Source of the DNA: Haloarcula sp. CBA1127
GTDB lineage: Archaea > Halobacteriota > Halobacteria > Halobacteriales > Haloarculaceae
Direction of reading: 5' to 3'
Assembly: GCF_001485575.1 (NCBI RefSeq)
Contig: NZ_BCNB01000006.1
Location: 1,984,001 to 2,048,000 of the forward strand
DNA length: 64,000 nt
Under the pieces are notes generated by a model. It searched no databases and had not been told where the DNA came from. It saw only the letters and a list, made by a program, of their open reading frames with translations. This document shows, in pieces, positions 1-64,000 of the stretch. The position numbers and the translations under genes were made by a program. The number at the start of each line of letters is the position of its first letter. Within the stretch, counting starts at the first letter, position 1.

Positions 1-672
1 GACGCCGTCGACCTACTCGAAGACGACGACGAGGTGCGTGCCATCCTGCTGACCGGAGCCGGCGACAAGGCGTTCTCCGCCGGGGCCGACGTGCAGGCGA
101 TGGCCTCGAACGCGACGCCGCTGGACGCTATTGAACTCTCCCGTAAGGGCCAGCAAACCTTCGGCAAGCTCGAAGAATGTTCGATGCCGGTCGTCGCCGG
201 CATCGACGGCTACGCGCTGGGTGGCGGGATGGAACTGGCGACCTGTGCCGACCTCCGCGTGGCCTCGGAGCGCTCCGAGCTGGGTCAGCCCGAACACAAC
301 CTCGGCCTGCTGCCGGGCTGGGGCGGCACGCAACGCCTCGCCCGGATCGTCGGCGAAGGCCGCGCCAAGGAGATTATCTTCACCGGAGACCGCTACGACG
401 CCGACGAGATGGCCGAGTACGGCTTCATTAACGAGGTCGTCGACAACGACGCCCTGCACGAGCGGGCGTTCGAACTGGCCAAAGACATGGCCGCCGGCCC
501 GCCGGTCGCACAGAAGCTCACCAAGCGTGCGATGCTCGCCGGCCGCGACGACATCGATGCTGGCCTCGAAGTCGAATCACAGGCCTTCGGCCACCTCATC
601 GGCACCGACGACGTGATGGAGGGCATCAACGCGTTCATGGGCGACGGAGAGCCGGACTTCGAAGGGAAGTAA
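1..672 (+). CDS. Enoyl-CoA hydratase/isomerase (crotonase) family, 3' part
   Basis: The frame is open from base 1, so the gene starts upstream of the window and roughly 35-40 residues are missing. The fold signature is clear: FSAGAD (first oxyanion-hole strand), GYALGGGMELA and GQPEHNLG followed by PGWGGTQRL. The two glutamates used as acid/base in true enoyl-CoA hydratases are both present, at codons 232-234 (GGGMELA) and 292-294 (GQPEH), exactly 20 residues apart as in the mammalian enzyme. It therefore probably hydrates 2-enoyl-CoA in fatty-acid or 3-hydroxyacyl-CoA metabolism in the cytosol. Substrate chain length cannot be read from the sequence. Confidence 0.93.
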   Translation, partial: DAVDLLEDDDEVRAILLTGAGDKAFSAGADVQAMASNATPLDAIELSRKGQQTFGKLEECSMPVVAGIDGYALGGGMELATCADLRVASERSELGQPEHNLGLLPGWGGTQRLARIVGEGRAKEIIFTGDRYDADEMAEYGFINEVVDNDALHERAFELAKDMAAGPPVAQKLTKRAMLAGRDDIDAGLEVESQAFGHLIGTDDVMEGINAFMGDGEPDFEGK

Positions 673-825
673 GGACAGTCGCTCGCCGAGCAACTACATT
701 ACATCTTTTCGTTGGATACGTCTCAGGGTTGGTCTGCTTACGCTAATCACACGCCTGTGGTACGCACCCTCAGGTAGCGTTGATTTCGATGGGGTTAAAT
801 TGGTCCACCCGGAACGGTTGAGTAC

Positions 826-900
<75 letters not shown>

Positions 901-991
901 CATTACTGTCGCAAACAAGTTCGCAAGCAACTGCTGCATCAGCCGTTCGATGCAGCACCCCTCTGAACAGGTGTGGTGCGCACTCGCGCTT

Positions 992-1474
992 TCAGTCTCC
1001 GAGCTGCACGATGTACCTGCTCTTTGTCCCGAGATACGTCCTGGAATCTGTGACCGTTAGAGGGGTCGTTGTTCCCCGAATGGTGACGCTCCAGATCGGG
1101 TCGCCGCCGAAAGAAAGCGTGTGCACACCGGTCGCATCATCGCTCCGGGTCCAGCAGACAACTGTGTCAGCTGTCGTCTGAATCTCTCGTAGCGACCGTT
1201 CGAACGAGAGGCTCCAGACACGCTCTCCGACAATTCGGTTAACGGCATGGACCGTCGTCTCGCCACCAGAAACGCACACTATCCCATCCCGCACGATCGG
1301 CCGATTCGTCCTGCAATGACCCCACTGCCCCACCAGTGGGCCGTTCGTCTGGTACGTCCATCGGACTGCGTCACCCTCTGGCGGGTCGGGCCGCTTCTCG
1401 CTTGCTGCCCGCTGGTCCGTCGCTGTCTCTGTCGCCGGGTCAGACTGCCTTGTCGTCCGGGATAAGTTTCGTGT
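992..1474 (-). pseudogene. C-terminal remnant of a PQQ-type beta-propeller protein
   Basis: The minus-strand frame is open from the stop at 1475-1477 down to 992, about 160 codons, but has no ATG. The only plausible starts are internal (GTG at 1331-1333). The translation has the repeat grammar of PQQ/YVTN-like propeller blades: W-T-Y-Q-T-N-G-P-L, then I-V-R-D-G-I-V-C-V-S-G-G, then VHAVNRIVGERVWSL. Only about two or three blades remain of a fold that normally needs seven or eight. I read it as the tail of a broken gene next to tRNA-Glu. A short functional protein from the GTG start cannot be excluded. Confidence 0.5.
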
Positions 1475-1707
1475 CTACTGTGTCACTGCTTTGTCTGGGT
1501 GCTGTACCGTGGACCAATGACAACCGAAACAGACTGAGTACCGTCCTGCGAACGACCGCCATACTGGCGGGGTTCTGTTTGCAGTCCAACCAGTGTCACG
1601 TGGCATTCTGGTGGTTGATCGCCTCAAAAATAGACTCGAATAGTACGTTTGAATAGTAGCTCTCTTATATAATTATATCTGACAAGTAACTAGATAAATG
1701 AACACAT

Positions 1708-1726
1708 ATTTGTATATGTATATAAA
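1708..1726 (+). promoter_or_regulatory. TATA-type promoter of the 1738 lipoprotein
   Basis: A run of alternating T and A (ATTTGTATATGTATATAAA) sits 12-30 bases before the ATG at 1738. A haloarchaeal TATA box directs initiation about 25 bases downstream, so the transcript would be leaderless or nearly so, which is common in haloarchaea. The surrounding 1650-1737 is strongly AT-rich, unlike the genes either side. Confidence 0.5.
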
Positions 1727-1737
1727 GTCAGTAGTAC

Positions 1738-2982
1738 ATGAAGCGACGAACATACGTAAGTACAATTGGAAGCAGCATCGCTGCACTCAGCCTTGCCGGA
1801 TGTAGTGGTAGCGACGGCGGAGACGGTGGAGATGGAAACGAGTCAACGCCAACGCCCGAACCCACGTATGAAGTAGACCAGGAAGCACCGGCGCGACTGA
1901 AATTGCTTTCGGTGAGTGGGCCAAAAGAGGTTGCCTTCGGTGACACCATCGAGGGTGACGTGACTGCTGTCAATGTTGGTGGCGAACCGATCTCCGGAGA
2001 TGCAACCATCGAGTTCGTCCATTCAGAATCAGGTGCCACTGAGCCACAGACAGTCACAGTTAACGCTGATGGCCTGAAGTCCGGCGAAGAAGTCTCGCAT
2101 AGCTATCGTGTTGACGCCGAGTACGCCGGTGCATGGGCGTTTGAAGCGTCCTCCGACTTCTACGCTGTCGACGATACGGTCACGTCAACCGTGTCGGTCC
2201 TCCCGAAGCAGGGGAGCACTGGGGAAACCATCGAGCTTGCGAGTGGGGTCCAGGCTACAGTGTCGGATATGACCTACGAACAGATGATAACCTACGAGCT
2301 CCCCGCTGGCGAACGGACTTTGGGCGACAACACCGCACACGCCATTCGCGAAACGGTCTCAGATAACATCCTGCTGATTCTGAGCGTTACGTTCGAGAAC
2401 GGAACAGGCGAGGCCCAGACAGTGTCGAAAGACGACTTTGTCGTCCCCGAATCGAGCTTCGTGAGCGAGTCGGCCGCAGGTCGTGACGGAACGAACGCAG
2501 CCGGGGAGAACATCAACCCAGGGCAGACCTACAGCGGCCATCTGATTTACGCTGTCCCGAAGGCCAAGATTGACGACCTCACGTTCGGCATAAATCTCGC
2601 AGAAGGGAGTGCAGTCGCTGATATCGAAATCCCGCTTCAGTCACCCGGTGGCTTCCCCGAGTTCGAACTGGCGAACATCGATGTTCCGCCGGAGGACGTT
2701 ACGGGCGATGAAGCGATCGTTGAGATGGAGGTCGAGAACGTGGGCGACAGCGCGGGGATGTTCAAGTCCATCTTCGAGTTCAAGACGCCTGAGGAACCAG
2801 GCATACTCGCCGGCTATTCCGCAGATACGTGGTACATTGACGCTGACGGCCCCTACACACAGCGGATTCCCGCTGGCGAAACCAGAACCATCGAACTGGT
2901 AACGGAACCGGATTCGGACAGACGGTGGGACTACCGAACGACCCCATTCGGGGCGGAGTGGACGTTCGAGGCCGTGGAATAG
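1738..2982 (+). CDS. Tat-exported haloarchaeal lipoprotein with Ig-like domains
   Basis: The 414-residue protein begins MKRRTYVSTIG with a twin-arginine pair, then a short hydrophobic segment and lipobox LAGC near residue 22. It should therefore be exported folded by Tat and anchored by lipid at the lipobox cysteine. A Gly/Asp-rich and Thr/Pro-rich linker follows. The body has beta-rich segments with CARDB/Ig-like wording, such as a domain at about 55-135 with GDTIEGDVTAVNVGGEPI and another at about 305-400 with VEMEVENVGDSAGMFKSIF. No catalytic motif is visible. Homologues are widespread haloarchaeal lipoproteins of unknown function. It is monocistronic, 100 bases ahead of the nucleotidyltransferase gene. 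Confidence 0.85.
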   Translation: MKRRTYVSTIGSSIAALSLAGCSGSDGGDGGDGNESTPTPEPTYEVDQEAPARLKLLSVSGPKEVAFGDTIEGDVTAVNVGGEPISGDATIEFVHSESGATEPQTVTVNADGLKSGEEVSHSYRVDAEYAGAWAFEASSDFYAVDDTVTSTVSVLPKQGSTGETIELASGVQATVSDMTYEQMITYELPAGERTLGDNTAHAIRETVSDNILLILSVTFENGTGEAQTVSKDDFVVPESSFVSESAAGRDGTNAAGENINPGQTYSGHLIYAVPKAKIDDLTFGINLAEGSAVADIEIPLQSPGGFPEFELANIDVPPEDVTGDEAIVEMEVENVGDSAGMFKSIFEFKTPEEPGILAGYSADTWYIDADGPYTQRIPAGETRTIELVTEPDSDRRWDYRTTPFGAEWTFEAVE

Positions 2983-3082
2983 GTGTAGGTACGACTTCCC
3001 AACCCAGGTAACTTCTGTGTATACCGTTCTCGAACGAGTCAACAGCGGTAGGTATTTTCGGGGGCCGAGCGACGGGTAGACT

Positions 3083-4264
3083 ATGCAAGCAGTCGTACTC
3101 GCGGCGGGGCAGGGGACGCGTATGCGGCCGTTGACAGACAACACACCGAAGCCGATGCTTCCGGTCGCGGACCGGCCGCTGGTGGCACACACAGCCGATA
3201 CGGCAATTCAGGCGGGGGCCGACGAACTCGTCTTCGTCGTCGGCTACGAGGCCGAGGCGGTCCGCTCGTACTTCGGCGACGAGTACAACGGCGTCCCGGT
3301 CAGCTTCGCCGTTCAGGAGGAGCAACTCGGGACCGCTGACGCCGTCGCCGCCGCGAGGGAGCACCTTGACGGCCCCTTCGCAGTCCTCAACGGCGACAAC
3401 CTCTACGACGCCGAGAGCCTCAGCGGCCTCTTTGATGCCGCACCGTCGGTCGCCGCCTACCGCGTCGACGACCCAACGAGCTACGGCGTGCTGTCGACAG
3501 ACGGGGGTGCCGTCACCGACATCGTCGAGAAGCCAGACGATCCGCCAACGGAGCTGGCAAACGCCGGGGCGTACGTCTTCCCAGCCGAGGCACGGCACTG
3601 GCTTGACGTGCCACTGAGCGACCGCGGGGAGCGCGAAATCACGGACGTGCTCGCGAAAGTCATCGAGGAATCGACGGTCACCGCCGTCGAGGTCGACCGC
3701 TGGCTGGACGTGGGCCGGCCCTGGGAGTTACTGGAAGCAAACGAGTGGAAACTCGGGCAACTGGACCGGCGACTCGACGGGGAGGTGCGGGGCGATGCCG
3801 ACCTGCGCGGCGAAGTCGTCGTCGAAGAGGGCGCAGTCATCGAACCCGGCGTCGTCATCGAGGGGCAGGCGCTGGTCCGCTCGGGCGCTCACGTCGGGCC
3901 GAACGCCTACATTCGCGGTGCGACCCTTCTGGGCGAGGATACCCATGTCGGCCATGGGGTCGAACTCAAGAACACGGTTTTGATGGCTGGCTCGAACGTC
4001 CCTCACGTGTCCTACGTGGGTGACAGCGTCATCGGCCGCGAGGTCAACTTCGGCGCTGGAACGCAGGTGGCGAACCTTCGCCACGACGGTGACCCGGTCC
4101 GGATAACAGTGAAAGGCGACCGCGTCTCGACGGGCCGGCGGAAGTTCGGCGTCGTCGCGGGCGACGGCGCGAAGACGGCCGTCAACACCAGTCTGAACGC
4201 CGGTGTCGTTCTCTCGTCGGGCGCGACGACTACTCCCGGAGAGTCCGTCACGCGAGACCGATAG
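3083..4264 (+). CDS. Sugar-1-phosphate nucleotidylyltransferase/acetyltransferase (archaeal GlmU type)
   Basis: This 393-residue protein joins two enzyme modules. Residues 1-230 are an NTP_transferase domain: LAAGQGTRMRPLT is the nucleotide-binding loop, TPKPMLPV supplies the lysine, and LNGDNLY is the metal-binding aspartate strand. Residues about 240-385 are a left-handed beta-helix of hexapeptide repeats containing VSYVGDSVIGREVNFGAG and, near the end, GDGAKTAVNTSLNAG. This is the layout of archaeal GlmU-like enzymes, which acetylate glucosamine-1-phosphate and make UDP-GlcNAc, or act on related hexose-1-phosphates. The product would feed glycan synthesis such as the clusters to the right. 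Substrate identity is inferred from architecture only. Confidence 0.85.
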   Translation: MQAVVLAAGQGTRMRPLTDNTPKPMLPVADRPLVAHTADTAIQAGADELVFVVGYEAEAVRSYFGDEYNGVPVSFAVQEEQLGTADAVAAAREHLDGPFAVLNGDNLYDAESLSGLFDAAPSVAAYRVDDPTSYGVLSTDGGAVTDIVEKPDDPPTELANAGAYVFPAEARHWLDVPLSDRGEREITDVLAKVIEESTVTAVEVDRWLDVGRPWELLEANEWKLGQLDRRLDGEVRGDADLRGEVVVEEGAVIEPGVVIEGQALVRSGAHVGPNAYIRGATLLGEDTHVGHGVELKNTVLMAGSNVPHVSYVGDSVIGREVNFGAGTQVANLRHDGDPVRITVKGDRVSTGRRKFGVVAGDGAKTAVNTSLNAGVVLSSGATTTPGESVTRDR

Positions 4265-4403
4265 CGCGGGTTTCACGGCAAGCCTCCGCTTGGCGTAAGT
4301 ACGCATAGTTGCCCTTCTGTTACCGACTCGACATTCGTGTACGTTCGTGACGTTCAGTGCAAGTATGTGGGATTAAGTGGCGTGAAAGACACTCTCAACT
4401 AAG

Positions 4404-4583
4404 ATGGTCGACCCGACATCAGATCACCACGAGGATATCGACGAGGACGAGGCCCCGGAGTGTGCCACCTGCGGTGACGCTATCGCTAACGAAGTAACAC
4501 ACCGCGTCATTACATGGATCGAGGACGAGAGCGTCGAAACGGCCCACTTTTGTAACGAGGACTGCCGGCTAGAGTGGCAGTAA
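4404..4583 (+). CDS. 59-residue haloarchaeal zinc-finger protein
   Basis: A short ORF starting ATGGTCGACCC encodes a very acidic N-terminus (residues 1-17, rich in Asp/Glu) followed by CATCGDAI and, 25-30 residues later, HFCNEDCRLEW. The four cysteines in two CxxC/CxxxC knuckles make a treble-clef or TRASH-like zinc site likely. Codons show the GC-rich third positions of the host. I associate such proteins from memory with a haloarchaeal domain-of-unknown-function family (DUF7576-like); that label should be checked. Role unknown; protein or nucleic-acid binding is possible. Confidence 0.75.
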   Translation: MVDPTSDHHEDIDEDEAPECATCGDAIANEVTHRVITWIEDESVETAHFCNEDCRLEWQ

Positions 4584-4689
4584 CACGTCTGCTCGAACTG
4601 TCTTCCGGACGGTGACCGCTTTCCCGGTGCGCACCCGCGACGCAGGTCGTTCGGGTGCATCCCTTCGCCGGAAAAACCGCACGCTCTTT

Positions 4690-4899
4690 TCAGTCCATTT
4701 GCGCATCAATGTGGTGGACAGCGTCTGGTGAGAGCAGTCGCCCGGTCGGGAGCTCGACCCAGCCGTTTGCGAGCACGCGAACCGCACCCTCGTGGAGGAC
4801 TGTCTTCTGGTCGATGTCGGCGTATACGATGGCGCTCTCGTACTCTTTGACGAACTGCTCCACGGCATCACCCCAGGCTGGTTCCGTCGAGACGACCAT
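4690..4899 (-). CDS. Conserved small haloarchaeal protein, unknown function
   Basis: This is a 69-residue acidic protein beginning MVVSTEPAWGDAVEQF. It has a helical start and a beta segment ending in VELPTGRLLSPDAVHHID, with no cysteines, signal or membrane segment. The start ATG is followed by haloarchaeal-style codon use. The P-T-G-R-L-L-S-P-D-A-V-H-H-I end reads like a compact beta/alpha domain, but I do not recognise a family with a known function. It stands alone, convergent with the zinc-finger gene. Confidence 0.65.
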   Translation of the reverse strand: MVVSTEPAWGDAVEQFVKEYESAIVYADIDQKTVLHEGAVRVLANGWVELPTGRLLSPDAVHHIDAQMD

Positions 4900-5059
4900 G
4901 TGATGGCTGTATCGCTCCTATGACAAAACTCTAGTGTGACACGTTACCACTCGTCTCCCCCTTCTTTCAAAACCGTTGACGGAATCAACTCCGACAAACC
5001 AATAGAGTGTTAACATCCTGCACATATTTGGGATGGCCTAGTGAACACTGCGGTATGAC

Positions 5060-7042
5060 ATGACTGCAGGCAATCACTCTGACTGGCGTACGGCCGAGGA
5101 AGAGCACACTGATGAAGTCATCGGCGACGACACGTTGGGCGAGATGTTCGCCGCGAGTGCGGCGCGGAACGCCGACACGACGGCCCAACTGTACAAGGGT
5201 GGCGTCTACGATCGGTCACTGACTGACGACGTGATACCGGCGGCTCCCGACGGCGACTACGCCGAGATCAGCTACGAGCGGATGCATCACCTAGTCAAAT
5301 ACTTGGCCGCAGGGTTCCGTGACCTCGGTGTCGGCCCGGATGCCCGCGTCGGTATCCTGGCCAACACGCGGATGGAGTGGGCGCTGAGTGACTTTGCCAT
5401 TCTGTCTGCGGGTGGGGTGGTGACGACCGTGTACACGGATTCCTCGCCGAAACAGGTGCAGTATCTGCTGTCGGACCCAGAGGCGAGCGCCGTCGTCGTG
5501 GAGAACGCCGAGATGCTGGACCGTGTCCTGGCTATCGAGGACGACCTGTCGCTCTCGTCCATCGTCGTCATGGACGACATTGACGTGGACCGCGAGGACG
5601 TGTACACGCTCAAAACGGTGTACAGGCGCGGCGAGGAGACATTCAGCGAATCGGCGTACCAGTCCTGGCTGGACGACCGCGACCCCGACGATCTGGCGAG
5701 CCTCATCTACACCTCCGGGACGACGGGCCAGCCGAAAGGAGTCCAACTCACCCACCGCAACTTCCGAGCGAACGTCAATCAGGCCCGCAGGCGAATCGGG
5801 CCACGACCGGACAAGCCGCCGGACCTGCCGACCGTCACCGCCGAGACGCGTTCGATAGCGTTCCTCCCGCTGGCACACGTGTTCGAACGCCTCGCGGGCC
5901 ATTTCTTCATGTACGCTTCCGGCGCGGCTGTGAGCTACGCCGAGAGTCCGGATACGCTGGCTGACGACCTCCAGACTGTCAAACCGATGACCGGGCTGAG
6001 CGTCCCCAGAGTCTACGAGCGTATTTTCGACAATATGCGAACGCAGGCCAGCGAGTCCCCGCTCAAAAAACGGATTTTCGACTGGTCGATGGACGTGGCC
6101 CGCGACTATGCCCGGACCGACGACCCGGGACCGATACTCACTGCGAAACACTCGCTCGCTGATCGACTCGTCTACAGCACGGTCAAAGAACGGCTCGGCG
6201 GGAACATCGAGTTCATGGTCAGTGGCGGTGGAAGTCTCTCGAAAACGCTCTGTGAGACGTTCCTCGGGATGGGGCTGACGATACTCGAAGGGTACGGTCT
6301 CACTGAGACCTCGCCGGTTCTGACGGTGAATCCGCCGGAAGACGTCCGTCCCGGAACCCTGGGTGCTCCGCTGACTGAGGTCAACGTTCACATCGATACC
6401 GACGTCGTCGACGCCAGCGAGTTCGACGGCGTCACTGGCGACGTGGGCGAACTGCTCGTCGACGGCCCGAACGTCACGCAGGGGTACTGGAACGCGCCCG
6501 ACGCGACGACGCGGGCCTTCACGGAGATCGACGGCACCCAGTGGTTCCGCACCGGTGACATCGTCGAACGGACCGACGACGACTTCCTCATCTATCACGA
6601 CCGCCTCAAAGAACTGCTCGTCCTCTCGACGGGCAAAAACGTCGCACCACAGCCCATCGAAGACCAGTTCGCGACGAACGACCGGGTCGATCAGGTCATG
6701 GTCGTCGGCGACGACCAGAAGTTCGTCGGCGCGATACTCGTCCCGAACTTCGAGGAACTCCACCGGTGGGCCGAAAGCGAGGGTGTTGACCTTCCCGATG
6801 ACCCCGAGGCACTGGTCGATGACGAACGCGTCCACGCGTGGGTCCAGACTGCTGTCGACGCGGTCAACGAGGAACTCGAACGCGTCGAGCGGATCAAGTC
6901 GTTCGCGCTCGTCTCCCGGGAGTGGACCGCCGAGAACGACTTGCTCACGCCGTCGATGAAAAAGAAGCGCCGCAACATCCGCAGCGCGTACCACGAGAAA
7001 CTCGCAGAGATATACGGCGAGCAGCAGGTCGAGGCAGCCTGA
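5060..7042 (+). CDS. Long-chain acyl-CoA synthetase (AMP-forming)
   Basis: This 660-residue member of the adenylate-forming superfamily activates a carboxylic acid to acyl-AMP and then acyl-CoA. The signature P-loop YTSGTTGQPKG starts at residue 217, EGYGLTETSP at about 410 binds adenine, and TGDIVERTDDDFLIYHDRLKE is the hinge before the mobile C-domain. The C-terminal lysine region is LTPSMKKKRRNIR, near 634. Length and wording fit the FadD15-like long-chain group. The start is fixed because the ATG at 5055 hits a stop after one codon. With the crotonase at the window's left end it suggests fatty-acid or aromatic-acid degradation, but the two are not one operon. Confidence 0.93.
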   Translation: MTAGNHSDWRTAEEEHTDEVIGDDTLGEMFAASAARNADTTAQLYKGGVYDRSLTDDVIPAAPDGDYAEISYERMHHLVKYLAAGFRDLGVGPDARVGILANTRMEWALSDFAILSAGGVVTTVYTDSSPKQVQYLLSDPEASAVVVENAEMLDRVLAIEDDLSLSSIVVMDDIDVDREDVYTLKTVYRRGEETFSESAYQSWLDDRDPDDLASLIYTSGTTGQPKGVQLTHRNFRANVNQARRRIGPRPDKPPDLPTVTAETRSIAFLPLAHVFERLAGHFFMYASGAAVSYAESPDTLADDLQTVKPMTGLSVPRVYERIFDNMRTQASESPLKKRIFDWSMDVARDYARTDDPGPILTAKHSLADRLVYSTVKERLGGNIEFMVSGGGSLSKTLCETFLGMGLTILEGYGLTETSPVLTVNPPEDVRPGTLGAPLTEVNVHIDTDVVDASEFDGVTGDVGELLVDGPNVTQGYWNAPDATTRAFTEIDGTQWFRTGDIVERTDDDFLIYHDRLKELLVLSTGKNVAPQPIEDQFATNDRVDQVMVVGDDQKFVGAILVPNFEELHRWAESEGVDLPDDPEALVDDERVHAWVQTAVDAVNEELERVERIKSFALVSREWTAENDLLTPSMKKKRRNIRSAYHEKLAEIYGEQQVEAA

Positions 7043-7072
7043 CTGGTGGTCGCCAGTAATGCTGTCGCCGCC

Positions 7073-7465
7073 TCAGTCGGTGACGACCACGTCTACAGCC
7101 CGTTCGCGCGGCCCGTCACAGTCGACGAGCAGCACGGACTGCCACGTCCCCATATCGAGGCCCCCGTCGCGGACGGGAATCGTCTCGCTCGATCCCACAA
7201 ACATCGCCCGGACGTGTGCGTCCGCGTTGCCGTCCAGTTCGTCGTGGTCCCACCCGCTGTCCGGGACGAGGTCCCCGAGTGCGTCGCTGAGGTCGCCGAG
7301 CAGTCGCGGCTCTGCCTCGTTGACTGTGATGCCCGCGGTGGTGTGACGGACGAACACGGTACAGGTCCCTTCGGCGTCTTCGGGAATCACGTCCCTGACT
7401 CGCTCGGTGATGTCGACTACCGAGAGTTGGTCGTCAGTCGCGACAGTGAATCGATTCGTTGGCAT
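7073..7465 (-). CDS. YjbQ/UPF0047 family protein
   Basis: The product is 130 residues starting at MPTNRFTV; an upstream GTG at 7475-7477 is less likely. Family hallmarks are present: FVRHTTAGITVNEAEPRLL with the conserved His, SGWDHDELDGNADAHVRAMF with the second His set, and LDMGTWQSVLLVDCDGPRER near the C-terminus. YjbQ proteins are small trimeric enzymes, and some have secondary thiamine-phosphate synthase activity in vitro; the physiological role is unclear. It lies downstream of the PrkA-YeaH-SpoVR operon on the same strand with a gap of about 90 bases, so read-through is possible but not shown. Confidence 0.9.
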   Translation of the reverse strand: MPTNRFTVATDDQLSVVDITERVRDVIPEDAEGTCTVFVRHTTAGITVNEAEPRLLGDLSDALGDLVPDSGWDHDELDGNADAHVRAMFVGSSETIPVRDGGLDMGTWQSVLLVDCDGPRERAVDVVVTD

Positions 7466-7554
7466 ATCTGCGCCCACGAGCGGACGGGACTCAAGCGTAC
7501 CGCTACGCTCAGCGTCGTAAGTCGGAAAACCCGGCCTCGTTCAAACTCCGCCCT

Positions 7555-9594
7555 TCAGGCAAGCCACTCGTCGGGCTTGGTGTTGTAATCGATGTCGGTC
7601 GCGGTGAGGTGTTCGACTTCTGACCAGTCCACGTCGGTGACGGTCACTTCGTCGCCGTCGTAGCGGATGCGCTTGCCGACCTCTTCGGGCTCGGGTTCGC
7701 GGTCGCGGCGCTTGGCGACCTCCACGTCGTGGTCATCGAACTCCTTGACGATGGTCAGGAGGTTCACCGGGCGGCCCCAGAGTTCGAAGGTGCGCTTGAG
7801 CACTTCCTTGGCCTGCCCGATGTCGAGCATCACGCCGTTGTACTGATGAGCGAGCAGCAGTTCGTTGCGGTTCTGGTAGTTGCCGTCCTCGACGACGACG
7901 GTTGGCTTCCCGAAGTTGGTGAACTGCAACATCAGTTTCTTCTTGACGTCCTCGTGGTCCGTCGAGGTCACCCGGTAGTCGCCCGAGGCGTGGGTGTACT
8001 CGTAGGTGAAGTAGTCGTTGTCGTCGACGAACTCCTGGGTGAGGAACTCATCGAGGAAGGTCACGTCGTTGTGGCTCTCCCGGATTTCCCGCATCCGTTC
8101 CCAGCCGCGGGTGTAGTCCACGTCCGAGAGTGCCTCCGCAACGCTGTCGTAGCGCGAGTCATCGAACATGTAGCGGGCGGTTCGCTCCAGCTCCTCCTGC
8201 CCGACTCGGGAGACGAAGCCACGGTACTGGGGCTTGACCAGCGAGTAATGGCGCTGGGCCAACCCTTCGTAGGTCAGGACCTTCCAGGGGTACTGTTCCA
8301 CGTCGAACTCGCCGTCGCGGGCCGCCGCCAGCCCCTCGCTATCGACGCGTGGGTCCTCGGGATCGAGGTCGTCGAGGTGACCCGGAACGTCAGTGAGCCA
8401 CGCTGGGGGTTCGAGGTGGTCCTGGACGGTTTCGTAGTCGACGCTCTCGTCGAAGTTCCGCCAGGTGATGCCCTCGACCCGGAGCAGGCGCTCGATGACT
8501 TCACGGCGGTTCTCCGTGTTCTCGACGTACTCCCAGATCTCCAGCCCGAGGCTGTAGGGGTTCAGCCCGCCCGACCCTAGCACCTTCGACATGTGGTCAG
8601 AGTAGAGGATGAACTCGTCGTCGCCGGCGAACTGTTCGCCGGTCATCATCAGGGATTCCCAGTAGGAGGCCCACCCTTCGTTCATCACCTTCGTCATCTT
8701 CTGGGGAGCGAAGTAGTACGCCTCCCGGCGGAGCAGTTCTAGCAGTTCTTTCTGCCAGTCCTCCATCTCCATCGCCCGCTCAGCGTCCTCGTCGTACTGC
8801 ATGCCGTGTTTTCGGAGGAAACCGAGCACGTCCTTCTCGGGTTCGGCGGGGAACGTGACGTTCTCATCGTCGTCGCGCTGGGCGTCCAGCCACTCCTCGT
8901 CGAACACCTGCCGTTTGACCTCCTCGGAGAGTTCAAGATCATCCAGCTGCTCGGTCACGTCCGCCCCTTCGATGTCCTCGAACTCCTCGGGGACCGTCTC
9001 GACGGGGCTGTAGGGGACGTGCTGGTCGATGTTGTCCTCCAGACAGAGGACGTGGTCGATGAACCGCTCAACCTCGGCCCGCTCGATGTCGGGGTCCTGC
9101 ATGTACTCCTGAATGGTGTCGCCGTGGCGGGCGAGCATCCCAGCGGCGTCGGGGCCGCGACGGCGGTCCTCGCCGGACTCGTCGGTCGTCGTTCGGGAGG
9201 AGCCGTCAGTGAACATACGGAACCACTCGTTGTTGGCGAAGAAGTCCGCGTGGGCCTCGACGTGGGTGATGACGGCCTTCTGGTCGGCCAGCGTGTTCGA
9301 CTCCTGTAAGAACGCGTGGGCCGGGTCGTCATTGTTGACGATCTCGAAAGCCTTCCCGCCGAGGAACTGGCCCTGTTTCTGCTGGCGGTCGTACTGCATT
9401 CCCCAGCGCCAGTGCGGGTATCGCTCCTGGAACCCGCCGTAGGCGATGAGTTCGTTCATCTCGTCGTAGTCGACGATCCAGTAGTTCACCGGGTACGGCT
9501 TCAGCCCGAGCTTTCTGGCGAGATTGCCAGCCTCCTTGACCGGTTCGTCGAGGTCATCGGCCACGCGCTGTTTCGCGAATCTATCGTTGTTCAT
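7555..9594 (-). CDS. SpoVR family protein
   Basis: The 679-residue cytosolic protein matches the SpoVR family: an N-terminal part with [20 protein letters not shown] and [10 protein letters not shown], a central INxGTA-like zone around [14 protein letters not shown], and conserved [14 protein letters not shown]. The Bacillus homologue is needed for spore cortex formation. In non-sporulating bacteria and archaea it always travels with PrkA and DUF444 proteins, and its chemistry is unknown. Its ATG overlaps the stop of the upstream YeaH-like gene by four bases, so the two are translationally coupled. It is last in the four-gene operon. Confidence 0.92.
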
Positions 9595-10904
9595 TGGTCC
9601 TCCGTGCTGAGTATGTCGTAGATGGCATCCACCACGTCCTCCGGCGAGGAGACGTACGCGACCGCGACGTTGTCGGCGTCACGGAAGTTGCGTTCGACCT
9701 CCTCGGCGTGGGTGGCGTTGATCGCGTTCCCGCTCGGCTGAGTCTCTACGTAGGCGTGGAGGTTCGCCGGGATCTGTTCCATCAGCGGGATGACCTTCTC
9801 CTCGGTGTCGTTCGAGGAGTTTTCGCTGTCGCCCGCCGCGAACACGTAGCGGTTCCACTCGCTCCAGGGGTACTCCTCTTCGAGCACTTCGGCGGCGAGT
9901 TCGTACGCGCTGGAGATGCGGGTGCCCCCGCCCGAGCGGATGCCAAAGAACTCGTTGCGGTCGACCTCCCAGGCGTCGGCGTCGTGGGCAATGTAGACGA
10001 ATTCGGCGTTGTCGTACTTGCCCGTGAGATACCAGTCAAGCGGCGTAAAGGTCCGTTCGACCAGTTCTCGCTTCTTCTGGCGCATCGACCCGGAGACGTC
10101 CCGGATGTTCACGACGACGACGTTTTTCTCGCGCTCCTCGACGATCTCGGGGTAACGGTAGCGTTCGTCCTCGCGACGGAACGGGATCTGGTCGACACCT
10201 TCCCGGCGGATGCGCTGGGAGGTCTCGACCTTCTCGACGTTGTCTTCCATCTCTTCGATGGAGTCCCAGACGGCCTTCTCCTCGCTTGGCAGTTCGTCGT
10301 ATGCGTCGTCGATCCACGCCTTCGAGACGGGCATATTCTGCTCGCGGGTCCACTCGTAGACGGTTGCCGGCCCCCAGCCGTCGACTTTGAGCGCCTCGCG
10401 GACGTAGTCCTCGTCGAAGTCCATCGCGAGCTTCCGCTTGAGCCCTTTCTTGAACAGCCGCTCGAAGTCAAGCGTCGAGGAAGGGCCGGATCTGGTGATG
10501 TCCGTGAAGTCACCTTCTTTCTCCTCGATGACCTTCTTGCCTTTCGGTTCGAGGTCGAGCCCCAGTTGTTCGTCGAGTTCCTCGGCGAACTCCTCGGGGT
10601 CCATCTCGTAGTACTCGTGTTCGCCGCCCTCCTCGCCGGGCTCGCCGTCCTCATCACCGTCGTCGCCGGGCTGGGGCTGTGGCTGGCCAACTGGGTCGCC
10701 CTCTTCGGCGCCTTCGCCCTGGCCGACGCCACCCTGGTCGCGCTGGTCGTACTCGAACTCAGGAAGGTCGACGATCTTGATCGGGATGCGTACCGAATCG
10801 CCCCGAGACTGGCCCAGATCGCCGTACTGGATGAACTCGGAGAGGTCCTGTCGGCGCTCCTCGCCCACGTCGCGGTACCGTTCGAGGTCGTCTTTCAGTC
10901 CCAT
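9591..10904 (-). CDS. YeaH/YhbH (DUF444) VWA-like protein
   Basis: The 437-residue protein has a low-complexity acidic Gly/Asp/Glu-rich stretch at about residues 58-96, then a C-terminal von Willebrand A-like domain. The metal-ion-dependent adhesion motif DVSGS begins at D269. [13 protein letters not shown], then [16 protein letters not shown], and a third loop around [11 protein letters not shown] complete the fold. DUF444 proteins accompany PrkA kinases and SpoVR in stress or starvation operons; YeaH in Escherichia coli is tied to nitrogen-starvation signalling with the PrkA homologue YeaG. It overlaps its upstream neighbour by 10 bases and its downstream neighbour by four. Confidence 0.92.
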
Positions 10905-13177
10905 CTATAACTCACCTGACTCATGACGTGTCGGCTCGTCAACTCGGCCGACGCCGCCGTGTAGTCGAACATCTCGACCATGTTGTCCAGCGTCTTCGCC
11001 TTGAGGCGGGCCGTCTCGGTCCCGGACGGCGGGTTGTCCCACTGCCCGGGCTCGAAGTCCTCGTAGGTCCGCTGGATGTCGTCCCAGTCGTAGCTCCCGA
11101 GGACGGTGTTGATGACCGGAATCTCCTTGGGGTTCACGTCGCCGACACGGAACTCCTCATCGCGGCGCTGCCACGCGTGGCGGTTCAGCGCGGTGATGAT
11201 CTTCTCGGTTCGGAACTGTTCGACGGCGTGGTCGGGCTCGTTGCCGTCGTAGTTCTTCTCGTCGAAGCGGCCCAGATGCTCGATCTCGAACACCTTCATC
11301 TTCAGCGGGTCCGGGTCGACGAGTTCGCCCCGCTCGTTTTCGATCTGGTCGTCCGATTCCCAGGCGTAGACGTGCTCGATGTACTCCTCGACGGTCGCCT
11401 CGTCGACGCGCTTGTCCCGCATCATCGCGTCGAGCACGTCCTGTTCCTGCTGGCCGAAGATGTAGTTCTTGACAGTCACGACGCGTTCCTCGTACTCTGT
11501 GGCCTCACCGGTCGAGAACACAGGGGCGTCTGCAAGCCCCTCGGCGACGGCGTTGAGCACGTCTCGGGGCATCAGCACGTGTTCGACCGGGAGGTCGGGG
11601 TGGTGGCGGTCCTGTGGCTCGTGCAGCAGGTCGGCGATGATGTCGCGGACGTAGGTGACCGGGATACCGTGGTCGCCGTCTTCGGCGGTGGTCTCCAGGT
11701 CATAGTCGTCGATGTCGACGCGCTCGTCGCCTTCCATCAAGTACCCTCGGTCGAACAACAGAGCCTTGTCCACAAGGTCCAGCCCGGTCGGGATTTCAGC
11801 GCTGTCGAGCCGCGAGACGACGGCGTACAGCGCTGCGGACTCGATGGTGTGTGGGGCCAATTCTTTGTCTGTGGCCGTCTCGACCTGGTCCCGGACCGAG
11901 ATGCTCAGCGGCTCCTGAATCCACGTCTCCAGTTCGTCCCACGTCTCGGGGTCCCAGACCCGCGTCTCGTTTGTTAGCTCGCGGCGCAGGAGCTGGGCCT
12001 CCAGCGAGAGATTCGTCAGATACGTGAACTCGTGTTTGTCAAGCCGGCGCTTCAGCGCCTTCAGCGGGTCCTGGCCCTCGCGGTCGGCGTGCTTGTTCAG
12101 CTGGGCTTCAAGATCCGGGTTCGAGATGATGACGAGCTGGGTGTCCACGTCCATCCCGATGCCCTTGTCGAGCTTGACGTGGGACTCGTCGGGGACGTTC
12201 AGCAGCTTCTGGAGCAGGTCGGCATGCTGGGCGGCGTCCTCAACGACAGTCAGCAGGCCGTTGCCCTGCGAGAGGACGCCGTCGTAGCTGAACGCCTGTG
12301 GGTTCTTCCGGCCCCGCGAATCGAGTTCGCGGAGCATCCCGTGCATCCATGAGCCGACGAGGCGCTCTTTGGGCGTGCCCTCATCCTCGGAGTGGAGGAT
12401 GCCGATGCCGCGGCCAACGTCCACGACGAAGTTCTTCACCCGGAGATGCGATGGCTGGGTGACCGCCGAGAACAGGTCCGTCTCGCCCTGCCGGCGGTAC
12501 TGCTCTTCGAGGAAGTCGTAGGCCTCCCGCGAGAACGGGTCGAGCTGCCCATCGACGCGGATGGGGATGTGGTCGTCGAGGCGCTCGTTGACCTCGGCGA
12601 GCAGGTCTGCCCGCACGTCCTCGGGGAACACCGTCAGCGGGTGGGCCTGGACGGGGCTCTCGTACCAGTCGTCCTCATCTTCGATGGCCGCGTTCCCGTA
12701 GGTCATGCTGGTGGCGTCGTTGCCGGCCCCGGCGACGTTCCATTCGACGGTGTAGCGCCGACCTTCGGGTGTCTTCGAGTACTCCCGCAGGCCGTTGATG
12801 AGACAGCGCTTCAGTTCGGATTTCCCCGTGGCTGTCGGGCCTTCCAGCCAGATGATCTTCTCGTCTTTCCCGCGGCCCGCCGCAATCGAGCGGAGGTCGT
12901 CGACGAAGGCGTTCAGCACCTCGGTGTTGCCGAGGATGGCGTGCTCGCCGTCGTTGTACGGGTCGTCGAAGAAGCGGTAGCGCTCCTTCTCCTCGCCCTC
13001 CTCGATGACCATCCGTGTCCCGGCGTCCTCGATGGCGTCGAGGAGGTACTTCGAGGCGTGGGCCGCGACCTGTGGCGTTTCGAGGACGGTGTCGACGTAC
13101 TCCGCGAGGCTCATCGGTGCCTCGTAGGCGGCGTCGAGTGACTCGTCCGCGCGGTCGATGTACTCCTGGCCTGTCAT
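10895..13177 (-). CDS. PrkA-family AAA/serine kinase, second copy (760 aa)
   Basis: PrkA proteins couple an AAA-type ATPase core to a kinase-like C-terminal domain. Here the Walker [10 protein letters not shown] starts at residue 113. The helix [19 protein letters not shown] follows, and [20 protein letters not shown] and [16 protein letters not shown] form the Walker B/sensor region. The C-terminal third is helical and acidic with the usual PrkA pattern. The ATG shares its A with the TAA of the upstream prkA gene (TAATG), implying coupled translation. The gene is about 70 residues longer than its neighbour. A distinct substrate is plausible but not shown. Confidence 0.9.
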
Positions 13178-15249
13178 TACTCTTCCATCTCGCTTTTGGC
13201 GACCTCCGCACCAGCGAACTCGAGCACTTCCTTGGCGCCCTCCTCGGAGTAACCCTGCTCGATGAGAGCGTCAACCCACTGGTTGCGCTCCTCGTCGTCC
13301 ATTTCCGAACTGGAGACCAGCGCGGAGAAGTTGATGTTGTGTTTCTTGTCTTCCCAGAGCTTGCGTTCGAGGGCGCGGCGCAGGCGGTCGTTGTCCTGTG
13401 GGTTGAAGGTATCACCCTCGCGGGCGCGACGGGACACCCAGTTCGACACTTCCTGCCGGAAGTCGTCCTTGCGGTCCTCGGGGAGGTTCAGCTTCTCCTC
13501 GACGGAGCGCAGGAACTGCTCGTCGGGCTCTTGCTCGCGGCCGGTGAGTTCGTCCTCGACGGTCGCGTCGTCGATGTAGGCCATGACGTGGTCCATGTAC
13601 TTCTCGCCCTGGCGCTGGATCTCGTCCATGTCGTAGGCCAGCGCATGACGCACGTCCTCGATGGCCCGCTCTTTGTACTCCTCGCGGACGAGTTCGAGGA
13701 AGCGGTAGTACTTGCTGAACGACTCCTCGTCGATGGAGCCGTGATTCTCGAGGTTACCTTCGAGGTGATTGAAGGTCGTAAGCGGTGAGAGGAAGTCCCG
13801 GCTCCGGTGCATCGAGTCCATGATGGCCTCGGCGATCTCGTCGCCGATGAATCGTGGAGAGACGCCGTCCATCCCCTCGCCGATGTCGGCCATCTTCTCG
13901 GCCTCTTCGCGGAGCTTCTTCACGTCGACGTCGTCTGCCTCGTCGATTTCGCCGTTGTAGGCTTTCGCCTTCTGCACGAGGTCGATGGACTCGTTGTCGG
14001 GCTCCTCGATGCGGGTGAGGACGCCGAACAGGCCTGCCATCTCCAGGGTGTGGGGCTCGACCTGGATGTCCGGCAGGTCGGCGTTGCGCAGCATCTTCTG
14101 GTAGATCTGGGCCTCGGCCTCGTACTGGAGGACGTACGGGAAGTCGATGCGCTTGGTCCGGTCATTGAACGCCTCCATCTTCTCGTCGCCCTTCTTGTCC
14201 CGGTACTCGGGCATATTCGTCCGGCCGACGATGACCTGATCGATGTCGATACGGGGGTTGTTCTTGGGCTTGATTGTCTGTTCTTGACTGGCATGGAGGA
14301 AGTCATAGAGGAACTCCCGCTGGAGCTTCAGCAGCTCCTCCCCCGAGAAGATGCCGCGGTTGGCGTTACAGAACGCTCCGGAGTAGTCGAAGGCTCGCGG
14401 GTCGCTCTCGCCGTAGATGGCGATCTTCGAGTAGTTGACGTCGCCGGTGAGCTCCGTCTCGTCCTGGTTTTTCTTGTCCTTGGGCTCGAAGGTCTCGATC
14501 CCGCGGCGCTGGTTCTCGTCAGCGACGAAGCGGACGATCTCGATGTGGTTCTCGAGGACGGACTGAAGATCGTCGTCGTATTCGGCCAGCAGGCGGTCCA
14601 TGTAGAACTCCGAGGCGGGGTCCAGCGACTGCTCGTTCCGGATGGTGTAGGGGGCATCGAGTTCCGCATTGATGTCCTCGATAACCTTGTCCCGCTGTTT
14701 CTGCGGAAGGAGCACGAGCGGGTCCTGATTCATCGGCGACCGGACCACGTCGTCGGCGGGGTCCTGGTCGTGGATGACATCACAGAGGTTCGTCCAGCGG
14801 AACGTGTACATCCGACCCTCGTCCCGGCTGGTGTAGTCCTCGAAGTAGCGCCGGACCTGGCGGTCGAAGTCGGACTTCCCCGACCCGACCGGCCCCAGCA
14901 GGAGCTTGATCCGCTTCTCGGGACCGAGTCCACGAGCGCCGGACTTGACCTTGTTGACGAACTCGTGGATGGCCTCGTGGATGACCCGCCCGTAGAAGGT
15001 GTTCTCGCCGTCGTTGAGCGGATCTTCGCTCGCCAGTTCGTACTCGACTACCCCAGCCTCCTCGTCGTAGGTCTTGCCGTAGTAGTCGAACATATCCGCC
15101 ACGCGCTGGTGGGCGTTGCGGGCGATGGTCGGTTCGTCGTACAACTGTTGCAGATACCAGTCGAACGTGTTCGTCTTCCGGAGGTCCGCCGGTATCGTGT
15201 CACGGTACTCCTTGCTCAGCGCTTCGAGTGTCTCTTTGTTCTTGCTCAT
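13177..15249 (-). CDS. PrkA-family AAA/serine kinase, first copy (690 aa)
   Basis: This is the first gene of the operon. It starts MSKNKETLEALSKEYRDTIP and carries Walker A GPVGSGKSDFDRQVRRY at about residue 119. A conserved DQVIVGRTNMPEYRDKKG block and KRIDFPYVLQYEAEAQIY fit the PrkA AAA core. The C-terminal 190 residues, from about FLELVREEYKERAIEDVRHAL on, are the PrkA C-terminal kinase-like domain. It differs clearly from the 760-residue neighbour, so the pair is an old duplication. Such two-kinase operons with YeaH and SpoVR are typical of haloarchaea. The operon promoter probably lies at the TATA-containing palindrome 15504-15524, giving a leader of about 230 bases. Confidence 0.92.
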   Translation of the reverse strand: MSKNKETLEALSKEYRDTIPADLRKTNTFDWYLQQLYDEPTIARNAHQRVADMFDYYGKTYDEEAGVVEYELASEDPLNDGENTFYGRVIHEAIHEFVNKVKSGARGLGPEKRIKLLLGPVGSGKSDFDRQVRRYFEDYTSRDEGRMYTFRWTNLCDVIHDQDPADDVVRSPMNQDPLVLLPQKQRDKVIEDINAELDAPYTIRNEQSLDPASEFYMDRLLAEYDDDLQSVLENHIEIVRFVADENQRRGIETFEPKDKKNQDETELTGDVNYSKIAIYGESDPRAFDYSGAFCNANRGIFSGEELLKLQREFLYDFLHASQEQTIKPKNNPRIDIDQVIVGRTNMPEYRDKKGDEKMEAFNDRTKRIDFPYVLQYEAEAQIYQKMLRNADLPDIQVEPHTLEMAGLFGVLTRIEEPDNESIDLVQKAKAYNGEIDEADDVDVKKLREEAEKMADIGEGMDGVSPRFIGDEIAEAIMDSMHRSRDFLSPLTTFNHLEGNLENHGSIDEESFSKYYRFLELVREEYKERAIEDVRHALAYDMDEIQRQGEKYMDHVMAYIDDATVEDELTGREQEPDEQFLRSVEEKLNLPEDRKDDFRQEVSNWVSRRAREGDTFNPQDNDRLRRALERKLWEDKKHNINFSALVSSSEMDDEERNQWVDALIEQGYSEEGAKEVLEFAGAEVAKSEMEE

Positions 15250-15850
15250 GCTATCTCAGTAGTTCGTCGTGGCTGCAGGCGACCACCGACTGTCGCGGGC
15301 TGGTCTCGGGGCTGTGTCGCTACTCGGTGTCGGTGCTGTCCGCTGCAGATGTGACCGCAAACAGCCGCTGGCTCACCCTTCACTGCGGGGTGACGCGTGT
15401 GCCCTTCCATGGCTGACCTGCCGGGCGGAACACGGGAACTGTTCCGACCTGGCGTGGTAACGGGAGACAGTGCGGAACTGTTTCCGATACTATTTACCGT
15501 ACGAGTTCTGTTCATATAAGAACTTTGCCCTACTGTGAGCATACCGCCGATAAATTCCGGTGTTCTGGTCAGCCGAATGCGGGGATGGCGGGCCATACCT
15601 ATGTTAGCACATCTCATTAGTTTTTGATTGGTTTATATACCGTGTCGGTTGTCAACTGTTCTCTTTGGTGTGTCGGCCAGTGTTTAGCGCTGGATTGATG
15701 TGAATCTGTTGCCGCATTGATTGGCGATTGAGAACGGGGCACACGAAATGGCAACCCAATGTACCGGCGTTGCCATCACCCAACCGAGTGTCGGTATCTG
15801 GGCCTGGGACGGACCAGCGGATTCTTGCCCGTCCACACCGATTCGGCGGT
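15250..15850. other. 600-bp divergent intergenic region without a supported gene
   Basis: The region lies between prkA (minus) and the 15851 gene (plus). Only the last 200 bases are AT-rich. Besides the palindromic TATA at 15504-15524 there is a plus-strand TATA (GTTTATATAC, 15631-15640), about 210 bases before the next start codon. Small open frames across both strands lack coding codon bias. The long distances leave room for long leaders or a small RNA, but no RNA fold stood out. Confidence 0.4.
15504..15524 (-). promoter_or_regulatory. TATA box inside a small inverted repeat upstream of prkA operon
   Basis: The sequence AGTTCT, nine bases including CATATAA-type TATA, then AGAACT forms a 6-bp inverted repeat around the only strong TATA-like element ahead of the minus-strand prkA operon. 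A symmetrical box around TATA could be an operator, but this is inference. It lies about 255 bases before the first start codon. Confidence 0.35.
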
Positions 15851-16228
15851 ATGGACCTGTCGGGCCTCCCCGAAGACTGGACGGTGTGGAACGAGACCGA
15901 CGAGAAGCTCATCCTGGCGTACCGCCCGGATGTCTTCGACTCCGAGCAGTTTCCAGCGCCGTGTCTCCCGACCATCTATCTCACGCGCGGGAAACGAACC
16001 CGCCGCCCCGGCGCTGACCGGACTGGGGAGCGCTGGTATGTCACCTTCTACCTGGAGCCCGAAGTCGAGCGCGACGCCGATTCCTACGAGGGCCGCGACG
16101 CTGCCGTTGAGGGCGCTGTCGCACTCGCCACTCGGTTCGCCGACGGCGAACTGGACTACCGCTCGCTGTATCAGGTACCCCGCGAGGCGTATCTGGACAA
16201 ACTGGACGACCTGACCGGTCGGACATGA
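15851..16228 (+). CDS. Conserved haloarchaeal protein (DUF5820-like)
   Basis: The start at MDLSGLPEDW is chosen because upstream in-frame codons (from 15728) read as non-coding, while the body starts abruptly with haloarchaeal codon bias. The 125-residue soluble acidic protein contains KLILAYRPDVFDSEQFPAPC, PTIYLTRGKRTRRPG and WYVTFYLEPEVERDADSYEG. I associate it with a haloarchaea-restricted domain of unknown function (DUF5820, from memory). There is no catalytic or membrane signature. The UPF0179 gene follows after 32 bases on the same strand, so they probably share a transcript. Confidence 0.75.
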   Translation: MDLSGLPEDWTVWNETDEKLILAYRPDVFDSEQFPAPCLPTIYLTRGKRTRRPGADRTGERWYVTFYLEPEVERDADSYEGRDAAVEGAVALATRFADGELDYRSLYQVPREAYLDKLDDLTGRT

Positions 16229-16260
16229 CGTTTTACCGTGGCGACGTTCTATAGTCCGGC

Positions 16261-16713
16261 ATGACCACTGTCACGCTCGTCGGGACGCGCCTTGCCGAGG
16301 TCGGCGCGGAGTTCGTCTACCGCGGCGAAGCCAGCGGCTGTGCTGACTGTCCCTACCGCGACCAATGCCTCAATCTGACGACCGGAAACCGCTACCGGAT
16401 CACCAACGTCCGACAGAGCGGGCAAACGCTAGACTGTGCCGTGCATGAAAACGGCGTTCGGGCCGTCGAGGTTGAGCCCGCACCGATTCAGGCCAACGTC
16501 CCCTCGAAGGGTGCGTACGCTGGGAGTAAGGCGTCGCTGCCGGGCCCCTGTCCGCACACCGAGTGCCCCAGCCACCCCTACTGTGAGCCTGCTGGGGCTG
16601 AATTTGATTCGGAGTATCGTATATCCGAGATTATTGGTGACCCGCCGCATGACTACTGTATGCTAGACCGGGATCTGACGTTGGTGGAGTTGGAAGCGGC
16701 TGAGGATAGTTGA
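16261..16713 (+). CDS. UPF0179 family cysteine-rich protein
   Basis: The 150-residue product starts MTTVTLVGTRLAEVGAEFVY. Conserved cysteines come in two clusters, CADCPYRDQC at about residues 22-31 and GPCPHTECPSHPYCEP at about 97-112, plus a single C in HDYCMLD. This pattern defines the archaeal UPF0179 family, probably metal- or iron-sulphur-binding, with no established role. It is transcribed just after the 15851 gene. Confidence 0.9.
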   Translation: MTTVTLVGTRLAEVGAEFVYRGEASGCADCPYRDQCLNLTTGNRYRITNVRQSGQTLDCAVHENGVRAVEVEPAPIQANVPSKGAYAGSKASLPGPCPHTECPSHPYCEPAGAEFDSEYRISEIIGDPPHDYCMLDRDLTLVELEAAEDS

Positions 16714-17000
16714 GTTCAGCCAAGAGACGATGAGTGACCCCTCTTGCTGACGGCAGCGTTGCGTGCATAGCAGACATCGACTCGATGAAACCGTGCTGTC
16801 TAGAGGTAGACGCCGAACTGAGGAAGCCATAGTCTGGGGGCGGAGGCTGCGTGCGTCTGATTTTTCGACAGAATTACGGAGAAAATAATCCACAGTGGCA
16901 CGGAAAAGCGTGTGAGGTACAGAGTCTGGATTTTCCAAAGGATGGGATGCTCGATAGTGAAACGATTACTCGGGGACTGTACATTGCGTTAAGCTACTGA

Positions 17001-18149
17001 TCACCACGAACCGTCGGTGGCACGCCGATAGGCTGTTTCTGCTTGGTCGGTTACTGCGTCCCAGTCGTATCGTTGTGCCCGTTCAACGGGGTTCGTCGGT
17101 GGTCGTTTGCCACTTAGTGCGGCGTCGAGTGTCTCCGTCAGGGACTCAATCGTGGGATCGATGAGGAAGCCTGCGTCGTCGATGACTTCTTCTGCAGCCG
17201 AATCAGGATGGTCGGCAGCGATTACGGTACAGCCTGCGGCCATCGCTTCGACAAACGTGATACCGAACCCCTCGCGGGTGCTTGGAGAAGCAAAGACATC
17301 TGCAGCGCGCATGTGACTGAGAACGTCATCGTAGTCGTCAAGGAAGCCAAGGAATTCGACGTGGTTGACATGACACAGTGATTGCTGCTTTCTTTCGAGG
17401 TGTTCGCGTTCGGGACCGTCACCGACGATACCCAGCGTGGCGTCGTGCTCGCTGGCAACCTCGTCGAAGGCATTCAGAAGCACATCCACGTTCTTGTGTT
17501 CGATGAGTCTGCCCGCGAAAAGCACGTCGTAACCCTGTTCGGGGAGCGGGGCACTTCTGACCTGCTTGACATCGATGCCGTTCGGGACGACTTCGATGGT
17601 CTCCCGGGCAGGGCCGATAGCAGCGAGACGGTCGGCCGTGATGGACGATATCGCTACCGGACACTGAGGTGTGCGTGCGGTGACATGTTCGGTGAGGCTG
17701 CCGAACGGAGCGAGGTAACCGAGGTACTCCTCCCAGTAGTCGCCCCAGACCTCGTGCCACGTTGTCACGAGTGGCGTGTCCGTGCAGAAACTGGCGAGTT
17801 TCGTGGTGAGTACCGGGAAGTACGGGAAGACACTGGCGACGACGACATCGTGTTCGTCGCGGCGGAGGTGTCTGCGTAGCGGTGGGAGTGCGCGGGCCGC
17901 GAAATCTATGGCTTCCGTGATGGAACGCCGATCTCCGTCGTAAAGGTCGGCTTCAGGAGCGACTGCGCGCAGCGTCATCCCCTCGTGAGTGGTTTGTTTG
18001 GGGCCGTCCCAGAAGTGACGGCCATAGATGATAACGTCATGGCCCTTATCGGCGAGTCGGGTACCGATTTCGTGGATTCGTTTTTCAGCCCCACCGGTGA
18101 CAAACGGGTAAACGACATTCGACACAAAGGCGATACTCATACTGCTCAT
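17001..18149 (-). CDS. Glycosyltransferase family 4 (382 aa)
   Basis: A GT-B fold retaining glycosyltransferase. The N-terminal acceptor half begins MSIAFVSNVVYPFVTGGAEK with the usual loop. The C-terminal half has DVLFAGRLIEHKNVDVLLNA, LGIVGDGPERE and the nucleotide-sugar E-x7-E motif in REGFGITFVEAMAAG. It should transfer a sugar from a nucleotide- or lipid-linked donor on the cytosolic side. Its start overlaps the stop of the upstream GT gene by four bases (ATGA-type), so the two form an operon and probably act in one glycan pathway. Donor and acceptor are not predictable from the sequence. Confidence 0.92.
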   Translation of the reverse strand: MSSMSIAFVSNVVYPFVTGGAEKRIHEIGTRLADKGHDVIIYGRHFWDGPKQTTHEGMTLRAVAPEADLYDGDRRSITEAIDFAARALPPLRRHLRRDEHDVVVASVFPYFPVLTTKLASFCTDTPLVTTWHEVWGDYWEEYLGYLAPFGSLTEHVTARTPQCPVAISSITADRLAAIGPARETIEVVPNGIDVKQVRSAPLPEQGYDVLFAGRLIEHKNVDVLLNAFDEVASEHDATLGIVGDGPEREHLERKQQSLCHVNHVEFLGFLDDYDDVLSHMRAADVFASPSTREGFGITFVEAMAAGCTVIAADHPDSAAEEVIDDAGFLIDPTIESLTETLDAALSGKRPPTNPVERAQRYDWDAVTDQAETAYRRATDGSW

Positions 18150-19252
18150 ACAACAGACCGGTAGATATTCTGATGTTCAAGAGCAATCTCTCTCATAGAA
18201 TTGGCTTCCCTAAATTTCCCCATCTGTTCTATCAATTGGGAGCGTCGGTCTTTACCTTCGATATATCCTTGGATTTTGTTCGCTGCATCATTACTACCGG
18301 TGAAAACCTCTATACAACCCCATTCCTCCTGTAACGTTGTGAAATATTCGCAATCACTCGCTAGTACGGGAACTTCACGAGCTACGCAGTCGTTAAATAC
18401 TCCACTTTGTGCTACTGTGTTCGTTACTCCACCTTGTTGCGTCTCCTGATAAGGGAGTATAATCAGGTCAGAAGCGATATATGCCATTTCATACTCATCA
18501 TCGCTCAAGATTCCTGTCACTTGGAGATTCTCCGGTGCCTGCTCCATGATTTCCTCGATGTACTCATTGTGCCTGTCGCGCGGACTTCCCCCTGCAAGCA
18601 GAAACTCGTACTCCGGCAGTCGCTTGGCTAACGACACCATCATCTCACTCCCTTTACGAGGACTAACGTAACCGGGTTCCGTGATCACGATGTCTTGTTG
18701 ATGATAACCCAATTTTTGCTTGGCTGCTTCAATTGTCAGGTCCTTGGCATCTGCTTCAGTTACTCCATGTGGTATCTGGCTCGTGTTCTGTACAGAGACC
18801 GACTTAGTGAACCGCCGCTCCGTTTGTGGAGACAAAAAGATAACGTGATCAGCAGTTTTTGCTAGAATTAAATTCAACATCTTCACATATACTACCTTCA
18901 AATTTTTAACGGGAGGAGTGACGAGGTCTTCGTTTATGACTTCGTGCATCGTGATAACCACAGATGTAGAATTAAATCGTGTGAGCAGATACAACAGTGG
19001 GAAAAATACTGCCGTGAATATTGAGAATCTTCCGAAGAGGACGTAATCGTACTGGACGTGAACAACGTCGTGATCGCCACTCCCCGCTGCGAGGGCGTTT
19101 TTGATGAATGGGATTGGATTTGAACTATCAACTGGAATGAACCGAGATTCGATTTTCACGAACTCCGCAAGTTGCTCTTTCAGGTCTCTTGTGTATTTCC
19201 CGACTCCGGAATTATCATCAGGGGGTGTTGAGACCAGACTTACTTTCACCAT
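18146..19252 (-). CDS. Glycosyltransferase family 4-like (368 aa)
   Basis: This is a GT-B type protein starting MVKVSLVSTPPDDNSGVGKY. The N-terminal half includes DHDVVHVQYDYVLFGRFS, and the C-terminal half has TEPGYVSPRKGSEMMVSLAK and YEFLLAGGSPRD. The usual E-x7-E region is replaced by QQGGVTNTVAQSGVFNDCVA, so the nucleotide-sugar site is atypical for GT4. The protein may use a different donor or be weakly active. Base composition is more AT-rich than the window's left part. It is translationally coupled to the 17001 gene. Confidence 0.85.
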   Translation of the reverse strand: MVKVSLVSTPPDDNSGVGKYTRDLKEQLAEFVKIESRFIPVDSSNPIPFIKNALAAGSGDHDVVHVQYDYVLFGRFSIFTAVFFPLLYLLTRFNSTSVVITMHEVINEDLVTPPVKNLKVVYVKMLNLILAKTADHVIFLSPQTERRFTKSVSVQNTSQIPHGVTEADAKDLTIEAAKQKLGYHQQDIVITEPGYVSPRKGSEMMVSLAKRLPEYEFLLAGGSPRDRHNEYIEEIMEQAPENLQVTGILSDDEYEMAYIASDLIILPYQETQQGGVTNTVAQSGVFNDCVAREVPVLASDCEYFTTLQEEWGCIEVFTGSNDAANKIQGYIEGKDRRSQLIEQMGKFREANSMREIALEHQNIYRSVV

Positions 19253-19484
19253 TTGGTATTAATCACTCTGTGTCGCACAAGTTCCAATATCATCTCAGTC
19301 ATGAGTTATTATTTGGTGGATATATCAATTTACGACTAACTTCTCTCTCCTTTATCTTTGTAGTTTCCCAGTATACATTTACAAATTGCGGTTTATGTTT
19401 TCCAGAGTGTAATTACGAGTGTCAACTGAACTGTCTTGATCTACTTCGTTTAGACTAAGTAGGGCTTGTTCATACAGAGATTTA

Positions 19485-20531
19485 ATGAAATTACTGGTGG
19501 TCTCTCACGAATATCCGCCATATATCCTCGGTGGCATTTCTTATCATCTGGAGAATTTATATAACGAAATTGCTGAGTTGGGACACGAAATCACAATAAT
19601 TGCGGGTAAATGTATCGAATCAAAGAACAAAAATAAATATGGCACGAACAGTAATATAACAGTGGAGCGCCTTTTTTATCCATCGATACGTGGATACCAT
19701 CTGCAATTTCCATCCTTAGTTTATAGAAAACTTAAAAATATAGATACAATGAAATATGATGTCTTATTAACTCATTTAGACTTGCCATTTAGTGTAAATA
19801 TACCGAAGATCACAAAAAAGCACGATTGTAGACATATTTCTCGAAGGTTTATGAAGAGAGAACAGTCTAAACCTGTAAACTTATTAGATAAACTCATAAA
19901 TCCAACAAGACAGTGGGTTTCTCAAAAATCGCTTAAAACTTCTGACCATATTGTTTATAATAGTAGTCTCACAAAGAAATTGTGGGAAGATAAATATCCA
20001 ATCGAGTGCTCGACAAATGTCATCTATAATGGGGTGGATACTGATGTCTTCGAACCTAAAACTAAAGAAGATGTAGAAAGCGATTATTTATTATTCGTCG
20101 GAAATGAAGAAAGAAAGGGGAAATCAAAAATAATAGACTTTTCGGAGTCATCTGAATATCCGATATATATCGTTGGTCCCGATGACATCGATGCACCGAA
20201 TATTAAAGCATTGGGAAGATTGTCGCAAAGGAATCTCGCTAAGTATTATCGCAATGCGATTGCAACTCTCCATCCTGCCAATTTTGAAGCATTCGGTAAT
20301 GTAATTCTCGAATCATTAGCCTGTGGAACTCCTGTAGTCGTTAGTGATAATTGTGGTGCCGCTGAAATTATAGATGATAGCTGTGGGAGGATTACTGAAG
20401 ATTTACATACTGGGGTTGAGGAAGTTAAAAACTTAGATCAAGATAATTGCGTTAAAATTGCGGAGAGTTATTCTTGGGAGAATGTAGCAAAAGAAACGAT
20501 AGCGAGTGTAAATAAATGTTCCCATAGGTGA
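19485..20531 (+). CDS. AT-rich glycosyltransferase family 4 gene
   Basis: The 348-residue GT4 starts MKLLVVSHEYPPYILGGISY. It keeps LLFVGNEERKGKSKIIDF, then HPANFEAFGNVILESLACG, which is the E-x7-E donor site with both glutamates. The gene is strikingly AT-rich and uses codons such as ATA, TTA and AAA that the flanking conserved genes avoid. This is the lowest-GC long gene in the window and a strong sign of recent transfer. It is transcribed divergently from the 18146/17001 pair. The probable role is sugar addition to a surface glycan or lipid-linked oligosaccharide. Confidence 0.9.
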   Translation: MKLLVVSHEYPPYILGGISYHLENLYNEIAELGHEITIIAGKCIESKNKNKYGTNSNITVERLFYPSIRGYHLQFPSLVYRKLKNIDTMKYDVLLTHLDLPFSVNIPKITKKHDCRHISRRFMKREQSKPVNLLDKLINPTRQWVSQKSLKTSDHIVYNSSLTKKLWEDKYPIECSTNVIYNGVDTDVFEPKTKEDVESDYLLFVGNEERKGKSKIIDFSESSEYPIYIVGPDDIDAPNIKALGRLSQRNLAKYYRNAIATLHPANFEAFGNVILESLACGTPVVVSDNCGAAEIIDDSCGRITEDLHTGVEEVKNLDQDNCVKIAESYSWENVAKETIASVNKCSHR

Positions 20532-20967
20532 ATCATAACTTTTCATTTTCCAGCCGCTAAGTGTAGACGAACTCATTCAGATGCCTATGAAATTTCATGT
20601 CGGTTTCTGCGCAGTACACTAAATACAATCAAAGGTAACTATAGCCGAACTATTCATCTGTAGGACTCGGAGTCTGCGCTATTAGCTGATATCAAATATA
20701 GATTGTCAGTGAAATTAGGCGCTCAAAACAGATTCGACCTGTTAGATAAGTCGATCAAAAGGCGTTAATTACTACGGTTCATTGATGGCTCGTTTCAACC
20801 TAGCGAACTTCGAGGCGTTCGGAAAGTATTCTTAAATCACTCGTATGTGGTCTCTCGGTCGGTAACAGAACGGTTCGGCTGCTTTCGCGTAATCCGTGAG
20901 CGAGAAAATTGCCCCGACCACGTGGAACGAGTCAGGACGATTGCAAAGGACGGTACTATAGTAAACT
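20532..20967. other. 436-bp region with possible gene debris
   Basis: No complete gene is supported. A plus-strand frame is open from 20769 to a stop at 21011-21013 (about 80 codons, ending in SGEQYRSSRTQ) but has no ATG and overlaps the end of the minus-strand 20968 gene. Another frame at 20785-20835 reads A-N-F-E-A-F-G, identical to seven residues of the GT4 donor motif in the 19485 gene, then stops. This may be residue of a lost glycosyltransferase or chance. Confidence 0.3.
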
Positions 20968-22515
20968 TCACCGACAAGTCTGGAGAGCAATATCGTTCGA
21001 GTCGAACACAATAGATTCATTCATTGGACGGGGGTCTCCCGACTCCTTTCGCCAAGACTTCAGTTGGCAATCAGCAAATTCATTGTTCGTATAAGAGATG
21101 AATTCTATACCGTTTGAAACCCATAGCCCGCTCTCATAGGCGATGATAGGCCCATCCGTATATTGGCCCGCCCAGGCCGACGCTTCAAACTGGGCAGGGG
21201 TATAATGTCCCTCTCCAGTAGTTGTTGTGTCGATATCGGAGTACATAACGACAGGAGGTATTGCGGCCAGTTGTGTCGCTACAATGAAGATGGAGGCCAA
21301 AATGACCACATAATGCCGTTTGGGTTTTTTCAACCACAGGACTGGGGTAGCCACTCCAATCAATAGGAAAAACCAGTGGATAAGAAGACGACCAGGATCA
21401 AGCGGGATCAAGCGGCCAGCAAATAGTGTTACCGCATATACTCCACCAATAACACCAGCAGCTGCTGACCATCCAAGCACCCAATCGGACTGAGATCTTC
21501 GGTTTAGAACCCGATAGGCGACCAGCAAACAAAGTCCAGCGATTGCCAAGATCGACATTCTTGATATAAGTTTGAGTTGAGTCAGTACTGGAGAGGACAC
21601 CCCTCCTTTTACGGCAAGGGTGTCACCCATTATCAGTCCCTTGACTAGATATACAACAAGACCCGAGGTAGTTTGGCTGCCACCCCAAATTAGCAACCAA
21701 CACAAGAGCAGCGATGCCAACGAGGTCGGCAGAAACAATTTCGGTGGCTTGGATGTCGGCTGGAGACGGCGCAGAGGCTGCTTTTGCAGGAGAAGGGGAA
21801 TAAACAGCCAGAATCCAAGAATCAGGAGTAATAACAGGGAGAATACGTGGTGAGTCAGGACGAGTACCAGCAAAAAAAGTAGGAGGAGATATCTCTGCCG
21901 CCTATCACCAAGTGTGAATAACACGAGCAGAACGACTGCAAACAACGGTACAGCCAGGAATTCGTCGATGAACTTGATCTCAAACAAATAAATCAGACGA
22001 ACGCTTGAGAAAAGGGTAGCCGCAACAAATGCGACTCGATCAGCGTAAACGCGGCGGAATGCTAAATAGATGATAGGAATAGCCGTTAAAGAGAGCAGCG
22101 GAATGTACTTCGCCAGCGGATTGGGGCCCAAACCCAGAACGGCTTCCATGGCTGAATAGAAAGCATACATACCAGGGAAGGAGAGTTCCGATAACATTTG
22201 ACTAATCGCCCCGTGCTGAAACTGCGACAACGCAGGTAATGTGTGGATGTACGGATCGTGCCCGTACAATCCAAGTTCAACTGGATCGAGGACTAACAAA
22301 GATGGGAGGAGAGGAGTCGCAACAAGCAATCCTAATTTGGATGGAGTTGAGAGGAGCCCATAGCAAATTGCGGTGATTGGGATGATATATAATAGAATTA
22401 TCAGAACGTAATTAATCGCCGTACTATCTGGGCGAACAATCCCAAATCCAAATGTCGCTCCAAGAGTCCACAGAAGGGAATAAACAATGAGTACCGACTT
22501 CTCCGCTCTGTTCAT
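20968..22515 (-). CDS. Polytopic GT-C-like membrane glycosyltransferase
   Basis: The 515-residue integral membrane protein has many hydrophobic helices over residues 5-410 and a soluble C-terminal tail. An early loop carries GLYGHDPYIHTLPALSQF; an acidic-x-acidic or DP-x-H motif after the second or third helix is typical of GT-C enzymes that use dolichyl-phosphate sugars on the outer face. The tail ends VFDSNDIALQTCR, resembling the short final beta strand of haloarchaeal relatives (compare NQVYDSGQHGIIWK in the 61021 gene), so it is probably complete. It is divergent from the 22671 enzyme. The sugar is unknown. Confidence 0.75.
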   Translation of the reverse strand: MNRAEKSVLIVYSLLWTLGATFGFGIVRPDSTAINYVLIILLYIIPITAICYGLLSTPSKLGLLVATPLLPSLLVLDPVELGLYGHDPYIHTLPALSQFQHGAISQMLSELSFPGMYAFYSAMEAVLGLGPNPLAKYIPLLSLTAIPIIYLAFRRVYADRVAFVAATLFSSVRLIYLFEIKFIDEFLAVPLFAVVLLVLFTLGDRRQRYLLLLFLLVLVLTHHVFSLLLLLILGFWLFIPLLLQKQPLRRLQPTSKPPKLFLPTSLASLLLCWLLIWGGSQTTSGLVVYLVKGLIMGDTLAVKGGVSSPVLTQLKLISRMSILAIAGLCLLVAYRVLNRRSQSDWVLGWSAAAGVIGGVYAVTLFAGRLIPLDPGRLLIHWFFLLIGVATPVLWLKKPKRHYVVILASIFIVATQLAAIPPVVMYSDIDTTTTGEGHYTPAQFEASAWAGQYTDGPIIAYESGLWVSNGIEFISYTNNEFADCQLKSWRKESGDPRPMNESIVFDSNDIALQTCR

Positions 22516-22670
22516 GTAAGTAATGTCTCACCGTCTCACCTGTCATAAGTGCTTCTAATTTTGCGGCTAATAATCACCGATTCATAGATGATAGTGAACA
22601 AATCAAGCTTCCGTTACATAACCCAGGCGAAATGAAAGATGGTATAAATGACTAAGTCGAGGTATTGAAT

Positions 22671-23966
22671 ATGACTGTCGAGGGGTTGATGAAAGTTGCT
22701 TCCCCGTTTTATAACAAATTCCGGGAATTAAGGGCGAACATACAGCATAGACCCCCCAGAGTAAATGTGAATCGGCGTTCTGACGCACCCGACCACGTAC
22801 TCATCATTATCGTAGATGCGCTTCGACCGGACCAGGTGCCAGATATTGATGGTTTTTCCACGTCAGAAGTGATAACTCCCGGTACATGGACCTATCCGGC
22901 AGTTACCAGCATCCATTCGGGCGAATACCCACATGAACACGGAGCTGTAGTTCACACGAACTCGGAAGATGAGACGTTCGCCACGCCAGAGCAGGCCCAG
23001 CCGGAGCATACGATTCCAGAGATTGCCGAGGCCGCTGGGTACGACACTTATGGCGGATTCGCCTTCGTCCAACCGTTTTTAGCAACAGAAACTTGGTACC
23101 AGACCCACAGAGTGTTCCAAGATTCGAAAGCATCCACGGTTCTTGAAGATTACCGAAAGTGGCGTACAGGGCGGGAATTAACATTTGGATACGTTCATCT
23201 CAGCGACCTCCATATCCCCGTCAACCCCCCAGACGAATATATCGAGAAATTTAACGTCAACACCGATATCTATGATCTTGATGGATTTGGGGGCTATATG
23301 GATAATTACGATCCGGATGATTCAGAGGCGGTCCATTTCCGGAAACACAGGCTAAGATTATCATCCGCTGCATTCGATTACGTCACTGACTGCATCCAAT
23401 CACTATGTGACGAGATAATGTCAGATACTCTAATCACAGTAACTGGCGACCATGGTGAAGCGCTTTACGAACATCCAGAGGTGGACCGGAAATTCACCGA
23501 CTCGCGGCCAAATTACGGTGTTGGGCATGGAGGTACTCCATTTGATAAAGTAGCACGTGTCCCAGTCGCGGTTTCGGACGACCGTATTTGTCCAATCGGT
23601 GGCGTGGGGAGTCATGTTGATCTAGCACCTACTCTCGCAAATGAAATCATCGGAGATAACCCATTTACCAAGTGCGAGTGGCAGGATGAGATCCCAAATG
23701 ACCGTATAGCCATCTGTGAGGCTTCCAGATATGGCGCTGAACGAAAAGCAGCCTACATGGAGATGAATAAGATTATTTGTTCAAAAAAGGACGACGTTAC
23801 GTTGACAGGTGTAGTCGAACACGACGGAGAGAATTTTAAACCAATACCAGAGGAAAAACGAGAAGCGCTGGTTGAATCTTTGCCAGACTTCTGGGACATA
23901 TCTGACTCCCCAGTGGCAGAGAATCGGCTTATCGAAGACCAGCTCAAAGCACTGGGGTACAAGTGA
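22671..23966 (+). CDS. Alkaline phosphatase/sulfatase-superfamily enzyme
   Basis: ATG at 22671 (MTVEGLMKVA) is preferred to a TTG six bases earlier, giving 431 residues. Metal-site motifs are clear: IIIVDALRPDQV near the N-terminus, VTGDHGEALYEHPE and GVGHGGTPFDKVARVP. The nucleophile position reads GTWTYPAVTSIHSGEY. It lacks the Cys/Ser-x-Pro-x-Arg of formylglycine sulfatases and offers a Thr instead, as in phosphodiesterases or phosphoglycerol transferases. The reaction is therefore more likely phosphoryl or phosphoglycerol transfer or hydrolysis on a glycan. No signal peptide is visible, so it would act in the cytosol. Confidence 0.8.
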   Translation: MTVEGLMKVASPFYNKFRELRANIQHRPPRVNVNRRSDAPDHVLIIIVDALRPDQVPDIDGFSTSEVITPGTWTYPAVTSIHSGEYPHEHGAVVHTNSEDETFATPEQAQPEHTIPEIAEAAGYDTYGGFAFVQPFLATETWYQTHRVFQDSKASTVLEDYRKWRTGRELTFGYVHLSDLHIPVNPPDEYIEKFNVNTDIYDLDGFGGYMDNYDPDDSEAVHFRKHRLRLSSAAFDYVTDCIQSLCDEIMSDTLITVTGDHGEALYEHPEVDRKFTDSRPNYGVGHGGTPFDKVARVPVAVSDDRICPIGGVGSHVDLAPTLANEIIGDNPFTKCEWQDEIPNDRIAICEASRYGAERKAAYMEMNKIICSKKDDVTLTGVVEHDGENFKPIPEEKREALVESLPDFWDISDSPVAENRLIEDQLKALGYK

Positions 23967-24085
23967 TAGGTCCTGTTCGGAGAGATCACATTATTGCGTT
24001 TGCATTATCCGAAGTCTGGACTACCCCTAGAATGGAAAAGTTCCCCAAGGGTAATATATTTTAGATACCGCTTCAAAACGCGGGT

Positions 24086-25168
24086 ATGCGTGTTCTCATC
24101 GTTACTCCCGACTATCCGCCACCACCTGGGGGAATACAGACTTTGGTCCAGAATCTCGAAGAGGGGCTTAAAAATGTCGGCCACACACCAAACATCGTTC
24201 AGATAGACCCACGGGAATACAGCTCGACTCTCGAAGATGCGATACCGACACGACGGACGCTTGATGCGATTAAGATACGCGCTCCACATTTCTATCGATA
24301 TTTCAATACCGTGCACCGTCGGACATGTGAAGCCATTGAGGAACACAACCCGGATGTCGTTCATGCTGCACATATCCGGGTTTGGCCAGCACTACAGGCC
24401 GCAACTGAACACGGACTCCCTTCAGTGGTGACTGCACATGCCCTCGAATTAGGGGATAGGCCGCTCGCTTCAGTTGCGTTTGAGGAGGCGACAGCAGTCC
24501 ACGCTGTGAGTGAGTTCACCGGCTCGGTGATCGAACACGACCATGGCATCTCTCCAGACGAAATCATTCATCCGTCGATAGACATCGATTGTTATGCACC
24601 CTCTGACGATGGTTCAGGCATCGGTACGGACAGTATTTTCACTATCTCAAGACTTGTGGGGCGAAAAAATATTGATACAATAGTGGACGCGTGGAAACGA
24701 CTTGACCACGAGAGGAGAGGGGATCGTACCCTCGATATCGCTGGGACTGGTCCGGACTACGACACACTGGAGGCAATGACAGAAGATATAGACAGTGTCC
24801 GAATGCTCGGCCGAATTAGCGAATCCAGGAAGATAGAGCGGCTACAGAACGCTGACCTGTTTGTCTTACCAGCAGGCGGGGTGAATTACGATGTCGAAGG
24901 GTTCGGAATTGTATACATTGAGGCCCAAGCAGCCGGCACACCAGTCATCGGATCATCAGTCGGTGGCGTGCCCGAGGCGGTCGGTGACGGTGGAATGCTG
25001 CTCAACGACGAAACGAACCCCGATGAACTCGCAGTGAAAATCGCCGATTTCCTCTCAAACAGCGAGAAACTTGAACAGTACTCTGCAGAGGCTCAGCGCA
25101 GAGTTGAGGCGTTCGATCTTAACCCAATTGCTGTACAGTATGTTGACTTATACGAACATATCTTGTAG
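24086..25168 (+). CDS. Glycosyltransferase family 4 (360 aa)
   Basis: This GT-B retaining enzyme begins MRVLIVTPDYPPPPGGIQTL with the glycine-rich acceptor-side loop. The donor half has FTISRLVGRKNIDTIVDAWK, LDIAGTGPDYDTLE and EGFGIVYIEAQAAGTPVIGS with both glutamates of E-x7-E. It lies 120 bases after the phosphatase-superfamily gene and about 100 bases before the pyruvyl transferase gene, all on the plus strand, suggesting co-transcription for one glycan. A TATA-like stretch (GTAATATATTTTAG, about 24050-24063) precedes it, so it may also have its own promoter. Confidence 0.92.
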   Translation: MRVLIVTPDYPPPPGGIQTLVQNLEEGLKNVGHTPNIVQIDPREYSSTLEDAIPTRRTLDAIKIRAPHFYRYFNTVHRRTCEAIEEHNPDVVHAAHIRVWPALQAATEHGLPSVVTAHALELGDRPLASVAFEEATAVHAVSEFTGSVIEHDHGISPDEIIHPSIDIDCYAPSDDGSGIGTDSIFTISRLVGRKNIDTIVDAWKRLDHERRGDRTLDIAGTGPDYDTLEAMTEDIDSVRMLGRISESRKIERLQNADLFVLPAGGVNYDVEGFGIVYIEAQAAGTPVIGSSVGGVPEAVGDGGMLLNDETNPDELAVKIADFLSNSEKLEQYSAEAQRRVEAFDLNPIAVQYVDLYEHIL

Positions 25169-25270
25169 TTTCAGGCCACTCATTATTTGACATCTACGGA
25201 GTTGCTTTCACTCGCCGGATTTTGCGACGTTCTCACAATCGTTATACGATTCTACGCCGACCATTCAAAT

Positions 25271-26299
25271 ATGCAAGGAAGCAGAAAAATTCTCAAGGGT
25301 ATCAAAAACCCAGAGGCTATTCCACCCGCCGTCAAACAGGTAATAAAAAGAAATATCCCTCACGACGTGGGAGTACAGGGAAGCTACCGCACGGGGAATA
25401 TCGGGGACCGGGCACTTGGCGAGATATTCAAATCGAATCTGAAAACCAACGGGTATCGAACATATCTCTTCGACAAGAATATTCAACAGAGCAATACTTC
25501 AATTCGAATCTTAGGGGGGGGAGGTGTTCTCCATGATTGGTACGGCACAGAACATTTGCAGAAACGACTCAACTATGTGATAAGCGGTGAGCGTGGATTC
25601 ATCATCGGAGTTGGTGCGCCAGGCTTTCACTCTGAGACAGCTCGCTCTCTTATCTCGGAGATGCTGCCCCAGATAGAGATGATAACAGTCCGTGATGAAC
25701 GGGCAAAAAACAATATCCAGCGTATTTGTGATGTTGATGTAACTGTAACTGCTTGCCCGGCATTCCTTTATGATGATCCAAATCTGGAAACGTCAGAGAA
25801 AACAGGTGTAAATTTTAGACCGTATTTTGACGAAAAGGAAGATATGTCGGACGAGGTCTTGAAGAATTATTTCGGATACGAAGACCTGAAGAAGGCGACA
25901 GAACGGTACATCGCTAACGCACGGAACATCTGCGGTCAACTCGAAAATCCGGTATTCATTCCATTTCAGGCGGGAGATGAGGAGTTTGCTCGCAAGTACT
26001 TGGATATCCCTATCCTTGAGCATAAGTTCTCGGTCAAAGAGACACTCAATCGTATTAGCCGCATGAAACGAATGGTTACAACACGCTACCACTCGCTAGT
26101 CTTTGCGGCTACTTGTGGAAAACCCGTCCTACCCTTAGCTTATGAGCCGAAGGTAGAAGCTATCGCTAACCGGCTGGATGTGCCAGCGTACAAGCCTCAC
26201 AAAGAGATTTCGTTCGAATTCACTCCCGTGTCGAACGTCAACTCGATACGGAAATCGGCACGTCAGAATTTTGAGCTACTTTACGAACACCTGGAATGA
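25271..26299 (+). CDS. Polysaccharide pyruvyl transferase family protein
   Basis: The start at ATG 25271 (MQGSRKILKGIKN) is chosen over an in-frame TTG 84 bases earlier, giving 342 residues. Hallmarks are GSYRTGNIGDRALGEIF near the N-terminus (the conserved GxxNxGD loop), ILGGGGVLHDWYG, then IIGVGAPGFHSE and, near the C-terminus, TTRYHSLVFAATCGKPVLPL. These place it in the family that adds ketal-linked pyruvate from phosphoenolpyruvate to polysaccharide sugars (CsaB, WcaK). Pyruvylation adds negative charge to surface glycans. It follows the 24086 GT on the same strand. Confidence 0.88.
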   Translation: MQGSRKILKGIKNPEAIPPAVKQVIKRNIPHDVGVQGSYRTGNIGDRALGEIFKSNLKTNGYRTYLFDKNIQQSNTSIRILGGGGVLHDWYGTEHLQKRLNYVISGERGFIIGVGAPGFHSETARSLISEMLPQIEMITVRDERAKNNIQRICDVDVTVTACPAFLYDDPNLETSEKTGVNFRPYFDEKEDMSDEVLKNYFGYEDLKKATERYIANARNICGQLENPVFIPFQAGDEEFARKYLDIPILEHKFSVKETLNRISRMKRMVTTRYHSLVFAATCGKPVLPLAYEPKVEAIANRLDVPAYKPHKEISFEFTPVSNVNSIRKSARQNFELLYEHLE

Positions 26300-26428
26300 C
26301 ACCGGTTATCGCAGAAGACCTGTGACGTCAATATCATGCTGTATCCACATTCAATTAGATTGGAAGGCGCTTGAATATACCTTTCCCAAACGCGTGTAGA
26401 AGAGATGAATCCACAATAGTTAATCACG

Positions 26429-27889
26429 CTACAGATAGTCGATCCTCGCTTTCAGATGGTCTTCTATCGTTGATTTGGGAATATACCCTGCATAGAAATT
26501 CACACCGGAGAAAATGAAAAAACCAACTGCTGGGAACACGGCGAGCGTTACTAACGGAGAAAAGTTGGAGATATCCACTATAATGGCAAAAACACCGAAG
26601 AAGATGGCCTGAACGAGAATCAGTCTAGATACCCATCGGAGCGAGACAAGGTCGAACGGCGACTGGATCCAGATAGTAACATTACCGAAGAAGATAGCGA
26701 TGTATGAGATCGTCGTCCCGATTCCCGCGCCAAGAATACCATATCTCGGAATGAGCAAAACATTAAGTACGACGTTGATAATGAGTCCGCCGAAGGTGAC
26801 GAGTTCGCTTTCTTTGACGAAGCCTGTCGCTTGAAGAACTGGAACGACAGTTCGGCTGATACCCAGGAAGAACGTACCTAGAATGAGTAGTTTGAGGGTC
26901 AATGCTGCGCTCGTATATTCACCTCCGAAGTAGATTGCAAGGAACGGTTCAGAAAGAACGAACAGGCCACCACCAAACAGTGTAAGCGACAGTATCCCGT
27001 ATTTAATTCCCAACCTGATATTACGGTTAATCTCCTCGATGTTGTCTTCCGCCCAGAGACTCGCGCTCCGTTGGAGGAAGGCTAGCTGTATGACCGATGG
27101 AACGAACCATATCATTTCGGCTGGCACGATAGCACTCTGATAGAGGGCTGTCGAAATGCCCCCACGAAATGTCGCCACTAGCATAATATCCGCTTTGTAC
27201 AGCAGCGTCGCGCTTAACCCCCCAATTAGTTGGAATCCGCCGTACTGCGCTATCTCCCGTGCATACGTGTGGAGTTGCTGGCTTCCGCTAATTGAAAACG
27301 ATGAATATTTAAACAGAATGAAAATGGCTATGATGCCTAGAATAATAAACGAAAGTGCGTAACTAATGAACACGCCGACTACGTCGTAGCCAACGTACGC
27401 CAGTATTAATGCTAGAATCGTGTACAGTAGCCGACGAGATATATTGAGTACCTCGCCGACCGATTCCCGCTGAAACCCATAGAATGCTCCCCTCACAGTC
27501 GTGAATATATTCGTGAACAGAAGGGCTGTTGCCAGAATCCAGACGAAGGGAGCGTACCGAGATGGAACCAGACCACTCTGAATAACCGCAGCGATGACCA
27601 CTGTAGCCAGCACAGCATACAGAATGCAAATTACCAACGCTGTCGATATGACCGACGAAACCGCAGCAGTGTTGCTGTTGTTCTCGGCGACAAATTTACG
27701 CGTAGCATCGAATAACCCACCTTTCGAAAGCAAGGTTATGACACTGAACCCCGCAAGAACACTCGCATAGAGGCCGTAGTCCGACTGAGAAATAATTCGA
27801 ACGAGAATTGGAGTGAAAACCAGACTGATTAGTAACCCGACTAATTTCCCTGAGAATATAGAGAATATGGAACGTAATAGTGAACCCAT
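26429..27889 (-). CDS. Wzx/RfbX-type polysaccharide flippase
   Basis: The 486-residue protein is hydrophobic throughout, about a dozen or more helices, starting MGSLLRSIFSIFSGKLVGLL. The N-terminal amphipathic G-K-L-V-G region, the repeated two-bundle layout and NVVLNVLLIPRYGILGAGIG near residue 380 are diagnostic of MATE/MVF-superfamily oligosaccharide flippases. It would move a lipid-linked glycan across the membrane, so it is the exporter for the neighbouring glycosyltransferases. It is convergent with the pyruvyl transferase. Immediately upstream on its strand lies a relic of a sugar nucleotidylyltransferase (27922-28124). Confidence 0.9.
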   Translation of the reverse strand: MGSLLRSIFSIFSGKLVGLLISLVFTPILVRIISQSDYGLYASVLAGFSVITLLSKGGLFDATRKFVAENNSNTAAVSSVISTALVICILYAVLATVVIAAVIQSGLVPSRYAPFVWILATALLFTNIFTTVRGAFYGFQRESVGEVLNISRRLLYTILALILAYVGYDVVGVFISYALSFIILGIIAIFILFKYSSFSISGSQQLHTYAREIAQYGGFQLIGGLSATLLYKADIMLVATFRGGISTALYQSAIVPAEMIWFVPSVIQLAFLQRSASLWAEDNIEEINRNIRLGIKYGILSLTLFGGGLFVLSEPFLAIYFGGEYTSAALTLKLLILGTFFLGISRTVVPVLQATGFVKESELVTFGGLIINVVLNVLLIPRYGILGAGIGTTISYIAIFFGNVTIWIQSPFDLVSLRWVSRLILVQAIFFGVFAIIVDISNFSPLVTLAVFPAVGFFIFSGVNFYAGYIPKSTIEDHLKARIDYL

Positions 27890-27921
27890 ATTGACTGTGA
27901 GATGATAATTGCCATGAGGAC

Positions 27922-28124
27922 TTAGTTATCACGAATGCGGGGCGACGACAGACTATTGTACAGAGATTCAGTAGCTATTTCCGACTCGATAACACTCTGA
28001 AGCCGCTTTTCAGGATAATCTATGTTAGTCCGTAACCCTCAAGCCCAACGGCACCGATATTTTGATCACTCTGTATTAGTACATCGACAGCCTCGCTGAT
28101 TTCATACCCACCGCGGTTTGGCGG
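27922..28124 (-). pseudogene. C-terminal relic of a sugar-1-phosphate nucleotidylyltransferase
   Basis: Two adjoining minus-strand frames add up to one protein tail. From 28124 the frame reads PPNRGGYEISEAVDVLIQ and on to LEGYGLT before a stop at 28020-28022. A second frame continues NIDYPEKRLQSVIESEIA to a stop at 27922-27924. RGGYEIS-EAVDVLI and then EGY/YPEKRLQ match the end of glucose-1-phosphate thymidylyl/uridylyltransferases of the RmlA/AglF type (R-G-E-Y-E-I-T-D-A ... E-G-W ... Y-P-E-D). At least one frameshift is needed, and the N-terminal 200 or so residues are gone, cut at 28125 where transposon debris begins. The flippase follows 33 bases downstream. Confidence 0.7.
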
Positions 28125-28195
28125 CTAAACCAATTGAGACGTATAGATAGCCGAACTAAACGTATCGATCTTCTGTAACTATCGTATTCCGATAA

Positions 28196-28351
28196 GCTGA
28201 TTCCATGCGAAGCTGAACGATCGAAGCAAATCGTCGGCTGTTTCTGCTTTAGCGTGGCTAAACCATCGTGTTCAGATTAGCTGATTCCATGCGAAGCTGA
28301 ACGATCGAAGCAAATCGTCGGCTGTTTCTGCTTTAGCGTGGCTAAACCATC
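28196..28351. repeat. 84-bp tandem repeats of an IS6 transposase 3' end
   Basis: A unit starting GCTGATTCCATGCGAAGCTG begins at 28196 and again at 28280, and in diverged form at 28364, where it is the real 3' end of the intact transposase. Units one and two are virtually identical over 84 bases. On the minus strand each encodes F-S-H-A-K-A-E-T-A-D-D-L-L-R-S-F-S-F-A-W-N-Q-L, the end of an IS6 transposase variant. The string GGCTAAACCA recurs at 28123, 28256 and 28340. This looks like repeated insertion or unequal exchange at one element end. Confidence 0.85.
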
Positions 28352-29041
28352 GTGTTCAGATTAGCTGATTCCATGCGAAGCTGAATGATCTGAGCCAATC
28401 GTCGGCTGTTTTCGCTTCGGCGTTGCTGAAACAGTTTGAGAAACAGATAGTTCGTCGTTTTATTTCTCTGAATACACGTTCGACAGCGTTCCGATTTCCA
28501 TGTTTTTCGTATCTGAAATCGAAGCCATGTCGATGACATGCAGCTTGTAACGATTTGGAGCCATCGACGAGAAACACGGCGTCGTCAACGTCGTGTTTCT
28601 CACTGAGTTCGGTGAGAAATGAGTGGGCGAGAACCTTCGTTGTAGTTGGCCTAAGCTTTGTATAGAGCAACTCGTTTGTTTCTGGATCGACAGCAGCGTA
28701 CAGACAATACTGTTCATTGTTGAGTCGGATCACAGTTTCGTCAACCGCAACGTGATCCGGCGATCGACCGTCTTCGGGCTGTAAATCTGCTTTGTGAACC
28801 CAATTATGTACAGTTGATCGAGCGCGTTGGACACCGAATACCTCAAGAACTGAAATAGTATTCGAAAGTGATAGTCCAGCCAGATGCAACTGAATACTCA
28901 GCTTCATCAGCAGTCGCGGTGTCGCTTCTCGCTCCACAAAATCCAAGTCAATCTGGTCGATACTACCGCTGAGGCCAGCGTTTTCGGGCATGAACCACTC
29001 AGAAAACGCTACGCCTCACCTTTCAAACCTTATCTGAACAC
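28352..29041 (-). mobile_element. Complete IS6-family insertion sequence (about 690 bp)
   Basis: Both ends read inward as GTGTTCAGATTAG (28352-28364) and GTGTTCAGATAAG (complement of 29029-29041), a 12-of-13 terminal inverted repeat enclosing one transposase gene that fills the element. Size and single ORF fit short haloarchaeal IS6-family elements. The eight bases outside each end differ, so no target duplication survives, consistent with insertion into, or recombination with, another copy. Confidence 0.88.
28356..28991 (-). CDS. IS6-family transposase (211 aa), apparently intact
   Basis: The DDE transposase starts MPENAGLSGSIDQIDLDFVE. The catalytic triad is readable: first Asp in HVAVDETVIRL, second in AVFLVDGSKSLQ, and Glu in NRNAVERVFREIKRRT. 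An N-terminal helix-turn-helix-like part (LAGLSLSNTISVLEVFGVQR) recognises the ends. Stop codon TGA lies inside the terminal inverted repeat region. Frame and motifs are uninterrupted, so it could be active. Confidence 0.93.
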   Translation of the reverse strand: MPENAGLSGSIDQIDLDFVEREATPRLLMKLSIQLHLAGLSLSNTISVLEVFGVQRARSTVHNWVHKADLQPEDGRSPDHVAVDETVIRLNNEQYCLYAAVDPETNELLYTKLRPTTTKVLAHSFLTELSEKHDVDDAVFLVDGSKSLQAACHRHGFDFRYEKHGNRNAVERVFREIKRRTICFSNCFSNAEAKTADDWLRSFSFAWNQLI

Positions 29042-29658
29042 CGCGGGCTAAAAATTTTGAGAAGCAGACAGTTTGTCGTTTTCGCTCTCTAAAGACACGT
29101 TCAACAGTGTTCCGAGTTCCATGTTTTACATATCTGAAATCGAAGCAGTGTCGATGACACACATCCTGTAATAAATGTGGGCCATCAACGAGAAACACGG
29201 CGTCGTCAACGTCATGTTTCTCGTCCAGTTCGGCGAGAACCGAATGAGCGAGAACCTTCGTAATAGTCGGTCTAAGCGTTGTATGAAGCAGCTCGTTCGT
29301 TTCCGTATTAAAACAGCGTACAGCCAGTACTGCTCATCATTGAGCTGGATCACAGTCTCGTCAATCGCAATGTGATCCGGTGACCGTCCATCGTCGGGAT
29401 GTAAATCTGCCTTGTGAACAATTATGAATCGTTGAACGAGTGCGTTGGACATCAAATATCTCAAGAACAGAGGCAGTATTCGAGAGTGATATCCCAGCCA
29501 GGTACAACTGAATACTCAGCTTCGTCAGCAATCGCAGTGTCGCTTCTCGCTCCACAAAACCCAATTCAACCTGGTTGAGACTACCGCTGAGGCTAGCATT
29601 TTTGGACACGGACACCCAGAAAACGCTACGCCTCACTTCTCAATCCGTATCTGGACAC
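29042..29658 (-). mobile_element. Decayed IS6-family element, frameshifted and truncated
   Basis: A second copy of the same transposase family survives as three minus-strand frames (about 29361-29636, 29126-29464 and 29042-29198) that together cover the protein. Frameshifts fall near 29300-29440 and 29160-29190. Its outer inverted repeat (GTGTCCAGATACGG, complement ending at 29658) is intact but diverged. Its 3' end is cut exactly where the intact element's repeat begins, so the intact element entered or recombined with it. It is non-functional unless supplied in trans. Confidence 0.85.
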
Positions 29659-29918
29659 CGCCTCTGTAACATAGCAGAACCGGCGACGAGCAGGGTTAGC
29701 GTCTCTCGTAGAAAGAAGAACGAACACGTGAACAGAACGCCCGCCTTCGGTGGAAGAATTGCGAATCCTGCGGAACTGGGCGCAATAGAGTTCGGTACAA
29801 ACCGCTCGACGCCATCGTCACGCGACAACCCAATTCAGCGGCAGACTATGCGACATGCAGACCTTCCTCTCACACAAGGCATTTCCTCGCACACGACCTC
29901 AGCACCACTAACCAGAAA

Positions 29919-30434
29919 ATGGTCCTCCCGAGCGAGCATTTCATCATCGCCCTCCTCCCTGTCGCAGTATACGCACTCTTCCGGGACAGACAGCTCCCGT
30001 CGCTTCAGCTAGTCGCAGTCACGTTCTTCGGCAGCCAGTTCCCGGATCTCATCGACAAACCGTTAGCGTACGAACTCCATCTCATTCCCTCCGGGCGGGT
30101 CTTTATGCACTCGCTTCCGTTTGCGATTCCGCTGTCGATTGTCGTCATCGCTTACGCAGTCCGAACGGACCGGGCCCGACTTGGGACGGCGTTTGCGTTC
30201 GCCCACCTCTCACACCTGGTGGCCGATAATCAGCAACTCCTGCCGCCGAACCTGTATGTGTCGTCGGATTTGCTCTGGCCGCTCCAACCGCCCGTCGCAC
30301 GCTCGCCAGTCCCACAGTGGGTCGGCGAGGGCGCAGTGAATCTGCATCTCTGGACCGGGTTTTCAGTGCTCGTCCTCACGCTGGTGGCGTACGTGCTGGT
30401 CGTGGACCTGCAAGCCCAACTCGACCTTCGATAG
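29919..30434 (+). CDS. Membrane-bound metal-dependent hydrolase-like (DUF457/YdjM type)
   Basis: The 171-residue protein has about four membrane helices. Conserved polar residues sit at helix ends: N-terminal PSEHF, GSQFPDLIDKP, IPSGRVFMHSLPF and AHLSHLVADNQQ. This H/D/H pattern is that of the YdjM/DUF457 family, annotated as membrane-bound hydrolases although activity is largely inferred. A homologue lies at 39178-39711 on the other strand and shares FPD/LPD-x-IDKPLA and LPSGR-x-x-HSL. It stands alone just downstream of the IS debris. Confidence 0.8.
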   Translation: MVLPSEHFIIALLPVAVYALFRDRQLPSLQLVAVTFFGSQFPDLIDKPLAYELHLIPSGRVFMHSLPFAIPLSIVVIAYAVRTDRARLGTAFAFAHLSHLVADNQQLLPPNLYVSSDLLWPLQPPVARSPVPQWVGEGAVNLHLWTGFSVLVLTLVAYVLVVDLQAQLDLR

Positions 30435-30729
30435 CAGTGTTTGCACCACGCTAGAGCCAGGTACTGTATATCAGGCGGAGATAACGATTATCTGTGGCTA
30501 TTGCATCTATATCGGCTTCCCGCGGAGCGTCCTGTCCAAGTACATTCTGCTCTTGTTTCTTGGCCTGCTTGCTGCCCATCTCGTAAATAAGAAACTGGAG
30601 CTACTGCCGACACACCAATTTTGCCGAGACCTTCCCGCAAGGTTCTGACGAGGGCTCTATTTTCAGCGGTCTGGCTGTCGCGAGTCGGACCCATGACGTT
30701 TTAGGCCGACGGGAAAACGAGAGTGACGT

Positions 30730-31497
30730 ATGCGACGATTGGTCCTCGCCGTATGCATGGTTTCCCTCCTTGCCGGGTGTGGTGCATTCATGACTGATAG
30801 CCCGCCACCGAGCGACGAACGAGCCGTCACGGCTGTCGAGGAGGCGAACAGCACTGTCACCGCCGTCGAAGCGTACCGATTCGAGATGGAGATGCATGTG
30901 GTAGCGTCGGATGGTGAGCAATCGCGGACTGTGAGAGTCGACGGCGATGGTGCGGTAAACGTCTCTGCAAAACGGATGCAAGCGACGACGCGGACACAAG
31001 ACCAAACGGTCGAATCCTATGTCGACGGGTACAACGCGTATCAGGGCTGTCAGGACCCGTGGGGTGGCTACGCCGTCGAGAATGTCTCGCGCTCCGAGCC
31101 GTGGGCGACCACGACGCCGCTCCATCGGCAAGTACTGCTCTTCGAACGCTCGAACGTCTACTGGCGGGGCAATGAGACGCTTGACGGCAACCGGACTGTT
31201 CTCGTCACGGCCTCCCCGAGCACTGAGACTATCAGGTCACTCATGGATCGCCGACAGGCTGGTGGCATGGAGCTACGCCGCGGCTCACTTGAGAACGCGA
31301 CGGCGCGGCTCTGGCTTGATCCGGAAACGAACCAACCGGTACAGTCGGAACTCAAGATACAAATCTCACAGCGTGGCGCGACTGCAACCGCCACGATCAC
31401 GGTCCAGTACAGTGAGTACGGTGACCCAGCCGCCATCTCGATTCCGCCAGAGGTGTACGACGACCCGCACGAACTCGGGTGTCCCGGTGCGAGCTGA
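30730..31497 (+). CDS. Haloarchaeal lipoprotein (Sec-type lipobox)
   Basis: The 255-residue protein starts MRRLVLAVCMVSLLAGCGAF. There is a hydrophobic signal with lipobox LAGC at residue 14-17 and no clear Tat motif beyond the initial arginines. The mature part is beta-rich: alternating strands such as YRFEMEMHVVASDGEQSRTV, a Tyr/Trp-containing middle around QDPWGGYAV and repeated DNRTVLV-type strands. This resembles LolA/LppX-like or DUF7537-type haloarchaeal lipoproteins; that link is from memory. Function is unknown, but such folds often carry a lipid or hydrophobic ligand. Confidence 0.78.
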   Translation: MRRLVLAVCMVSLLAGCGAFMTDSPPPSDERAVTAVEEANSTVTAVEAYRFEMEMHVVASDGEQSRTVRVDGDGAVNVSAKRMQATTRTQDQTVESYVDGYNAYQGCQDPWGGYAVENVSRSEPWATTTPLHRQVLLFERSNVYWRGNETLDGNRTVLVTASPSTETIRSLMDRRQAGGMELRRGSLENATARLWLDPETNQPVQSELKIQISQRGATATATITVQYSEYGDPAAISIPPEVYDDPHELGCPGAS

Positions 31498-31536
31498 ACC
31501 CGAGAGAAACCGCTTCAACCGTCGGCGAAAAATCGC

Positions 31537-32103
31537 TTAGTCCGTCCAGTTCTCGTACAGCCCGCGTCCGACGACACCGAGGCCGACGAGCGTTATGAGG
31601 TTGAGGAGGAGGCCGCCGACGACTGGAATTGCGAAGGGGACGGCCAGTAACAACCCGCCGGCGACGCCATCCGTTGCGCTGACGGTTCCGTCATCGCCAA
31701 TAACCGAGTTCCCGACCCAGACGGCAGTAATGCCGGTACCGACGATACCGAGGATGCCGATGAGAAGCAGTCCGGGGATCGAGACCAGAGCCCCGATAAT
31801 CGTCAGTGCGAGTAGCACCAGTCCGATGGGGACCAGAATACCGACGAGAATCCCCCAGCCGATTGCGTCGCCGGGGTCATCCTGAATCTCCCGCACGGCG
31901 TTCGTCGTATACGTCGGGCCGATAGCGGCGGCTGCGGCACCCAGAACTGCGAGAATAACGAACCCGACACCGAAACGGAGGACGACGTTGAGGGCCGGGC
32001 CCGCACTCCCACCCGGAGCTGTAGGCTGTGCTGTTGCGACCCCGGCGAGCCCGAGTACGGCGAGCAGACTCCCGAGGCTACTGACGGCTTGCTTGGAGGG
32101 CAT
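31537..32103 (-). CDS. Polytopic membrane protein, unknown function
   Basis: The 188-residue protein has an N-terminal hydrophobic signal or helix (LGSLLAVLGLAGVATAQ), a Gly/Pro-rich linker, then at least four further hydrophobic segments separated by short loops. A conserved-looking loop NAVREIQDDPGDAIGWG lies between helices. Glycine-rich helices such as LLLIGILGIVGTGITAVWVG suggest tight packing. I do not recognise a functional family. It is convergent with the 30730 lipoprotein. Confidence 0.75.
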   Translation of the reverse strand: MPSKQAVSSLGSLLAVLGLAGVATAQPTAPGGSAGPALNVVLRFGVGFVILAVLGAAAAAIGPTYTTNAVREIQDDPGDAIGWGILVGILVPIGLVLLALTIIGALVSIPGLLLIGILGIVGTGITAVWVGNSVIGDDGTVSATDGVAGGLLLAVPFAIPVVGGLLLNLITLVGLGVVGRGLYENWTD

Positions 32104-32314
32104 AGTAGCAGTTGTTCGATTTCAACTGTGGTTGTAAACCTCTTCTGGATGTCTGCAATCTGCTATATTTGCTGGCGGTACAAACGCCCCTGCTGTGTTT
32201 CATCTGTCTGTCGGCCGTTGCTCCGGGTACTGACCGGCCGATTCCGCGGCCAGGACTCGACCCCAGGTCTGAGTGCCAACAGGCCTGAAACGATGGATGG
32301 CCGCACCGTCAGCG

Positions 32315-32788
32315 CTATTCTGTGAGCTCGACGATGTCGGCGTTAGCGAGGTCTACCAACCGGTCCGGTTCGATCGCAAACACCGCGCTCGGCGTGCCGG
32401 CGGCAGCGTGGACGACGTCATACTGGGTCAGCATCGGGTCGACCGTGGTCGGGAGAGCCGTCTCGTGACAGATCGGGGGGACGCCGCCGATGCTCCAGCC
32501 GACGACGCTCCGAATGTCGCCTGGGTCGGCCATCGACGCGGTTTCTGCACCGTAGTGGTTCGCGACCGCGTCAAGGTCAAGACGGTTCGCACCGCTCGTG
32601 ATTGCGGCGACGAGGTCGCCACCTGAGAGTGCGACGACGATGGTCGACGCGATGGCGGCCGTCTCGCAGCCGATGGCCTCGGCAGCCGCTGTGGCTGTTT
32701 CCGTTCCTGACTCGAACTCCGAGACATCGAGGTCGACTCCGTATCGGTCACGGGCCCGGTCCGCGAACTCCGCGGCGCGTTCGTGCAT
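32315..32788 (-). CDS. YbaK/EbsC-type aminoacyl-tRNA deacylase domain protein
   Basis: The start at MHERAAEFADRARDRYGVDL has a preceding GGAGG and is preferred to an upstream ATG that adds 51 poorly coded residues. The 157-residue protein shows the YbaK fold wording: CETAAIASTIVVALSGGDLV, then ANRLDLDAVANHYG, MADPGDIRSVVGWSIGGVPP and TVDPMLTQYDVVHAAAG. The GWSIGGVPP segment is the active-site loop used in trans-editing of mischarged tRNA. It probably proof-reads Cys-tRNA(Pro) or similar in the cytosol. It is isolated from other translation genes. Confidence 0.88.
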   Translation of the reverse strand: MHERAAEFADRARDRYGVDLDVSEFESGTETATAAAEAIGCETAAIASTIVVALSGGDLVAAITSGANRLDLDAVANHYGAETASMADPGDIRSVVGWSIGGVPPICHETALPTTVDPMLTQYDVVHAAAGTPSAVFAIEPDRLVDLANADIVELTE

Positions 32789-32882
32789 ACCTCCTCTGTG
32801 CACCGCCCTCTGTAAAAACCGGGACGAAGACGAGCAGACCAATGGTCCTGTTGTTGACTGTCCGTCTCGGGAGCGGTTCGCG

Positions 32883-33053
32883 GTGACGAAGTGCACTACC
32901 GACCCGGTGCTTACGGCCGACCCGGACAAGATCAAGTACACCTCCTACGAAGTCGTCGCCCAGAACGATGACTTATCCGGCGATGAGGTCACGGTCGGAC
33001 CGAACCCCGCTACAAACCCGCTCAATCAAGCATCCCGATCCGATCCGCGGTAA
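32883..33053 (+). CDS. Possible small protein, 56 aa, GTG start
   Basis: A plus-strand frame from GTG at 32883 reads M-T-K-C-T-T-D-P-V-L-T-A-D-P-D-K-I-K-Y-T and on to VGPNPATN before a stop at 33051-33053. Third codon positions are mostly C or G as in host genes, and the amino-acid mix (acidic, YTSYEVVAQNDDLSGDEV) looks protein-like. It overlaps the tail of the minus-strand aspartoacylase by about 30 bases. The frame continues upstream without a start, so it might be a fragment. Real or not is uncertain. Confidence 0.3.
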   Translation: MTKCTTDPVLTADPDKIKYTSYEVVAQNDDLSGDEVTVGPNPATNPLNQASRSDPR

Positions 33054-33810
33054 AGCCGAACACGTCCTCGTAGCCGTAGGCTGAGAGCAACACCGGGTGG
33101 AAGGGCTCCTCCGCAACAACGGTTTCGTCGTCGGCTGCTGCGACAGGGTCGCCCTCGGGGACCGGCTCGAAGTTCCGGACGAACACTTCGTACTGGTCGG
33201 CTGCTGCCTTCGGAATCGGCTCGCCGAGCTGGAACACTGGCAGTGATGTCTCTCGCTGTGGTGGTGACGCAGCGGTAACGCCGGTGGCGGCGAGGAATTC
33301 TCGGATGACCTGCGCTGCGTTCTCAGCGGCTTCCGCGGAGCCCTGATATCCGCACTCGACCTCGAGAACGGAGTCCACTGTCGCGATCATTCGCCCCTCG
33401 TTTGCGCCTTTCGTCTGTACAACGGCGTCTACGGAAAGGACACTGCAGAGGTCCTCCATCTCCGGTGTGAGCTCGTCGACAAGGGCGAACATCCCATCGT
33501 AGGACTGCGTGGAGTGCAACGAAAGCACAGTGCAATCACGGAGCTCAGACGTGATGGTCGCGGCTAACCGTGTCTCGCGGGACTCACTGTCGGTGTCACC
33601 AGGGAATGAGCGGTTGAGGTCCGTATCGAGATACCGCTTGTTCGCGTCAAGGGCGGCTTCATTCGCGATAATAAATTTGACAGGGCGCTCGACCTCCGGC
33701 GGGTCGGCAAGGACGGCTTCGATGCCGTCCCGGCCGCACGGTTCGTCGCCGTGGATGCTCCCCACGACGGCCACTTCTGGAACCCCGTCTCCCAGTTGCT
33801 CGATTCGCAT
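33022..33810 (-). CDS. Succinylglutamate desuccinylase/aspartoacylase family
   Basis: The 262-residue zinc hydrolase starts MRIEQLGDGVPEVAVVGSIH. The first metal ligands are in SIHGDEPCGRDG (H and E), followed by TDLNRSFPGD (substrate-binding Asn-Arg), and the third ligand His in VLSLHSTQSYDG. A VLEVECGYQGSAEA segment carries the general-base glutamate. It probably hydrolyses N-acyl amino acids. Such short M14-type homologues are common in haloarchaea and the substrate is unknown. It is flanked by the DUF309 gene and the YbaK gene on the same strand. Confidence 0.88.
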   Translation of the reverse strand: MRIEQLGDGVPEVAVVGSIHGDEPCGRDGIEAVLADPPEVERPVKFIIANEAALDANKRYLDTDLNRSFPGDTDSESRETRLAATITSELRDCTVLSLHSTQSYDGMFALVDELTPEMEDLCSVLSVDAVVQTKGANEGRMIATVDSVLEVECGYQGSAEAAENAAQVIREFLAATGVTAASPPQRETSLPVFQLGEPIPKAAADQYEVFVRNFEPVPEGDPVAAADDETVVAEEPFHPVLLSAYGYEDVFGFTADRIGMLD

Positions 33811-33855
33811 CTACCCGTGATAACGCGTCCAGCCTTTAGAATTATCCGGATTCAG

Positions 33856-34338
33856 TCAGTGTTCGAGCGACTCCGCGAACTCGATGTCCTCCGGGCGGCA
33901 CGTCGGGTACTCGCCGTCGAGACGGATCTGCCAGCCGTGCAGTGCCGACGGGTCCGACAGTGCGTTCGTTACTGTTGTTCGCACGTCTAGCAGGTCGACG
34001 CCGTAGTAATCGTTGGGGACGCCCCGGAAGTACTGCAGTGACGTCCGAAACAGCGACCGCATCCCGTCGTCGTCCTCGAAGTCGAAGTGCTTGTACGCGC
34101 CGGCGGCGACTTGCACCATCCCGTGGAGGAATTTGCTCTCCGTGTTCCCGCGGCCGTAGTTGTACCATTCGTCCTCGAAACAGTCGTGTGATTCGTGGAA
34201 CTCGTCAGAGTTGTACAGCCGGACGCCGTGGACCACGGCCCGTCTGAGTGTTTCGTGTTCCCACTGACCGTCGGTTCGCCAGCCCGATGGGTTCCCGTCG
34301 GGAGCCTCGACGGTCGGGTCGCGCGTGTGGTCGTCCAT
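33856..34338 (-). CDS. DUF309 family protein
   Basis: The 160-residue helical protein contains the DUF309 motif [20 protein letters not shown] and [15 protein letters not shown]. The FHESHDxxEDEW histidine/glutamate pattern resembles a four-helix di-metal site, but function is unestablished. Homologues are broad in bacteria and archaea. The next gene on the strand begins 45 bases after its stop. Confidence 0.88.
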
Positions 34339-34504
34339 GCCTACGCTACTGGTTCACGGTGGGTCAAACCACCGGTTCTGTCGGCGACAGTAGCCATTGG
34401 AACGCAATGCACACCTGATCGCGCGCCGGCAGCGCGGCCAGTGTGCAAACGCTTTCAATTAATGCCATAGTGTCCCACCAGCCCTGAGTCGCTTCCGTAC
34501 GACA

Positions 34505-34510
34505 TTTATA
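34505..34510 (+). promoter_or_regulatory. TATA box for tRNA-Leu
   Basis: TTTATA preceded by GACA lies 35-40 bases before the first base of tRNA-Leu (34545). Initiation would then occur about 10 bases before the mature 5' end, leaving a short leader for RNase P, as usual for archaeal tRNAs. Confidence 0.55.
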
Positions 34511-34544
34511 CCGTACCGCCATGTGTATCAGATGCAACACGCGT

Positions 34545-34628
34545 GCGAGGGTAGCCAAGCCAGGAAACGGCGGCGGACTCAAGATCCGCTCCCGTAGGGG
34601 TCCAAGGGTTCAAATCCCTTCCCTCGCA
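34545..34628 (+). tRNA. tRNA-Leu (anticodon CAA)
   Basis: An 84-base class II tRNA. GCGAGGG pairs with CCCTCGC at the acceptor stem, with discriminator A at 34628. The anticodon stem GCGGA/TCCGC encloses loop CTCAAGA with anticodon CAA. A long variable arm (TCCCGTAGGGG region) and the T-loop GTTCAAATC complete it. No intron and no encoded CCA. Confidence 0.95.
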
Positions 34629-34669
34629 TCGTATAGGGGCCGCACAACGCGGCGCCGAAAGATGCACAC

Positions 34670-34738
34670 GGAAGGGTTTGAACGAGAGAAGGCGGGGCGA
34701 TTGCCCGTCTCCGCGTCGTTCAAACCCCTTCCTTCGCA
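34670..34738. repeat. Long hairpin ending in a copy of the tRNA-Leu 3' end
   Basis: The arm GGAAGGGTTTGAACGA (34670-34685) is complementary to TCGTTCAAACCCCTTCC (34716-34732) apart from one bulged C, and the inner bases (GAGAAGGCGGG against CCCGTCTC) extend pairing. The right arm together with the following bases, 34718-34738, matches 19 of 21 bases of the tRNA-Leu 3' end at 34608-34628. A further exact 11-base match (CTTCCCTCGCA) is at 34871-34881. It may be a relic attachment site or an expressed structured RNA. Confidence 0.75.
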
Positions 34739-35372
34739 CTGTTGGACCGACGCGGTCCCTCGCAAACAGTGAGCGGCCCTCGTCACGGTCGCGAGTACGC
34801 TATCGACCCCGATGGTGTCTCGTTGCGAAGACGACGGCCGACCGGTGCCGGAAGACTCGCACGGAGCGATCTTCCCTCGCAATTCTCCGACCCGATGTGC
34901 CAGAGACACGTCTCAGCGATGCAGTTTACCATGTTCTGCTTCCACTATGCTCTGTCCAGACCGGATTCCGAGGCGCGTCCGCCATGTCACAATCGGCCGA
35001 AAACAGGTCGATGTCATGCTTCCGAGTATTCGTTGGGGTCGGGTGGAATCGCGGCGCACACATTTGGGCAGCCCTCGGTGACTAGCCTGTGATATCTGGC
35101 CGATAAAGCCGGGTCTCTAATGTATTGTACCAGATCAGTTCAGTAAGTACAGCTCTAAACGCGAGCTACAGTTACTGAGACATTATATAAACTGTTTTAC
35201 CATCGGTTAATTACCATCTTATCTGTAGCTATTTATCATAAATTCATAACTGCAGAAAAACAGTCAATTCCACTCCAGTTTATATGATATATCGGTATAG
35301 AGGGCTTGTGAGAGCTCCAGAATAGTATCACTGCACAAGAAATATATCTCAGGCTTCAGTAATGTTTCAGTA
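34739..35372. other. Gene-free stretch after tRNA-Leu; promoter region of 35373 gene
   Basis: Open frames here (for example 34742-35092 plus) lack haloarchaeal codon bias and recognisable motifs. From about 35100 the DNA becomes AT-rich, with TATA-like tracts at about 35187-35195 and at 35279-35292 (TTTATATGATATAT). The latter is about 80-95 bases before the ATG at 35373. The decamer TTCAGTAATG occurs twice at the start (35355 and 35366) and once at the paralogue's start (36950). Confidence 0.45.
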
Positions 35373-36692
35373 ATGGTAAAAACACCAATAATAAAACCGA
35401 CTGTCATCTTTGTCGTGGCAGTCGCGTTGGTACTCGCTGGTCCGTTATCAGTGACGACCACTGTCGGGGCAACCCCCGTTGCTGAGAGCCAGTCGATCTC
35501 GGTGCCGGAAAACGTCGACGTGTGGGAACGGTCCCCGCTCACGCTCCGAACGATGTCAGACGGGCCGACCACGATAGTGGCACCGCGGACGTTCCTCAAC
35601 GTCGAATCAGCTGCGACTGGCGACTTGCCGCTCAACAAGCGGACGATGACGATCCACGAGCGCAACGAATCGATAAACATGTCCTTTGAACCCAGAATCG
35701 GTGCCGGAACGAGGGCACTTGCCGGCGACGAGGCGCAACTGCTGGCTGTCAAGTTAGATGAAGCACCGACTACGGCAGGGGCAAACGCCAGTAACAGTTC
35801 CCGTGCTTCCCTCGAAGATGTCTTCGCAAATAACTCGGACACTACGTCGTCGGAGCTACTCGATGACGCTGAAGGTGTCGGCACGATAGACGAGGATGGC
35901 GAACTGCAGGCGTCATACACCCCCGAATCGGGCGGCGCATACGGCTTCGTTCTGGTGACTGTCGACGAGGGCGATGAAGGGCTATCGGAGTCGGATGGCG
36001 ACGTCTCCGTCAACGGGAACGTGACCGTCGTCGGTGTCGAACAGACCGTGGTGCAGGACAACGCATCGAACGTCGAGCGGACCCAGAACCCGGTCAACCC
36101 CGGCGACAACGTCACGCTGGCTGTCGACACTGAGATGGAAGACGAAAACGCCACCCATGCGGTCCTGCTGGTCCGACAGGGCGAACTCCAGCGACAGTCG
36201 AGCACGGTGACTGTGTCGGGCGAACTGAACGAGAGCTTCTCCGCTGACCAGATCACCGTCGAGAATTCTTTCGATAACGTCAGCGGTGTTGGGACGGTTG
36301 AGAGCAACACTGGACTGGGGAGTTTCAACCTCTCCGAGAGCCAGTCGATACCTGCGATCGGATTGCAGGGGCTGTTCGGCACGGTGGTCTCCGAAGCCGA
36401 ATCGGACGCTGGCGGGGACGTTATCCATGCCTCTGCAACGATCGTCAGCGGTGACGCTGACGCCAACGTGACGGTCCAGACCTTGGATTCCTGGCCAAAC
36501 GGTGCGTATCAGTACGTCCACGTCGCAGTCGGTAACGAAACCGGGACCATCAACTCGGATACCGGCACGGTGGCAGTGAGTCCGGGCGGCGGCCCTGATA
36601 ACGGTGGTGGCCCGGGCAACGGTGGCGGTCCCCCGGACAACGCTGGCGGACCGAATGATGCTGGGGACGGCGATGAAGGGGACGCAGAATAA
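35373..36692 (+). CDS. Secreted surface protein, paralogue without C-terminal anchor
   Basis: The 439-residue protein has an N-terminal Sec-type signal (VIFVVAVALVLAGPLSVTTT) and many N-x-S/T sequons suited to N-glycosylation. It is clearly paralogous to the next gene: both share ENVDVWERS, LAGDEAQLLAV, then SGGAYGFVLVTVD or SGGAYGFILVTVD, and HAVLL. It ends in a Gly/Pro/Asn-rich tail (PGGGPDNGGGPGNGG type) and an acidic end with no PGF-CTERM helix, so it may be released or held non-covalently. ATG 35373 is fixed because the upstream ATG at 35362 runs into a stop. Role unknown; cell-surface or matrix protein. Confidence 0.82.
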   Translation: MVKTPIIKPTVIFVVAVALVLAGPLSVTTTVGATPVAESQSISVPENVDVWERSPLTLRTMSDGPTTIVAPRTFLNVESAATGDLPLNKRTMTIHERNESINMSFEPRIGAGTRALAGDEAQLLAVKLDEAPTTAGANASNSSRASLEDVFANNSDTTSSELLDDAEGVGTIDEDGELQASYTPESGGAYGFVLVTVDEGDEGLSESDGDVSVNGNVTVVGVEQTVVQDNASNVERTQNPVNPGDNVTLAVDTEMEDENATHAVLLVRQGELQRQSSTVTVSGELNESFSADQITVENSFDNVSGVGTVESNTGLGSFNLSESQSIPAIGLQGLFGTVVSEAESDAGGDVIHASATIVSGDADANVTVQTLDSWPNGAYQYVHVAVGNETGTINSDTGTVAVSPGGGPDNGGGPGNGGGPPDNAGGPNDAGDGDEGDAE

Positions 36693-36956
36693 CTGATCGG
36701 GACGGCCTTCAGTGGTTGAGTCTACCGAACACAGCACCTCTTTGTGCGCCGACGTGTGCGGATTCTACAGGCGGAGCAGGCTGAGTGCCTCGAGGTCGTA
36801 CGGAAGGCGGAGTCTTCCGTGATGACGAGACGCTTTGCGTCTCGAACCACTTGACCACGAGGTGATTCACGTGTTTTGTAAGCTTCATATGACACTGCGT
36901 ACCGTCGAATGTCACTGCATAAGAATTATACCGTATCCCTCCGAAAAAATTCAGTA

Positions 36957-38714
36957 ATGTATAAAACACCAAGAGGGAAACACACTGTAATTTGTGCGAT
37001 TACAGTGCTGCTGGTGTTAGCCGCTCCCTTGTCGGTAACGTCGGCAGCGGCAACGCCAGTGGATGACGGACAAACGACGGCAGTGACGGAAAACGTGGAT
37101 GTCTGGGAGCGGTCACTGCTCCCGCTTCGGACGTCTTCCACCGGCCCAACGGCGATAGCAGCCCCGGAAACGTACATCAATATCGAATCTGCTCAGACTG
37201 GTGACGTTCCCCTCAATAGGGAGGAGTACACGATTCACGAAACAGGCGAAGCAGTGGATCTGACGTTCGAATCAACGACCGGTGCTGGAACGACGGGACT
37301 TGCCGGCGACGAGGCGCAACTGCTCGCTGTCAGGCTCTCTGAAGGCCCAGAGTCGGCCGGATTTAGCGAAGGAAGCGTCAGAACCGATCTAGCGAGTATC
37401 TTTACAAACGATTCTAACGCCAACTCGGTCGAGCTACTAGATGACGCGGACGGGGTCGGTTCGATAGATGACAACGGTGCGCTTGAAACCTCGTACACAC
37501 CTGACTCGGGCGGTGCCTACGGCTTCATTCTGGTCACCGTCGATGATGGACAAGGACTGTCCGTTTCGGACAACAACGTTTCGGCCGATGGAAACGTGAC
37601 CGTTGTCGGCGTTGAACAGACGCTGGTTCAGGAAAGCGCGTCTACGGTCGAGGCGACCGCCGACGATGTCTCCACCGGGGATAACGTCTCACTCGATATC
37701 GAGACCGAACTGGAAGACGACTCTGTCACGCACGCCGTGTTGTTGTTCGATGAGGACGAACTGCAGGGCCAGACGAGCACCGTCCGGGTGACTGGTGACA
37801 TCAATGAGGATTTCTCCGAAGATCAAGTCACGGTCGAGAACTCCTTTGAGGGCGTCAACGGCGTTTCGTCGGCCAGTGATGGCGCTACCCTTACCGGTGG
37901 GGACTCGACAGCCGCGGGGACGATGCCGTCCGCGGGGCTGATCGGCCTGTTCGGATTCGTTCTCTCCGAAGCATCGCCGGATTCGACTGGTGATAATATG
38001 ATGCACGCCTCGGCGACAACGGTATCCGATACCTCCGATACCACCATTGATGTCGAAACGCTTGACTCCTGGTCGAACGGGACGTACACGTACGTGCACG
38101 TCGCTGTTGGCGAAGACTCAAACGAAATCAGTTCCGCCACTGGGACGGTCACGCTATCACAGTCGAACGAAACCGATTCCGGCGACGATGGTGACGATAG
38201 CGACGACGGGAGTGATGGCAACAACGGTGGCGGCGATGATGGCGGTGACGGCAACAACGGTGACGGCGATGATGGCAGTGATGGCAACAACGGTGACGGC
38301 GATGATGGCGGTGACGGCAACAACGGTGGCGGCGATGATGGCAGTGATGGCAACAACGGTGACGGCGATGATGGCAGTGACGGCGACAACAACAACGACA
38401 ACGACAATAACGGAAGTAACGACAGCGATAGCGGGAACGACGACTCCGATAACGAAGGTACTGAAGAAGACACCGAGGACAGAGTTACGACTGACACCGA
38501 CACCGACGGCACTGAGACAGTCGGGACTGAAGACGGAGAGGAGCCAACGGAAGCAGCCACGACCGCCGGTGGTGGGGCACAGCAACCCGACGAGACGGAC
38601 ACAACCGGAACGGAGGGCTCGGTTGAGACCACGAGTTCGAGCGGTCCCGGTTTCACCGTACTCGTCGCGGTGCTAGCATTGCTAGGCGCCGGATTCCTGG
38701 CACGGCGCGACTAA
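36957..38714 (+). CDS. PGF-CTERM anchored surface glycoprotein
   Basis: Start ATG 36957 (MYKTPRGKHTVICAITVLLV) is chosen because it lies in the same TTCAGTAATG context as its paralogue's start. The 585-residue protein has a signal peptide, a conserved ectodomain of about 400 residues matching the 35373 gene, a low-complexity Asp/Gly/Asn stalk from tandem 33-bp repeats, an acidic Thr-rich segment, and the terminal tripartite signal SSGPGFTVLVAVLALLGAG ending in ARRD. PGF-CTERM proteins are cut and lipid-attached by the archaeosortase ArtA in haloarchaea. The stalk should hold the domain clear of the S-layer. Function of the ectodomain is unknown. Confidence 0.88.
   Translation: MYKTPRGKHTVICAITVLLVLAAPLSVTSAAATPVDDGQTTAVTENVDVWERSLLPLRTSSTGPTAIAAPETYINIESAQTGDVPLNREEYTIHETGEAVDLTFESTTGAGTTGLAGDEAQLLAVRLSEGPESAGFSEGSVRTDLASIFTNDSNANSVELLDDADGVGSIDDNGALETSYTPDSGGAYGFILVTVDDGQGLSVSDNNVSADGNVTVVGVEQTLVQESASTVEATADDVSTGDNVSLDIETELEDDSVTHAVLLFDEDELQGQTSTVRVTGDINEDFSEDQVTVENSFEGVNGVSSASDGATLTGGDSTAAGTMPSAGLIGLFGFVLSEASPDSTGDNMMHASATTVSDTSDTTIDVETLDSWSNGTYTYVHVAVGEDSNEISSATGTVTLSQSNETDSGDDGDDSDDGSDGNNGGGDDGGDGNNGDGDDGSDGNNGDGDDGGDGNNGGGDDGSDGNNGDGDDGSDGDNNNDNDNNGSNDSDSGNDDSDNEGTEEDTEDRVTTDTDTDGTETVGTEDGEEPTEAATTAGGGAQQPDETDTTGTEGSVETTSSSGPGFTVLVAVLALLGAGFLARRD
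38203..38390 (+). repeat. 33-bp tandem repeats encoding an 11-residue stalk
   Basis: Units begin at 38203, 38236, 38269, 38302, 38335 and 38368, each reading GATGATGGC(G/A)GTGA(C/T)GGC and on to AACAACGGTG. They encode D-D-G-(G/S)-D-G-N-N-G-(D/G)-G. In-frame length (33 = 11 codons) lets the stalk expand or contract without frameshift, as expected of a variable-length surface spacer. Confidence 0.9.
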
Positions 38715-38862
38715 CGACTGCTCCAGTTTACGCAGCGGTTTCGGTTATTCTCTGACGCGATCTTCTTTCCCGCTGTATACCTATCCGAAGTCTACGTTTC
38801 GTGGATAACTGAATTATCATGTCCCCAGCGGTTGCAGGCACAGTGTTGCTGAAAGGGGTAAT

Positions 38863-38870
38863 TTTATATT
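38863..38870 (+). promoter_or_regulatory. TATA box of the zinc-ribbon gene
   Basis: The tract TTTATATT within a 20-base A/T run lies about 37-44 bases before ATG 38907. That predicts a short leader. Confidence 0.5.
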
Positions 38871-38906
38871 ATTTTACATATAACATGACAGTGTAAGGTA
38901 CATACA

Positions 38907-39047
38907 ATGGGGGACTACGCAAAGCCATCTCGTGCGGCGAAAATCAAGTGCATCAAGTGTAACTCACCGGTCGTGCTCACCGTCGACGAAGAGTATATCT
39001 GTGTCAACTGCGGCGAAGCCCCGATCGAATCGGCCACCCCAGCTTGA
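38907..39047 (+). CDS. 46-residue zinc-ribbon protein
   Basis: The ORF from ATG 38907 encodes M-G-D-Y-A-K-P-S-R-A-A-K-I-K-C-I-K-C and, after 14 residues, C-V-N-C-G-E. Two CxxC knuckles separated by a short beta hairpin define a zinc ribbon. Strong promoter placement and GC-rich codons support reality. Haloarchaea have many such mini zinc proteins, probably binding nucleic acid or protein. No partner is evident. Confidence 0.75.
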   Translation: MGDYAKPSRAAKIKCIKCNSPVVLTVDEEYICVNCGEAPIESATPA

Positions 39048-39177
39048 GACAGGCGTTTCAGTTTCACTCTGCGGTCCCCGGGGCTGGGAACAGTGGCTTC
39101 GATATCTGACGGATAGCCCGAGATCCGTCGCTTGAGACCTACTTCTTCAGTGGCAACGACTGTTGGACGCGAACGCT

Positions 39178-39711
39178 TTACCGTTGTGGTATTTCGGCTG
39201 GGACCTGCTCGTATCTCTGGTACAGCGTCACGAGGCTGTAGCTGACGGCCAGTCCGAAGACGATCAAGGGGACGGCAAGCGCAAGCGGGCTGTCGGGCGA
39301 ATGCGCCGCAAATGACGGCGTTCTATCGGGGTTTGCCGACAACAGCGGCCAGAACAGGTTCGGGAAGAAGTAGTAGTCCGTCCCGAGTCGCACAATCGGA
39401 TAGAAGTCGCTGGCGATGTGTGAGAGGTAGCCGGCGGAAAACACCACTGCGTACCGTCCGTAGCCCTGGCGTGCAGCCAGCAGTACAAGGATGGTGAGGA
39501 CGGGCAGCGAGACGACCAGTGAGTGGGCCAGCATGCGCCCGCTCGGAAGAATAGCGAACGTCCACGCGAGCGGCTTATCGATTACGTCCGGGAGTTGCGT
39601 CGCAACAAGCAAGAGCAGTACCATCGGCCCAGACGGGAGGTGACGCCACCGAACCACCGTATATACCGTCAGCGGAACGGCTGCGAGGAGGAAGTGGCCT
39701 TCGGGGTACAT
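39178..39711 (-). CDS. Membrane-bound metal-dependent hydrolase-like (DUF457 type), second copy
   Basis: The 177-residue protein has about four helices and keeps the family's polar residues: N-terminal PEGHFLL, ATQLPDVIDKPLAWTF, ILPSGRMLAHSLVVSL and AGYLSHIASDFYP. It is a diverged paralogue of the 29919 protein. The two flank the surface-protein region, one on each strand. Activity is not demonstrated for this branch; hydrolysis of a membrane-associated substrate is an inference from the His/Asp pattern. Confidence 0.8.
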   Translation of the reverse strand: MYPEGHFLLAAVPLTVYTVVRWRHLPSGPMVLLLLVATQLPDVIDKPLAWTFAILPSGRMLAHSLVVSLPVLTILVLLAARQGYGRYAVVFSAGYLSHIASDFYPIVRLGTDYYFFPNLFWPLLSANPDRTPSFAAHSPDSPLALAVPLIVFGLAVSYSLVTLYQRYEQVPAEIPQR

Positions 39712-39828
39712 GTGAAACCAATGGTCCGAGAAAAGAAAAGCTGTTTGCCGGGTTAGATATCCAAAGAATGGGTAGTGAGTCGGTCCCTGTTTTACCCGGG
39801 GGAGCGCTGCTCGCTACGAGAAACTGGG

Positions 39829-40842
39829 TCAACCGGTTACGTTCACCCAGAGGTGGACTTCCCGGTACGCGGTCGATTGGGCCACAGTCTCAGGCGGTGA
39901 GCCACGGTACAGCAGGTACTGGAGCCGAAGTCTCTCCCCAGTCATCTCGGGCTCCACCTCGTGCTGGCGCTGCCAGGTCTTGTTGTGTCCCAGCGTCGGC
40001 TGGAAGCGCTGTAGTTCAGACCGCTCCCGGACCCGCGTCTCATTCCCAACGCGCTCAACGCGTTGTAACTCGACGATAACGGTGTACTCCGTCCGCTCGT
40101 GTTCCTGATTCCCAATACCGACGATCAACGAGCGGCCTTCGCCCCGCTGAAACTCCGTCGGATAGCCGTCAGCGACGCGCTCGCCGTCTTCACCTTCTGT
40201 CAGCAGGTAGAATTCGCTGAACCGCTCGCCGTCCTTCGGCACCGTGACGGCGTATCCGACACTGGCGGTTGCAAGCAGGATACTCAGGACTAGCAGTACG
40301 TTCAGGACGGCGTCAGTCCGCGAGGCCGGCGAAAATAGCTCCTTACGTCCGGCACTGAGCCACGCGCGATACGGAACGCGGAACCGTTCATCGGCGGGCA
40401 GCGCCCAGCGTCGGACAGCTGCGACAGCGGTCAACACGAGCGTCAGCCCGCTAAGCGAGACGAGAATCGGAAGCAAGCGGATACCCCACGGTGTGAAGTT
40501 CAACACTAGGCCGACCAGGGGAACGAGAGCGATGCTGAGCCCGAACGAGAGTGCGGTCCGTTCGATCCCGTCGATCCCGTCCGCCTGTGGGTTCGAAACG
40601 GTTTCATCGTCGGTACTGGGGCCACTCCCAGCTTCTGGAAACAGCGCTGCGATGAACGCATAGCCGGGGATGAAAAGGACAAACACGAGCCCGGCGATGA
40701 TGCGGACCGGCGTGTCGGAGACGACCGGCAGCAGGGCAGCCAGATTTGTCAGGACCACAACGCCGACAACGCCTGCTAGATCAGCCGGGAGGTGGCGGAG
40801 CTGGCGCGGCAAGAGTAGTTTCCACGCCTGGGATTCAGCCAT
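39829..40842 (-). CDS. DUF1616 membrane protein, copy 1
   Basis: ATG 40842 (MAESQAWKLLLPRQLRHLPA) is preferred to a TTG six bases upstream, giving 337 residues. The N-terminal half has three to four helices, with the signature LVFVLFIPGYAFIAALFP at about 50-68. After a final helix near 190 comes an extracytoplasmic beta domain with EFYLLTEGEDG, GIGNQEHERTEYTVIVELQ and LYRG ending REVHLWVNVTG. This is the archaeal DUF1616 family, unknown function. The 53422 gene is a paralogue. It is divergent from the Ig/DUF4129-like pair, 128 bases away, possibly sharing a regulatory region. Confidence 0.85.
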   Translation of the reverse strand: MAESQAWKLLLPRQLRHLPADLAGVVGVVVLTNLAALLPVVSDTPVRIIAGLVFVLFIPGYAFIAALFPEAGSGPSTDDETVSNPQADGIDGIERTALSFGLSIALVPLVGLVLNFTPWGIRLLPILVSLSGLTLVLTAVAAVRRWALPADERFRVPYRAWLSAGRKELFSPASRTDAVLNVLLVLSILLATASVGYAVTVPKDGERFSEFYLLTEGEDGERVADGYPTEFQRGEGRSLIVGIGNQEHERTEYTVIVELQRVERVGNETRVRERSELQRFQPTLGHNKTWQRQHEVEPEMTGERLRLQYLLYRGSPPETVAQSTAYREVHLWVNVTG

Positions 40843-40970
40843 TGGCAATGAGTCATATCGGCACGGTAAAAAAATAGCTGATTGCTTCGCTTTCCATCTC
40901 AGCGGATAACTGCAACCGTCTCCGGTAAGCCAACCGAACGCATTTTATCAACCCGGGAGAATAACTCGGT

Positions 40971-43130
40971 GTGTTCCGGAGCCAGTCGTGGGCGGTGTTC
41001 GCCACCCTGACAATACTTGGACTTACAGCGGGCGCTGGTGGGGTGGCAGCGATGGGAACTGACGACGGGGGTCCGGCTCTGAACCGGCAGGTGGAGACGC
41101 CGACGGACAACAACGAGACGCAACAGGAAAACCCGGATTCGGTATCGAACGGGGAGTACAGCGACGAAACAGTTACCTGGTTAGCTCGGACGATGGGCGG
41201 ACAGCTGGAAAACAGCAGTATTGCGCTGTCGAACGCCCAGTACGACCGGGCTCGGTCGGTTCTCGGTGACGACTACGACAAGCGCCTAGAGCAGTACGTC
41301 GAGGTTGCCGGTGACACGTCCTCGGATACGGACGACACGGCTGCAAGGGAGTTCGAGGCCGCGCGCGAGAACCAGCGGAATCTCACGAACGAGGTCCAGC
41401 GGTATCGGCAACAGTACGCGGCATATCAGACGGCACGCGAGCGTGGTAACGAACGCGAGGCCCGAACCATTGTACGGGCGATGGAGCGAACGGCGTCGAA
41501 CATCAGCGACAGGAGCAACGAACTGAACCAGAATCTCGACCGGATCGAGAACACGACGTCTGTCGACCTCTCTTCAGGACAGACCGAGATCAACGAGACG
41601 ACAGCGAACATCACGGCGACGCAGGCAGTCATCCGTGAAGAGACGCTCGTCGGAACGACACTCACGGCTCGGTCGATAGACTCGACCGCATCATTCAGTG
41701 ATTCCGGAACGATCGCCGGCCAGATACAGACTGAGAATGGCTCGGCCATCGCGGACGAGGCGGTCGAACTCAGGATCGAGAACCGGACGCGGACTGTCCA
41801 GACTGATTCGAGCGGCGTATTCGAAACGCAGTACCGGCCACGTTCGGCCAGCCTCGGGTCGCAATCCATATCGATCGAGTACGTCCCAGAAACTGACTCG
41901 GTGTACCTGTCCGACAACGATACGTTCACCATTGACGTACAACAGGTGACCCCGAACGTGACGAGCGACAGTGCACCGGACGTGGTGGGATACGGCGACC
42001 AACTCAACGCCACGGCGTCCGTGACAGTCGCGTCGGACGGTGTCGATGCGGTCCCAGTCGAGTTTGCTATTGGTGAGACCGTCGTTGCGCGGACGACGAC
42101 CGGACCGAACGGCACCGCCACAGAAACGATCCGACTCCCGGCGACGGTAAACGACGGTGAGCGTCAGGTCATCGCCCGGGTTCCGTATGAAGACCGAGCA
42201 ATTGCAGGCGTCCAGTCGGAAACCCCTGTTGTCGTCGTCGAGACTCGAACAAACCTCTCAGTGAGTGCATCACGCATGGATGACGGAGTCCTCGTCAGCG
42301 GGAAACTCCAGACTGTTGCTGAGGAGGACCCAGTGGTGGGTCGCCCGGTACGCCTGCAGATCGGTACTGGCGGAACACAGTGGGTCGAGACGAACCGAAA
42401 CGGGTCGTTCCAGACTGTTCTCGAGAATCCCCAAGGCAACGAATCGGTGACTGTTACCGCAACGTACGACGAGCCACGGGCAAACCTCGGTAATGCGACT
42501 GCAACGACAACGCTGGCGGCTGGATCCGGCGGTGGCAACCCACCGGTCGGCTCAGATTCGGATAACGATCTGCTCATCGATACGCTGGTGGCGATACTGT
42601 TCGGCTCCGATGAGAATTCAGCGGTCTTCGGGAACGGGGTTATCGGCTACAGCTGGCTGCCCGTCCTCGGTGGTGGGGTAGCACTTGTGGTTGTCGCCGC
42701 AGCTTGGGTTGTCGTGTCACGGGTTCGCCAACCCCGGGAGGCGGACTCGCCTGTCCAGACCGAGACGGGTGATGCATCAATGACTGACTCTGATCCGTCG
42801 GCGACGGCGTCAGACGAACCGATGCTGACGTTCGAGGACCGCGTCGAGACGCATCTGGACAGCGGGAACTACGACGCCGCAGCGATGCTAGCGTACACCG
42901 CAGTTCACGACGTGCTGGCAGTGGAAAACGGGATTGACGAGGGGGCAACACACTGGGAACTCCTCCAGCGGAGCCAGGAACACGGCATCTCGGAGGAACG
43001 GATAGCAGATATCGAAACGGTGGTCGAAACCTTCGAGGCCGCAGCGTTCGCGCCGACATCAGTCGACCCGTCACGGGCCGAAGCAGCTGTGGAGCGCGCC
43101 CGCAAGATCAAGTCCAACGGGAATCACTGA
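40971..43130 (+). CDS. Membrane protein: coiled-coil, Ig-like repeats, TM helix, DUF4129-like tail
   Basis: The 719-residue protein starts at GTG 40971 with a signal helix (residues 5-28). Residues about 45-200 are charged and helical, probably coiled coil. Residues about 220-530 carry three Ig/carboxypeptidase-regulatory-like domains, for example TIAGQIQTENGSAIADEAVE and RPRSASLGSQSISIEYVPE. One membrane helix at about 560-582 (VLGGGVALVVVAAAWVVV) is followed by a cytosolic domain with NYDAAAMLAYTAVHDVL, GATHWELLQRS and AAVERARKI, resembling the DUF4129 tail. The 43251 protein repeats the last parts. Role unknown; a surface receptor or scaffold with an internal signalling or docking domain is inferred. 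Confidence 0.78.
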   Translation: MFRSQSWAVFATLTILGLTAGAGGVAAMGTDDGGPALNRQVETPTDNNETQQENPDSVSNGEYSDETVTWLARTMGGQLENSSIALSNAQYDRARSVLGDDYDKRLEQYVEVAGDTSSDTDDTAAREFEAARENQRNLTNEVQRYRQQYAAYQTARERGNEREARTIVRAMERTASNISDRSNELNQNLDRIENTTSVDLSSGQTEINETTANITATQAVIREETLVGTTLTARSIDSTASFSDSGTIAGQIQTENGSAIADEAVELRIENRTRTVQTDSSGVFETQYRPRSASLGSQSISIEYVPETDSVYLSDNDTFTIDVQQVTPNVTSDSAPDVVGYGDQLNATASVTVASDGVDAVPVEFAIGETVVARTTTGPNGTATETIRLPATVNDGERQVIARVPYEDRAIAGVQSETPVVVVETRTNLSVSASRMDDGVLVSGKLQTVAEEDPVVGRPVRLQIGTGGTQWVETNRNGSFQTVLENPQGNESVTVTATYDEPRANLGNATATTTLAAGSGGGNPPVGSDSDNDLLIDTLVAILFGSDENSAVFGNGVIGYSWLPVLGGGVALVVVAAAWVVVSRVRQPREADSPVQTETGDASMTDSDPSATASDEPMLTFEDRVETHLDSGNYDAAAMLAYTAVHDVLAVENGIDEGATHWELLQRSQEHGISEERIADIETVVETFEAAAFAPTSVDPSRAEAAVERARKIKSNGNH

Positions 43131-43250
43131 CTGTCCACTCGCCGGTTCGAGTCCCTGCTGTGGCCCGCAATCAGGTTTGGAACTGCTGTCTTCAGCGCTC
43201 AGCAGCGGAAATGATAAAAAGAATATGCGTACGGTCTGTCGGGTCCGGTA

Positions 43251-44564
43251 GTGGCAACCCTGCAGCCGTGGCTCGTCGGTGTCGGAACGGTCCTGCTGGT
43301 CCTGTTTGTCGGGATCGGCGGGGCAACAGCCGTCGCTACCGACAGTAATGAGATGCCAATGCAAACCCAGACGGGAACTGTGAATACGACTCTCGACGTT
43401 CAGGCCATTTCCGGATCGATTTCCTACACGAACCCCGCTACCATCCGCGGGACGTTGCGGACGGCGAACGGGACGCCCGTCGCGAACGAGCAGGTCAGAC
43501 TCGAAGTCGAAAACCGAACACGACTCGTTGAGACCGATGGTAACGGTTCGTTCGCGTTCCAGTACCGGCCCCGGTCGGCACGGACCGGTCCCACTGACGT
43601 TACGGTCCAGTATATTCCGGCCCAATCTGCGGTGTATCGCGGTGACACGGCAACCGTCGCTGCCAGTGTCACGCAGGTGACCCCGACGCTCACCCTCGAC
43701 CGGTCACCGACCCGTCTCGCTACCGGCGACGAACTAACAGTCACGACAGCAGTGCGCGTCAACGGGGAGGGTGTGAGCAATGTCCCAGTCGAACTACGCA
43801 TCGACGGGACACTGTTCAAACGCGTGGTGACCGGGAGCAACGGGACTGTGACGACTACTATCAGGCTGCCGCCAAGCGTAACGACCGGTGAGCAAACCGT
43901 CACGGCCGTGATCCCGTATGAGGGCCGTGCGATTGCGGGCAAGCGCGCGACCGCATCGATCATAGTCGGCCCTGAGGCGGCAGAGTCGTCGGCGACCGTT
44001 GATACCTCGGGTGGTTCAACGGAGCCGTCAGGGAGCAGTTCACAGCCGCTCGTGTCACAGATCCGTTCGTTCTTTACAGTCCCAGTCATCGCCGCACTGC
44101 TGACCGCGGTTATGCTTCTGATTCTTGAGGTCACCGTTCGTCGACTTGGGTTGTTTTCCGACGCGACCCTCGAGTCTGATGGGGCAGAGACGACCGTGAG
44201 GACGGACACCGAGGAACCACAAGCCATCGAGTCCACCGACGACACTCCCACACCGACCGCCGGTCCATCAGACCAGATGGGGCAAGCCCTCGCGGCCGGC
44301 AAGTACGACTCAGCAGTCACGATGGCATACGAATCGGTCGCCGATGACATCCGGGCTGTTGCGGACTTTCAGAACGGAAAGACGCACTGGGAATTACTTG
44401 CATGGTGTGAGGACAGCGCCCTCGACACAGATCAGGTCGACGCGGTCCGGACCGTCGTGGAGGCATACGACCACGCGGCCTTCTCGGCGGACCCGATGGA
44501 CCGTGCCAGTGCGGAAGCCGCAGTCGAACGCGCTAGGGACTTCCAGGTCGATAGCCTATCATAG
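43251..44564 (+). CDS. Membrane protein: Ig-like domains, TM helix, DUF4129-like tail (paralogue)
   Basis: The 437-residue protein from GTG 43251 is a shortened paralogue of the 40971 protein. It has a signal helix (WLVGVGTVLLVLFVGIGGA), two Ig-like domains containing TIRGTLRTANGTPVANEQVR, QYRPRSARTGPTDVTVQY and VIPYEGRAIAG, a membrane helix near 280-300, and a cytosolic domain with KYDSAVTMAYESVADDI, GKTHWELLAW and AAVERARDF. It lacks the N-terminal coiled coil of its neighbour. The gap of 120 bases and common direction suggest co-expression. Function unknown. Confidence 0.78.
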   Translation: MATLQPWLVGVGTVLLVLFVGIGGATAVATDSNEMPMQTQTGTVNTTLDVQAISGSISYTNPATIRGTLRTANGTPVANEQVRLEVENRTRLVETDGNGSFAFQYRPRSARTGPTDVTVQYIPAQSAVYRGDTATVAASVTQVTPTLTLDRSPTRLATGDELTVTTAVRVNGEGVSNVPVELRIDGTLFKRVVTGSNGTVTTTIRLPPSVTTGEQTVTAVIPYEGRAIAGKRATASIIVGPEAAESSATVDTSGGSTEPSGSSSQPLVSQIRSFFTVPVIAALLTAVMLLILEVTVRRLGLFSDATLESDGAETTVRTDTEEPQAIESTDDTPTPTAGPSDQMGQALAAGKYDSAVTMAYESVADDIRAVADFQNGKTHWELLAWCEDSALDTDQVDAVRTVVEAYDHAAFSADPMDRASAEAAVERARDFQVDSLS

Positions 44565-44625
44565 GTCGGAGTCGGCCGTCGAAATGCGGTAACTATCTTA
44601 CACCCACCCGCTGTAGGACCCGGCA

Positions 44626-46314
44626 ATGAGTGACGGCCGGACAGGACGAGTGCTGCTCATCGTGGCTGTGCTGGCCGTGGCAGTCGCGGCCCGACTGACG
44701 ACGCTCCACTGGACACCACTGCCCTCGACGCTAGACGGATTCGGCTACGTCGCTCTGGCGAGGGACACGCTCGAAACGGGGACGTTTCCGCTCACGCGGT
44801 TCCGCGCGGACAACATCGTGTTTACCGCTGTGCTGACGGCCGTCGGTTCGCTCACCGGTGAGCGGCCGCTGTACATCGCCCAGCTGGTCGTCGCGGTCAC
44901 CGGTGCAGCGTCCTGTCTGACGGCGATGGCGCTGGTCAAACGCCTCGCGCAGTCGAGTCGGTGGCGCCACTCGCGGACGACGTTGGCGATGGGCGTGGTC
45001 GGGATGGGGCTCGCAGTGGAGGGCATCTATCTCCGTCGTACTGGCCAGACCGACGAAGAAGCACTGGCCTTCCTCTTGCTGCCACTGTTTGCGATTGCCG
45101 TCCATCGGTTGCTCACGACGGAGCGATACAGGCGTCGATGGGGCGCAGTTGTTGTCGTCCTGTTCGCTGCCTTTCCGCTCCTGCATACGTTTAGCTCGCT
45201 CATCGTTGCGCTGGTACTGACGGGGGTCTTAGCCGCCCATCTCGCCAGTATTCCGTCACGTCGTGACGCCGTCACCGCCCTCGCCGTCGTCGCGGGCTTC
45301 TGGATGTATATGTGGGGGTACTACCGGATTGCAGAACGCTCGCTGCTGGAGGTCCCCTACGTTGACCGTATCAGCGCGTATCCGGGGCTGTTCCTGGCCT
45401 GGCTCGTTGTGCTGGTGGCGACGCTTGTCTGGTTCCAGCGGACGAGCGCTCGCCTGCAGCGGGTGACCATCGGCGGCGCGGTCGGACTCTGGTTCCTGAC
45501 GCTGGGTGCGAACGCGGTACGGACCGTGTTCCCCGGGACACAGACCACGCCGATCGGCCTCTTGATGCTCGTCGCGGCCTTCGCCGTCCCGGTGGTGTTT
45601 GCAGTCATCGGCCTCCCACGTGCGAGCCGCGACCGCCGGCTGATCGGCCCGGTCGTGGTGGCGTTGCTGCTGGCGCCGATTGTCATCGTGTACTTCTCGC
45701 TGACCGCCTCGCTGACGCCGGAGTACTACGGGACCGCGCTCCGCGGCCAGACGTTCGTTCATCTACCCGTGTTCGTCCTCGCCGGCATTGGCGTCGCGTC
45801 GGTCGCCTACCGGCGGTCGCCGTCGCCGGACGGCGGGCTTGGAACGCCGAGGACCCACAGCCACCGGCTCGCTACCGTTCTGACGGTCGTCGTCGTAGTG
45901 GCCGCGGTCGTGACGATGCCAATCGCGTTCGTCAATCTCGACACCTTTGCGTTCCCGACCGGCGCGACCGAATCGCAGTTCGCGGCCGCGACGTTCACCG
46001 CGGACCACGTTGACGAGCAGTGGGCGTCCGACCACCCGTTCAGCCGTATTGTCGATTTGTACTATCCGGGCGCGTCCAACGGGACGTACCAGCCGACCGC
46101 CCGGTGGCTCGGGGGTGGATCGCAACCCAACTGCCCGACGCTATCGCGGGCATCCTGGGGAACGACGGGAGCGCACCTGTTCCCGGCGGGGAGCGAGAAG
46201 ACCACGCCTGCGGCGATGGACGAGTGGCGCTACGAGAACGATGTGGTCTATGACACCCGAGGGATCGACTCCGTGTACCTTGTTCGGCCCGGTGGGAACC
46301 GAACGAGTTGCTGA
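44626..46314 (+). CDS. Large polytopic membrane protein, GT-C-like
   Basis: The 562-residue protein has an N-terminal helix (VLLIVAVLAVAVAARLTTL), an outer loop LPSTLDGFGYVALARDTLET reminiscent of the acidic first loop in GT-C glycosyltransferases, roughly a dozen helices, and a C-terminal soluble part with LYYPGASNGTYQPTARW and three cysteines (two within it and one as the last residue). The loop's D-G-F-x-Y replaces the usual D-x-D, so enzymatic assignment is tentative. It sits between the Ig/DUF4129-like pair and the ABC exporter, in the same direction, suggesting one functional block. Confidence 0.65.
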   Translation: MSDGRTGRVLLIVAVLAVAVAARLTTLHWTPLPSTLDGFGYVALARDTLETGTFPLTRFRADNIVFTAVLTAVGSLTGERPLYIAQLVVAVTGAASCLTAMALVKRLAQSSRWRHSRTTLAMGVVGMGLAVEGIYLRRTGQTDEEALAFLLLPLFAIAVHRLLTTERYRRRWGAVVVVLFAAFPLLHTFSSLIVALVLTGVLAAHLASIPSRRDAVTALAVVAGFWMYMWGYYRIAERSLLEVPYVDRISAYPGLFLAWLVVLVATLVWFQRTSARLQRVTIGGAVGLWFLTLGANAVRTVFPGTQTTPIGLLMLVAAFAVPVVFAVIGLPRASRDRRLIGPVVVALLLAPIVIVYFSLTASLTPEYYGTALRGQTFVHLPVFVLAGIGVASVAYRRSPSPDGGLGTPRTHSHRLATVLTVVVVVAAVVTMPIAFVNLDTFAFPTGATESQFAAATFTADHVDEQWASDHPFSRIVDLYYPGASNGTYQPTARWLGGGSQPNCPTLSRASWGTTGAHLFPAGSEKTTPAAMDEWRYENDVVYDTRGIDSVYLVRPGGNRTSC

Positions 46315-46410
46315 GCGGACCCGGTTCGATGGTCCTTCTCACCACCCACCTTCAGCTCTCCGGGGTATGTAACCGTGGCATACAATACGGGGCCGGCAGA
46401 AAGGCCGACA

Positions 46411-47112
46411 ATGACTGACCCCGTCCTCGTCGGCTCAGGGCTGTGTGTCACACGACGGGGCACCAAGATTCTCGACGGTGTCTCACTTACCGTCGGGTCC
46501 GACGCGGCGATGCTCGTTCAGGGCCCTAGCGGGGCCGGCAAGTCGACGCTGTTCAATGTCCTCGGACTGCTAGAACCTCCGTCTAGCGGTCGGCTGGAGG
46601 TCGACGGCCGGGACGCGAGTACCCTGTCCGAACGCCAGCGCGCGAGCCTGCGGCGGACGACGCTCGGGTTCGTCTTTCAGGATTTCCAGCTCATCGGCGA
46701 CCTGACCGCCCGCGAGAACGCGTCGCTCCCGCAGGAACACGCGGGCAACCGTGACCCCGACTGGCTGGACACGCTGTTCGACCGCCTGGGTATCGCCGGG
46801 CTCGAACACCAGTACCCCGCGACGTTGAGCGGGGGCGAGAAACAGCGGGTTGCTATCGCACGGGCACTTGCAAACCGCCCCGAGATCGTCCTCGCCGACG
46901 AGCCGACCGGGCAGCTAGATCCGGACACGGCCGAGTCGGTGCTGAACCTCCTGTTCAGCATGAAGGAATCGACGGAGACCGCCCTCGTCGTCATCAGCCA
47001 CGACCCGCAACTGGCCCAGCGGTTCGACGAGCGGCTGTTCATCCGCGGCGGCACGCTCGTCACCAATGCCGCCTCGGCGCCGGACGCGAGCCCGTCCACG
47101 GAGACGAACTAA
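46411..47112 (+). CDS. ABC transporter ATPase, LolD/MacB type
   Basis: Start ATG 46411 (MTDPVLVGSGLCVTRRGTKI) gives 233 residues. Walker A GPSGAGKST is at 38-46, the Q-loop in FVFQDFQLIG, signature LSGGEKQRVAIARAL, Walker B IVLADEPTG and the H-loop VVISHDP. The close match to LolD/MacB ATPases and the FtsX-type permease that follows eight bases after the stop define a two-gene mechanotransmission-type ABC system. It would drive conformational work on the outer face rather than classical import. Confidence 0.93.
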   Translation: MTDPVLVGSGLCVTRRGTKILDGVSLTVGSDAAMLVQGPSGAGKSTLFNVLGLLEPPSSGRLEVDGRDASTLSERQRASLRRTTLGFVFQDFQLIGDLTARENASLPQEHAGNRDPDWLDTLFDRLGIAGLEHQYPATLSGGEKQRVAIARALANRPEIVLADEPTGQLDPDTAESVLNLLFSMKESTETALVVISHDPQLAQRFDERLFIRGGTLVTNAASAPDASPSTETN

Positions 47113-47119
47113 CGAACCG

Positions 47120-50100
47120 ATGGGATACAGAAACGCCCTCCTGTTTCGCTGGTCCAGACGGGATCGGCTCACCGTCGTCGTCGTCGCCGTGACGGCCGCG
47201 TTTCTCATCGGCACGGTCCTGCTGTTGTTCACCGCCGTCACGTACTCGGAAACGTTCGCCGAACCGCTTGCGAACTCCGGGACGGTCACCTATCACGACG
47301 CGGAACACGGCCCGCCGGAAGCCGGTGAGGATGTCACCGTGCTCCCGACAGCGGCGGCGACCACAGACGGGACCGACGTTCGTCTCGTCGGCATCCCGCC
47401 CGATGCGCCCAGAGTACTCATCGAAGGGTCGGCTCAGTGGCAGGAGGGGCGATTACCGACGATTCCGGACGGCGTTGATGGCCGGGGGCCGGTCTCCCAG
47501 CAGCGGACGCGAACGGTCAGCGGGTCGAACGGCACCGTCTCGCTCACGGTCGTGCCACAGGAGCGAGGGACGATGTTCCTCTCCAATCAGTGGTACGCGA
47601 CGAACGCCTCGACCGCACAGCAGGTCGGCGTCACCGGTTACTTCGTCATCGACCACAGCCCGAGCGGGACCGGGCTGGGAAGCCTTCCGAGTGAGGGGGC
47701 ACCGCTTGTCAGCGCGCTCCTGTATGTCCTCGGCGGCTTAGAGCAGGTTCTCTGGGCGCTTGGCATCGCGGCGGCCGCCGGCGGACTGCTGGTCCTCATC
47801 GTCGTCTACAACGTCACGCGGATGAGCGTCCGTGACCGACTCGACGCGATACGGGTCATCCGTTCGACCGGTGCGTCAGGGTGGCGCGTGGGGCTCCTGT
47901 TTACGCTCCGCGCTGGTCTCCTCGTCACGACCGGCGTCGTGCTGGGCTATGCCGTCGGGCTCATCCTTATCAAGGCGCTCGTCAACGTCGCGATTTTCGT
48001 CGGGCTCCCAATCGCGCTCGACGTTACCGTCACAGGCCAGAGTGCAACCGTCGTCGGTGGCGTCGCCGGAATCTTCGTCCTGATGGGGCTAGTCGCCGGT
48101 GCACTCGCGGCTTATCCCGCGGCGACTCGTCCGCCGGCCTCTCTCGGAAACCGCCATACTCGATCCGGTCAGTCCGGGCAGTCGACGCTTGCGACGCTCA
48201 GAAGTTGGGTCACACCCACGTTCCTCTCATGGCGCTCAGTCGTGCCGACGGCGGCGACGCTGACCGTCTTCGGCATCACGTTCCTGCTCGTCGTCTCACT
48301 GGCTGGCCTCGCGTCCCCGCTCGGCGGCGGGGCGGGTGGCTCCGGGACCATCACCGAAGCCGGCGCGCCCCACCCGCTGAACAGCCGACTCGACGCTGAG
48401 TACGCCTCAGCTCTGCGAGCCGGCGGAACGCCGGCCAGCCCGGAGATAATCTACGCTCAGGTTTCGGACGGGCAGCCGTACATGGCTCACGGGGCGGAGT
48501 ACGACGCGTTCGCGAACGTCACCGGGGCCACGCTGGTCGAAGGCCAGCGACCGCAGCGACATGACGAGGCCGTCATCGGGAGCGACCTCGCACAGACGCT
48601 CGATGTCGAGGTCGGTGACGAACTGACTGTCAGTGGAAGCGTCAAGCCCGGGGTTCGCCGGGTCACCATCGTCGGGCGGTACGACGCCCCCAGAACGCTC
48701 GATGACCTGCTCGTTCTGCCGCTTGACTCCGCGGCCGACCTGGCGACCGGGCCAGGGCAGGTCCACATGATTCGCGTGAAAGGGTCGGTCTCAGCTCTCG
48801 ACGACGCCGACGGTGTCGCGGCCAACCAGTCGGGCGCTGTCGTAACAGGGCTATCGGGTCCGAGGCGCGTCACGAAAGGTGACACAGTCAACCTCACTGT
48901 CGCTGTCCGAAACGTTGGCAACGAGCGGGCGGACCGGGAAGTCACTGTCCGGTATCAGGGCGAGCAGCGAACAACGACGGTGGCTGTCCCGCCGGGACAG
49001 GAGCGGACTAGTACTGTCTCCGTTACCGCGTCGGAACTGGGGACGGCAAACGCTACTGCCGGGGAGTACACACATTCGGTGACCGTCGTCTCACCGAACG
49101 CTATCGAGATTCCGAGCCAGTTGCCGGCACAGGCCCCGCCCGGGTCGGGGCTCTCCGTCCCTGTCGTTACGAAAACTGGCGAACGAGTTTCGAACGCCAC
49201 CGTCACGGTGAACGGCCCATCGCTCAGAACTGGATCGAGCGGTGTCGCCGTTGTTCCCCTGCCACGCGAGCCGGGGAACTACACGATAACGGCCCGGTCT
49301 GGAGACCAGACGGCGACACACGACATTCAAATCGTCCGTGGAACCGAGCGGGAACTGTACGGGGAGCTGTCGATAGCTCCGTCATCGGGGTCGGTCCTGA
49401 CGACGCCAACGCTCAGGGTCGGACTCGCAAACCCCTGGCAGGAACCGCTCACGCGTAACGTGGGCGTCATTGGCCCTGGTGTTTCCCGGAACCGGACCGT
49501 CTATATGCCGCCTGGAAACGTCACGCAAACGCGGTTCTCCCCCGACGGGGGACGGAGCCAGCCCGGAACGTACACCTATCGAATGACAGCCAACGGGACC
49601 ACCCTCACCACGGCGGACTACGAGGTGACCGGTGATCGCCGGCTGGCATCCGCTGTGGCAAGCAGCGGGTCGTACGCGTCCGGAACGCCCATCGAGCGCT
49701 CCGTTGAGGGCGTGTTCGGGAACGTCCAGTTGATCCTCGGCGTCCTTGTCGTCCTCTCGGCGCTGAGTACTGTCGGCAGTACCACGGCGACGTTCGCACA
49801 GGGTGTCCACGCGCGTCGGCAGGCTATCGGCATCCATCGTTCGACCGGCGCGACGCAGTGGCGGGTCTTGCGGACGATTCTGGCCGACATTGCTCGAATC
49901 GCGATTCCAGCGACCGGCCTCGCTCTTGGCCTGTCGGTTCTCGCATTACAGCTGCTGGAACGGGCTGGCTGGCTCGTCTTCTTCGGCTTCCGCCTCTCCG
50001 CGCGGACGCCGCCAGCTATCCTCGCAGCGATATTCGTCGGTGGCGTCTCGCTCGCCCTGTTCGGTGCTCTCGTCGCAACGGTGCCGTATCTGACGGCCTC

Positions 50101-50164
50101 GCCGGTCTCGTTGCTCCCGAGCGGCGACCGAACGCGGACGCCCGACGAGGAGTCGGCGGACTAA
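47120..50164 (+). CDS. FtsX/MacB-type ABC permease with inserted Ig/CARDB ectodomains
   Basis: ATG 47120 (MGYRNALLFRWSRRDRLTVV) is used because it follows the ATPase stop closely and upstream codons are arginine-rich shadow. The 1014-residue protein has a first helix, a periplasmic-type domain to about 190, an FtsX block with VYNVTRMSVRDRLDAIRVIR and RSTGASGWRVG, another helix near 380-400, and a MacB-like core domain (EGQRPQRHDEAVIGSDLAQ). Next are a CARDB-like domain (VNLTVAVRNVGNERADREVT) and a further Ig-like region. A C-terminal FtsX block carries RRQAIGIHRSTGATQWRVLR. At about twice the length of usual MacB-family permeases, the extra ectodomains are its distinguishing feature. Confidence 0.88.
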   Translation: MGYRNALLFRWSRRDRLTVVVVAVTAAFLIGTVLLLFTAVTYSETFAEPLANSGTVTYHDAEHGPPEAGEDVTVLPTAAATTDGTDVRLVGIPPDAPRVLIEGSAQWQEGRLPTIPDGVDGRGPVSQQRTRTVSGSNGTVSLTVVPQERGTMFLSNQWYATNASTAQQVGVTGYFVIDHSPSGTGLGSLPSEGAPLVSALLYVLGGLEQVLWALGIAAAAGGLLVLIVVYNVTRMSVRDRLDAIRVIRSTGASGWRVGLLFTLRAGLLVTTGVVLGYAVGLILIKALVNVAIFVGLPIALDVTVTGQSATVVGGVAGIFVLMGLVAGALAAYPAATRPPASLGNRHTRSGQSGQSTLATLRSWVTPTFLSWRSVVPTAATLTVFGITFLLVVSLAGLASPLGGGAGGSGTITEAGAPHPLNSRLDAEYASALRAGGTPASPEIIYAQVSDGQPYMAHGAEYDAFANVTGATLVEGQRPQRHDEAVIGSDLAQTLDVEVGDELTVSGSVKPGVRRVTIVGRYDAPRTLDDLLVLPLDSAADLATGPGQVHMIRVKGSVSALDDADGVAANQSGAVVTGLSGPRRVTKGDTVNLTVAVRNVGNERADREVTVRYQGEQRTTTVAVPPGQERTSTVSVTASELGTANATAGEYTHSVTVVSPNAIEIPSQLPAQAPPGSGLSVPVVTKTGERVSNATVTVNGPSLRTGSSGVAVVPLPREPGNYTITARSGDQTATHDIQIVRGTERELYGELSIAPSSGSVLTTPTLRVGLANPWQEPLTRNVGVIGPGVSRNRTVYMPPGNVTQTRFSPDGGRSQPGTYTYRMTANGTTLTTADYEVTGDRRLASAVASSGSYASGTPIERSVEGVFGNVQLILGVLVVLSALSTVGSTTATFAQGVHARRQAIGIHRSTGATQWRVLRTILADIARIAIPATGLALGLSVLALQLLERAGWLVFFGFRLSARTPPAILAAIFVGGVSLALFGALVATVPYLTASPVSLLPSGDRTRTPDEESAD

Positions 50165-50586
50165 GTACGGCGGGAGTACGTCGGACATCCGTGCCGCTCT
50201 CAGGGGACTCCAACTGTCAGTGGTTTATTCAGGATCGTCAATGCCAACCAGGAATTTCGATGTGGCTATCGGTATTCCCACGCAGTCTCTGGTTCCTGTT
50301 CAGACCTGACACCGGTTCCTGAACCGGACAGCAGGCGGAACTGTTCAGTAGTTAAGCTCCGATAGTCAGGGACCGCACAGTCGACTAGCCTGTGTCTCTT
50401 GGCTATGAATATGAAAAAATAGCAGTAGTTGTAGAGCCAGTGGAGAGCGGTTTCATGCCGAATTGAGCCCATCCAATCGAGGTCTCGAAGCCGATTACGA
50501 GGGTAATTGATGGACTCTGACCTGTACTGTATGCGAAAGTAGTTGTTAATTAAATACATTGCATCACTGTTAGTTCTGAGAGAGTC
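50165..50586. other. Intergenic, 422 bp, no supported gene
   Basis: The region is increasingly AT-rich toward 50586. A minus-strand frame at 50266-50559 has 97 codons but no motif and poor codon bias; a transposase remnant is possible but I could not match one. The last 60 bases before 50587 contain TTAATTAAATAC, a plausible TATA region for the next gene. Confidence 0.4.
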
Positions 50587-51828
50587 ATGTCTGGGATGAC
50601 TGATTTCGTATTCGTGACGATTGACTGCTGGAGAGACGATGCACTAAGATCGATGCCAGAGTTCCGATCGTATACGGCTAATAGCGATTGGGAGCGGACA
50701 GCAGCGATAGCAACGTCCTCAAACACGAGCAATACCTTTCCAGCGTTGTTTGGAGCATCATACTACCCGCAGGTCTGGATGAAAGACGGGACTGTCAACC
50801 CAGACATCCCGACCTTGCCCGAGAAGGTTAACCGAGCTGGCTACTCGACAGCCGGATTTATCGCTTCGAACCCCTGGCTGAGTCGATGGCGTGACGAATT
50901 CGACACGTTCTGGAACGGCGGGATTGAGGATTCGAGCCGACTGCGGTTCGGCCTCGAACGGGCACGTAACCTTCTGCAACTAAAGCCGCTGATACCTGCG
51001 GAAACTGTTTTGCAACGAGCGAAGACTTGGTGGGAAAACACCGATCCACCACGATTCCTCTGGGTCCATCTGATGGAACCACATAAACCGTATCTCCCCG
51101 GAGTAACACGCGGACTGGAGATCGGACCTGTCTTATCACCGCTTTCGCTCGCAGCGGCACCCCAGTACGACGACACAGCGTATCCCGAGTGGCTGCGGCA
51201 GCATTCACGGAGCCTATACAAACAGGCTGTGCGGCGACTGGATACCCATCTGACGCCGTGGCTCCGGACGTTCGGCGATACCCCGACTGTCATTACTGCC
51301 GACCATGGTGAGGAGTTTGACCACGGGATTGTGAGCCACAAGCAATTATACGACGAAACGGTCCGCGTCCCGCTCTTGACAAACAGCGATGTCGGTCGAC
51401 TAACGGACGGTCTCACCCGTCAGATAGATATTGCCCCGACGATACTCCGGTTTCTGGGTCTTGACCCACCGACCGTCTGGGAGGGAACTGAGGCGGCAGC
51501 AACCGCACGCCCGCAACGGCTTCTATGTGGACCGGATGACGACACGGGAAAAATATGGGCTGGTATCCGGACAGAAGGAGAGAAATTGGTGAACACCTAC
51601 GATTATGACTGGAACGTTATCAATACGGAATTCTATCAGTTAGCGTCTGATCCAGATGAATTATATCCGAAACCGAAACAGGCTGCGCCGACGGAACTGC
51701 TTGACGCGGTAAGTGACTTCGTGAGCCGACCTGAGATACAGGAGCCACTACAGGAGTGGTACTCGGACCTCGGCACTATTGAAGACTCAGCTGTCGAGAG
51801 TAGATTAGAAGACCTGGGATATCTCTAA
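50587..51828 (+). CDS. Alkaline phosphatase/sulfatase-superfamily enzyme, second
   Basis: The 413-residue protein starts MSGMTDFVFVTIDCWRDDAL, with metal-site Asp in TIDCWRDD. The nucleophile position is SSNTSNTFPALFGASYY, a Thr in N-T-F-P wording as in nucleotide pyrophosphatase/phosphodiesterases, not the sulfatase Cys-x-Pro-x-Arg. Metal ligands recur in TVITADHGEEFDHGIVSHK and YDETVRVPLL. No signal peptide is visible. The context (glycan and surface genes) suggests it modifies or trims glycan intermediates by phospho-transfer. It is only distantly related to the 22671 enzyme. Confidence 0.8.
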   Translation: MSGMTDFVFVTIDCWRDDALRSMPEFRSYTANSDWERTAAIATSSNTSNTFPALFGASYYPQVWMKDGTVNPDIPTLPEKVNRAGYSTAGFIASNPWLSRWRDEFDTFWNGGIEDSSRLRFGLERARNLLQLKPLIPAETVLQRAKTWWENTDPPRFLWVHLMEPHKPYLPGVTRGLEIGPVLSPLSLAAAPQYDDTAYPEWLRQHSRSLYKQAVRRLDTHLTPWLRTFGDTPTVITADHGEEFDHGIVSHKQLYDETVRVPLLTNSDVGRLTDGLTRQIDIAPTILRFLGLDPPTVWEGTEAAATARPQRLLCGPDDDTGKIWAGIRTEGEKLVNTYDYDWNVINTEFYQLASDPDELYPKPKQAAPTELLDAVSDFVSRPEIQEPLQEWYSDLGTIEDSAVESRLEDLGYL

Positions 51829-51976
51829 CTGTCGCGGCGTGACGGACCCAATACGGTACCGACTCGGTTTGTAGAGTTGCGATCAAGTTCGGTAGTACAG
51901 TAGACGTGTGAAAACTCAGCTTGTCCCACAGTACGTGCCTTATAATTATGGTATAGTATAATCAACGCCTGATCCA

Positions 51977-53347
51977 ATGGTTGGGTCAGGGGACTCACGG
52001 TCGGCACAGATAGAGACGACTGCACTCTCGCGGCGAAAACTCCTAGCTGTGACAGGGCTTTCCGGACTCTCTCTTTTCGCCGGCTGTGGAGGACTCACCG
52101 GGAACGGCGGTACCGGTATTGACGTGCTGCAGGACGGCTCTCGCGTAAGTGCTGATGTTACGAAGCTTGATTTCACTGGGGCGACCTCGATAGAGCAGCG
52201 GGATTCGGACACTGTCGGCGTAGACACTGCGATACAGAGTGACGATATTACTGGCATTGACGCGACATTGGGCTCGTTAGCTGTCGACTCGCTCCATGTT
52301 GGAACGGACCAGACAGTAACATTTGGTGACAACGAGGAGTTCGATGCAACCTTCGATAGCGAGACGCAGCGACTGGAACTGTCCGGTAGCGTTCAGTTGT
52401 CCAATGGAACGCTCAAAGGACCCTATGACACGAACAACCATGTCCACGACATGATACTGCCCGGGATGCATCCACACGCAACTGATGCGGTTGGGGCACA
52501 GGACAATGTACTCGGATTTGCTGATGCGTGGGCCGACGTCAGCCACACTCCGTTGAGTGCCGGTGCGGGACTCCACACGCTGTTCAAGCCTGGGCCAAAG
52601 CTCTGGGCCGGTTGGAACCAATCAGAAGACTTCCCGGCACAGATTACTATCGAAGGCCTTGCCGAAGACTGGGGACCCGGACGAGTGATGGTGATGTTCC
52701 GGGATCAGGCGAAACCACAGTATCTCTCCATCGAAGTACGGTCTTCTAGTGGGAACTGGGAACAGGTTGCGACGAAGGAGAACAACTCGGATGCAGTCGT
52801 TATCTTGGACCTGACTGATGCATCTCCCCCTATTACTGCGATGCGGTGGACGTTTGCTGAGCCCGAAACCGAAGCCAGGGTACACCTGACGAATTTGTTT
52901 TACTTTTCGATGTCAGTAAAGGGGAATTCGTGGCTCCCGAAAGCCCGCGGTGAAACGACGGATATCACGTTCATCCCGAAGTCATCCCCGTCCCCGCCGG
53001 AAACGGGCGTCAAACTGTTCACAGATGCGAATAGCGGAGCCCTCAAAGCGATCAAAGACGATGGGACGGAACAACAGTTAGACATTGATTCAAAGTCGCG
53101 TGAAGCCACCACCGGCTCGGTGACGCTTACAGATGGAGAGGCAACTATCTCCACAGGGATCTCCGAACCAGGCACTCACTTGAGTGTTCATCTGGACCCG
53201 ACAGGCAACGGTGCGAACGACTGCTGTGTTAGCGTCAACTCATCTGTTCGGTGGGACAGCACTGACGATGAGTATAAGATCGATGTCGTGGAGAACGATA
53301 CGACAGTCGGTGACCCAGTGGTCGGGTACAAACTATCGAGGTTGTAG
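51977..53347 (+). CDS. Tat lipoprotein with fibre-like N-terminal region
   Basis: The 456-residue protein has a Tat signal (LSRRKLLAVTGLSG) and lipobox FAGC at about residues 34-37. After a Gly-rich linker come short repeats VGVDTAIQSDDITGIDATLG and LHVGTDQTVTFGDNEEFDAT. This wording is familiar from viral or phage fibre and head-decoration proteins, where regular short strands build trimeric needles. Then DTNNHVHDMILPGMHPHATD, a beta-rich central part of about 200 residues, and a C-terminal Ig-like domain. No enzyme motif is visible. A glycan-binding or adhesive lipoprotein is one reading; a domesticated viral gene is another. Confidence 0.68.
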   Translation: MVGSGDSRSAQIETTALSRRKLLAVTGLSGLSLFAGCGGLTGNGGTGIDVLQDGSRVSADVTKLDFTGATSIEQRDSDTVGVDTAIQSDDITGIDATLGSLAVDSLHVGTDQTVTFGDNEEFDATFDSETQRLELSGSVQLSNGTLKGPYDTNNHVHDMILPGMHPHATDAVGAQDNVLGFADAWADVSHTPLSAGAGLHTLFKPGPKLWAGWNQSEDFPAQITIEGLAEDWGPGRVMVMFRDQAKPQYLSIEVRSSSGNWEQVATKENNSDAVVILDLTDASPPITAMRWTFAEPETEARVHLTNLFYFSMSVKGNSWLPKARGETTDITFIPKSSPSPPETGVKLFTDANSGALKAIKDDGTEQQLDIDSKSREATTGSVTLTDGEATISTGISEPGTHLSVHLDPTGNGANDCCVSVNSSVRWDSTDDEYKIDVVENDTTVGDPVVGYKLSRL

Positions 53348-53421
53348 CGCTGTCGAGGCGGAGCAAGGCCTGAACCACCTAGGGATACTAATATTATGGA
53401 TCAATGAACCAAACACACTAG

Positions 53422-54450
53422 ATGTCGAACAGATCGTTTCTTGTTCGGTTGCTCCCCGGATTTGTGCACGCAGTCCCCGCCGATCTGCTGATTGTTCTCC
53501 TCTATGTAGCCGCGACTGGCCTCACAGTGTTCGTGCCTGTTCTCCGTTCGTCCCCGTTGCGAGTCATTGTCGGCGTTCCGTTTGTCCTGTTTATTCCAGG
53601 CTACGCACTTATTGCCGTCCTATTTCCCGGGGCACCACCACAGAATCACCCGACATCTGCTGGCGTCGACGCTGCTGAGACGACGGGAAGTATTAGTGAC
53701 CAAGTCGACGGGATTGAACGGCTCACTCTCTCCCTTGCGACGAGCATTTCGCTCGTTATTTTCTGCGGGCTGTTTCTCGAGATATCTCCTTGGGAGTTTA
53801 GAACCGTCACACTATTCGTCACTGTCGCCGGGTTCGTGCTCCTCGCCACTGTGGTCGGTATAAAACGACGCAGGGCACTTCCGGCCGAGGATCGCTATAC
53901 CGTCCCCATCGGGCCCTGGTACCGAACTATCCGTCACCGACTCGGAAAACCGCCGACCCGGGTCGACCTCGGACTGAATATACTGCTGATCGTCGGGGTT
54001 GTGCTCACAGCTATAACCCTCGGGTTTGGCGTCGGTGGGCCAACCGACGAGGAGGGGATCACAGAGATGTATCTGCTGACCGAGACAGCTGATGGCGACC
54101 TTGTTGCCAGAGACTATCCCACAGAATTCACGAGCGGCCAACAGAGGCAGATCGTCCTTGGGCTAGAAAACCATGAGCACGAGACGATCAGATACACGAC
54201 CGTCGTCGAACTTCAGGAAGTATCAGACGATGGGACAATGACTGTACGCGAGAGCGAGCTATATCGGCTTTCAGTTACGCTGGCACACAACCAGAGTGAC
54301 ACGGTTCCACACAGCATCGCGCCAAAACTGACCGGTCCGCGACTCAGATTGGCGTATTTGCTCTATCGCGGCGAACCACCAAGAGAGCCGACGATTGCGA
54401 ACGCGTATCGCGAGACTCATCTCTGGATTAATGTAACCACTTCTGGGTGA
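53422..54450 (+). CDS. DUF1616 membrane protein, copy 2
   Basis: The 342-residue protein starts MSNRSFLVRLLPGFVHAVPA. It shares with copy 1 GVPFVLFIPGYALIAVLFPG, the DGIERLTLSLATSIS block, EMYLLTETADGDLVARDYPT, GLENHEHETIRYTTVVELQ and LYRGEPP ending THLWINVT. Layout is therefore four or so helices, a helix near 190 and an extracytoplasmic beta domain. It is 74 bases after the fibre-like lipoprotein on the same strand and probably co-transcribed, suggesting a functional pair. Family function unknown. Confidence 0.87.
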   Translation: MSNRSFLVRLLPGFVHAVPADLLIVLLYVAATGLTVFVPVLRSSPLRVIVGVPFVLFIPGYALIAVLFPGAPPQNHPTSAGVDAAETTGSISDQVDGIERLTLSLATSISLVIFCGLFLEISPWEFRTVTLFVTVAGFVLLATVVGIKRRRALPAEDRYTVPIGPWYRTIRHRLGKPPTRVDLGLNILLIVGVVLTAITLGFGVGGPTDEEGITEMYLLTETADGDLVARDYPTEFTSGQQRQIVLGLENHEHETIRYTTVVELQEVSDDGTMTVRESELYRLSVTLAHNQSDTVPHSIAPKLTGPRLRLAYLLYRGEPPREPTIANAYRETHLWINVTTSG

Positions 54451-54458
54451 CTGGCCCG

Positions 54459-55661
54459 CTACGAACCCTCGGTGATGACTGTACTGAGTTGAGCGCGCAA
54501 CTCCGTGGATATCTGCTCCCATAGATGCGTCTCACGGACGTACTCGCGGCCGTTAGCGGCCAACTGTTGGCGAAGGGCCCTGTCCGAGACCAGACGCGCA
54601 ATCGCGTCGGTGAACTCGGTGACCGGGACAACGAGAGACTCCTGCTCGTGGGCGATCTGGAATCCCCGCCGTCCGAACGCAGTGGTCACCACGGGCAGAC
54701 CTTTGGCAAGATATTCGAGGAGTTTGATGTTCGTGCCGCTCCCGGATTCGATTGGATTCAATCCGATATCTGCCGCCGCAAAATACGGGTCAAGATCGGA
54801 CACAAACCCGGTGCAAGTGACGTTGTCTCTGTCAGTGGATATGGACTCACCAACGCTGCCGACGATCAAAAAGTGGATATCGAGTCCTCGCTCGGCCGCC
54901 TCCGTGGCAATCCGAATCAGTTCGTGCGCTGCCTCGCGGTTCGGGCCGTAATCCGTTCCAATAAACAGCCCGATCATGTCTGTGCTGATGTCGTGTTCCT
55001 CGTAAACTGTTCCCGACGACTCCCGCTGTGATCCCCCACTCGATAACGCTTCTCTGCTGACGCCGTTCGGGGAGACAATATAGTTCGTCTTCACGCCGTA
55101 TCGGCGGCGGTATTCGCTAACATCGCGCTCGGACGTACAGACAACTGCTGTGGCCCGTTCGAGTGCCGTCCGTTCGATCATTGAGACCCGACTGGTAAAC
55201 CGGTCTCCGATGAAGCCGCTACTGGTTGATTCGAACCGTTCCTGTTCGACGTTGTGACTCGAATACACGACCGGGGTGCCGCCTGCCAGGGATGTGACGG
55301 CTGGTACCTGCCACGGAAGTTCGACGAGTATGACATCGGCCCAGTCGATTCGCCGCTGGAAAACTGTAGGCTTCAGCAAGCGGAGCGACGCCCCCAAAAA
55401 AACGTTCGGCAATCCAAACAGTTCGGGGAGTCGGGTGAGATCGAATATCGGATGCAGATGCTGCAACTCTTGATACTTCTCCTCGATCGAGATCGTCTGC
55501 TGTAGACTGCCGCGGAAGTAGTTTTGGAGGTGTCCGCCCTGACAGTATCGAAACACGGCATCTCCATGGGTGGGAAACGACGTGACGAGCCCATGGCTCC
55601 TGTGCTGGCCGCCGTCAGACGGTGGATAGACGTTTGTTGGTGTGATCTGGAGGACGTTCAC
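54459..55661 (-). CDS. Glycosyltransferase family 4 (400 aa)
   Basis: A GT-B protein starting MNVLQITPTNVYPPSDGGQH. N-terminal acceptor loop PPSDGGQHRSHGL; central NYIVSPNGVSREAL; donor side HFLIVGSVGE and a reduced E-x7-E region NIKLLEYLAKGLPVVTTAFG, with the second Glu in LLEYLAKG and the first replaced by Gly/Ser-rich sequence (ESGSGTN). It would act on a surface glycan. Its stop lies eight bases from the convergent DUF1616 gene stop. It is transcribed in the same direction as the mutase-like gene, 55 bases downstream of it. Confidence 0.88.
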   Translation of the reverse strand: MNVLQITPTNVYPPSDGGQHRSHGLVTSFPTHGDAVFRYCQGGHLQNYFRGSLQQTISIEEKYQELQHLHPIFDLTRLPELFGLPNVFLGASLRLLKPTVFQRRIDWADVILVELPWQVPAVTSLAGGTPVVYSSHNVEQERFESTSSGFIGDRFTSRVSMIERTALERATAVVCTSERDVSEYRRRYGVKTNYIVSPNGVSREALSSGGSQRESSGTVYEEHDISTDMIGLFIGTDYGPNREAAHELIRIATEAAERGLDIHFLIVGSVGESISTDRDNVTCTGFVSDLDPYFAAADIGLNPIESGSGTNIKLLEYLAKGLPVVTTAFGRRGFQIAHEQESLVVPVTEFTDAIARLVSDRALRQQLAANGREYVRETHLWEQISTELRAQLSTVITEGS

Positions 55662-55716
55662 GACTTGAGTAGGGCGTAATTCGGGCGCCGTCTGGCAATG
55701 ACTGTTGTGCTTGTCA

Positions 55717-56964
55717 CTACGATTGCAGTGGTGTCGCGGCGGTCACCTCATCTACGGTTTCATGTGCCTGCTGGACGATGTCTTTGATCCAAATATACTC
55801 GTAGGTACTTACTCGACCGAGATTGAACATATTCTCATACGCGTTCAGTTGGCCGTTCATCTCGTTGAACGTCTCGATCTCTGATTCGACGGGGAGCGGA
55901 TAGGCCCGCGGCGCACGCCGCACCTTTGCGTCTTTCACCGTGGCCTCAACGCCCTGTTCGTTGAGGAACGAGAGCAGGGACTCTTCGAACCACTCTGTAG
56001 AGCGACCCCAGATATCCTCATCGATGAAACATGGGAATTCGACGGTCAAAATGTACTCGCCGTCCGGGATGTCCTGCGGCGTGAAATCGTAGTCAGTAAT
56101 ACGGGTAAACTCGTAGTCGTTCGGGAAATACCCCCAACTCACGTGTTCGGGGAACAGTCTCTCAGAGGCTTCGATGTGGGCACCCAGTATTGCCATACTC
56201 CGATACTGTAAGGATTCGTCAGCATCTACCAGCAAGCTTGGATCGATCGTACTGACGAATATGTCACTAGAGATCACATCCCCACTCTCGGTCGTGACAC
56301 CTTCGATTTCAGCTCCGGCCGTCTCGAATCCGGTTGCCCCGTCGTAAATGACATCACAATCCGCAACCATCTCCTTGAGGACTGTCGAATACTTCTTCTG
56401 TGGATACTTCGCGGCTCCATCGAAAAACGAATCCTCAGTGTCGGGAAAACTGATTTTGAAATCGAACCAGTCGCCGGTAATGCGGGTAGGGTCGATCCCC
56501 CAGTGCTTGTTCGTGTAGTTCTTGTAATATCGGTTGTACAGCCGCTCTCCGACCTGCCGACGCATATATGACTCGAAGTAATCGGCGTCAGTTTTCCCCT
56601 CCGCGGCCGCTAACTCTTCTTCGATCTCTTCGGCGTCGTCCCAGAGCGATATATTCGACCGTGTGACGGGGTAATTGTGTGGTTCGTCTATCGTTCCTGT
56701 TGGATATGTTTTCGCATAGAACGTATGGTCGTCTAGGTCGGTAAATCGCCGAAACAGGTCACCCACAATGGCCTCTTCCTCGGAGTCATAAAAGAGAAGA
56801 TGTGGTGCAGAGTCACAGTGATACCCTGAATCAAATTCAATCTCTCTGAGAAGCCCACCGATTTCTCCCTTCTCGAGAACCGTCACGTCATACCCGCGTT
56901 CGCTGAGAAGGTACCCAGTTGTACACCCAGCCACGCCCGCACCAATCACTGTTACAGTCGTCAT
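55717..56964 (-). CDS. UDP-galactopyranose mutase-like flavoprotein
   Basis: The 415-residue protein begins with the FAD Rossmann loop VTVIGAGVAGCTTGYLLSER. Mutase-like wording follows: EKGEIGGLLREIEFDSGYHC, then YNRYYKNYTNKHWGIDPTRI (the Tyr-x-x-Lys-x-Trp-Gly motif) and KYPQKKYSTVLKEM. Such enzymes convert UDP-galactopyranose to UDP-galactofuranose or act on a related sugar. At 415 residues it is slightly longer than bacterial Glf, and other NAD(P)-binding amine-oxidase-like proteins are possible. Placement beside GT4 and GT2 genes supports nucleotide-sugar supply for a surface glycan. Confidence 0.72.
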   Translation of the reverse strand: MTTVTVIGAGVAGCTTGYLLSERGYDVTVLEKGEIGGLLREIEFDSGYHCDSAPHLLFYDSEEEAIVGDLFRRFTDLDDHTFYAKTYPTGTIDEPHNYPVTRSNISLWDDAEEIEEELAAAEGKTDADYFESYMRRQVGERLYNRYYKNYTNKHWGIDPTRITGDWFDFKISFPDTEDSFFDGAAKYPQKKYSTVLKEMVADCDVIYDGATGFETAGAEIEGVTTESGDVISSDIFVSTIDPSLLVDADESLQYRSMAILGAHIEASERLFPEHVSWGYFPNDYEFTRITDYDFTPQDIPDGEYILTVEFPCFIDEDIWGRSTEWFEESLLSFLNEQGVEATVKDAKVRRAPRAYPLPVESEIETFNEMNGQLNAYENMFNLGRVSTYEYIWIKDIVQQAHETVDEVTAATPLQS

Positions 56965-57367
56965 AGTATTCGGTGGGGTGACATATTCATCCCGGATATA
57001 TCAATTTACGGGACAGAACGGGGTTATCAGATCCACGCTCTGCGCAAACTGCCAGAATACATCTTATCAAATATCTGCTGGGCCAGATTCGGACTGCGGG
57101 CACCTGCCGGCGGAGGCGTCGTTCACCACCGCTGCTGAACCGTACACGCAGCTTAAATCCCCGCGACTCCAGTCTATCGCGACAGTTGTGAGTTTGCCTC
57201 CGCGTAGCGGAATACTATCGGGGGTCGTGACCGTCCTGAGTGACCACTGCAACCTGTTTACCCCCGATACCGTCGGTCCATTGCCGTTTCGAAACGCAGT
57301 CGGACTCGTCTTGTAAACTATAAAATACAATATACTTACATTACCGAGTATCATTACATCGGATACA
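56965..57367. other. Divergent intergenic region between mutase-like and GT2 genes
   Basis: 403 bases. The right end has an A/T tract (ACTATAAAATACAATATACTT near 57316-57336) suited to a GT2 promoter. Open frames on both strands lack coding bias. I see no RNA or repeat. Confidence 0.45.
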
Positions 57368-58267
57368 ATGGGTGCTCCGTACGTCGTCTCCGCTGTTGTT
57401 ACATGGAATAATTACGATGACACGCGCGCCTGTCTGGATTCACTGCTCACGCTGGACTACCCGAACCACGACATTGTGCTCGTAGACAACGGGTCTACAG
57501 ACGGTTCGGCAGACCGACTGGAAACCGAGTACGAATCAGTTGAGTTGATTAGAACCGGTGAAAACCTTGGCTACGCGGGCGGAATGAACGTCGGTACGCG
57601 CAAGGCCCTCGAACTTGGTGCTGCGTATGTCTGGCAACTGAACAACGATGTCGTCATCCCGGACGAGTCGCTCCTGTCTGACCTCGTCGAGACAATGCAA
57701 TCGAACTCGGACATCGGTATGCTCACACCGCTAGTCACAGAGTACCCCGATACCGACACTGTCTGGTTCCAGAAGGGAATGATTGATTGGAAAACGGGAA
57801 ACACTGACCACGTTGACGCTACACCTAGCGGTTCGGACGGACTCATTTACAACGATTACATCCCGAACTGTAGCTTGCTCTTCCCGGCACATGTACTGGA
57901 CGAGGTTGGACTGCTCCCTGAAGACTACTTTCTCTACTACGACGATGTCGAACACGCGGTCCGGATACAGGACGCGGGGTACGAACTGGTGACGGACACC
58001 ACGTCCCGAATCTACCACAAAGAAAGCAAGAGTTCGAGAGGGGAACTTGGGCCGATGTACTCCTACTACCGGTCCCGGAACATGGTGCTCTTCAGAGAGA
58101 AATTTCGGGAGCGGATCAGTGATCTGTTCCTGTTGTATCTGTTCGCCTGGATGGTCGAGCAGGTTGGGATTCGGGTATACTATGGGGAACTCACAGGGGT
58201 CCGGGGATTAGCTGAAGGACTCCTTGATGGACTCACGCGGGAAAGCGGCAAAGGAAAATACCCCTGA
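57368..58267 (+). CDS. Glycosyltransferase family 2
   Basis: The 299-residue GT-A enzyme starts MGAPYVVSAVVTWNNYDDTR. It carries DIVLVDNGSTDGSADRLE (nucleotide site), NLGYAGGMNVGTRKALELGA and the metal-binding acidic motif in VWQLNNDVVIPDES. After the catalytic domain, DYFLYYDDVEHAVRIQDAGY and a C-terminal segment with a hydrophobic stretch (LFLLYLFAWMVEQVG) allow membrane contact. Wording resembles rhamnosyltransferase or galactofuranosyltransferase-like GT2 enzymes, attractive beside a UDP-galactopyranose-mutase-like gene. Substrate is inferred, not shown. Confidence 0.9.
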   Translation: MGAPYVVSAVVTWNNYDDTRACLDSLLTLDYPNHDIVLVDNGSTDGSADRLETEYESVELIRTGENLGYAGGMNVGTRKALELGAAYVWQLNNDVVIPDESLLSDLVETMQSNSDIGMLTPLVTEYPDTDTVWFQKGMIDWKTGNTDHVDATPSGSDGLIYNDYIPNCSLLFPAHVLDEVGLLPEDYFLYYDDVEHAVRIQDAGYELVTDTTSRIYHKESKSSRGELGPMYSYYRSRNMVLFREKFRERISDLFLLYLFAWMVEQVGIRVYYGELTGVRGLAEGLLDGLTRESGKGKYP

Positions 58268-58464
58268 GTGTCGATAGACCCTCGCTTGAACCGGACCCGT
58301 CTGGGTGAGAAAGCCGACTCGCTTGCTGTCACTGATCGGAACATCGACTGGGGCCGGTAGCTTGGCACGCGGTATTCCGTTTGTCTCGATAGTCTGTGGA
58401 TAGTGGCTACGCGGACAGGTGGTGTCAAATTTGCGAAAGATTAATGCTTCGCTGAACAAACTAA

Positions 58465-59013
58465 ATGACAATGGAACTGACGAGACGCGATGCGCTATAT
58501 GCTCTCGTCATGGGTGGTGGCATCGGGGTCAGTGGAGTCGCGTATGCCGACCGAAAGGCGGCGGAAAATGCAGGTATTGAGAACGAATCTGGGTTTTCGA
58601 CTGACCGACTCCAGACGGTTGTGGCGATCGCCGAAGTCGTGTACCCGACAGAGGTAACCGGAATCGCTGCATTCGTCAAGCAATACGTGACGGGTCTCCG
58701 ACCGGAAAAACAGGCTAGCCTGATTCCGGTCATCGACGCATTCAGTGCTCACGTTCGGGAGATCCACGACCGGCCGTTCTGGGAACTGTCGATTTCAGAC
58801 CGGCAAGTAGCGCTTCAGGAACTGGGTGTCGACCGAATGAGTCCGGACCCGACCGGAACGCTTCCGGAACGTGTCCGATATCATCTGATCAATCAGCTTC
58901 TGTACGGACTGTTTACCGCCCCGAAAGGAAGCAAACTCGTTGGTATCGAAAACCCAGTCGGCTACCCGGGTGGCTATCAGTCGTATCAAACAGCACCAGA
59001 TGTCACAGAATAG
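58465..59013 (+). CDS. Gluconate 2-dehydrogenase subunit 3-like protein with Tat signal
   Basis: The 182-residue protein begins MTMELTRRDALYALVMGGGI, a twin-arginine signal with hydrophobic core ending near VAYA. The mature part has VVAIAEVVYPTEVTGIAAFV and FWELSISDRQVALQELGVDR, the Gluconate_2-dh3 wording, then LLYGLFTAPKGSKLVGIENP and GYPGGYQSY (the conserved end). This small subunit escorts a GMC-type FAD dehydrogenase. Its stop overlaps the next gene's start by 14 bases, so the two are co-translated. The Tat signal on this subunit likely carries the folded large subunit across. Confidence 0.88.
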   Translation: MTMELTRRDALYALVMGGGIGVSGVAYADRKAAENAGIENESGFSTDRLQTVVAIAEVVYPTEVTGIAAFVKQYVTGLRPEKQASLIPVIDAFSAHVREIHDRPFWELSISDRQVALQELGVDRMSPDPTGTLPERVRYHLINQLLYGLFTAPKGSKLVGIENPVGYPGGYQSYQTAPDVTE

Positions 59014-60655
59014 TACAGCTGACCGACGACCATCGAGCGACGCTGACGTCTGTGTGGTCGGTTCAGGTGTGGCCGGTGCGCTGGTCGCGTACACCCTATC
59101 GAGGCGAGGTCACGATGTCGTGATACTCGAGGCAGGACAGCGGTTCGACCCGGGAAACCGTCTCGAACAGATGGAGCAGAGTCTCCGCCCGCATGGCTCA
59201 CTACTGGATATCTGGAACATGGGCGGCCCTCGCGACCAGTATGTCACCTCCGGTGGGGCGTACTACCCGTTGAATCAGACGCGCGTCAAAGCTGTCGGCG
59301 GAACGACCTTACACTGGTTGGGCATTACCCCACGTCTGCATCGGAAAGACTTCGAAATGAACACCAGATACGGTCTCGCAGCGGATTGGCCCATCGACTA
59401 CGAGGATCTCAGGCCGTACTACGCGGCGGCCGAGCAGGAGATGGGGGTTGCCGGCACGCAGGATAACCCGTTCGAACCGCCCAGGGAGGCTGACTACCCG
59501 ATGGATGCCTTTCCAGCGAGTTACTCGGATACACTGTTTGCAGACGCCTGTGATGAACTCGGGATTACGATGCACTCGACCCCACAGGCGCGGAATTCGG
59601 AGGCGTACGACGGACGGAGCCAGTGCGTTGGATTCAGTACGTGTATCCCAGTCTGCCCTTCGGGGGCAAAATACAGTGCTGATGTCCACGTCCGCAAGGC
59701 GGAGGCTGAAGGCGCACGGGTCATAGACCGGGCTCCAGTGCAACGGATCGAACACGACAGCACTGGGGAGACTGTGGACGCGGCTGTGTACGCGACGCCG
59801 AGCGGAGACACCTATCGTCAGGATGCGGATGCGTTCGTGCTCGCCTGCGGGGCCGTGGAAACGCCACGCTTGTTACTGCTCTCTGAGTCCCCACAGTATC
59901 CTGATGGGTTAGCGAATAGTAGCGGTGCCGTCGGCCGGTATTTCATGGACCAGCCAATCGTTTCCGTGACTGGAGAACTAGAGCAGCCGACGAATCAGGA
60001 GCCCATCGGCTACCACACGAGAGAATCACACCAGTTCTACGACCACGATGATCCGCAACCGGGCAGCGTTAAGCTGGTGTTCGAGAACGTAAACCCCGAG
60101 TCCGTCGTCAGACCAATGCTCAGCGGCGGTGATCTGACCTCGCGAGAGAACGTGTTTGACTTCGCTATGGGCGACAGTTGGGGGGACGAAGTCCTCGACA
60201 AAATCGAATCAAACTATCCTAACAATAGAGTCCGTCTGCTCGCGAACCCGGAGTTGCTCCCTCGGAGAGAAAATAGAGTCACGCTGGACGAATCGAAGAC
60301 CGACGATTTCGGGAACCCCGTTCCAGATGTCTCGTGGAATATCGGCTCGCATGCGCGTGAAACGATGGAATTTATCCGAGAGGTTCAGTACGATATCTTC
60401 GACGAGCTGGGGGCAACCATCGTTTCTGAAACCGATCTTGCTGACCCACCCCCTGCCTCACATAAAATGGGAACGACGCGAATGGGAACGAACCCAGAGA
60501 AAAGCGTTGTTACGCCGCAACTCAGGACACACGACCTCGACAACCTCTATATCGCATCGAGCAGCGTGTTCGTGACGGGCGGCGCAATGAATCCCACGCT
60601 TACTATCGCGGCACTGGCACTGAAAGCCGGAGAGCACATCGACAATGCACTGTAA
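59000..60655 (+). CDS. GMC-type FAD oxidoreductase (sugar/alcohol dehydrogenase large subunit)
   Basis: Start ATG 59000 (MSQNSTADRRPSSDADVCVV) gives 551 residues; an upstream GTG adds unlikely residues. FAD loop GSGVAG begins at G21. A cysteine motif in CVGFSTCIPVCPSGAKYS is typical of gluconate/alcohol dehydrogenase-like GMC enzymes. The C-terminal active site has H488 in HKMGTTRMG and N531 in GAMNPTLTIAAL, the conserved His/Asn pair. It probably oxidises a sugar or polyol and passes electrons onward; no cytochrome subunit is in this window. It has no signal peptide, so export would rely on the small subunit's Tat signal. Confidence 0.9.
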   Translation: MSQNSTADRRPSSDADVCVVGSGVAGALVAYTLSRRGHDVVILEAGQRFDPGNRLEQMEQSLRPHGSLLDIWNMGGPRDQYVTSGGAYYPLNQTRVKAVGGTTLHWLGITPRLHRKDFEMNTRYGLAADWPIDYEDLRPYYAAAEQEMGVAGTQDNPFEPPREADYPMDAFPASYSDTLFADACDELGITMHSTPQARNSEAYDGRSQCVGFSTCIPVCPSGAKYSADVHVRKAEAEGARVIDRAPVQRIEHDSTGETVDAAVYATPSGDTYRQDADAFVLACGAVETPRLLLLSESPQYPDGLANSSGAVGRYFMDQPIVSVTGELEQPTNQEPIGYHTRESHQFYDHDDPQPGSVKLVFENVNPESVVRPMLSGGDLTSRENVFDFAMGDSWGDEVLDKIESNYPNNRVRLLANPELLPRRENRVTLDESKTDDFGNPVPDVSWNIGSHARETMEFIREVQYDIFDELGATIVSETDLADPPPASHKMGTTRMGTNPEKSVVTPQLRTHDLDNLYIASSSVFVTGGAMNPTLTIAALALKAGEHIDNAL

Positions 60656-61020
60656 GTGATCCTCATGCACTGTGCCACTACAAATAAGGCTTGTTCCGCG
60701 TGGTCTTTACGGTGCAGTCTGTTGCAGGGTGGCGAACATAACGAGGAGGAGATAGGGGATTCGGTGGCTGGCAGTAGATCCACTCTGCTGCACTGTCCCG
60801 ATAATCTGTGTGACTGCCGTGCCGTGAAACCGTCACTCTGCTACTGTCGATTCCGTGAGGGGGATGTCGTCGCAACACCGACACAGTGGCTGGCTCACGC
60901 ATTCTGGATGTCACCATCTTCGCCACCAAACAGGGACTCCAGACTACACGGCCAGCAGAAACAGGGTGTGCTGCGTCCCGTTGGTGACATTTCGTATTCT
61001 GGAGTGCGTGATTGGCACTC
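60656..61020. other. Intergenic, 365 bp, no supported gene
   Basis: Two frames, 60656-61024 plus and 60678-61022 minus, overlap each other entirely and neither has coding bias or known motifs. No hairpin or TATA stood out apart from ATTTCGTATTC near 60988-60998. Confidence 0.45.
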
Positions 61021-62973
61021 ATGAGACATAATATACGGTCACTGGTACACCGAGCGTTCTTTCCAACTGCGCTGGTCGCAGGAACAGCGACTGTGCTCTT
61101 TGTCAGTTACAGTCTAAGTGCCGTCATTGGTATCCGGGGACTGTACGCCCTTATCGGACTCTGCATCGGGTGCATCATTTACTATGGCTACCAGTTTACA
61201 GAGCCAGCGGACGTGAGTGGACCGGCCCTTCGATGGGCAAATAAAAGCGTTTACCTGATCACGCTGGCCGCTGTTGTCGTCGCACATCAGACGGACCATC
61301 GCCTGCTCGTTCTTGTGGTGGCATTGCCGCTCGGGTATCTGCTCGTAGTGTACCAGCTCCTCGCTGGGGCTACAACGCGTGTTGCACTCCCACAGGCGAT
61401 CAGTTTGTTTTTGATTTCGCCGGTTACGAAATACCTCACACTCGGATTTTACTTCTCTGGTGGGGACACGCTCTTTCATGTCCATCATATCGAGCGCTTG
61501 CTAACCGACGGGAGCGTCATGGCGATCAGCGGGGAATATATCGGACATGGCCTGTACAGCTATTTTCCCGGCTTACACCTGTTTATTGGCAGTCTCAGCT
61601 CGATAACGGGTCTCGACGCATACGGTGCCCTTCTGACTGGTGGGACGCTCGTTTATGGCGTCCTGGTTATTCTGTTGCTGTACGTCTTCGCGCGGGTGGC
61701 GCTCCAGTGGTCTCGAGTGGCGCTGTATGTGGCCCTCAGTGCAACACTTCTGTACCCGCTGTCGTACTTTGCGACGTACTTCTTCCCACAGGCGCTTGCC
61801 GTTCCGCTACTGATATTTGTCATCTATATCGGGTTCAGAGCGACGGCGTCACAGAACAGCCGACCGCTCAACTGGACAGCGACAGGGCTGTTAGTGATGG
61901 GGAGCGCTGTTTTCACTCACCACCTGTCGTTTATCCTTTTGACGCCGATAATTACCATTCTGGCGTTACTGCCGATTGCCGTTAGTGTGTTCCGAGATCG
62001 CGAGTTCAATCGTGACAGTCTGTTCCATCCACAGATATTCCCACTCGTTGCGGGGTGGATTGCCGCAGTAACCTACTGGACTGTGGTTGCAGATTCGTTT
62101 ATTATAAACTTCTCACTGGCTATCCGTTCGATTCTCGAAGGGTTCCTGATTGCCGAGTCATCATCGGAAGCGGCGGGGTTCATCGCCTTCGGAACCACCG
62201 TTCCGGAACAGACAGTCGAGACCGCAGTACTGAATCTCCTCTCAGTCAACAGCCTGTATCTCCTCTCGATGACGGCGGTCTATGCTATCGGACTCGCCTT
62301 TTTATTACAGCGGTACCCGAAGTACAGACATTCGCTGAGCGTTATACTGCTTGCCGTTCTCGCGGCACCAATCGTATTCAAGACTCCGTTCGTGTTTCCC
62401 GGCCTGTCTCGGTCACGAATGCCGTTTGCGTTCTTCTTTCCGCTGGTCTTCGGACTGGGTCTGTACCGGCTGGTCCGCAGCACCGCGTCTCGACCTGCAT
62501 TCCGGGTCGTCCCAGTCCTCGTCTTTGTGTTGTTAGCAGCCACGACACCGTTGTTTGTCTGGGCTGGTGACGATCTGTATCGGATTCACGATCCACCGAA
62601 CGGGCCACCGCAAGGGCAGGTCGAGTTTTCCGAGTCGGAGATGGAATCGTTTCAGGAGGTCAATCAGTTCAAGCGATCGCACGGGGTTCCCATTCAGACT
62701 GCCTGGGTCGATGCGCTCGCGATTGAGCGCTACGGCGGCACGTCGGTTGGACGTGCGACTGTCGACAATGGGACACTGCGGGCTGAAAATGGCTATCTCC
62801 TCTACAGGGACTCCTGGACTGACCATCCGGTCGTATTCGATTTCGAGAGCGGGAAGATACTGATATCTGAAGAGTGGCTCCGAGCGGAGTCAACAACTAA
62901 CAATCAGGTGTATGATTCAGGACAGCATGGAATCATCTGGAAGCGTGATGAGGTTGTCCTCGGGTCGTCGTGA
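61021..62973 (+). CDS. GT-C-like polytopic glycosyltransferase
   Basis: ATG 61021 (MRHNIRSLVHRAFFPTALVA) is preferred to a TTG nine bases upstream, giving 650 residues. About a dozen helices fill residues 15-520. An outer loop after an early helix has YFSGGDTLFHVHHIERLLTD followed by GLYSYFPGLHLFIGS, matching the acidic/His loop of archaeal GT-C membrane glycosyltransferases. The C-terminal soluble part has SVGRATVDNG and ends NQVYDSGQHGIIWKRDEVVL. It likely uses a dolichyl-phosphate sugar at the outer face. It is similar in type to the 20968 protein. Confidence 0.78.
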   Translation: MRHNIRSLVHRAFFPTALVAGTATVLFVSYSLSAVIGIRGLYALIGLCIGCIIYYGYQFTEPADVSGPALRWANKSVYLITLAAVVVAHQTDHRLLVLVVALPLGYLLVVYQLLAGATTRVALPQAISLFLISPVTKYLTLGFYFSGGDTLFHVHHIERLLTDGSVMAISGEYIGHGLYSYFPGLHLFIGSLSSITGLDAYGALLTGGTLVYGVLVILLLYVFARVALQWSRVALYVALSATLLYPLSYFATYFFPQALAVPLLIFVIYIGFRATASQNSRPLNWTATGLLVMGSAVFTHHLSFILLTPIITILALLPIAVSVFRDREFNRDSLFHPQIFPLVAGWIAAVTYWTVVADSFIINFSLAIRSILEGFLIAESSSEAAGFIAFGTTVPEQTVETAVLNLLSVNSLYLLSMTAVYAIGLAFLLQRYPKYRHSLSVILLAVLAAPIVFKTPFVFPGLSRSRMPFAFFFPLVFGLGLYRLVRSTASRPAFRVVPVLVFVLLAATTPLFVWAGDDLYRIHDPPNGPPQGQVEFSESEMESFQEVNQFKRSHGVPIQTAWVDALAIERYGGTSVGRATVDNGTLRAENGYLLYRDSWTDHPVVFDFESGKILISEEWLRAESTTNNQVYDSGQHGIIWKRDEVVLGSS

Positions 62974-63038
62974 ACGGGACTGTCCAGCTTACGATTCGAA
63001 GGGGTTCAGGACCCGTACAACCTGAACTCAAAGTCCAC

Positions 63039-63878
63039 CTACCCACTATCTGTGGCCGGTACGTTCCATAACAACACGATCAGCAGGCCGAGCATGACGC
63101 CACCGTATAGAATCTGAACCGTCTGCCCGCTGTCCGTCGCTACACTGATCTGTTTCAGGGAGAGTAAGGCTTCGATGCCGCGCCGACGAAACACGAATCG
63201 CGGGACGAGGTCAAGCACGTCGAAGAAAACGCTGATGCCAGAACCGGTGAGCAACCAGACAATACTGGCGAAAGAGAGAGACCGGCCTGGCGTTCTTGGG
63301 AATGGCCCTTTCTCGGATACGGCACGAATAGCCGACAACCCCTCGTACAATCGGGAATTTCGAAACAATGGATAACAGAGGCTAATCGCGAGTCCCCCGA
63401 GAAGCACCACAGAGACAAAAAGATTCACCAGTAACACGAGCGCTCTCGGATAGAACCGCCCAGTATTCGTGATCACGTACACCCACGAGAATGCTGCTGC
63501 CGAAAACAGCACAGCACCGGTTCCGCGCAGTCCATACTCTCGGAGAAGCTTGATAAGCTGGGTTTTTCCCAAACGTTCCCTGTACCGTCGCTCTGTGGTA
63601 AAGAGCGCACACCAGCCACCGACTGTCAGTAGTAACAGATCTGTAAGGGGGCTTACTCCGGTCAGGAGTATATCGAAGAGCACCCCAAGTCCGATTCCGA
63701 TCAGCGCGAGTGGCCCCAGCAACATGCCGGAAACTGCTGCGATTGTCATTTCCGGAAAGACAAAGATGAATGGACCTGTAATCGCCAGCGGTGACGCGGT
63801 AAGGAACTCTACCCCCGCAAGCAACACCGCGGGAAGCACTGCGGGGACTAGCACGGATTTGAGTGTGCCCGTATTCAT
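63039..63878 (-). CDS. Polytopic membrane protein, unknown function
   Basis: The 279-residue protein has roughly eight hydrophobic segments. It begins MNTGTLKSVLVPAVLPAVLL, has GPLALIGIGLGVLFDILLTG in the first half (reminiscent of MASE1-like membrane sensor domains or ECF-transporter S-components, not conclusive) and a cytosolic loop rich in Arg and Glu (TTERRYRERLGKTQLIKLLR). No catalytic motif. It is convergent with the GT-C gene, 65 bases away; the window ends about 120 bases upstream of its start. Confidence 0.72.
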   Translation of the reverse strand: MNTGTLKSVLVPAVLPAVLLAGVEFLTASPLAITGPFIFVFPEMTIAAVSGMLLGPLALIGIGLGVLFDILLTGVSPLTDLLLLTVGGWCALFTTERRYRERLGKTQLIKLLREYGLRGTGAVLFSAAAFSWVYVITNTGRFYPRALVLLVNLFVSVVLLGGLAISLCYPLFRNSRLYEGLSAIRAVSEKGPFPRTPGRSLSFASIVWLLTGSGISVFFDVLDLVPRFVFRRRGIEALLSLKQISVATDSGQTVQILYGGVMLGLLIVLLWNVPATDSG

Positions 63879-64000
63879 AATGAACTGAATAGTCTATTTA
63901 TTCTTCTCTCAGCTCATACTTCAGCTGATAGTACTGTTATTCTTTGGTTGACCCAGCTGGTTTGTGCTATCTGGCTTCGGTATGTGGGTAGCAGTTGCCT

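Follow-up and report, generated by a model that had tools for sequence, protein, structure and literature searches.

Hairpin units copying the local tRNA tail form a candidate folded 3′ trailer behind haloarchaeal tRNA-Leu(CAA)

The tRNA-Leu(CAA) gene of Haloarcula sp. CBA1127 is followed by an array of three hairpin units, each of them ending in a copy of the 3′ strand of the tRNA acceptor stem, and the first of these, unit A, is one member of a family of haloarchaeal units placed behind many tRNA genes. Such trailer units have a characteristic anatomy, are conserved, covary in their stems, match the tail of the tRNA that precedes them and undergo turnover. With about even confidence, the array is interpreted here as a conserved folded 3′ trailer composed of "tRNA 3′-half mimics" and acting at the RNA level. 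A preliminary description of the window (the whole stretch of 64,000 nucleotides analyzed) had offered two explanations for the repeated tRNA 3′ end, traces of past integrations or a tRNA-derived structured RNA; the latter is favored by the present analysis, while the former found no support.

Anatomy of the tRNA-Leu(CAA) Trailer

The tRNA-Leu(CAA) gene occupies positions 34545–34628 of the forward strand, with U(–1) at 34544, and is preceded on the same strand by the element TTTATACC (34505–34512), located by eye 32 nt before U(–1), which we take to be a TATA-box-like promoter element from its likeness to the archaeal promoter consensus. Unit borders were set by cutting after every copy of the acceptor 3′ strand. 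Unit A (34629–34738, + strand) is a long hairpin whose borders are marked by a direct repeat of 21 bp from the 3′ end of the tRNA. Its right arm (34718–34738, + strand) copies T-arm and acceptor, repeating positions 34608–34628 of the tRNA at 19 of 21 nucleotides, and its left arm is antisense to both, the segment at 34670–34685 (+ strand) being antisense to the 3′ half of the T-arm. The repeat and the inverted repeat had already been noticed in the preliminary description, and both were recovered, the latter as 23-nt arms (34663–34685 and 34716–34738) that a repeat search found to be 78% complementary. When the 300-nt trailer was shuffled 2001 times, 8 shuffles gave a match of at least 15/21, compared with the observed 19/21, and in the whole 4.36-Mb genome the 21-mer occurred with up to three mismatches in three places only, namely tRNA-Leu(CAA), tRNA-Leu(UAA) and the copy at 34718–34738. 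The trailer at 34630–34760 folded with z = –4.1 relative to 200 shuffles.

Unit B (34739–34764, + strand) is a stem-loop of the form CTGTT-[GGACCG/CGGTCC] that terminates in an exact copy of the tail, CCCTCGCA (34757–34764), a third acceptor copy that had previously been overlooked, and its CTGTT can close with AACAG at 34765–34769. Unit C (34765–34881, + strand) ends in the same exact tail (34874–34881), within the exact 11-mer CTTCCCTCGCA reported earlier at 34871–34881 and found there again; it contains TGC at 34846–34848 and the stem GGAAGA (34850–34855)/TCTTCC (34870–34875), and can be closed by TGC/GCA. Units B and C lack the T-loop sequence, their short stem-loops running straight into CCCTCGCA. 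What is constant across the three units is a stem-loop whose helix abuts a copy of the discriminator and acceptor 3′ strand of the tRNA itself, in outline a tRNA 3′ half. A promoter and terminator scan found no terminator, its consensus being bacterial and of little use for archaeal DNA.

Further downstream in the window, positions 35373–36692 and 36909–38714 encode two tandem, similar proteins of secreted type, the second of which has a repeat rich in Gly and Asp and, at its C terminus, a hydrophobic tail that resembles a PGF-CTERM sorting signal.

Trailers Behind tRNA-Leu(CAA) in Haloarchaea

A tRNA-Leu(CAA) pattern matched 270 of 293 order-level genomes, and 137 distinct haloarchaeal loci among the matches listed were taken as a sample, in which families late in the list are under-represented. 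An exact copy of the locus's own 8-nt tail was present within 400 nt on the same strand in 134 of the 137 loci, in one to five copies, the exceptions being L048, L049 and L075; the tail recurred in 5/137 loci at 400–700 nt and in none on the opposite strand. Moreover, the copy follows changes in the acceptor: in both loci with the acceptor CCCCCGCA (L046 and L116, from genomes of different families) the unit also carries CCCCCGCA, and behind tRNA-Leu(GAG) of the CBA1127 genome a C-type unit ends in that tRNA's own CCCACGCA. Among 235 tail copies within 330 nt of Leu(CAA) tRNAs, 41 had the T-loop and 194 did not.

As the pattern was poorly adapted to the outgroup (4/196 genomes), the tRNAs of three genomes from other families of the phylum were used in its place together with those four loci. 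In this small sample of 59 tRNAs no units were seen. The own 8-nt tail recurred behind three tRNAs, each time as a 24/24 match 302–347 nt downstream, which is read as a neighboring identical tRNA gene, and the nine 24-nt copies (at least 17/24) are read as neighboring tRNAs or T-arm matches.

Two further features were observed at these loci. A loose pattern for a second partial tRNA-Leu copy, corresponding to the 3′ half, was matched less than 600 nt 3′ of tRNA-Leu(CAA) in 20 of the 137 loci (including L023, L025–L027, L032, L036, L038, L042 and L043); in several of these copies, inspection by eye revealed long additional hairpins in the variable arm and, behind the copy, another B/C array, and they may be split or decayed tandem tRNAs. 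In several species (L023, L032, L033, L035, L036), unit B occurs as a variant with an insert of about 70 nt (CTGACCGACC...GAGGACC...).

The Same Architecture Behind Other tRNA Genes

Specificity to tRNA-Leu(CAA) was considered and rejected, given that control tRNAs of the same genome share the architecture: Lys, Arg, Asp, Met, Ser, Gly, Thr and other Leu genes are followed by units of the same kind, each ending in its own tail. A covariance model searched against this genome, without conditioning on tRNA adjacency, gave 17 matches at E ≤ 0.01, corresponding to 16 sites because one palindrome was matched on both strands; about 11 of these had been in the training set. Fifteen of the 16 lay directly behind a tRNA and the remaining one behind a displaced tRNA-Phe tail, so that scattering independent of tRNA genes, of the kind that would mark a dispersed MITE- or PATE-like element, was not seen.

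Scanning named genomes with the core pattern GATTYGAATCAGGGAG-N8-38-CGACCGTGGTTCRAATC yielded at least 120 loci, and the 80 among the matches listed bore 79 haloarchaeal names and one "Euryarchaeota archaeon"; the strict core had no match in the viral collection. In these 80 listed loci, 80 of 86 core matches followed a same-strand tRNA at a distance of 33–327 nt, with 28 tRNA kinds represented. Five of the others (L194, L222, L242 and two in L249) lay less than 180 nt from the start of the stretch, which leaves no room for a tRNA. The sixth, in L205, carries the tail of a tRNA-Val(cac) that lies 3.1 kb upstream, beyond apparently inserted DNA; this position excluded it as another edge case.

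The right arm (12 nt beyond the core) agreed with its own tRNA at 0.933 and with other tRNAs at 0.491, the own tRNA being the better match in 80/80 units, and the left arm did so at 0.721 and 0.499, respectively (71/80); neither own-tRNA agreement was reached in 2000 permutations. In three congeners, copies of 24 nt followed 16/34, 22/45 and 14/30 tRNAs, compared with 0.20, 0.31 and 0.20 for other tRNA ends, a high background due to the likeness of all T-arms, and among the 45 tRNAs of G031 are those of a dense cluster of extra genes. The own 8-nt tail provided a cleaner count, with 9/34, 10/45 and 11/30 tRNAs, as against 17/1046, 57/1876 and 10/812 for the tails of other tRNAs and none for opposite-strand tails.

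The G031 cluster (G031:C27:216765-223762) holds about 20 extra tRNA genes and possibly belongs to a virus or plasmid. Another unit type was also observed, in which a hairpin like GCAAACGCGCCGCGTTTGC is followed by TCACTCCC and the local tail; it sits behind Arg(cct) and Gly(gcc) in G000:C6 and behind Gly(ccc), Arg(cct), Gly(gcc) and Lys in G031.

Stem Pairing and Covariation

Among the Leu units devoid of a T-loop, 125 of 160 testable ones had an exact stem of 5 bp with the tail following immediately on its 3′ arm, compared with 3 for the reversed word, and TGC stood just 5′ of the stem in 108 of the 125. The first triplet of the unit paired with the triplet before this TGC in 51/98 cases, whereas 1000 shuffles gave a mean of 21.7 and a maximum of 31; the commonest fully paired Watson-Crick forms of these closing triplets were CTC/GAG, CTG/CAG and TCG/CGA.

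For the unit-A family, 108 T-arm copies were available, and in 68 of them the left arm reached at least 9/12 complementarity (mean 8.76; shuffled 7.00); 43 non-redundant units were kept, and 40 were aligned after three had been dropped for length. In these 40 units, 7 of the 12 stem pairs had changed on both sides, and 42 cells of the stem were compensatory, whereas shuffles gave 15.2 ± 4.0 and none of 500 reached the observed value; these counts lean towards pairing because the rows were preselected at ≥9/12 complementarity. The covariation score of the 12-pair stem was 0.299, compared with 0.155 for shuffles and at most 0.140 for slid partners, and RNAalifold predicted only 6 pairs on the same alignment. 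Compensatory changes beyond the controls, which mark a conserved structured RNA, were thus detected both in the unit-A family, with rows chosen for 9/12 complementarity, and in the T-loop-less Leu units.

Gain, Loss and Possible Exchange of Units

In relatives such as G008, G023 and G027, unit B lies directly behind the tRNA: precisely the 110 bp of unit A are gone, and the 21-bp repeat is left in a single copy. On a tree of the upstream gene from 26 congeners, unit A underwent at least four gains or losses, which indicates that it is dispensable; under the 16/21 rule used for scoring, a decayed A-like unit in L014 counted as absent. Unit A is gained and lost as a block, probably by recombination of the tRNA tail with its copy. 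Whole blocks between direct repeats also distinguish G000 from G031 behind Arg(cct), Thr(cgt), Met and Ser(tga). The core behind Arg(cct) in G000 is nearly identical to that behind Lys(ctt) in G031, a likeness that points to an exchange of cores between tRNA loci. This likeness also suggested that the Arg(cct) unit had been freshly inserted in G000, a reading rejected since the congener G029 has the same odd ATTCTAA arm; the unit is therefore old, and its absence from G031 looks like a loss.

Such turnover could also be the work of units that are mobile at the DNA level, either small non-autonomous hairpin elements inserting at tRNA 3′ ends with duplication of the tail, or products of T-loop recombination resembling att-site cassettes and giving rise to tandem arrays, which we regard as possible if somewhat unlikely. 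Exact presence and absence between direct repeats in congeners (Arg(cct), Met, Ser(tga), Thr(cgt)), the near-identical cores at Arg(cct) and Lys(ctt), the existence of tandem arrays (L148, L245) and the fact that different hairpin types have just the tail copy in common would all fit mobile units. On the other hand, plain target duplication would not be expected to make the left arm track the local tRNA as well, the sharing of the ATTCTAA arm with G029 makes the empty G031 site look like a loss, tail copies are kept in 134 of the 137 Leu(CAA) loci, and neither a match of the strict core in the viral collection nor a responsible enzyme came to light.

It is improbable that the units are functionless relics of tandem partial tRNA duplication that have stayed similar through gene conversion. 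The putative partial tRNA copies further down in 20/137 Leu(CAA) loci and the ease with which direct repeats permit turnover are in keeping with such an origin; however, relics would not account for compensatory changes in the stems or for an internal core common to 28 tRNA kinds, and the tails have been retained in 134/137 loci even though the repeats facilitate their loss.

A True Integration at tRNA-Phe

The sixteenth site of the covariance model (925,922) has a tRNA-Phe tail, and tRNA-Phe itself ends at 941,725. Between them lies an island of about 15.7 kb (G000:C6:926066-941725) with a 14-bp tail copy (att) at about 926,066–926,079 next to the gene of a 415-aa Phage_integrase protein (Pfam E 1.8e-14). 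The DNA past the displaced unit is identical at 195 of 200 positions to the sequence directly behind tRNA-Phe in G031. These observations indicate that a true integration parted tRNA-Phe from a pre-existing unit. A similar sequence start was also noted behind tRNA-Phe in G029. A second displaced unit may be that of L205, where about 3.1 kb (L205:109-3248) with an AAA-type ATPase frame (Pfam ORC-CDC6-like) separates tRNA-Val(cac) from its unit; two neighboring frames there looked integrase-like by eye and had no Pfam match.

That the Leu(CAA) array consists of scars of viruses or plasmids integrated at the tRNA is very improbable: tRNA 3′ ends are archaeal att sites (PMC8371274), and the tRNA 3′ end does recur as a direct repeat of 21 bp around an insert whose 110 bp are exactly absent in relatives, but PF00589 is absent within 400 kb (its nearest match on the contig lies at a distance of about 404 kb, in line with the earlier remark that no integrase lies nearby), the inserts share one core across 28 tRNA kinds instead of being unrelated, a common core and covarying arms are unexpected in random relics, and the true tRNA-Phe island, with its att copy and integrase, looks different and lies ahead of a unit older than itself. 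The placement of the family behind many tRNAs, the local tail copies, the covarying arms and the contrast with this island are the grounds on which the integration part of the preliminary description was given up; two of the three Leu(CAA) units lack the T-loop sequence, which an integrase site recognized through the tail should retain, and at least one exact own tail is still kept in 134 of the 137 loci, with covarying stems. Of the contrary finding that it had named, one half, the same hairpin behind unrelated tRNAs without any island, was obtained for the hairpin family.

Proposed Role of the Trailer

In the folded trailer reading, each unit would offer a stem-loop in the place of the T-arm, leading straight into a duplicate of the acceptor 3′ strand and discriminator of the same tRNA. 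The array is most likely transcribed together with the tRNA, as suggested by 133 of 134 loci in which no run of four T occurs before the last unit ends. The 5′ acceptor strand of the pre-tRNA, or tRNase Z, would then meet several alternative 3′ partners, and these may set the rate or the order of 3′-end maturation. Since the T-loop sequence is dispensable while the helix and the acceptor strand persist, a role in pairing to the 5′ acceptor strand, or as a target of 3′-end enzymes, is favored over that of an integrase site.

A loose TTCT-like motif follows the last unit in 107/134 Leu(CAA) loci, and T is hardly enriched there (0.23 vs. 0.19), which counts against a transcribed trailer. Behind other tRNAs, the T fraction in the first 14 nt was 0.27 with a 24-nt copy and 0.33 without, over a background of 0.21; a T-rich stretch often lies between these tRNAs and the unit, and some units may therefore not be transcribed. 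A strand test based on wobble pairs, meant to separate plus-strand RNA from DNA hairpins, was mixed: in the aligned units G stood opposite T in 30/162 and C opposite A in 3/109, as against T opposite G in 3/30 and A opposite C in 23/179, a second set was weak, and in one class the C-type stems showed the opposite trend.

A broader proposal, which we hold to be doubtful and offer as speculation, is that the units form a general and previously undescribed haloarchaeal control layer, in which 3′-half mimics that track their own tRNA would compete for the 5′ acceptor strand or tRNase Z, the number of units would tune the output of single tRNAs, and the units would propagate as hairpin cassettes between tRNA genes. 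The units would represent either an unrecognized RNA control of archaeal tRNA maturation or an unusual cassette-like element that restores its local match, and both readings are open to test in Haloferax volcanii. In either case, a repeated tRNA 3′ end in a haloarchaeon needs further evidence before it is interpreted as an integration scar.

Comparison with Known Systems

At its cut-offs, Rfam 15 gave no match other than tRNA. The distal repeats of Escherichia coli tyrT, known as rtT RNA (Rfam RF00391), lie behind a tRNA, hold a copy of the tRNA 3′ end in each repeat and are made from the tRNA transcript. The present units resemble them as repeats behind a tRNA that each contain a 3′-end copy; the RF00391 model gave no match, tRNA alone reaching the cut-off. 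Unlike rtT RNA, the units have a hairpin abutting each tail copy and covarying arms, occur behind many tRNA kinds and are found in archaeal hosts.

Literature searches, including passages of PMC7714728, PMC2584109, PMC3119063 and PMC8371274, yielded no description of such units. According to PMC8371274, tRNA 3′ ends serve archaeal tyrosine integrases as attachment sites, and these tRNA-borne sites share with the units a direct repeat of the tRNA 3′ end. In contrast to them, the units are mostly about 80–110 bp long, have no integrase near, possess a common hairpin core and, in the case of B and C, lack a T-loop. The PATE elements of Haloquadratum, whose ends are described as similar to IS605-type transposons (PMC3119063), are likewise short haloarchaeal elements with palindromes; the present units, by contrast, follow tRNA genes and reproduce the tail of the local tRNA.
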